From Spirogloea muscicola (lineage: Eukaryota; Streptophyta; Zygnematophyceae; Spirogloeales; Spirogloeaceae), in NCBI GenBank assembly GCA_009602725.1, contig WELB01000020.1:202756-245890 (forward strand): DNA of 43,135 nucleotides, in the 5' to 3' direction. How positions within the stretch are numbered: position 1 is the stretch's first letter; each line of letters begins with the position of its first letter. The notes under the pieces were generated by a model. It was not told the DNA's origin. It worked only from the letters and a program-made list of their open reading frames with translations, and ran no database searches. Positions 1 to 43,135 of the stretch are shown here, in pieces. The position numbers were made by a program, and so were the translations under genes.

Positions 1-36
1 CCCGCCGCCGCCGCCGCGCCCGCCGCGCCCGGCGCC

Positions 37-1776
37 ATGGCGGGGCGGTCGCTCAAGGGCCACGTGGCGCACATGAGCAAGGGGTTCCTGCGGCTGCTGA
101 ACCTGCTGGTGGTGCTGGGCGGCGCGGGCGCCATCGCGATCATCTTCGTGCTGGAGCACAGCCCGTCCTTCCCCGAGGGCTGGGGCTTCATCGCCCTCGG
201 CGCCCTCACCGTCGTCTCCGGCATCTTCGGCTGCATCTCCAGCGGCCAGAGCGGCTGCTTCGGGTGCCACATGATGGCGCTCCTCTGGTCCGCCGCCGGC
301 CTCGCCGCCTCCTTCCTCATCATCTTCTTCAAGATCTCCACCGCGCTCGACCACCTGCACTACAAGATGTCCGAGCCCGACGCCCGCAAGCTCGTCAAGG
401 TCGAGGGCGCCCTCTTCTTCCTCCTCTTCTGCGGCCAGGTACCCCCCTTTCTGCAGGCAGCACCTTCGGCCCTCCACCCAGTCGCCCGCCCCGCCGCTCT
501 TTCCGCGTATTCATGGCTCCCAGGCACCTCTGCATGTGTCGGTGGTGTTGCATGTGGAGTGGATGCTGCTCCATGTTGCCTATCGGGTCGCCGTGAATGT
601 GAGACGCAATTGGGTCTTGTCCACTGCAAAGGGTGGGTCAGTGGCAGGAGAAGAGTGGCCCTCGATTCGTAATCTGCCCTATGCATGTCGTGCGGCAGGC
701 GAAGTGCACGCATCGTAGTCATGGGCACCAGCCCCAGCATAGAATGCATCGTTTTTGAGAATCATAGTTGTCCATCGCACGTCACACTCTGCTCCCGAGC
801 AGGTCATGTCATCCTCATCCTTGGATCAATTGGCACTTGCAGTGGAAGATGTTCACTCACTTGTCTGTGGTAGTCGGGTGGGACCTGGTCGCAGATGACT
901 TCCTTCCGTGACACATTGTCTGTCAAATGAGCCCCTGCTTCAGTCTGTCAACCGCACATAATGTCATCCTGACTCCTTTCAGCGGAGCGCCTGTGGGGGC
1001 ACTGTGTCCCTTCTGATGCAGTATGTTGCTTGGCAACTTGCAGATGGTCATTCTGCTTCTGGCCTGCCTGATTCACAATTGCGGATTTGTGGATTATTAT
1101 GAGGATCTGGAAGCCGCTCAGGCTCAGGTAATGGTTGGCTACACTGATATACTCTGTCCCTTGCTGTTAAGGAAGGAGGGTCTGGGAGGGGTGCTCCTGG
1201 CAATGGTAGGGTGTCAATTGCGGCATGCAGTTGCATGTCTGCAGCATTCTACTGGGGCAAGCCAAGCACAGCCACCAGCTGCTGTCGGCTTCACCTTTCG
1301 GGAATGTTGTCCAACTCTGCCTGGCATGCTAGTTCTTGAAATAGTGCCTCGTTTGAATGTGGAGTGAGGACACAGCTGATCCAGCGGAGTGTCACGTCTC
1401 TACTGGGCAAGCATGAGCCTCAAGTGTTGATGAGGTTGTCATGGTGGACCACTTTTGAGCAGGCATAGAATGGATAAGGAAGCTAGTGGGTTGACTCGTG
1501 TTGGCTACTCCATACAAAAGTGGTCATCCAATTATTGCTCCTGAAAGCTGATTCTTGTGTCTGGTTGTCCCGATTGTGCTGCAGCCTTCACGAAGGGATG
1601 CTGCTGCTATGGCTAAGATTCAACATGAGGCAGATCGCCGTGCAGCGAAGAACACTGAGAGTCAGGCGCAGCGATTGGCGACCAAGATGAAGCAGAAGTA
1701 CGGCAAGTGGGCGCGTGATGGGGAGTACGACCTGGACAGCTCAGGCAACCCGGTCGGCGAGCCTGTGCGGCCTTGA
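37..1776 (+). CDS. Four-helix membrane protein, plant-conserved, function unknown
   Basis: Spliced model: exons 37-438, 1044-1127 and 1585-1776, all joined in phase 0 with GT..AG borders, giving 225 residues. The first exon has three hydrophobic segments (about residues 18-40, 50-64 and 78-99) with a Cys/Gly-rich link (SGQSGCFGCH). The fourth helix is made only by joining exon 1 (FFLLFCGQ) to exon 2 (MVILLLACLIHNCGFV), which supports this splice. Exon 3 is a soluble, charged, probably helical tail (EADRRAAKN..KMKQKYGKWA). The arrangement is tetraspanin-like, but I do not see the large extracellular loop of true tetraspanins. I recall similar uncharacterised plant proteins with a FDYYEDLE-like segment after the last helix, but assign no function. 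The 5' UTR is a CCG-rich run at the window edge. The introns (439-1043, 1128-1584) hold no other gene that I see. Confidence 0.72.
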
Positions 1777-2239
1777 GCATCTCTTTGGGCTTCTCACTGT
1801 GTACCAGTCAGGGCAGCTTGGAGGGGAGCTTCTCAATGTACATTTCCTGTTGATTGACTGGCACACCACCCAGGTGTGCGGGGCCGTCGAGGTGGCCCTG
1901 GCATGACTACCTACTTTACTAGGGTACAGTGTCACCACTGCTTGGGTCTCTGGGCTGGCTCTACCAGCAGTAGGGCCTGGCTTAGAAGCAGGAGCGTGCG
2001 TCATGTAGGTCTTCTTGCCCCAGCATCAGCTAACCTCTTTCGTTCGATCCTGTAGTGCTCAAGTAGGCAGGTCTTCGTTGTTGCAATGACATAGCTAGAT
2101 GTTCCTGGACCAACATGTGCTGAGCAACTGCAGCGCATGGCCTGGCTGCAGTTGGGCATGGACTTCCTTTACCCTTGATTGCAGTGCTTTCAAGAGGACC
2201 TGGCTTGTTGAGCCAAATGCACATTAATATCACATGAGA

Positions 2240-3600
2240 GGACATGGGGTGTTGAGTGGAGGTGCAAGGTGATGCTTCGGTGTTATAAGGCTGCATCTTG
2301 AAGAAGAGTAGAAGAGAGGAAATTGTAAACTACTCACTTGTAGGGCTGTTTGAATGCAGAACTCGCTACCTACTGGACTATATCAGCACTGTTGCTCAGC
2401 AGCTGCGTGCTCCCCCCAATGGGAGCGAGCGTGCTTGAGAGCCTCCACCGTGAGTTTGCCAATGGCACCAATGCAATGTTGATGAGGCAACTACTCATCG
2501 AGTGCCCTCAAGCAGCCACAAGGGTAGAAGAGGGGATTCCATCTCATGTTGGTTGCAACTGTCTTTGTACACAATGTGCAATCAAGCTCATAAGCGCTTG
2601 AATGGCTGGCCTGTGGACAGCACAGATGCCACACAAATGAAGCTCCTCTTTACTGAAGCCTGCGGTATGCGTAGGGTACCGATGTCTTTTATCCTCGCCC
2701 ATACTTGTTTGGGCTGGCTTTTCACATCCATCACCTTATACCTTATTTATGAAGGAGGGAGAATGTGGCTCTCGGCAAGGGAGAAGACTCTCCACGAGAA
2801 GGCGGTGGCTGGGAGAAGGCGCGCGGTGCGCATGAAGTTGTAAGGGAGGCCAATTCTAGCCTTACAGCTGTCCTGTTACGGGGTAATGAGCTAGCTAAGG
2901 GGTTTCAGAGTTTAGGGGCTGGGAGAGGCCAGCCCCAGAAAAAGATTGATAAAAGGCTGGAGGGGCCAAGGGAGATCGCGAAAGCTAGCACATATGAAGT
3001 ACCTATGAAACACTCAGTAATCCCTGCTAAGCAGCCGCAGGTCGGAGAAACTGGGCTCAAAAAGGGGACGATGGCTGTGAACAGCCAGCCCGAAAACAGT
3101 GACAATGTCTGAAGGGACCGAAAAGAAGAAGTGGCTCTCCCAATGAGGGCAAGGGCTGTGAGAAGCCAGCCCGAAAAGAATTGACAAGGTTCGAAGGGGC
3201 CAAAGTACGAGCTAAGCAGCCGAAAAGCGCTTTCTTGGTAAGACAATCACTCAAGTAACCTCCAGCTAGGAGACGCAAGTCAGAAAGACTAGCTAGAGCT
3301 GATTCTATGTCAGAGCCATCGCCCCTGTCTCGAGAAGAAAGAGAACAAGCGCGGCCAGATTAACTGGTGGCTGGGAGAGGCCAGCCCAAAAGATTGGACA
3401 AGGTCTGAAGGAGTCGGAGTGCTAAGGACTCGCCCATTGAGGCTAGCGGCTGGAAAAGCCAGCCCAGAAAAGAATGAAAACTAAAGTGTGAGAAGGGGGC
3501 CAGGGGAAGCGCTTAGAAAACAAAGCACAAGTAGCTACGCATCACTCACTAACCCCTGCGAAGCAGCCTCAGGTTAGAGAAGCTAGGCTCCTGGATGTGG
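2240..3600. repeat. Cluster of antisense retroelement 3'-end and GGCTGG-palindrome repeats
   Basis: No gene is visible from 1777 to 3860. From about 2700 the DNA is a patchwork of a repeat family that recurs across the window. Antisense copies of the LINE-like 3' signature (consensus sense form AGGCTGCTTAGCAGGGGTTAC) lie near 3005-3060, 3243-3300 and 3541-3592. Copies of a short palindromic unit (GGGCTGG..CAGCC) lie near 2705-2735, 2918-2942, 3069-3098, 3126-3215, 3369-3400 and 3445-3475. The block 3126-3215 is almost identical to 24144-24217. Small open frames here are products of the repeats and not genes. The part 1777-2240 shows nothing I can name. Confidence 0.7.
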
Positions 3601-3863
3601 GTCCCCTGGCCGAGAAGAGCTCCTCCGTGCGCCACCCGCCACGGCACCCCTCCGCCTGCTGCCGACATCCGAGGCGGGGCAGCAGCAGGCTGCGTCTGCA
3701 GAGCACACCCCCACTGAGCCCATCAGTCCTTGCGGCAGATTGCACAATCGCCCCCGTCATCTGGCCTTCAAGACCAGCCCCTCCTGCGCGAAGCAGTCGC
3801 GCAGCGCTGCCTTGCTCCCTGCTGGCTCCCAGAAGGCATGCGCGGGGCCTCCTGCCGCCCGCC

Positions 3864-4001
3864 ATGGACCCGCCTGGCCCGACGCGGTACGTGCTGGGCG
3901 CCTTGGTGATGATGCTGGCCGTGGTCCTGCCGCTTGGGTACATGATGTTCAAGAACAAGCGCAGCGTGCCCGCGCCCTCCATGTTCGCCAAGCAGACGTA
4001 G
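3864..4001 (+). CDS. 45-residue single-helix membrane protein
   Basis: ATG at 3864 starts a 45-residue frame: a short N-terminus (MDPPGPTR), one hydrophobic helix (about residues 9-27, ending in LGYMMF), then a basic tail (KNKRS..) and KQT before the stop. Helix followed by positive charges suggests a single-pass protein with a cytosolic or matrix tail. I believe similar tiny proteins with LGYMMF-K-NKR are conserved in plants without an assigned function; this is from memory. The frame is open upstream to 3597, but the start at 3864 follows a good GCC context (CGCC ATG G). A possible donor (GTAGGT) overlaps the stop, so a spliced C-terminus is not excluded. Codon use is GC-rich like the other genes, unlike the repeats that precede it. 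Confidence 0.5.
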   Translation: MDPPGPTRYVLGALVMMLAVVLPLGYMMFKNKRSVPAPSMFAKQT

Positions 4002-5512
4002 GTGCGCCCTGCCAGGGGCCCCCTCATTCCCACCTCCTTTCCTCTACGTCTCGGGCAGATGACCATACCATGTCCGCGTGAGGAGGCACGCCAGCTGTGT
4101 TACAGGGTCACACTGCAAAGCGCCTTTGGGCTAGTGAATACTGTTGCATAGGCGGCTCAACCGTCTTTCTTGTGAGCTAGCACATACGAGCTGACTGGTC
4201 GCTGGCGATAGTCTTTCTTCTATTTGCCCGGCCTTCACCCAAGCCCAGATGCCATACTCCTATGAAGCTCGGAAGGCCAGTGGTCCTTCTGAGAGGGAGA
4301 TCCTGCTTCCAAGTACCATCCTTGAGGTCTCGGGGAAAACTTTTCTTCACCAATTTCCTAGTGTTATTGAGCACCAAATAGCCACATGCGTAGCTGCGTG
4401 GTGTGCACTTTCAGGCACTTGGACTTCGTTCACTTCTGTTGGGCTGGCCTTCCAGCCATCGCCCCTTTGGAAGAGCTTCTTGCTCTCATTGGCAGCTTAC
4501 TCAGCCTTGTCAGACATGAGGCGCTGCAAATTAACAATGTCAACCTCTTCGTTTCCCCTTGCTGGGTTGTAGATTGCTTTAAATCCTGCCATGCTAGAGC
4601 TTGACATTATCTGCGCCATGACCGCTGCGCAGGTTGGCTTAGGAGGGGCTTCATTTGATGGCTGCTTGTGGAGTGAGAGAGAGCAGACTGCAGAACCTTG
4701 GCCCAGCTTGCCATGCTGTGATTGAAGAGCAGCAGTTATGCATGGCGTCAACTTGCCAGGTTCCCGGAATCCCCGGGTGTTTGTCAATGATAAAACCTTG
4801 CCTCGATAGCTTGCACTGACAGATAATGACTAGGGGTCCTCTCTCTTCGCACCTCCAAGCAATTGAGGAGCACGTCTGCACAGCGCAAGGGCAATTGAGA
4901 CTACACAACAACCTTAGAAGGTGTGATCACCGATGATAGTGTCTGCATTCTCCGAAGGCTTGGATGTTTTACTGCTATACTGCGACATTTGCGTTTGAGC
5001 AGCAGCACTGGCATCGATACCAAATTTTAATGACCATTACATATGAGTACGCGGGTTCATGCAGCCAGCACTGTGGCGTGCTACACACACACGACAGCAC
5101 AACCTGCTAGTGCAGCTCCAGTGCTTTTGCACTTGACAGGAATACAGCTTGCCACCCAGCCACCCTCTGATAAAGTACTAGGGCCGTCATCAGCTGTACT
5201 TTGGGGGAACAATGTGGCAGCTTCGACATTGTGCACATCAAATATGTGTATGAGATTCTCAATGTGCTGTTCCTGGATGCTCCAGCTGTTGATCTGGTAC
5301 TTCTCATACAAGCCTCTCTGGCACACCAACAACCTGTTTTGAATGTTGGCAAGATAAGTGCCCTGCACAGTGAGGAACTCCCTCCCGCTCCAAGCTCTCC
5401 CGCACCGACCATCTCCATCCTCCAACTTGGGAACTGCCGCAAAACGTTGTGCATTAATAGCACCTTTTAGACAAATTTGCGAATTTGGTATTTTCCTTCT
5501 AGATGCAGAGGT
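4002..5512. other. Intergenic stretch without a clear gene
   Basis: Only short frames without recognisable motifs. One copy of the GGGCTGGC..CCAGCC palindromic repeat lies near 4435-4470. Minus frames at 5081-5463 are probably the 3' UTR or downstream flank of the kelch gene that ends at 5513. Confidence 0.5.
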
Positions 5513-7529
5513 TCATAACGAATTTATGGACGCCAGTATATCTCCCATAAGGCGCTGCACCTGGCAGAGACGACGCTTGCCCTTCAGGGCCTTACCAGGT
5601 GCAACGTGGGTCCAATCGCCACTGCTGTTGTCTCGCCTGAGAAGAGCTCCAGCATGCCCTTTCATATGCTCGCTGCCACCCACGGCATATAGTGAGCCAC
5701 TAGCAGTAACTGCAGCCAGCTGATCAAAGTCGGCCCCGCAAGCCTTTGGCCAGAACTTGCTCCTTGTCTCCCACTTGTTCAGGATGGAGTCGTACACGTC
5801 ACTAGCCACTCTTCTGCCCAAGCGCGTGTCCTAAACATTAGGAGACTAAGCATCAGTACAACATCATTAACACCTCCAAAGCCAATTTCTCATGCCGCCA
5901 GAATTGCCCTTTCTCTCTGATGAAGCACTAAGGCCTTCACTTTGCACGTCGTCAGGAGCAAGGACTGCCGTCGTCTGTTACTTAGATCTCAGGGAGATTG
6001 GTGTACCTGCGTGTCGTTTATGGTACAAAGGTGGGTGCCCATTGCAATGGCGCCCAGACTCCGACGACTGGAAGGCATCTCGGCTGCCACCCAGAAGGAG
6101 ATGCCATCAGGCCACACATATAGTGACCAATAACGTCGCAAGGACATAGAAGAAGCTTTTCCAGCAACAACACACGTCCATCCAGCCTGACTAGCAGAAG
6201 AGACACATGTAAATACAAACACATACCAAGCACTTCCCACTCTGCACCACCCTCGACAAGGCCTTCTGTTGAATCTATTGCTCCCATGTGGAGACCGCCA
6301 GCCACGATTAACTTGTCCTTGAGCGCTGCTGATGCGAAGTGGTGGCGCCCATCATGCAGACTTGGGCCTGTGTCCAATCGGCAACCAAAGTTGGACTTTC
6401 AGCTGCCGAGCTGTCAGGAACATGGTCAGCAGATAGCTGACCTGCTAACCAAGCACAAGCACAGGCACAAGTACAAGCACAAGCAGGTTCCATTCACGGA
6501 GGACGGACTCCTCTATCGGAGATCTGACATGGCAAGAGGTGCTTGCAGTGCACCAAATTCGGCTGCGTGTCGCACCTGCTGACCAGCCTTTGCTGCTGAC
6601 ATCAAGAACCCATGTCTTTGAGCTTGCAAGTGGAGCACTATTCGAGCTGCGTAAGTCAGGTGACACTCTGCCACCGAGGATATATAATCTTGAGTTGAAA
6701 CCTGCGCACTGAGCAGGAGATCAGGGGCCTGTTCAGATCAGCAACATTCGAGCAGTACAGCAATCGAGAATGCCCAACTTGTGCTGTGTCCGAAATAGAG
6801 AGCCTGAGCTTTAGCAAGCCGTCAAACATATAAGTATACTGTGAGCCTTTGTCAGACCAACTTGCAACAGCGAGTGGGCTGAGCTGCAGCACATGCTTTC
6901 TTCAGCAGATTTTAGACACCCTGCAGTGTACCTGAAATGATGAGAGGTCTGTCCAGCCAGCTGGGAGCTGCAGGGCAGGAAGATCCAGCCAGGCATCATG
7001 CGCCGGAGCAAAGGCCTGCCAAATGTGCATCAGAGGGCCCTCATGAGAACATGCCGGAAGACAACCACCATCTAGGTCTGTACCCCCAGCAGCCTGTAAG
7101 GCCAATCAAGCATCTAGCACGAGCGAAAGGGCAGCCATGTGCCACCAAGAGCACCTTGACTTCCAGTGTGCCTGCTCCAGTCTTATTGAAGCAAACACAG
7201 AGCAAGCTCTCCTGCAGGCCTTCGGCTCGTCGAACAAGTCCGAGCTCCTCCGAGATGGCCTGTAAAGGGATGGCTTCTTCTCAGGTGGAGGCAGCTCGCC
7301 TCTATGATACAAGAGAGGCGGCACAAGGCTGGTGTTGGAAATTTCTACTGTTCGTCGCTGTTGAATGACAGTCCACGGACTCGTTGAGCAAGCAGTAGTA
7401 AGGCGATATGTATTGACGTACTTTGCGCCATGATTTGGAGACGCCTCTCAGCCTCTGCTGATAGACGAATGGCACCCGGGCCAAGCACAGCACGGCTAGT
7501 TGATCAGGTAACCCCGGCAGCAATGACAT
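5513..7529 (-). CDS. F-box/kelch-repeat protein
   Basis: Minus-strand spliced gene. Well supported exons: 7529-7422 (MSLLPGLPDQLAVLCLARVP.., an F-box ending in RGVSKSWRK), 7259-7155 (ISEELGLVRRAEG..), 7093-6932 (HIWQAFAPAHDAWLDLPAL), 6367-6227 (HHFASAALKDKLIVAGG), 6083-6007 (EMPSSRRSLGAIAM) and 5830-5513 (VYDSILNKWETRSKFW .. LYAVGG .. DWTHVAP). One or two exons between 6932 and 6368 are uncertain: pieces near 6885-6690 and 6650-6490 (TWVLDVSSKGWS) are candidates. The joins 7422/7259, 7155/7093, 6227/6083 and 6007/5830 keep phase. F-box plus kelch repeats is the plan of plant SCF ubiquitin-ligase substrate receptors: the F-box binds SKP1 and the kelch propeller binds the target, which cannot be told here. 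Confidence 0.8.
6452..6486. repeat. Hexamer tandem repeat (CACAAG-like)
   Basis: A run of imperfect six-base units (CACAAG, CACAGG, TACAAG) within an intron of the kelch gene. Low complexity, with no function suggested. Confidence 0.6.
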
Positions 7530-8429
7530 GTCATCATCCCAGTGGTCAGACTCCGCCTTCACCTGCCTGTGGGGGCACACGAATGGCCGTCAGTTGTCAT
7601 GCTGGTCTTGAGAGGGTGTCTGCATCAGCGGCACAGGAAAGCTCGGTCACATGGCGAGCAGGCAACTCGAGCGCGAATGCGGTGCAGGTGACTGGGAAGG
7701 GACGTGTTCATTGTAGCAACGTGCGAGTGCATAAGATGCACTGCGCTCCGTTCGGATGACCGCCGCAGCACCTCCTCTACCGCCACCGTCTCGAGTCACC
7801 TCTTCGAGTCTCCTTGCAGGAGGAGCTCCGCTGGCCCGACGATTGGCAGCAACCCACCATGGTGGTGCGAAGGTGCCTTGTTGCGATGCCGTGGCAGCAC
7901 GAGCAGCTCGCCCGGGCTGTGATGCGGGCAGAGGAGCCACAGTCCGGCTACTACGAGAGGAGAGACCAGCTGGTCCGGTCGGGCGACACGGACCTGCTCC
8001 TGGCGCTGGCCAGGCAGCCGCCCATCGCCCCGGCGAGGAGCTGGCGCGGGGGCCCTCCCGCAGGTGCTCGGCCAGGGCCAGCAGTCGACGGAGTGGCGAG
8101 GCGGCGCCGCAGGAGCCGCCGGCGAGGGCGAGGGCCGCCGGGGGGCGGCGGCGGCCAAGGCGTCCTGGAGGCGGGGCCGAGCAGCCGGCGGCCAGGCGGG
8201 CACGGGGCACGAACGCTCGGCCCCCTCGGCATTTCCCATCTCCTTGTAGATGCGGGCCTTGACGCCATTCTGGCCCCCCCCCTCCCAACTCTCCCCCTCC
8301 TCTTCTCCGGCTGCCCGATCACAGCCATCGCCCTCGACTGGACAAGGCTTCCTCGCTTCGATGGCGCCCTGAGGGAGCGGGCGCCGAACCTGGCATCGCG
8401 GGCTCGGCCCACCGCCAGGGCTGCTTCCT

Positions 8430-8770
8430 CTACCTTGCCCTGGTACTGGCTTGCTCTGGCTTCCCGTACGCGGCCACGAGGACGCCAGGGTGAGCGGCGG
8501 CCGTTGCCTGCAGCGCGCAGCTGTGAGCTGGCGCGCAGCAGAGCCGGCCAGCGGATCCCCCTGACGTGTGCCCGTGGTGGACTGGAGGATCTCCATCACA
8601 CCGCTTCCTGTCCGCCACAGCAAGTCGCTTGGCTGACCGTAGCCCAGCCGGAAGAAGGCTTGGGAAGGCCTCCCGCAGCTCCTCGGCGATGACGTCCCGA
8701 TCCACGCTGTTAACCGCATTTTGGACGTCCACTGCGAGGACCGTCCACCCAGGGTGCAGGTCCAGTACGG
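8430..8770 (-). mobile_element. LINE-like reverse transcriptase fragment, left inverted arm
   Basis: Read on the minus strand this encodes the middle of a non-LTR type reverse transcriptase: motif A as LAVDVQNAVNSVDRDVI (family form D-x-x-NAF-x-x-VDR), then EELREAFPS, then motif B as GTRQGDPLAG near 8545-8575, and HPGVLVAAYG where the catalytic YADD block should begin. There the similarity to the right arm stops. The reading frame shifts between neighbouring frames, so it is a dead fragment. The arm meets its partner head to head at about 8780. Beyond 8430 (down to about 7650) the DNA is very GC-rich, with long open frames on both strands that I cannot assign. Confidence 0.8.
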
Positions 8771-8819
8771 GGCCGTACTGGATCTGCCGTACTGGACCTG
8801 CACCCAGGGTGGACGGTCT
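8739..8819. repeat. Palindrome joining two RT arms
   Basis: Arms of 32 bases, 8739-8770 and 8788-8819, are reverse complements with a spacer of 17 bases. This is the core of the larger, diverged inverted repeat made by the two reverse-transcriptase fragments on either side. Confidence 0.85.
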
Positions 8820-9716
8820 CGCGTGGACTTCCGCGACGCGTTCAACAGGGTGGATTGGGATTGCCGAGGAGCTGAGGGAGGCCCCAAGCCCCAAGCCTCC
8901 TGCCCTCGTAGCCCAGCCAAGCGACTTGCTGTGGCGGACAGGGAGCAATGTGGTGAAGATCCTCCAGTCCCTCACGGGCACACATCAATGGAATGTGCTG
9001 GCTGGCCGGAGCCTACTACGTGCTGGCTCACAACCGCACGCTGCAGGCAACGGTCGCAGCTCACCCTGGCGTCCTCGTGCCCACGTACGCCAACGACACC
9101 ACGCTGGTGGGGCAGCCAGACGAGGTCATGTCCACCTTTGCCACCCTCGAAGGGCAGCTGGGAGAGATTGGCCTGGGCATCCGTGCGGCAGAATGCAGTG
9201 CCTGGTCCCCACAGGGCCTGCCAGCCCTCCTGCGCCTGCCCTCCGGCTGTCAGACACCAGCCGGGGGCACCACTCTCCTTGGGGTCCCCTTAGGCTTACC
9301 AGCCTTTGCAATGTCAGCTGCAGGCACGGCTGCATGAGCTCCTCCGGCTGGCGGACCGCCTCCAAGAGCTGCAAGACGTGCAGCTGGCACTCGCCATGCT
9401 AACGAGGTGCATTGCACAGGGGCCGCAGTACCTGGCCCGAGTCCTCCCCCTCTCTCTGGCAGCGAAAGCGGCGTATGCGTCATTCGACACCGGCATCCTG
9501 GCGAGCGCGGCGACTCTCATCCAGCACAAGGACTTCCGCACGACGTCAGCCGCTCTGCTGCAGGCTAGCCTGCCAGTCAGCCGTGGCAGCTTGGGCTGCC
9601 GCCCACTTGCCCGCGCCTGTGAGGCTGCATATCGGGCAGCTGTGCACAGGTTGCCGCTCCCCTGTCCCAGCGCTTCCTTGTACCCAGCAGAGGCGCCTGG
9701 TGCAGGCGGCAGCTGA
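8788..9716 (+). mobile_element. LINE-like reverse transcriptase fragment, right arm with C-terminal half
   Basis: Plus-strand copy of the same element. Motif A is recognisable (DFRDAFNRVDWD), motif B is decayed (GTHQWNVLAG), and the catalytic motif near 9082-9102 reads YANDTT, so the first aspartate of the YADD pair is replaced by asparagine. It is followed by the usual downstream block (LEGQLGEIGLGIRAAECSAW .. TTLLGVPLG). After a frameshift near 9310 comes a long conserved stretch (QLALAMLTRCIAQGPQYLARVLP .. ASFDTGILASAATLI) ending at a stop at 9716. Three frames must be combined, so no intact enzyme is made. The family is a non-LTR retrotransposon of the kind common in algae and protists; I do not name the clade. 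Confidence 0.82.
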
Positions 9717-10000
9717 AGTGGATACCGGCCCGCTGCCTTGGGCAAAGGCTGTGAACTTCAGCAGGGGGACAGCGAGCGGTGCGCATGCAATGACAGGGAG
9801 GCCGAGCCGAGCCAGTACAAATTTCAGGCCAGAAGAATCAGTGCAGAGGCTGACTTTACACAAAGCGAGCCTCAAGGACTACACGTCCAGTTTGGAGGAG
9901 TCCTAAGGGGGCTATAGGGGATAGTTTTCCGGCAGCTAGTCTGTCGAATGTGAGGCTCCTCACTCGTAACTACTGAGTGGTCCATCCCCGTGCCGTGCTT
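9717..10000 (+). mobile_element. 3' UTR and 3' signature of the LINE-like element
   Basis: Directly after the RT fragment. About 9931-9985 carries the sense form of the terminal signature (CCGGCAGCTAGTCTGTCG, then GAGGCTCCTCACTCG and ACTGAGTGGTCC). Its exact reverse-complement counterpart occurs at 24255-24310. A shared block near 9771-9806 (GTGCGCATGCAATGACAGGGAG) also recurs inverted at 13262-13300. This physically links the RT region to the dispersed short repeats. Confidence 0.7.
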
Positions 10001-10810
10001 TTGCCCTCGTTCCTTGGCCCCTCTTGGCCTTAGGCTTTGCTGTATGTAGCCCCATGGCTTGACGTCAGGAGCCGCGTCCTTTTGATTTGTTTTTTGTCTG
10101 CACTTCCTTTACCTTTTGCATGAACACTGTGGTGAGTCTGCTCGGCATCAGGGCCACTTGCGTCAAGGACCACACCCGGAGGAGACCACTTCAACTCGTG
10201 CACGTTTACGGAGGCTACAGTAAGAAGTGCTCCTCCCTCCTCCAGCATCTGGCCCAGGTGGTTGACGAGCGTCCAGTTGGGGGGGCAGCTTGGGGCATAC
10301 TAGTAATGAGCAGGCATAAGTTGCATGGCACAAAATGCGGATTGTGGTCGATTTGCAGCGCTCCTAAGCTTGGCTATTCATCAGCGTGCTGGGCGAGCTC
10401 TGAGCGAGGCCACTGGCTTCAGTGGCAGTGCTCCGCCTTCCCAAGTTAGGCTGTCGGAACTGTGTCTGCTCCATCCTTCAGCCGGCTTTCGTACTGTTAC
10501 CTTACACCATTCGGCCCTTCGGACCTTGTCCGTTCTTTTGGTCTCACAGCCACCAAGTCAATATGGAAGCGCTGTTTCGACCTTGTCCATTCCTTTGGGC
10601 TTTGCCGCGCTTGCCTCTTTGGGCTGGCCTCTCACAGCCACCAGTCACTTTGGCCGCGCTTTTCTTCTACCTTAGCCCCCGTTGGCATAGGCCTTCGCTT
10701 TATGTAGCCTCATTCTTTTTGCACTAGCTTTTGCTCGAACACTAGAACTCGCTTGATCTGGCCTCCCTCTTATGTGTCGTACGCGCCGCGCGCCTTCTCT
10801 CTCACACCGT
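10000..10810. repeat. Repeat-rich stretch with sense palindromic units
   Basis: No gene seen. The sequence contains copies of the CCTTTGGGCTGG..CTCACAGCCA unit near 10540-10660 and the block GGCCTCCCTCTTATGTGTCGTACGCG near 10764-10805. The GC-rich tail from 10810 to 11089 is probably the promoter and 5' UTR of the DUF538 gene. Confidence 0.55.
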
Positions 10811-11089
10811 GTCCCGCTCCGCCAGCGCCAGGCTCGTCGTCAAAGCCGCGCCCCTTACAGCCACTTTTTTAGTGTGAACAGCCGCATCACAACGAGCCCG
10901 CTGACATCAGCGCCCCAGCTCTGCCCTGGAGGCAGCCTCCCGCGGCCACTTTCAGCGAACCCCGTGCGCCTCTCTCGGTCTCCCACAAGGCGAGAGCGGG
11001 CGAGCGTGCGAGCCGCAGTGGGAGCTTCACGGCGACCGCAGTCGCGCGCGCCCGCTACCTGCGGCTCGGACGCTACCTCCTCCCCGCAC

Positions 11090-12300
11090 ATGGCTACCAA
11101 GACTGCCGCTGACATCCTCGAGGAGTGCCACTTCCCCAGGGGCCTCCTCCCCGACACTGTGACAGGTACAAGCCTGCAGCTCGAGAGATTCCGCTGACTC
11201 AGCGGCAGGTCCCGCTTTTCAGAAGACGTGTGCTCCAGCGCCCTCTCATGACATCATGGCACGTGATGCTGGCTGCTGGACGCGCTAGGACCCACTGGCA
11301 GACAGTGGCCTCGCTGCATCCCTGAGCAGCCCCGATGAAGAAGCCTAGTGGCTGTAGCTGTAGGTGCGCTGCGGAGGCTAGTGCTTCTGTCAGTCTTCGT
11401 GACAATGTGTGGAAGCGCACGAGCTTTGGAGGAGGGGGCTGCTTGTTGCCCATTCAAGTGAAGTAGGCAGCTTCACAGCAGGCGAGCTCAGATCAGTATT
11501 GACGTACTCTCCTCGTAGGATGAGAAATTGCTGCCGCTGACTCATGTTCGTGCATGTCAGTGCAGATTATGTGCTTCTCGATAATGGAGATTTCAGGTTT
11601 GGTTTTAGAGCTGATGGACTCTCCATCTGCCGCTGAGTTCAGTAGAATATGCCACCGCTACTCTTTTATTGCTCCCTGTTACCAGTGTGCTCCTCCCTAC
11701 GATCTATGTCTGCGACCTCGTCACCTGCTAGGTAGCACCGGCTGCTATAAGCTTATTTTAGGGGTCTCACTGAATGGACGAGCGTGGAGCCTGCTCAGTG
11801 ACCTGTATGTTTTGGCCTGCTTGGAAGGCGTGTTGGCCTGCTTGCTGTCTTCTTTGCAAAAGGAGGCACTGTAGTAACGTTGCCTTGCGGGCCCATGCGG
11901 CAGTTGTACCTTGAGTGAGGTGACGTACAGGACGTTCGGAGAAGGGCCCGAGGCCAAGACTGTTTGCTATGCAAAGAAGCTGAAGGGCGTCCTGAAGGAC
12001 ATGTCGCTGACCAATTTGAAGGGCATAACAACAAAGAAGGTGAGCAACAACCGGGCAGGAACACTGGAACGCAAAGCATCTGCTGTGTTTTTCCAGGCAG
12101 CGGAGAGATTGCATCAGGCGGAGTGGCTCGGCACTTGTGAGCTGACTGCTCCGACCTGTCTAGCTGCGCAGTTCTTCTTGTGGGTCGGCGTGAACGCAAT
12201 CAAGCGGGACACACCTACTTCTACGAACATCAAGTTCATTGCAGGGCCAGTGACTAAAGAGCTGCCTGTCTCGTGGTTTGAGGCTCCAGCCTCAAGCTAG
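11090..12300 (+). CDS. DUF538 family protein
   Basis: Spliced model: exons 11090-11165, 11566-11596, 11904-12039 and 12172-12300. Phases 1, 2 and 0 all match and every border is GT..AG, giving 123 residues. The start MATKTAADILEECHFPRGLLPDTV fits the family opening (..LLEEYGFPxGLLPxxV). Next are a short middle (DYVLLDNGDF), the KL-KGVLKDMSLTNLKGI segment and the late FFLWVGVNAI block, which corresponds to the LFxWLxVxxI signature. It then ends with SWFEAP. DUF538 is a small beta-rich family almost confined to green plants, of uncertain biochemistry and often linked to stress responses. This copy is short and has no signal peptide, unlike many land-plant members. Confidence 0.87.
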
Positions 12301-12539
12301 CAGCCAATGGCCCCATATTCTATGGTGTGGCACAGTCTCCCCGTCCTAAATTAGTCCCCACCGGGTCTACTGAACAGGCAGTGGCACGTGGCTATGCCCA
12401 TGCCCGTGCCCGTCTCTCAATCAGCTCCGAAGTGTCACAAGACCCGTGCAGCATGCCGCAAGGCAGTCCATGCATCCAGAATTGACGTTGTACTATACTT
12501 GTAGTCGGCCGTCATCCTCGAGCTACCGTTCCTGGGGTG

Positions 12540-13550
12540 TGGGCTGGTGCTGCCACTCCGTGCAGATGTCCTACTTGAGCTGAAGAGTCGCAGAAGCGCA
12601 CTGCTCGAAGAGGATGCACACGTGAGCGGTGAGGCTTTACTTGTAGCCGGGGAGCGATGGCGGTCTAGGGTGGTGGCACGCGGCTGGAGAGGTAGGCGGG
12701 GCGAGGAGCCCAGCCATGTGGGCGCTGTAATGCGCCTTGTCCTTTCCTTTGGGCTGGCCTCTCCCAGCCACAAGTTGATCTGGCCGCGCTTGCTCTCGCT
12801 GTAATGAGGTGAGGCGCGCAGGAGCGAACAGCGACAGCAAGGAAGGGGAAATCGTTGTGTATTGGAAAGAATTGAAGGCCAAAGTAGCCAAGTACAAAGG
12901 CAAGCACACCTGATGACGTACATCACCTCCTGCAGGTTGACCCGGCACGGGAGGGGGTTGAAGTGAAAGGGCGGCAGGCAACAGCGGCTAGGTGGCCGGA
13001 GGGCGCTGCGCCTGCGACGGAGTTGGTGGCTGGTGGGGTGGGTGGGTGGCGGGCGCGCGGAAAAAGAGAAGGGGGGGGGGGGAGCGGCTACAGTGGTGGT
13101 GGCGGTCTGCCAACACAGACGGTCACCGGACACGAGGGAGAAGCAGCTCTCCCAAAGTGGGCGAGGGCTGTGGAATGCCAGCACCACAGAACAAGGTCCA
13201 AACGAATGAGAGGCTCTTCTGGAGAGTTGCCCCGTTACTCGGAGTTTTGTAGGGCTCGTAATGGCCTCCCTGTCATGTCATGCGCACCGCGCGCTCTCTC
13301 TCTTCTGGACAGAAAGAAAGTGGCTCTCGCAATGGGGGGCAAAGGGCTGCGAGAAGCCACAAGCCAGCACGGGGGCCAAGCGAAGGGGCCACGCGTTTGG
13401 AGAGGCGCGCTCTTATGAAAGCCGGCCGAAGTGCAGCGGGGGCTCGGGACCCACGACGAGGCAGAGCCGGCCGGCCGAGGAGCCGGAGCGCGGCCAAGCG
13501 GAGGGAGAAGTGGGGGGGGGGGCACGTGGCGGCCCGCGAGCGCGGGGGAG
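12540..13550. repeat. Mixed repeats between DUF538 and glycosyltransferase genes
   Basis: Holds the palindromic unit in sense near 12735-12775 and in antisense near 13140-13200 and 13315-13390. It also holds the block GGCCTCCCTGTCATGTCATG near 13262-13305, a poly-G run near 13071-13081, and a segment (about 12840-12935) related to an intron segment at 20630-20700. A single N lies at 13552. The last few hundred bases are probably also the promoter of the glycosyltransferase gene. I see no gene. Confidence 0.55.
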
Positions 13551-13560
13551 NGCTCCCCAC

Positions 13561-13567
13561 ATGGTCA

Positions 13568-13599
<32 letters not shown>

Positions 13600-16500
13600 T
13601 CGAGCGCCAAGCGGCCCTCCGTTTCGCCGTCCTGCCTCGCCCTGCCCTCCGTGAGACTGACGCCGCTGCCCGCCTTTGCCTGGCTGCGCGGCGCAGGGGC
13701 AGAGGCGGTCCGGGTGCAAGCTGCGGGCCGCCCAGTCCACTCTCGGCTGGGCGCTGCTCATCGTCCTCTGGACCTACCTCGTCCTCAACCTCCAGTCCAC
13801 GTGGACCGTGCCCGACCGCTGGATCGAGGCCACCGTGCAGGTGCGCCCGCTCGACCACCGCCGGGCCCCTGCCGTGCTTCACGCCTCCGCCACTGCGCTC
13901 GGGTCTCATGGCCGCCGACCTTTCCCTATTGAGGGCCCGGCGCGCCGATACCGCCGGTTGCCAAGCTCCGTACTTTCATCTGTACTTTCATCTATACTCG
14001 GGGGGGCTGGCCAGAGCCCACCGTCCTCTTCACGGCCGCGTCCTGCTCTTGCAGCAGCCTGACCGCCGCCCTGCCGTCGCTCCCTTGTCGCCCGCAGAAG
14101 CGAGCTTGGCTGGGCCACCTCGTGAGAGCGGGCAGCGATGGCGAGGACATCCTGCGGTCGGAGGAGAGCCTCCGCCTCCGGTCTGGCCGAGGCCTGGTCT
14201 TCTCCATCCTGCAGAGCCCCTTCTTCTCCACCGTCGGCAGCAGAGACGCGTCCGACCGCGAAGGAGGAGCAGCTGCGGAGCTGATCACGGTGCGGGGAGG
14301 CCTGAGCCGAGGGGCCGCAGAGGACAGGCGCCTGCTGCTGGAGGGGCAGGGCGGCTTGGGGGCGCAAGGGGGCGGCTCTGGCAAGGGCGAAGAGGGGGAG
14401 GCTGGGGCGCAGGACGACAAAGGCCTCGAGGAGCGCAAGGAAGAGGCGGATCCTGAGGCCGAGACGCAGGACGAGAGCAGCGAGGAGGGGGCGGACGACC
14501 AAGGCGACGAGGAGGGCGGAGCAGCAGGCGAGGATGCCTCGCAGGCGACTGTCATCCCCGGCTCCAAGCTCCTGCAAGCCGTCAAGGTGGACATTGGGCG
14601 ACGGGTCGGGAACTTTGACGCCATCGAGGCCTCGGTGTACCGAGGAGGCGACCTCCTGGAGGCAGGCAGGCCTGGGAAAGTCTGCAGAAAGCAGGGCGGA
14701 GCATTTGCCAGGTACATTCATGATGGCCTCAACCATGTGTAGGAGGAGCCCCCGCTGTTGCTATCGCTGCAGTGTCTCACTACTGCGCTTGCTAGGGTTG
14801 ATCAGCTGACATGTCTGCTCATTACAGGGTGGTGAGTGGCAAGCGGATCCTGGTGGTTATGCATGAGCTTTCGTTCACCGGGGCTCCCCTCGGTATGTTC
14901 CTGCTCTGCAAGTGGCTGCTGGTGATGAGAATGCTTTGCCAAAGGAAACCCACACAATAGTAACGCGCGCCATGAGCGCTGCTTGCCCAAGGCCGGGAAG
15001 CACGCACCATTCTCCTCCTTGTTGACGGGAATGATTGGCTGGTATCTAGGGAGGAGCAGGGAGCTTGGGCGTGCTCTTGACGCTCGGCTTGTGGCCTCTT
15101 GCCTTGAATCTCAACAGCCGTGGTCGAGCTTGCTGGCGAGATGGTGGGCTGCGGAGCCACAGTGGATGCTGTAGTACTCAACCGCAGGGGAGCTGCCTTG
15201 AAGGAGCTGTCCAGGCGGCACATCGGCCTCATCAAGGACAAGGGCGTGGCCAGCTGGGATGCGGCCATGAACGCTGATGTGGTCATCGTGGGCTCAGCCG
15301 CCTCTGTGGCATGGATCGGTAGGGGCCATTTCGTCTCTCCATGTTCAGCCACAAGACAAGGCACCCACCCCTCCTGCAGCCTGTGGTTGAAGTGGAGGTT
15401 TCTGTCAGCACAAGCTCACCTCTGTGACGATCCTGATGCACATGTCGGACATGGATGACAGCAGCAACAACCTCGCTTGCTTGCTGCTTGACACATGGCA
15501 GGCTGACAGAGAGGGGTGACCTTACGAATGGCTCTCATCCATCTGCTCGCGTGCAGGCCCCTTTCTCCTCGTCCACGGCGACTGTGCGCACAAGCTTGTC
15601 TGGTGGCTCATGGAGAACAGGCAGGAGTACTACGAGATGGCAAAGCCGCAGCTCCACAAGGTTGGCGCTCTGGTCTTCATCTCCAAGCTCCAGTCACGCC
15701 TGTGGCACTCTTGGGCCCAGCAGGACCGCGTCAAGCTGCCTGCCCACACGGGGCAGGTTCACCTCTCCATCTCCGAGGACCTTGCTCGTATGACCGGCAT
15801 TGCTGAAGGAATGGACAAGCGGCCAGACCTGGTGAAGCTGGCAGAGGAGAAGCGCAAGAAGCTGCGGTCAACGGTCAGGAAAATGCTGGGTCTCAGCAAG
15901 GACGACTGGCTGCTCGTCTGTCTGAGCTCTGTGAACCCCGGGAAAGGGCAGCTCCAGCTTATCAGGGCTGTCAGGATGACGCTGGACATGATTGTCTGGG
16001 AGGGCCGAATGATGGAGGAGGAGTCGGAGGAGGGTGCACACAGTGCTGCTACTTCTTCCGAGGATTCTGGCACAGCGGATGCAGAGGCGGATGCGGTACC
16101 AACAGGTACTGAGCAGGCTGAGAGTGAGGAAGGGGCGACAGAAGTAGCAGCTCTTCGGCGACGACGGCTTCTCGAGGAGCAGACGGAGGAGCAGATGGAG
16201 GAGCAGGCGGAGGAGCAGATGGAGGAGCCTGTGGAAGAGGAGCAGGCTGACGCAGGAGCAAAGGAGCTTCGGGAGACTGTTGCAGGGACTGAGGAGGATG
16301 CTGCAGGTGGGCAGGACGACGCTCACGATGAGAGCATGTCCATCAGGCCCGAGCGTGGCCTCAAGGAGGTGAAGCAGGAGTCAGGGGGCGAGATGACAGG
16401 TGTGCCGCCTGTGCTCAAAGTGAGGAAGAGGAAGCAGCTGAAGCTTCTAATCGGCTCCATGGGCTGCAAGAGCAACAAGGCTGAGTACCTGGCAAAGCTC

Positions 16501-17479
16501 CAGATGGAGCTCGGAGAGCGACGGAAGGACATGGCTAACATGGTTTTCTGGGCTGACACTACAGCCAAGGTGGCACCTCTGTATGCAGCTGCAGACGCCT
16601 ATGTCATGAACGCGCAGGTAGGATGCCTTCAATTCTGCAAAGCAAAGTTGCTCCTGTGTTATATTTTGTATCTGCTCTTGCAGGCCCTGTGTGATTCTTG
16701 CATGTATTAGCAAGTCCACACTGCACATAGATTTGGCAATACTAGGAGGGACATCTTTGCCTGCACCTCGCGAGCTTGCGCGTGGATGACGCTATATGTG
16801 GCTTCCAAGTCATCGTCTCACTCTCTTATGCGCGCTTCCTGTTTAATCACAGGGCCTGGGGGAGACATTTGGCAGAGTTACTGTCGAAGCAATGGCATTT
16901 GGGCTCCCGGTATGTACATGATTGAGCTCCCTGATTCTGAACTCGTGATTACCTCTATGAAAGCGAAGAGGAGTCAAGTGCAGTACTCATAAGCAGAGCA
17001 GTCAATCTACACAATACCTTGTGACACAACACCATGTTGTGCACCGACAAATGCGTGTCAGCAAGAATCATCATGGAATCATCATGCCAGTGTGACTCAA
17101 GATGCTGAAATGCTCGATGCAGATACTGGGAACAAGTGCAGGCGGCACGCGCGAGATTGTGATCAACAACAGCACTGGCCTCCTCCACCCTGTTGGTAAG
17201 AAAGGGGTGCCTGTGCTGGCCGAGCACATCAAGTATTTCCTTGAGCACTCAAAGAAGGGCGTGGAAATGGGACAGACTGGGAAGCAGAGGGTGCTGGAGC
17301 ACTACAGGGATGGACCCATGTATGAAGCTTTTGGACGCTTGCTGCAGCAGGTCATGGTTAGCACAGAGCATCAACTCGCAGCACAGGTGCTGAAGAAGTC
17401 AGGCAGAAAACCAAAGAGGAGAGGCATGAAGCAGCCAAAGCTCAAGTACTTCCGAAGTGGCCAACCTTACAGGGTATGA
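13561..17479 (+). CDS. GT4-family glycosyltransferase, type II membrane protein
   Basis: Eight exons: 13561-13650, 13697-13840, 14098-14711, 14828-14892, 15118-15318, 15557-16617, 16853-16909 and 17123-17479. All phases fit and the product is 862 residues. A poly-Arg N-terminus (encoded by a CGC run) precedes one signal-anchor helix (about residues 46-62), suggesting Golgi or ER lumenal orientation. The catalytic part starts with KRILVVMHELSFTGAPLA and contains WWLMENRQEYY, SSVNPGKGQ, KLLIGSMGCKSNK and the GT4 E-x7-E motif GETFGRVTVEAMAFG, then AGGTREIV. This matches plant UDP-glycosyltransferase-like proteins such as Arabidopsis At1g19710/At1g75420. Their substrate is unknown to me. An acidic insert (about residues 516-646) splits the Rossmann domains. 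The 46-base first intron is unusually short, so the first join is the least certain. Confidence 0.88.
16174..16233 (+). repeat. 12-base coding tandem repeat (acidic)
   Basis: Five imperfect units of GAGGAGCAGAYG encode repeats of EEQ(M/T/A) inside the glycosyltransferase insert. The frame is preserved throughout. Confidence 0.85.
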
Positions 17480-18100
17480 GCCAGACCCTAGCACATTCTT
17501 TCTTCTGTAGATCATTCATCACTTCATTCTTTGACAGGTCAGCGATTGTCTATGAATTTTAGTTAGAACCCAGTCTCTGACCTTCAGGTGTAATCACCGA
17601 ACAGTAATGGGCGTCACTCAGTAGTGTGTTGGTGGGCGTGCTCTGAGAAAGGGCTACATCGACCTTCCTTTTGCAAAGCAGAAGAGGTCAAGTTGTTGCT
17701 GTACATTACCTGCCTAAATTATGATAAATGCAGCGTCTGAAGCTATATTAGCTTCTGATGCACTGACTCTTCTGGGGCCGACAAGCTTAATCCGAGGTGT
17801 ACCTAAGTCACAGCAGCCTAGGTTATGCTAAGTTTACAGGTACTTTATTTCTAAAGTACTCATGTGTCCTCACTACAGGGAAGCAGAAAAAGATCCTCAG
17901 AGGAGGCTGCGTACAGTGCGCACATGCTTGCTGCATGTTAATCTGCTTAATGACGGTCTTGCCTACTGTGACATTCTGTAAGAGTATGCAAAGAGCAATG
18001 CGCCCTCCGTCTACTCTCCCAAGACATACCTCGTAAATGTAACTCCTGCTGCTGTTGGAGCACCCCGTTGGAGGCACTCACCCTGAATGCCTTTGAGCAC
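17480..18100. other. Shared 3' intergenic space of convergent genes
   Basis: The glycosyltransferase gene (+) and the zinc-finger gene (-) end here tail to tail. The DNA is AT-richer than the exons and shows no gene, and presumably holds both 3' UTRs. Confidence 0.5.
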
Positions 18101-21019
18101 TCATAAGGTATCCAGGTCCCCCATGAACTGGTGAAAGCCACTGGGAGGGGGGGCGCCAGCCGAATTACTCGAAGGGCCTGCAGCAAGGCCCGTCACATGG
18201 CCACGCCAACGAGCCCGAGAGGCGCTGGGGCTTGCATCTACCACTGAAGCCTGAACCAAGCCACCCAAGTAGTTGAGCAAGCCGTGCCCTTCAGCTGGGG
18301 GCTGATTGATGTCCAGCGCCTGAGGCCATGTCTGCGTGAATATTGGTGGTCGTCGTCCCACCCCGCTTTCTTTGCCTGCATCCTGCTGTTCCCGCATGGA
18401 ACTAGGGACCAGAAGTCCCGCTGGGAGGAGGGGCATTGCACAGGGCAGCAGCAGCTCGGCACAGACAGGCCGTGCTGCCCCTTGCGGTGCTGTCGAAGGC
18501 AGCAACCCGAGCCCCAGCGCAAGCGCTGATGCTCCGCCCTCCAACCCGTCCGTGGCTACAGTATGCGGCGTGCCAGGGATGATGCGGGTCCACCTTCCCA
18601 CCTGGTCAGCTGCCTCTCGCCGTCTTTCCGAGTCCAGCTCTGCAGGACTAGCGAGGCCGCCGCCGGACGACGTTGTTGGTGCGCAGTCCCACCGCAAGCT
18701 TGAGGACGTGGCCAGCTGCGCTGGTTGAGCTCTGCTGAAATTGAGCTGCTGCTGCCAGCTCATATCCACGTTGTGACTTCCGTCGCTGCCTTCACGAACA
18801 CACGTCAACCCGGGCGAGCCCAAGTCAGGTCCCAACCTGGGCTTCAAGTCAGGGCCCAACCTGGGCTTCAAAGTCTCGCTGTTGGCTTCTTGATGTCGCA
18901 CTCTGAACCCCGCTGACGCAGCTCCAGACCGCGGCGCGCCATCTGCTCCAGCCGAAGCTCGCTCCTGCAGAGCACAAACTGCCTGCCCCTGGAGGTTGGC
19001 CTGCGCTCTTCCACGCTTGACAGGCAGCGTGGGAGCGCTGCGAGCACTCGCCAGGTTCCCAAACAGCCCGGGCCCAATGCCCAGCCCGAGGCCTTGACCA
19101 CCATGCACCTTCTTCTCCTGCAGCACGCACCACAATGCCTGCCCTTTCAATGACCTGCTTGTGTGCCAGCAGGACTGGCGACCTGGGTTGAGAGCCAGGG
19201 TTGATAGACCTTTGCCTATCACATCCTCCACATCCGACCATCTTTTGCACCTTCCTGACCGGCGGGGTCCAAGCACAAATTCTAAGGCGAAAGTCTTGCA
19301 ATTTGTGATGTGAAGGAGGAGACTGTGCAGTGGCTCAGGTCTGATGCTCTGCAAGCATTACAATGCTGCCACACTCGATATGCTTCTCAAAACATGGCCT
19401 TACCTCAAGCGCTGCAGAGTGGGTGGAGCAGAGGCCAGCCTTGCTGCGAGCAAATTTTGCGCAAGGTGTGGACGTCTCCACGTCCGTTATCCACGAGCAC
19501 CGCCGCCCGCCCCCGTGAGACTGCAGCAAGCACAGCAGCAGAGGTCTTGCATCCATTAGCAAAGTTTGCAAGTGATTGAAGGGATGCCAGTAGATGCCAA
19601 TGATGAGGGAGGGGCGCCGAAGCGGGAAGCAGCAAAGAGTGTGAAGCAACCTTGCAGTAGTCTGTGCTGCCCTGTGCACTCTTGCCGCAGTCCTCAAGGC
19701 AGCAGCGGCGTCCGCCACCGTGACGCACACAGTAGTCGGTCTTGCCGCGTGCGCTCTTGCCACACCTCTCCTCCTTGCAGCGCTTGCCGCCGCCGTGCGC
19801 GATGCAGAAGTTGGTTCCACCATGCACGCTCTTGGTGCACAGCTTGCCGCCACTGAACGTGCATCGCTTGCCACCGCCGTGCGCCTTGCACAGGTGCGTG
19901 CGCCCTTCCGCGCCCTTGTCGCAGCCCTCGCGCGTGCACCGCCGCCCACCCCCGTGTGCCTTGCAGTACCTAGTGTTGCCCTGCTTCCCCTCCAACCGCC
20001 GCCGCCGCCGTCGCCGCCACTGCTGAGCAACCTCGTCGTGCTTTGGTCGTGCAAGCAATGCAGGAGCATACGCAGCGCTAGTCCTTGGCACTGCCTGGTC
20101 CACAGGGCCACTGCAGGTGCCATGGCGCTAACCTCACCTGAGCACCCTTGGGGCAGAGCGGGAACTGGCACCGCCGGCCGCCGCCGTGAGAGATGCAGAG
20201 CCCCGTCTGGCCCTCGGCGCTCCTGCCAAGCCCGGCACATGGCATTACGGCCCGCCCCTCATGGCTGCTATCAGAACCCCGCACGTGTGGACCGAGGCGA
20301 TGGAGCAACGAGGCTCCGGCGAGGCCACAGCGCCATTGCCGCATGGCCGTCCGGGAGAGCCAGAGTGTCGAGCTGGGCTGGCGCATACCGCTTGCAGGCG
20401 TCAGCGGTGCAGCGCTTGCCGCCGCCGTGCTTGATGCAGCGCCCGGTGGAGCCGCGCGCGGCCTTGATGCACCCGTCGGCGTGGCACCGTCGCCCGCCGC
20501 CGTGCGCGATGCAGTGCTGTGTGCGCCCCTCGGCGCTGCGCGAGCACCCCTCCTTCTCGCACCTGCCGCAGCAGGCCGCCCACACTTCCAAGCTCAGTGC
20601 GGATGCGAGACGCTCCAGGAATGGAGTTGTGTTCTGAGTTATGGAGGGCCTGAGTGGCCAAGCACAGAGGCAAGCACAGTGGCAGACGTACATCACCCGC
20701 TGCTCAGCTGACCCAGCTCGGTAAGCACGAAGCAGCACATGGACGTCGCTAAGTGATGCCCGAATGCCGGATGGCAATCGGCGAGCGCTTGTGAACCACA
20801 GGCTGAGGCTCGAGGCAGCGAGGCGGAGGGCTTGTGGACAGTCGCAAGAGCCAGTGCGGCGGCGCGGCTGGCTCACCGGCGGCCGCCGCCGTGGCCCTTG
20901 CAGAAGTTGGTGCGGCCCTCGGCGCCCTTGGCGCAGCCATCGGCGCGGCAGCGGCGGCCGCCGCCGTGGGCGATGCAGAGGCCGGCGCTGCCGCGCGCGC
21001 CCTTGCCGCACTCCTCTTC
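18101..21019 (-). CDS. WRKY19-like HGGG zinc-finger repeat protein (5' end lost in gap)
   Basis: Minus-strand exons: from the N gap 21019-20877, 20562-20389, 20222-20138, 19980-19651, 19520-19404 and 19117-18101. All phases match and about 621 residues are visible. It carries ten units of the pattern C-x(2)-HGGG(R/K)RC-x(4-6)-C-x-K-(S/G)A-x-G-x-T, each unit crossing exon borders cleanly. The array ends with CAKFARSKAGLCSTH, the degenerate closing unit seen in plant homologues, followed by KVHGG and a long low-complexity, Ser/Pro/Leu-rich C-terminal region with a short LKPRLGPD duplication. Such repeats occur in Arabidopsis WRKY19 and related loricrin-like proteins. Conserved Cys/His suggest zinc binding, and a nuclear or regulatory role is inferred. 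No WRKY domain is visible, though the N-terminus is missing. Confidence 0.85.
18821..18868 (-). repeat. 24-base coding duplication (LKPRLGPD x2)
   Basis: Two nearly identical 24-base units, 18821-18844 and 18845-18868, encode LKPRLGPD twice in the C-terminal region of the zinc-finger protein. Confidence 0.85.
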
Positions 21020-21454
21020 NNNNNNNNNNNNNNNNNNNNNNNNNNNNNNNNNNNNNNNNNNNNNNNNNNNNNNNNNNNNNNNNNNNNNNNNNNNNNNNNN
21101 NNNNNNNNNNNNNNNNNNNNNNNNNNNNNNNNNNNNNNNNNNNNNNNNNNNNNNNNNNNNNNNNNNNNNNNNNNNNNNNNNNNNNNNNNNNNNNNNNNNN
21201 NNNNNNNNNNNNNNNNNNNNNNNNNNNNNNNNNNNNNNNNNNNNNNNNNNNNNNNNNNNNNNNNNNNNNNNNNNNNNNNNNNNNNNNNNNNNNNNNNNNN
21301 NNNNNNNNNNNNNNNNNNNNNNNNNNNNNNNNNNNNNNNNNNNNNNNNNNNNNNNNNNNNNNNNNNNNNNNNNNNNNNNNNNNNNNNNNNNNNNNNNNNN
21401 NNNNNNNNNNNNNNNNNNNNNNNNNNNNNNNNNNNNNNNNNNNNNNNNNNNNNN
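21020..21454. other. Assembly gap of 435 N
   Basis: A run of N interrupts the HGGG zinc-finger gene in the middle of a repeat-coding exon. The adjoining repeats and GC-rich DNA probably caused the gap. The start codon and an unknown number of HGGG units are hidden or lie just beyond it (21455-21720 is GC-rich with no clear exon). Confidence 0.98.
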
Positions 21455-21714
21455 CGGCGGTGGCGCGCGGGCCGGCCTCATGCCGCGGCGGCGGCGGCGG
21501 CCGGGGGGTGGCCAGGGTGGGGGGGCGCCGCCTGCAGCCGGCAGGCACACGTGGGTTGGGGGGGGGAATTGAGTGCCCCCGTCGGGCCGCCCACCAAACT
21601 GCGGCGCAGTGGCGCTGCGACGGCGACGCCGCCGCCGCCACGCCTGGCGCCCTGGAGTCAGCTCCTTCGGCTGCCAACTCGGGCCACCAAGCTCCCAAAG
21701 CCTTCCCTGTAGGA

Positions 21715-22215
21715 TAGCCGCTTCGTAACCTCCACTTAGGAGCCGCAAGTCAGAATGACTAGCCGCCGGAAGGCAAGCCCCTTGACAAACGCCAGAGGCT
21801 GCAGCTAGAGCACGGCCAGCACGACCGATGCAAGGCGTGCGCCATGGATTGCTAGAGGGAGGTAGACAGGCGCATGCGAAATACCTGCGCTAGCGAGCCA
21901 GCGGCGTTGAAGTCAGCCTGCTCGCCCCGCCTGCGGGACACAGCACGTTGCGCAAGCTGGGCCAAGAGGTCTAGCCACCAAGACCCAAACTCCCAGTGCA
22001 CATCGACGGCCAGTGGGACGAACACGTCACCTTCCAGGTGGTCCGCGTACTTAGCCTCTTTGCCACGAGCAGCATTCGCTGCTGCTGTGAGAGGCGAGCC
22101 TGAAAACAGTGGACAGAGTCCGAAGAGGCCAGAAAGCGCTGGAGTACACAGCTATGAAGTATCACGAAGAATGTCACTTGAGAAACCCCTATTAAGCAGC
22201 CGCAAGTTGGAAAAG
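21715..22215 (-). mobile_element. LINE-like element, C-terminal coding fragment and 3' end
   Basis: On the minus strand (from about 22080 to 21775) a frame reads KYADHLEGDVFVPLAVDVHWEFGS.., then AGSLAQVFRMRLSTSL, then a stop. Downstream at 21715-21770 is the terminal signature (GACTTGCGGCTCCTAAGTGGAGG). The order C-terminal ORF then signature shows that the dispersed signature is the element's 3' end. A second signature lies at 22165-22215. I infer the C-terminal region of the retrotransposon polyprotein, perhaps nuclease-like; the catalytic residues are not proven. Confidence 0.65.
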
Positions 22216-22299
22216 CCAGCAGCCGGAAGGCTAGCCCAAAAGGAACAGACCTCAAACCCATATGCGCACTCGCGGGTACTAGAGTCCGAATACAACTAT

Positions 22300-23130
22300 A
22301 TTACTGGTTCTGTTACCTTAGCGCCTCTTCTTTGAGCATCTTCTTTGTTCTTCTTACAACACATGTACACTGCCTTGCTTTGCCCTCCCTTTCATTTCAT
22401 GCGCACGACAAGCCCTCATCCCGAAGCACTCTCCCCCACTTGGGACGGACTTGGATTTCAGAGGGGGCGAGGTCTGCGCGAGGCCAGCCCGAAAACATGG
22501 ACAAAGTCCGAATGGGCCGGAAAGCGCCAGAAGACACAGCTGTGCAAGTACCACGAAGAATGGTCACCCAGTAACCCCAAGTAAGTAGCCACAAGTCAGA
22601 TAAAATAGCTGGATGGCACGAAGATGGAAAACAAAAACAGATCTAACAATGCAAAGCGATGGCCAGAGAGGCCAGCCCTAAGAGGAACAGCTCTTACAAT
22701 GTAAGGCAACGGTTGTGAGACAGCCAGCCTGAAAAGAAGTGACCGTGAATAATGAACAAGGTCTTCAAGAAATCTGCTGACGAGAAGTGTACTTGCTTCG
22801 TTTGGCCTCCCTTTTGGCTTTTGCGCCTTCTGGCCCTTTCAGACCTGGTACATTCCCATGGGCTGCCTCTCACAGCCATCGATGCCTTACATTTTGAGAG
22901 CCGTTTCTTTTCCACATCATTTGCGCAGCGCGCCTTCTTTCCGCAGCTGTGCCCCCGCTTGGGAGGGTCTGGTGCTCCAGAGCTTGGGACTCGATGGCTT
23001 GACCTTCTTCAGCGCCTTGCGCAGCGTGTGGTGGGCCGTGCCCGCCGCCAAGGGCAGCAGAGCGAGCAGCCCGGCCTCAACGCTGCCGGGTCACTTGCTC
23101 AAGTGTTCAGGATGCACTTCACACCGAATC
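22300..23130. repeat. Nested repeats
   Basis: A mosaic of the same units: TTTCATTTCATGCGCACGAC near 22385, palindromic units antisense near 22480-22500 and 22660-22740 and sense near 22850-22880, and a 3' signature antisense near 22565-22615. No gene is visible. Confidence 0.6.
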
Positions 23131-23134
23131 AAGG

Positions 23135-23640
23135 AGCTATGAAAGCCTCAGTAACCCCTACTAAAGCAGCCGAGGTCGGAGAAAGTAGTCTCCTGGTAGC
23201 TGGTCCCCTGGCTAGGGCCAGAGCTGCAGCAAGGGCACGACCGGCACAGAGATGCAGAGCGCGAGCCATGGACCGCTGCAGCGAGACGGCCAAGCGCATG
23301 CGACATACCTGCGCGGGCGAGCCTGCTGCATGGAATTCCACCGGTTCCCCAAGGCTGCGGCGGGAGATAGCATGTCGTAAGAGCTTGTGGAGCAGCTCGA
23401 GTCACCGAGCGCCCGACGCACCGTGGGTGTCAATGGCGAGCGGGAAGAAGTCGTCCCGCGGGTGGTCAGCGGGTGGTCCTCTCCTGGAAGCGCCTTCCTT
23501 CTTGAAGAAAGAAGGATGCGCTTGGTCATGTCCCTTCAGAGGTCCCTTGCCTTCGCTGTCCACTTGCGTGCAGGCCGCGCCTTGACTGCTGCCTCCGGGT
23601 TCCGTTGGGGCGACGTCGTGACGCTCGATAGCTAATCTGA
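23135..23640 (-). mobile_element. LINE-like element, second C-terminal fragment with 3' end
   Basis: Minus-strand frames give HPRDDFFPLAIDTHGASGAR (about 23480-23400). After a stop or frameshift they give LHKLLRHAISRR..GEPVEFHAAG and QVCRMRLAVSLQRSMARALHL (to about 23250), followed by the 3' signature at 23135-23215. It is colinear with the copy at 21775-22080 and with the shorter copy at 24540-24700. At least one in-frame stop shows that it is dead. Confidence 0.68.
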
Positions 23641-23689
23641 CGTGCACTTACTGACTCGGAGGTTTCTGAGAATTGCAGGTTTCTGAGAA

Positions 23690-24540
23690 TTGCGACTAGT
23701 ATCGTGCTGTGTGCGCCATCCGGCCCTTTCGGGCCTTGTCCAGTCCTTCGGGCTGGCCTCTCACAGCCACCAGTCAACTTGGAAGCGCTGATTCCCAGTG
23801 GGAAGGCGCGCAGAGCGCATGAAATGGAGGGAGGCCATTTCTTCCAGGAACCCAGTCTCTCTGACCTGAGGCTGCTTAGCAGGGGTTACTGATTGCTTCG
23901 TAGCTGCTTCGTTTCTTTCTTGTGCTTGTTGTTCACCGTACTTCCCCTGGCCCCTTCTCGTCCTTTGTTCATTCTTTTTTGGGCTGGCTTTTTCCAGCCC
24001 CTATCCTCAATGGGCGAGCCCTTCATCAATTTAAGGCAATGCTTTGTTCAGGCAGAGTCTAGTGCAGAGGGGAGAGAGAAAGCGGGGGCGGGGGCCTGCG
24101 GCCTGCGGGTGGCCAGCCCACGAGAGGGAGAGAGCCACAAGAGAAGTGGCTCTCCCAATGGGGGCAAGGGCTGTGAAAAGCCAGCCCGAAAAGAATTGAC
24201 AAAGCTTCGAAGGGGCCACAATGACGGAGGGGCCTGAATATGCTATGTCAGAACGGGTGGAGGATGGACCACTCAGTAGCAACGAGTGAGGAGCCTCAAA
24301 TCCGACAAAGTAGCTGCCGGAAAGAAGAAAGGGAAGGGCTCGCCCATTGAGGATAGGGGCTGGAAAGCCAGCCCAAAAAGGATGAACAAAGTACGAGAAG
24401 GGTTGAGCAGCTCGAGCCGTCTCTTCAGGCCCCGTAGTTGCTGCTTAGCTCGTAGTTTGGCCCCGTCGAACCTTGTCAATTCTTTTCGGGCTGGCTTCTC
24501 ACAGCCCTTGCCCCCATTGGGAGAGCCACTTCTTTCTTTC
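23690..24540. repeat. Repeat cluster containing a long inverted pair
   Basis: Contains sense palindromic units near 23735-23790 and 23965-24030, a sense 3' signature at 23845-23895, an antisense signature at 24255-24325 and an antisense palindromic unit near 24335-24385. The segments 24144-24217 and 24459-24531 are reverse complements over about 73 bases with few mismatches and could form a long hairpin with a loop of about 240 bases. Confidence 0.75.
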
Positions 24541-24740
24541 GTCGATAGCCAGCGGGAAGAACTCGTCTTCCCGCGGATGATCAGCATGTTTGAGCTCCTT
24601 GGCTCGAGCTCGAGCGGCGCAGGCGACCGCATACCCAGCCTTGATGGCACATTGGGCTGTGGTGTGAGCAGTCGTAGGCGTCTGTAGTCACAAAAGAAAT
24701 GCGGCTGCTGATGTTGAAAGAGCGGCTGTGAAAGCCAGCC
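24540..24740 (-). mobile_element. LINE-like element, third C-terminal fragment
   Basis: The minus strand reads AIKAGYAVACAARARAKEL then KHADHPREDEFFPLAID, the same junction as the copy at 23400-23480 but extending further upstream. It is truncated where the palindromic repeat begins (24540). Confidence 0.65.
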
Positions 24741-24905
24741 AGATGCATACAGGTGTTCTTGACGGCGCCACAGGCTCGGCAGACGGGGCGCTCCTTGTAC
24801 CCCCGGGTCAGCAGTAGGTGGTCGGAGGAAGAGCGCGCAAGGTCACAAGGAAGCGCGCACCTCGAGCTCGCCGCCCGCGCCAAACCCGCCCCCTCCCGCC
24901 CCGCC

Positions 24906-27127
<2,222 letters not shown>

Positions 27128-29000
27128 GGACCGTTCGCCAACTCGCCTGCAGTGGTCAGGTGCAACAAAAAGCAGTGCCTGAAGAGAACCCCAGAAGTTC
27201 TCTAGGATATTGGCTTCTGCACTTGCAAGCATTTGGATGTCTGATGTCTTGGCCTCAGGGCTTACAAAGCCTCTGCTTTAGTGTTGCTTCACTGTTGCTG
27301 TTGCTGTCCACATGCAGCTAGTGGCAAGCATGCATGGCAGAAGTGCTACCTATAATCATGATTGTCGCACAACCTTAGTGCCAGCTTTCGCTTCACGACC
27401 CGCGGAGCCTGCAATCAGCTGTTGCATAGTGACAGGCAGCACGAGGGTGGTGGGGTGTGTCACTGTTAGTAGGATTGGCAGGCTGGGACACGACTTGGCG
27501 GGCAGATTTTCCAACAACACTCATGCCAGCAGTCTCTCACAGCTCGAACAGCGGCGCCTGTGAATGAGGTGCATGTAGCATGTGGTTGTCACAGTTTGTG
27601 ATGTATTCATATGGTGAACCAGCAGTTTGGGCTGGGTAACCAGTCTGTCAGATGCTGTAGTATGGTAGATTACCGAATGGGTTTGATATTGAAGCGTGCT
27701 AGCAACCCACCAGCACATATAAGCTACTTGGCCACAACAGGCCACTGAATATGCCCGCAGGCCCACCTATGTATAGGTGGCTGTCGGCTCGACTGACGCT
27801 TTACTGTTATGCTTATGTTAGGGATACATAGTCTTGACTTTAAACGTCAGGGCGTGCCCGTTACACTGATAATCTGACTCAGCCTAGTGGGCCGTGGAAT
27901 TCTCCATGTGGATTGGGTATTTTGACGTCAGTTCCTGAGATTACAGTGGTGCTTTGGTGCGCCCTAATTTTGACTGCCACCCGCCAAGGGTGCGGCACCG
28001 TATGCACCTATGCAGAACCTGAGCTAGTCTGGCCTCATCATGTGGCCAGGCAGAGCCTGTGCTAGTCCTCGAGAGTGCATCCAGGCAGAGCTTTGTGCCA
28101 CTTTGGACCTCGTGTGCTACCAGACTCAAGTTTATTTGGCACCATGAGCATGTGCGTCTGTTTCGGTCAAAACCTAAGGCAGTCTGCTGGTCATCCAGAG
28201 CAGGGCAAACGGCCAATGAAGGACTCCTGACTAAGGAGGAGAAAGAGCTGAAGCAATTGATCACATTCGACAGGAGCAGGAGAAAGAGCAGCAGGGTCTA
28301 GAACACTCTCAACCATGACGACGTTGATGTATCAGCAACGAGCACTTTCAGTAACAGAATGAGAGTAACTGCAATTATTTTTGGGCAGAGCTAAATAGGC
28401 CAGCCGTGTCAGTGAGGATATCTCACACTGCATAGCTCACGCAAACTCACAGCCTCTACTTGAATCAATAATCACTAAGCATGCAAGTCGAGTGCTCATG
28501 AGGTGTGGAGCATCCAAATCTCCTTGGGAGCTGGCTTACGACCTAGAATTTTGTAATACACCCGAATGTTCGAGCAATGTATATGAATGAACAATTTGTT
28601 CATGCTTCAGGATCTGTCAGCAAATTTACCTAGTGAAGCCTACAGCAGACGGGCAGGTGGGGAGAACCCTTGGCAACTATGACTGCTTGGGGGCTTGGCC
28701 AAAGGCTTGAAGCAGTTATGGCAGCAGGTCCTCGTCACCCAAGTCTCAAGGCGACTGGTTTAGGGTTGCGGCACTGTTCTCACAAGCCCAGAGGCCCTTG
28801 AAGTGCTGCCATGCTGATAGCAGCTCCTATCAGAGCCAAAACTAGCGGGAGGAGCCACGAGCTGTCAACCACTTCAAGAATGCTCGATGGGCCACTGGAC
28901 AAAAAGCAGACAAAACCTGGAGTAAGAAAGCTATCTGACTACACTAGCAGATCCAAGGTCAACAAAAAGAAACACTCAGGCGCCCAACTGTGCCACAATG
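27128..29000. other. Intergenic, convergent gene ends
   Basis: Between the SR gene (+) and the beta-amylase gene (-), both ending here. No clear gene. A plus frame at 28059-28301 ends in a charged stretch (GLLTKEEKELKQLITFDRSRRKSSRV) that looks somewhat coding but has no recognisable family or splice partner. The base composition from 27100 on is markedly AT-richer than the exons. Confidence 0.45.
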
Positions 29001-33579
<4,579 letters not shown>

Positions 33580-34740
33580 GGCGCCTCCCTGTCCTTTCCG
33601 TCACGCACTATGGCTGCCGCAAAGATCTGGTGCCTGGAGGCCACCAGCAAGTGCACCGAGTCCCGCGCGCTTCCTCGATCCAGGGTCAGCAACCGAGTGG
33701 CCTAGTCGGCATGGAGACGCAGCATCCGGCGCGCGCTGGCTCTCCAGGGCCGGTGCCAGGTGTCACGCCGTGCAGCACCTCCGCACATCCCGCATAGTCG
33801 CGCGCTCGTCGGGAGCCGGCAGCTGCGGCGGCGCGGTCATGCGACGGCAGGCCACCGCCGCGAAGCAGGCCGCCGTCGCCGCGGCGGGGGGCGGCGGCGA
33901 TGGAGGCGGCGCCGCCACGGGGGGAACCGGAGCGCAGGGTGGACGACGGCGGCGCGAGCGGGTGCGGCAAACGGCGAGAGGAAGGGCGATGGCGGAGGAG
34001 GCGGGGGGGAAAGGGGCCCTACTGTCTCCCGCGCCCCGTCTCGTGGTTCTCAGGCGACGCTCGGCAGCGCGCGACGGTGATGCGGGAGCGTGGGAAGGCG
34101 GGGCCGCTCGTGGTGGTCCCCCGGCCGTCAAAGCTGGAGCCCCGCATTGGGCAGCCCGCCCGAGGCGTAGGCTCGCTCGCTCCTCCGGGCTGCCTGCCCG
34201 GGGGGGGGGGGTGGGCGCCTCGCCAAGCGGCGGCAGCGCCTGGGCCCGAAAATCGAAAGCGTGGACGAATTGCCCCCCCCCATTAGCATCCCCCCGCTTT
34301 GCCGTCACCCGCCTCGTGGAGCCGCGCTCGCGTGACGAGGCGCAGCGGGCCAAGCCGCCCGTCCGGCCCTGGGACCACCGACGGGGTAACCCGGTTAGCC
34401 TCCATCCCCTCCCCCGGCGTCGCTGCCAGCCTAGGGGCGCGGGCTTAACCCCGGTACCCGCGGTCCGGTTCCCAGGCCTGTGGTCCCTTCAGCCACGTGT
34501 GGGCAGCCCAGTGGGGCAGCCCACGCTACCTCACGTGGCCACGTCCCTACGGTCGGATAGGCATCCGCCGCGCGATGCCGCCACTTGGCGCGCCGGCCCC
34601 GGGCCTTATCCGCGCCGTGACGTCGGCGGTCACCCCCGCCTGCTGAGCCACGGGCACCCCACACCGGCTACGGAGCCTGCGTTGGGCCCAACGGTGTAGT
34701 GGTGGCGTTGACGACAACGGCCCAATCGTTTTGCAGTAGT
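33580..34740. promoter_or_regulatory. Very GC-rich region upstream of beta-amylase
   Basis: More than a kilobase of high-GC, CpG-dense DNA with a poly-G run near 34200-34211 and long open frames on both strands. I judge those frames to be composition artefacts, because none shows a motif. The proximal part should hold the beta-amylase promoter and 5' UTR. The distal part (34380-34740) changes in character (many GGTACC/CACGTG-like words) and could belong to another mobile element. Confidence 0.35.
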
Positions 34741-35340
34741 TTTGCCTGAACAATGTATTGGCTTGAGTTTCGCCACCCTTTCATTCAATCCGTATCGCAC
34801 GCCATCTCTGTCTTCCCGGAGAGTAGTTTCTCTGACCAGCGGCTGCTCAACAGGGGATATCGAGCACCCCGTGGCCACTTTGAGTCGCCGTATGCTTTAG
34901 CGCCTCTCTGGTCTCTTCGCACTTTGTTCATTTTATTCTGGGCTGGCCCATCACAGCCATCGCCATCAACTGGAAGCTATCTTCCTACCGTCTTCCTCTT
35001 TTCCGGAGCCGTTTCTCCATTTTGGGCGGGCCTCTTCACAGCTGTTGCCTTCGTTGAAATCACTGATCCGGCACTCTCAGACCTTGTTTCGTCTTTACGG
35101 GCTGGCCTCTTACATTCCATTCTTTTTGGGCTGGCTTTGCCAGCCCATCTTCTCTATGGGCGAGCACTTTCTTCTTACAGCCATTTGGCTTTGCAGGAAG
35201 AGCTGTTTCATCCCTGCTCCTCTGCTCTTGTTCAAGGTTCTAGCCTCATTGCAGTGTGCTGGGCGTGCACTAAGCTACGAGTGAGGAGCCTCAAATCCGG
35301 CAGACTAGCTGCTGGAAAACTATCCCCTGGTGTGCACTAA
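34740..35340 (+). repeat. Sense 3' signature and three palindromic units
   Basis: A sense terminal signature lies at 34815-34865 (TCTCTGACCAGCGGCTGCTCAACAG). Sense palindromic units follow near 34925-34970, 35010-35045 and 35095-35165, and an antisense signature at 35275-35330 closes the block. The two signatures facing each other bracket the insertion. Confidence 0.65.
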
Positions 35341-36304
35341 GTCAGGCCACTGGCCTGTGTTGTGGTGCTCCGGCACCCCAGAATAGTCTATCAGATATGT
35401 ATAAGCTCACTTCCAAGTTCCAACTTGCCAAAGTAATCAGGCCCAAAGTCGCCCTCATGCTGCCAAGGTACTCTGCATTCCACTTTTCCACTGTTGAGAA
35501 AATAAGGGGATGACAGGAGTAGGGATGCTCACATATAACGGGCTTAACATAAGCACAGAATCCGAGAGCCTGTATGACACTGAGCAGATTTCTTGAGTTG
35601 GCAAATTCATTAGCCATTGGCTTGGATCCTGACTCCAGCTAAGTACGGCATAGATCCTGGGAAAAGCTAGCCATGTAGATAGTAGGCAACAGATTAGGAC
35701 GCAGTTCGCTGGTACTCAGACACAAAGCTCCGAGAGTAAAAGTAATTACCTCTCCCTCCACCTCTACACCAAGAACTGACACAAGAAGACCCCAAGATGT
35801 GGATTTGATGACTAGAAGTAATATCGACACTGAATCTGCTGCGAGATTGGCTTCCTCTTCGAGGTAAAGCTCAATCTGTTGACTTGAGGCTCTCAATGAA
35901 GAAGAAGAAGAAAGTGATAGCTGAAATCAGCAATAAGAGATCTGGAGCCTCAAGACCCTATACAATAAGTTAAGCACTAGATGATCAATGCTCCAAAGGA
36001 GCACTGTCGTAGTGCACAACTAAATCCGATTGACTCGTTCACGACCTAGACTCGCAAGTGGTCACATGGGTAGGTACATCCTGGTCAAGCGAGCACTCAG
36101 CTCGCACCTGAAACAAGGGATACAGGAGAAATTGTGTTACCCAAGGACGGCCATGGGGAACCAAAGTAATGGCAGCAGACACGCTGCACACTGATCAAGC
36201 TGGCAGTGTACATCTTGAATACTGCACGTCGCAAAAACTGTGCCATTGGGACGAGACAGCATACACAAACAGTGCAACAAAGGTATTTATGTGCTCTACA
36301 ATAT
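35341..36304. other. No gene seen downstream of the IQ gene
   Basis: AT-richer than the exons, with short minus frames (for example near 35342-35617 and 35639-35896) that do not connect by good splice sites. This is probably the 3' UTR and flank of the IQ-motif gene. Confidence 0.4.
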
Positions 36305-39300
36305 CTAGTATCTTGTGCCCAGTTCTCGTCCTTGATTTGCCCCAAACCTTACACCAGCAGTAGGGGTGACGATTGTTAGAGTTAACATAGTCAAGCATAA
36401 AGTGATGCTTACTTGCTCGCATCTATCCATAAGAGCTTGTATACAATCAGCTTGAGGCGCCCAGTTGCCCACTTCCGGATACCCCAGTCCGTGTATAGCT
36501 GTTGCCTGCCAGCTTGTGACAATTTCCCTGCAATGGTGCTGAAGAGTTTGTCCCGCTGCTCCCTCACCCCCCTTGCTGCAGCGCTCAAAATTTCAGGTTC
36601 TAGCTCAAGGGCCTGCATGCGGCTGATCTCTGCCTGTAGACCGGAGCGGGCCCTCGATGCTTGGGGTCCCTGCCAGCAGAGGATGACACCAATCAGTGTG
36701 AATGCAACAACAATACCACATGAATCTCAGGTATCGGCAATGTGAGAAGGTTGATATGTTGACCTACACAGGAGCAGAGAACCTGAGATGCTTGTGATGC
36801 TGGGAGCTTACTGCTTCGCTTAGAGGCTCAAAATCAAGCTGATCATATATGGCCGTCCTCAGGCGCAGATCTACGTGATTCCTCTCCCATGAGTCAGAGA
36901 GCTGTATCAGAAGTGGAGATATGCTGCTGTTTCTGCTGTCTTCGATGCTACCATCCCGCCTCCCCCTCTCTTTCAGGCTGGCACTTCTCTTCCAGTGACT
37001 GCTGCTCAGTGGGCTGCCACCTGACAGGGGGCTGCTTGCATCTGCTTCCCTTGGCAAGCTACCGGCAGAAATGGGAGATTTTGCTGCCTGGTTGTCTTGC
37101 GCTGCAGCCTCGTCAAACGAAAGCGTCTTTGGCGTCACTGGAGAGGAGGTGAGGCTCCAGGGCTGGGAGGAAACTGCAGTGTGGAGCGTCCGAGGGCTGA
37201 ACGACTTTGACCTGAAGATGCTCAAGAAGGGCTTCTTGGCCGCAGAGGGCGAGGACACTGCCTTGCCTCCAGGCACTGGCAGGGATGGGGAAGGGGGTAG
37301 CGAATCAACTGGCCCTGCCAAAGGAGGCTGCTCTAACACAACAGAACCCCCTCCTCTCCCAGGGCTCATCTGTGCTTTGACAGGCGGGTGGATGCGACCT
37401 TCTGACATTGCTGGAACCTGGACATCCACTAGTCGGGCACCTGCTCCTGTATCCCGAGCAGCAGGTGTTGATCTTCCGGAGGTGCTGGGTGTCGTTCCAC
37501 CAACACCATCAGCAGCTAGCCATCCAACGTTTGTCGATGGGGAAGCAGGAACCCACCTGGCCACCGATACTCCCTCCTCCCAGAATCCAATATCTGCGTC
37601 TTCCACCTCCTCTCCTGTTGCACTCGAGGCCTTGCTTGCAGGAATCGTTTCCATGCTAGCAGCCACCTGACCCTCCTTAATCCTCGAGAGGGAAAGGCCA
37701 CCAAAGAGCTCCACAGAGCCCCCGCTCAGAACAGCCTCCTCCTGGGACACCCTCCCGGGTGAATGCTCCACCTCGATAGGCCCTCCCTCGACCTGTGAGC
37801 TCTCCCTTGTACTAGGAGAAGCTACAAGTACACGATCTGCCTCATAGTCTGCTCTGAGAGGAGACCCAATGAGAACATCCTCGTCCCCAAAATTACCATC
37901 TCCACTTGGTGCCGCTTGCAGCTCGTCAAGTGGGCTACTGCTGGCTGCCTTGAGAATGTCATCGCCCTCCAGACTCCGCCGGAGCAGCTCCCTGACCTCC
38001 TGTGAATCGAGCCTGTTTTTGACCAACTGCGGAACGTCTGCCCTGGCCAGGAGCTTCTTGCCCGCCTCTTCATTCCCCTTGGCCCACTCCAAGAACTCCT
38101 TCATTGGCTCTGACAAGAAAGGCCACCCCGGGATTCTCCTCACTAGCTCAGACATTGACAAGGTCGTCTCATCAAGCTCCTCAGCCTGCAAGCTCTCCTG
38201 CGGTGCAGCAAGAGGTTCTCCATCTAGCTCAAGAGATCCTCCTGCCAACTTGCCATTGGCAGACCCTGCAGGCTGCTCTTGATGCGCACCAGAGCTCTGC
38301 AAAACTTGGACAGAGGGCACATCTTAGCTAGTGTAACACAGCCATCAGCAATAAATCATTGTCTAGATTGCCGACACTGTCTCGCCAAGTAAGCTACCTA
38401 CTACTTCAGATGCACAACAACGTGAAAAGAGAAGGAGAGACAACATCAACAGCAGGCACTTTCACCATCACAATGGGCGGGCAGGCATCATGATATCAAG
38501 CACCATGAGACTGCCATGAGACTTCTATTTGCAGCTCACTTTGCTCCTGCCTGATGCTGCATCGATGACCCACAATGGCTGCATCTTCTCTGTAAGACCT
38601 TGTCTCATCCCTCTCCACTGTCTTTGGATGGTTGCTGCAGCTGCTTCTTCCCTCTCCACTCTTTGCATGGCCATCAGCCTGCTCGCTTTTCTGCGAGCAA
38701 GCAGACCTCTCCAGGCAGCCTGAATGCACGATGCAGATTGTTGCTGATGCCGTCTCGCATTGGCTGCTCTCCAGGCCCTCTGAACGACAAGGGCAGCCCT
38801 GTGCCTCTGCAGACACCTTCGGTACACCAATCCTCTCCTGATCCTCTGCACAGCCACTGCTGCAGTCTGCAACCGCATCCTCTCACGGTGTGCCCTCCAA
38901 GCCCGCTGCACTGATGTAGCTGCCCTCCTCTTCTGTGTATACTGGCTCCGAGTGCAGCTTCCCTTCCATCTTGCTTGAATGACTGACGCCGCAAGATGAG
39001 CTTCCCTCAGCTCCGATCTAGTAGCATCTCCTACTCTGTTGCTCATCCACCGACCTTGGATGGTCAGGACTGCCTGATTTCGCCTCTCCAGCTGCCTAGC
39101 GAAGCTTGCCCTCTGCATGCACCCCTTCCAGTGCGACTGTATGACAGTAGCAGCAATGTGTCGAGCGACGCGTGATCTCCATAGCTGTTGCAGAGTGACA
39201 ATGTGCGACCTTGTCGCTAAGTACTGCCTGCGGACTTGCTCGCAACGCCACCTAGACTGGATCTTAACAGCAACTTCTTCTTTCCTCCTCCTGTATGCTT

Positions 39301-39799
39301 GCCAGCTTCTGAGTATAAGCCTAGCAGCAGCCTTCTCCCTGAGAGTCACCTTCTCCATCTCTTCAGCTTGCATACGAGCTTGCAATCGAGCTGCAGCAGC
39401 CCGCCTTGCAGCTTGAGAACCCCTCCACTGCTGCTGTATCACCCTGGCAGCCTGACGCTGAGACAGGAATTTCTGCCTAGCCAAGCTCGCCCTTCTCCGC
39501 TGCTGGAGCGACACAGCAGCAAGCTTGATGTGCTGGAACGTTGTCCTTGCCTTGTGCATCCTCCATGTAGATTGGATTAAGCTTGCGGCCAACTCCCTCC
39601 TCACTTTCTCTGGGAATCGCCAATACGTCGCCCAGTATCTGTAGTTCGCCAGAGCACTTGGAGACAGCTGTTCCAGAAGTGTCGCATTGTCCTCGTCAGA
39701 ACCAGATTGAGAAGGTAGGGAAGACCCGGGTGAAGTCAAGAAGAGCCCTCTTGGCGGTCGTGGCGGAAGAGCCAGTGTGTCCACCCCAGCGGACTGCAT
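36305..39799 (-). CDS. Multi-IQ-motif protein with kinesin-7 C-terminal-like segment
   Basis: Minus-strand exons 39799-38540, 38296-36770, 36669-36413 and 36347-36305. Phases fit and the product is 1028 residues. Residues about 65-400 hold roughly a dozen IQ-like units (pattern A-x-x-IQ-x-x-WR-x-x-x-x-R), predicted to bind calmodulin or myosin-light-chain-like proteins along a long helix. The middle (420-900) is disordered and Ser/Pro-rich. The end contains IQLSDSWERNHVDLRLRTAIYDQ and, around residues 955-1012, REQRDKLFSTIAGKLS..LYTDWGI..LKLIVYKLLWID. The latter resembles the C-terminal NACK region of plant kinesin-7 (RERE..KRLS..ERxxLYxxWGI..RRLQL..LWTD). No motor domain is present. The last two joins use weaker splice sites, and the frame continues open upstream of the ATG to about 39890. 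Confidence 0.7.
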
Positions 39800-40094
39800 G
39801 CCTTGTGGTCGTGGAGAAGCTGATCTTATGCGCGATGGTCTGAAGCATGGCGACGAGGCATACAGACAGACAACAGGGATTACTAGCTGCAGGCAAATCA
39901 GACCATCATGCAGTGAGACCGTGAGGACATTCTGAGTAGATTCTGCAAATCGGTAAAGTCTTGCCTACTGAAAAACTAACAGGCAATAAGAATCTACTGA
40001 CAAGGACAAAGGCACTGCAAGCTACTACATGTGCCAATCTACTTTTCATTTAGCAAGCAGCGATGATCGACAGCAAGCAAGACATCTTTCATTT

Positions 40095-42929
40095 TCAGGC
40101 CGCATCTTTAGCCAACCTCCTCGCAAGACTCGAGCTGCGGCCCATGCTGATGCTGCGACTCCTCCCTGCGTTGCCTCTTCCATCTTCCAAGAACCTGGCT
40201 CTGCCAGAGCGGGCTACTTCGTCTTTGTTGAATGCTTGCCCGAACTCTGAAGCTGCAGATGAGTTGGAGGCTGGAATCAAGGGGTTGTCCTTGATGTTTT
40301 CCCCACCCTCCAACAATGATCTACGCCCTTGCGTGTCCTCAACACTGCCAAACAGCGACTCATCAATCTGTCACAAGCAGTTACTGGGAGCATAGAGCAA
40401 ACTTGCTCTATGCCATATGGCCGCGGCAACAGGCAGATGAAAACAAGGCCACCAGCAATATCAAATGACTCACTTAGATGGAGCAGAGGCAACTCTGGTG
40501 AGGGCCCTCCTGCCCCGTGGTGGTGATATGCTTTGATGGCTCGAACTTCGACTATCTGGCACGTCCTCCTCGCTCTCGTCTGGATGAAGCCACTGCAGGC
40601 CACTGGAGTTTGTCTTGACAACTGCAGGCTCGCACTTGCAAGGTCAGAAATCTGAAGCAAGCGAGCAACACGGACTTGCAGTTCAGATGCTGTCCCGAGT
40701 CCTACGACCAACACTAGAGCAGTTGTTCTTAAGCTTGCAAGCTCCCTTGCTAGCCCGGCTGTTTTCAAAGCTCGCAAAGCACAAGCAAGTCTTTGCCCAA
40801 TATCGGTCCTCTGTATACTAGATCTGCACAAGCTGATATATTGCATTGCCCGTACTTGTCCCTCCTCCGACAGCTTTCTGCAGAAGCTGTAAGACAGCAG
40901 TCGCGTGATCCTGAAATGTGGATGGGAGAGCTCGAAACGTAATCACCTTTCGCCAAGCGAGCACCAACTGCATGTCTGGCAAACTCAGGGGGCCTCCGAG
41001 GTGCTACTTTGGTTGCGTGCTCCGGTATATGCTCGTGCTGCTTCAGGTGCCTCATCACCTTAGACCAATAATACACAGTGTTGGGTCTGATAGGACCTTG
41101 GGGCCCACCTGCACCAATGGAGCAATGACTAATAGGCAATAAATGACTGACATCTAATGATTACAATGCAGTAAATCTGCAAGCCACTTGTGATGCTCAC
41201 TAAGCTTAGCACTCAAGCATCTGTATCATCTCCAGACTCAATCGACTGTGAGTCTCAAAGCTCATTGTCATCTCTAAACATGTTTGTATTAACTTTCTCA
41301 ACAACGGCAATGCTTCGAAAGCAAGCTGGAGCCTGGACTTCCTTGTGATCAGTACCATTATGTGTCTTGGCCAACGTCTCCCAATCATGAGTCGCCACAG
41401 CCTCTGGACAGTACTTGAGCCAATAATGGACAACAGTCGTCTCAGCATGCTCCAGGTCCCTGCGAAGTCAGACTCAACAAGGAAACAAGTCCTCAGCTTG
41501 AGGCCAAGTGGCACCCTGGATCTGTAGTACTCTGCCGACGGCAACAGATCCTTACAGAAAATTTGCAGTACTCTGCCAACAGCATCAGATATTAATTGAA
41601 ACAACTAAACTACTGAGCTAGAGGCTTGCAGATACAAGACAAACCAATCAAAGACACCGAGAGCAACCAACCTGCACTTTGTCCAAACGTGGCTCTTGTT
41701 GCGCCATGCATCTCTGTGATACTCCTCTGAAATTTGGTAGGGGCCAATGCTAGCGCCTGCGTCTCCATCTGGCACCAGAACCCTACAGGCATTGGAACAC
41801 ACATAGCACATCAAGCGCTGTCACAAGTGTGGTGAGTTACTTGTAGACAAGCTGACTCTTTCGCTTATCTTGCCAGGCTTACAGTCCTCTATGTCATTCT
41901 CTAGATGAAGAGTTGCCAACCACTCCCACATACCTTCCTCGCACTCCTTGACCAGTTTGTGGTAGGCATCAGAGCCAAGTTTTCTTAAGGAAACAAGTGA
42001 TGAATACCTGTTGCTGGACTCAACAAAGCGAAGAGCGTTCAGCAGCGGTCGGAGCTCCTTTCTGGCACAGTTCATGGCCTTCCTGTGTTTCCCGTCCATC
42101 TCAGCATCTCTGCGCAGGTACTTATTAGAACCCCAGCCGTTCCCACTGGGTCCCCTCATTGGCCTGGGCGGAGGAATGTGTAGATCATACGGCGAATGCT
42201 GCGCACGTCCTGCAGCAAGGGCCACAGACTGCTGTGCTCAGCGCCATGACTTGACCTGCTTTTTCCCACTTCTTGACAGCCTAGCTGAGCAAGTGCAACC
42301 TGCTGTTGAACCGTCCTGGACCTGACAGATGGAGTACGCCAGTGCGTCTGACTTGCACCTAATCTATGGCAGGAACCCACAAGTAGCCAATCTTTACGAG
42401 TACATGCAAAATCTCAGGAAGGGCAGAATTCTGGCTTGCGAAGCTGGCAGGCTCAGCTTTGAGCCAGCAAGAGCTAGCTGGCTGCCAAAGGTGGCCGTTT
42501 CACCCAGACAGCCTTGACTGTCCTGACCAAAGTGAGCTGACACACTGATGATGGCCTGACCCCTACGAGCTCCTCCCGTGAAAGACCGAGCCCTCGTCAG
42601 ATGGCCATCAGCAGGCCGGATGGCCGACTGGTCAGCGAGCTGGACGGACCGGGTATCAGGGGTAGGCCTGGAAAGGCTAGCGCGCCTAGCTCCGAAAGCC
42701 TATCCAGGTGACAGTACAAGCTCTAGCCACCACGCTCGGACTCCAGCGTGCAGTTCGGCCCTGGTAGCTCTGCTGGCAGAGCCCCGGCGCTCCCGTCCTG
42801 CCGGAGCACTGGACCGGCTGCGTGGCCCCTCTGCCAAGCTAATAACTTACCCTGGCTACTGGTGTTGCCTCGGGCGGGCGACGGGCCGCTCGTGTCCTGC
42901 TCCATGGCGCCGGAGATGCGGGCGAGCAT
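40095..42929 (-). CDS. Invertebrate-type-lysozyme/destabilase-like protein
   Basis: Well supported exons: 42929-42851, 42209-42008, 41782-41672, 41459-41356, from 41108 to about 40950, 40592-40474 and 40344-40095. Middle exons between 40950 and 40593 are unresolved. The domain reads LRPLLNALRFVESSNR, then DGDAGASIGPYQISEEYHRDAW, then HYWLKYCPEAVATHDWETLAKTHNG, then GPQGPIRPNTVYYWSKVMRHL. This follows the i-type lysozyme (destabilase) plan: catalytic Glu in V/LESS, S-x-GPYQI, and the HNGGPxG..T..YWxKV signature, the last formed only by splicing 41356 to 41108. The animal form's many cysteines are missing. It would cleave peptidoglycan or chitin-like chains if active. No signal peptide is seen. 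The C-terminus is Ser/Arg-rich and disordered (HQSISPPRGRR, RSRSISMGRSSS). Confidence 0.68.
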
Positions 42930-43010
42930 CGCGAGCCCCCGATTGCTGGCAGCGGCCGCAGCGGGCCTGCCGGGAGCCGCGGCCCCGCGGCGGCGACGGC
43001 GGCGGCGGTG

Positions 43011-43135
<125 letters not shown>

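Follow-up and report, generated by a model that had tools for sequence, protein, structure and literature searches.

A conserved lysozyme-like domain in a predicted IQ-repeat protein of the streptophyte alga Spirogloea muscicola

Introduction

Can a set of lysozyme motifs that appears only after splicing mark a genuine lysozyme domain in a streptophyte nuclear genome and, if so, what kind of protein carries it and what might it do? The question is raised by a minus-strand gene of Spirogloea muscicola, here called gene A, which lies in a 43,135-nucleotide stretch of contig C20 (WELB01000020.1, positions 202756-245890; GenBank assembly GCA_009602725.1), referred to below as the window. A first-pass annotation of this DNA had described a nuclear, intron-bearing, green-lineage gene for an i-type (destabilase) lysozyme-like domain lacking disulphide cysteines and a signal peptide.

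The assembly (153 Mb, 471 contigs) is that of a eukaryote, and its gene content bears out the green-lineage assignment. Searches for the chlorophyll a/b-binding family gave 68 matches in it, and one exon among them matches LHCII entries (up to 1.7e-125) that we take to be from plants and green algae. There are also 92 GRAS matches, often in threes, and several genes occur in three copies. Among green algae, GRAS genes are a mark of the Zygnematophyceae plus land plants. A genome triplication has been reported for Spirogloea muscicola (accessible text of PMC7994812). Since rbcL gave no matches in the assembly, the plastid genome is probably missing from it.

Structure of gene A

The first model of gene A comprises seven exons from 42929 to 40095 on the minus strand, with GT-AG borders and fitting phases, and encodes 351 residues. 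The extended model has 10 exons (42929-36409), nine GT-AG introns and 1359 aa. Splicing exons 42209-42008, 41782-41672, 41459-41356 and 41108-40947, whose borders are GT-AG and whose phases fit, yields FVESSN...PDGDAGASIGPYQIS...THNGGPQG...TVYYWSKV. All of the landmarks that had been proposed (VESSN, SIGPYQIS, THNG|GPQG and T..YWSKV) are thus present, and HNG|GPQG is indeed formed solely by removal of an intron, the 247-nt intron 41355-41109. The predicted protein apparently consists of a lysozyme domain, a Ser/Arg-rich linker, an IQ array and a weak DUF3490-like C-terminus, in this order, encoded as follows:

Exon 1, 42851..42929, minus strand: ATG at 42929; N-terminus loosely conserved; donor GG|GTAAGT; also present in the copies on contigs C153 and C96
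Exon 2, 42008..42209, minus strand: start of the lysozyme domain; putative catalytic Glu, E90 (FVESSN)
Exon 3, 41672..41782, minus strand: putative catalytic Asp, D101 (PDGDAG), and SIGPYQIS
Exon 4, 41356..41459, minus strand: THNG at its end
Exon 5, 40947..41108, minus strand: GPQG and T..YYWSKV; end of the lysozyme domain
Exon 6, 40474..40621, minus strand: Ser/Arg-rich probable linker; 148 nt in gene A vs 151 nt in C153 and C96
Exon 7, 40117..40344, minus strand: Ser/Arg-rich probable linker, ending ...SSSLARR at donor AG|GTTGG; 75 codons, stop-free in C153 and C96
Intron 7, 39840..40116, minus strand: 277 nt; contains the stop at 40095 of the earlier reading; 1-bp and 9-bp indels between copies
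Exon 8, 38540..39839, minus strand: array of IQ calmodulin-binding motifs; 433 codons without gaps or stops in C153 and C96
Exon 9, 36812..38296, minus strand: long, without a Pfam match; donor GTAAGC and acceptor TTTTGCAG common to all three copies
Exon 10, 36409..36669, minus strand: weak DUF3490-like segment; stop TAA

A start of exon 7 at 40367 was rejected, as two stops result, and 40344 is in phase instead. Bacterial contamination was rejected because nine GT-AG introns are predicted in the gene, its contig is 1.15 Mb long and two other contigs carry homologous copies.

The earlier reading had the protein ending in a long Ser/Arg-rich tail at the stop at 40095. Comparison of the three copies led us to reject this end. 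The stop is conserved in neither of the other copies: in C153 the frame closes with different residues, and in C96 it continues for hundreds of codons. The copies match closely up to GCGAGGAG|GTTGG (GAG|GTTGG), then show gaps of 1 bp (C153) and 9 bp (C96), and conservation returns at CAG|ACCATCG after the gaps of intron 7. Since the stop is not conserved, indels follow the donor and the match resumes beyond the intron, we regard the Ser/Arg-rich stretch as most likely a linker to the IQ repeats in a gene that runs on to 36409. The donor of exon 7 (40117) and the acceptor at 39839 are phase-matched, and donor, acceptor and phase are conserved in 3/3 copies. Exons 7-10 contain no stop or frameshift in C153 and C96; exon 9 alone has gaps, all of 3 nt, and both copies keep the GT and AG of the six new splice borders.

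In the full 1359-aa model, PF00612 (IQ) matches six stretches (E=9.2e-15, 53.4 bits vs a cut-off of 20.3), and in the reading frame of exon 8 alone it matches seven (74.6 bits). PF11995 (DUF3490), which we take to be the C-terminal domain of plant kinesins, remains below its cut-off of 25 both at full length (E=0.005, 17.1 bits) and with the last 221 aa (E=2.2e-4, 21.5 bits), and no kinesin motor was found in the 1359-aa model with Pfam at E up to 1. A genome search with the C-terminal part of gene A gave six matches (12 candidates scored), confined to the three copies of gene A; strong DUF3490 matches occur at three other loci.

Identity of the lysozyme-like domain

Homology to i-type lysozymes was confirmed by structure-database matches. 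A phmmer search of the PDB with the 351-aa spliced protein returned four distinct sequences at E<=10, each named 'Lysozyme': 8bbu (6.8e-7), 3ab6 (8.7e-7), 4pj2 (8.8e-7) and 2dqa (2.2e-4), of which 8bbu is presumably the leech destabilase and 3ab6 a clam structure. The Pfam check that had been suggested gave a more qualified answer: PF05497 does match the 351-aa protein (E=1.8e-4), with 22.2 bits vs a curated cut-off of 26.2, and also scores below that cut-off against the 1359-aa protein (E=0.001, 19.7 bits), the C153 copy (24.5 bits) and a second gene of the genome, paralogue B (24.4 bits). A profile built from the two paralogues, A and B, matches 3ab6 over 104 residues at E=1.7e-11. A direct PF05497 profile search of the alga's own genome gave no matches, nor did the search's own controls, and we think that short exons are the reason. 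Taken on homology, the lysozyme-like core of gene A is real: a PF05497-like domain at approximately residues 70-195.

In the A and B profile alignment, a Glu and an Asp, E90 and D101 in gene A, line up with the clam pair of 3ab6. We equate this pair with Glu34 and Asp46 of leech destabilase, which the accessible text of PMC10126035 describes as the dyad behind muramidase activity in i-type lysozymes. A 30-row alignment with bacterial and viral relatives has the Glu invariant and the Asp kept in at least 90% of rows. The domain of gene A holds just three cysteines (C74, C130 and C148) and the animal disulphide set is absent, as had been claimed. The claim that the protein lacks a signal peptide also stands: there is no N-terminal hydrophobic stretch, the best 11-residue hydropathy mean within the first 70 residues being 0.27 vs 2.41 in a viral relative (L020).

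Copies, paralogue B and selection

Searching the alga's genome with the protein gave 14 matches, spread over five contigs (C20, C153, C96, C104 and C176). C153 and C96 carry near copies of gene A in which the first seven exons are all present at 90-99% identity and exons 1-5 retain their splice sites; introns are 69-92% identical across the three copies, with many gaps. Within the lysozyme domain, the three copy pairs differ by 1, 1 and 0 non-synonymous vs 11, 10 and 13 synonymous changes. dN/dS between copies is 0.30-0.45 for residues 1-65 and 0.20-0.49 for exons 7-10; for the 26 codons after the domain it is 0-0.35, with too few changes to judge. Given the values in exons 7-10, no other long stretch measured is nearly as constrained as the lysozyme domain, which is under strong purifying selection.

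Paralogue B is a pair of copies, on C104 and C176, with 50% identity to A. Its domain lies in one open frame up to the Tyr-Trp motif, where we infer an intron, and its exon layout is unlike that of A. B matches both PF05497 (3.6e-5) and PDB lysozymes (2.4e-6), and its two copies differ by 0 non-synonymous vs 5 synonymous changes along the open-frame stretch. The 9.9 kb retrieved around each copy of B contain no match to the IQ part; the predicted fusion is therefore not common to all copies of the domain.

Bacterial and phage relatives and the origin of the domain

Searches with single proteins gave no relatives among plasmids, phages or viral contigs, and neither did a search of viral and genome contigs with one alignment (A2) or of phages with the L051 protein. 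Only alignments with more distant members retrieved bacterial and viral relatives. With a wider alignment, 39/43 candidate stretches in viral contigs and 50/98 in genome contigs were relatives, and a second search of viral contigs gave at least 568 relatives among at least 600 candidates, the best 80 of which were kept. The 50 bacterial relatives belong mainly to Planctomycetota (39), followed by Verrucomicrobiota or Kiritimatiellota (5), Pseudomonadota (2), Clostridia (1) and other bacteria (3). Identity to A, among the matches listed, reaches 47% for viral (L021, L024) and 46% for bacterial relatives (L059, L060, L067), and is 32% and 28% for the two clam segments.

Of four viral relatives scored with PF05497, three exceed its cut-off (28.5, 39.3 and 36.2) and one falls short (23.1). 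Using a viral relative as query, seven annotated phage records matched, all from Cellulophaga phages, including gene 55 of Cellulophaga phage Calle_1, annotated as 'lysozyme (Destabilise-like protein)'. None of five proteins (the domain of A and four viral relatives) had a good PHROG match, the best being E=0.0027. A PHROG scan of 10 reading frames in two phage neighbourhoods (4/44 for L020, 6/53 for L022) gave matches to methyltransferase, HNH, Mom-like, regulator and unknown families and none to lysis or holin genes, so that a lysis role of the L020 and L022 copies has no support from these frames.

The domain holds few cysteines in all 122 bacterial and viral rows used for tree building (0-3 in 72/72 viral and 0-4 in 50/50 bacterial rows). 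The algal domain has 3 and the clam segments 12 and 8; few cysteines are therefore normal for the bacterial/phage branch. The first-pass annotation had taken the missing disulphides to suggest a changed substrate, an argument without support, because the closest relatives found, in bacteria and phages, are also cysteine-poor. A hydrophobic stretch, as expected for export, precedes the domain in 59/72 viral and 45/50 bacterial rows, and most relatives are no longer than 250 aa (68/72 and 42/50, respectively). We class the domain of gene A as a cysteine-poor, bacterial/phage-type relative of i-type lysozymes; what appears to set the gene apart is the absence of a hydrophobic start, not its few cysteines.

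The suggested phylogeny with algal, bacterial and animal sequences was inferred as two trees, both without leech, C96 and C176 and rooted on the two clams. The first contains 127 rows: 3 algal, 2 clam, 50 bacterial and 72 viral (39/39 from the first search and 33/72 new ones from the second). The second contains 75, after removal of ten long rows, rows with X, rows shorter than 95 residues and near-duplicates. The alga's A and B form one clade (support 98/93 in the 75-row tree, 95 in the 127-row tree), which falls among bacterial and viral rows with a poorly resolved placement and no clear sisters. Grouping alga and clams as one clade was not rejected (p-AU 0.775; 13.8 log units better; 75 rows, bootstrap not settled), and transfer from bacteria (Planctomycetota) or phages, although plausible, is for this reason a lead and not a result. 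No report of the domain in green algae was found in the literature searched, which covered few subscription papers and no eukaryote protein databases, and work on destabilase and horizontal gene transfer concerned, by title, animals only.

Function

We propose, with roughly even confidence, that gene A encodes one long (~1359 aa) protein that stays inside the cell, is linked to calmodulin and has a functional muramidase domain that would cut peptidoglycan there. Direct support comes from homology, the retained residues, purifying selection on the domain and the conserved splice to the IQ array; a single transcript, catalysis, calmodulin binding, a cytosolic location and a bacterial wall target entering the cytoplasm are what we infer beyond this. 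Calmodulin-type proteins bind IQ motifs in the cytosol. Most likely, the N-terminal domain, with E90 as the acid and D101 as its partner, would cleave peptidoglycan intracellularly, at its sugar backbone, a reading suggested by the residues, selection and the bacterial and phage relatives, and the IQ array would bind calmodulin or calmodulin-like light chains. Such binding could tether the enzyme or couple it to calcium, and the target could be bacterial cell-wall material reaching the cytoplasm, or the plastid wall. The intracellular role proposed earlier is still likely because there is no signal-peptide-like stretch and an IQ array is present, although it does not follow from the missing disulphides. 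Counting against our proposal are the PF05497 score below cut-off, the export-like hydrophobic stretch that most relatives have and A lacks, the missing IQ match in the DNA retrieved around paralogue B, and the oddity of a cytosolic muramidase, which would have no obvious routine peptidoglycan substrate.

The alternative that survives best, which we consider rather unlikely, is that the fold now serves for binding or as a scaffold, or acts like an isopeptidase on a protein substrate, and has lost peptidoglycan cutting. The unusual fusion would fit such a change, as would the second, isopeptidase activity of leech destabilase, for which a Ser and His112 are candidates (accessible text of PMC10126035). 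A Ser (in ASIG) and a His (in HNGG), possible counterparts of these, do not vary across five aligned rows from A, B and two clam segments. However, A and B each retain the two muramidase acids despite just 50% identity, and the domain is very strongly constrained, which speaks against such a loss.

It is unlikely that gene A is instead two adjacent genes, a lysozyme-like gene ending at ~40100 and a separate IQ-repeat gene starting from an ATG at ~39800. The join of exons 7 and 8 is predicted from genomic sequence alone, an in-frame ATG of the IQ part follows soon after the acceptor, and the shared copies are no proof of fusion because neighbouring genes would multiply together too. Yet the stop of such a first gene is conserved in neither C153 nor C96, where the C96 frame continues, conservation stops and returns at a phase-matched GT...AG, and all 3 variable sites of the 39 nt that precede the first downstream ATG fall at third codon positions.

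We regard it as improbable that gene A trims the alga's own plastid peptidoglycan wall, as hydrolases would in moss chloroplast division. Peptidoglycan genes are required for moss plastid division (accessible text of PMC9434261), and such a wall is plausible in this alga because its genome has matches to GT51 transglycosylase (three loci) and murE (two main loci), each with several exon-like pieces above cut-offs, and to mraY and murA (two loci each), with several exon-like pieces each, below cut-offs exon by exon. The latter two are backed by PDB matches of one exon each, to MraY in 5/5 and to MurA in 32/33 cases, the remaining one being NikO. Peptidoglycan hydrolases themselves are said, in work by Utsunomiya from 2021, to be needed in moss plastid division. 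Against this role for gene A, acidic residues occur early in its N-terminus, which, judged by composition only, does not clearly resemble a transit peptide, and a calmodulin-binding array would, from general knowledge, be hard to place within a plastid. A plastid-wall role is more credible for paralogue B than for A.

Chance resemblance through splicing chosen by eye, for which the sub-threshold PF05497 score might be cited, is in our view already refuted, as the first-pass annotation had expected, because the PDB matches are four lysozymes and nothing else at E<=10, a paralogue with a different exon layout matches the same family, two more copies retain the splice sites of exons 1-5 and the codons are under selection.

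A bolder form of the proposed intracellular muramidase, which we put forward tentatively, is that the streptophyte line acquired a muramidase domain of bacterial/phage type and incorporated it into a cytoskeleton-like protein that binds calmodulin, the result being a cytosolic lysozyme regulated by calcium. If true, this would imply cell-autonomous handling of peptidoglycan, bacterial or from its own plastid, in a relative of land plants. Lysozymes are usually seen as secreted or phage lysis enzymes, and fusion to IQ repeats is unexpected for a wall-cutting enzyme. The occurrence of a strongly selected lysozyme domain in a predicted IQ protein, together with peptidoglycan-synthesis genes, would raise the question of whether an intracellular muramidase serves defence or the plastid wall.

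Comparison with known systems

Animal i-type lysozymes (3ab6, 4pj2 and 2dqa from clams; 8bbu, leech destabilase) are secreted; they share with gene A sequence homology, the putative catalytic Glu/Asp and the HNGGP motif, and differ from it in their many disulphide cysteines (12 and 8 in the clam segments vs 3 in the domain of A). Leech destabilase has 14 (accessible text of PMC10126035).

Proteins with IQ motifs and DUF3490 kinesins resemble gene A in the IQ array (PF00612) and the weak DUF3490-like end, but unlike these kinesins the model of A has no motor that was found and a DUF3490 score below the cut-off. GH25 is a lysozyme family unrelated to the i-type. A GH25 muramidase of Selaginella resembles gene A in being a lysozyme of bacterial type encoded in the nucleus of a green-lineage organism and is thus a precedent for transfer, and the accessible part of that account mentions no IQ fusion (PMC4241558).

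The accessible text of PMC10126035 mentions a branch of PF05497 from bacterial and viral metagenomes, which was omitted from that study's tree. Like gene A, members of this branch are cysteine-poor and follow the pattern VES/VET...GD.G.SIGPYQI...ARTHNGGP.G...YW.KV; unlike gene A, with its introns and predicted Ser/Arg-rich linker and IQ repeats, they are mostly short and mostly carry a hydrophobic stretch. This large, cysteine-poor branch of bacterial and phage destabilases thus has relatives in a green-lineage nuclear genome.

Copy number in the genome

Numerous genes are present two or three times in the Spirogloea muscicola assembly (G000), among them the loci holding the lysozyme-like gene of the window (gene A) and its diverged paralogue B (L015, L016, L017 and L018) and the GRAS, GT51 and DUF3490 loci. 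Such multiplicity suggests either genome multiplication or strongly diverged haplotypes. Copies of genes A and B show a DNA identity of about 84-90%.

The two loci of paralogue B (L017 on contig C104, L018 on C176) have in common a near-identical block of more than 100 nt, located a few hundred nt 5' of the domain. This block contains an open frame which is rich in Ala, Ser and Arg and appears transit-peptide-like by eye, and no in-frame conserved donor was seen for it on visual inspection of both loci.

Genes for peptidoglycan synthesis are encoded in the same genome in multiple pieces and apparently bear introns:

GT51: three copies, contigs C3, C56 and C107
mraY: two copies, contigs C185 and C261
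murA: two copies, contigs C10 and C106
murE: two copies, contigs C149 and C435

Other features of the window

Two further regions were recognised in the reading frames, the glycosyltransferase resemblance and the zinc-finger likeness of the repeats both being judged by eye:

15520-16710, plus strand: glycosyltransferase-looking open frame with a long acidic insert
19400-21900, minus strand: repeated HGGGKRC-like units, partly N-masked

The window closes with an A/T run of ~120 nt (43014-43135; poly-A when read on the minus strand), matched by a run at the terminus of C153. Shorter runs occur near 24.9 kb and in L190, and GC-rich stretches adjoin the long A/T runs at all three places.

Viral relatives

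No good PHROG was found for the cysteine-poor destabilase-like family when five proteins were compared (the domain of gene A and four viral relatives). The family is very widespread in uncultured phage contigs (L020-L058, L109-L180), with at least 568 relatives among the 600 candidates listed in the search of viral contigs.
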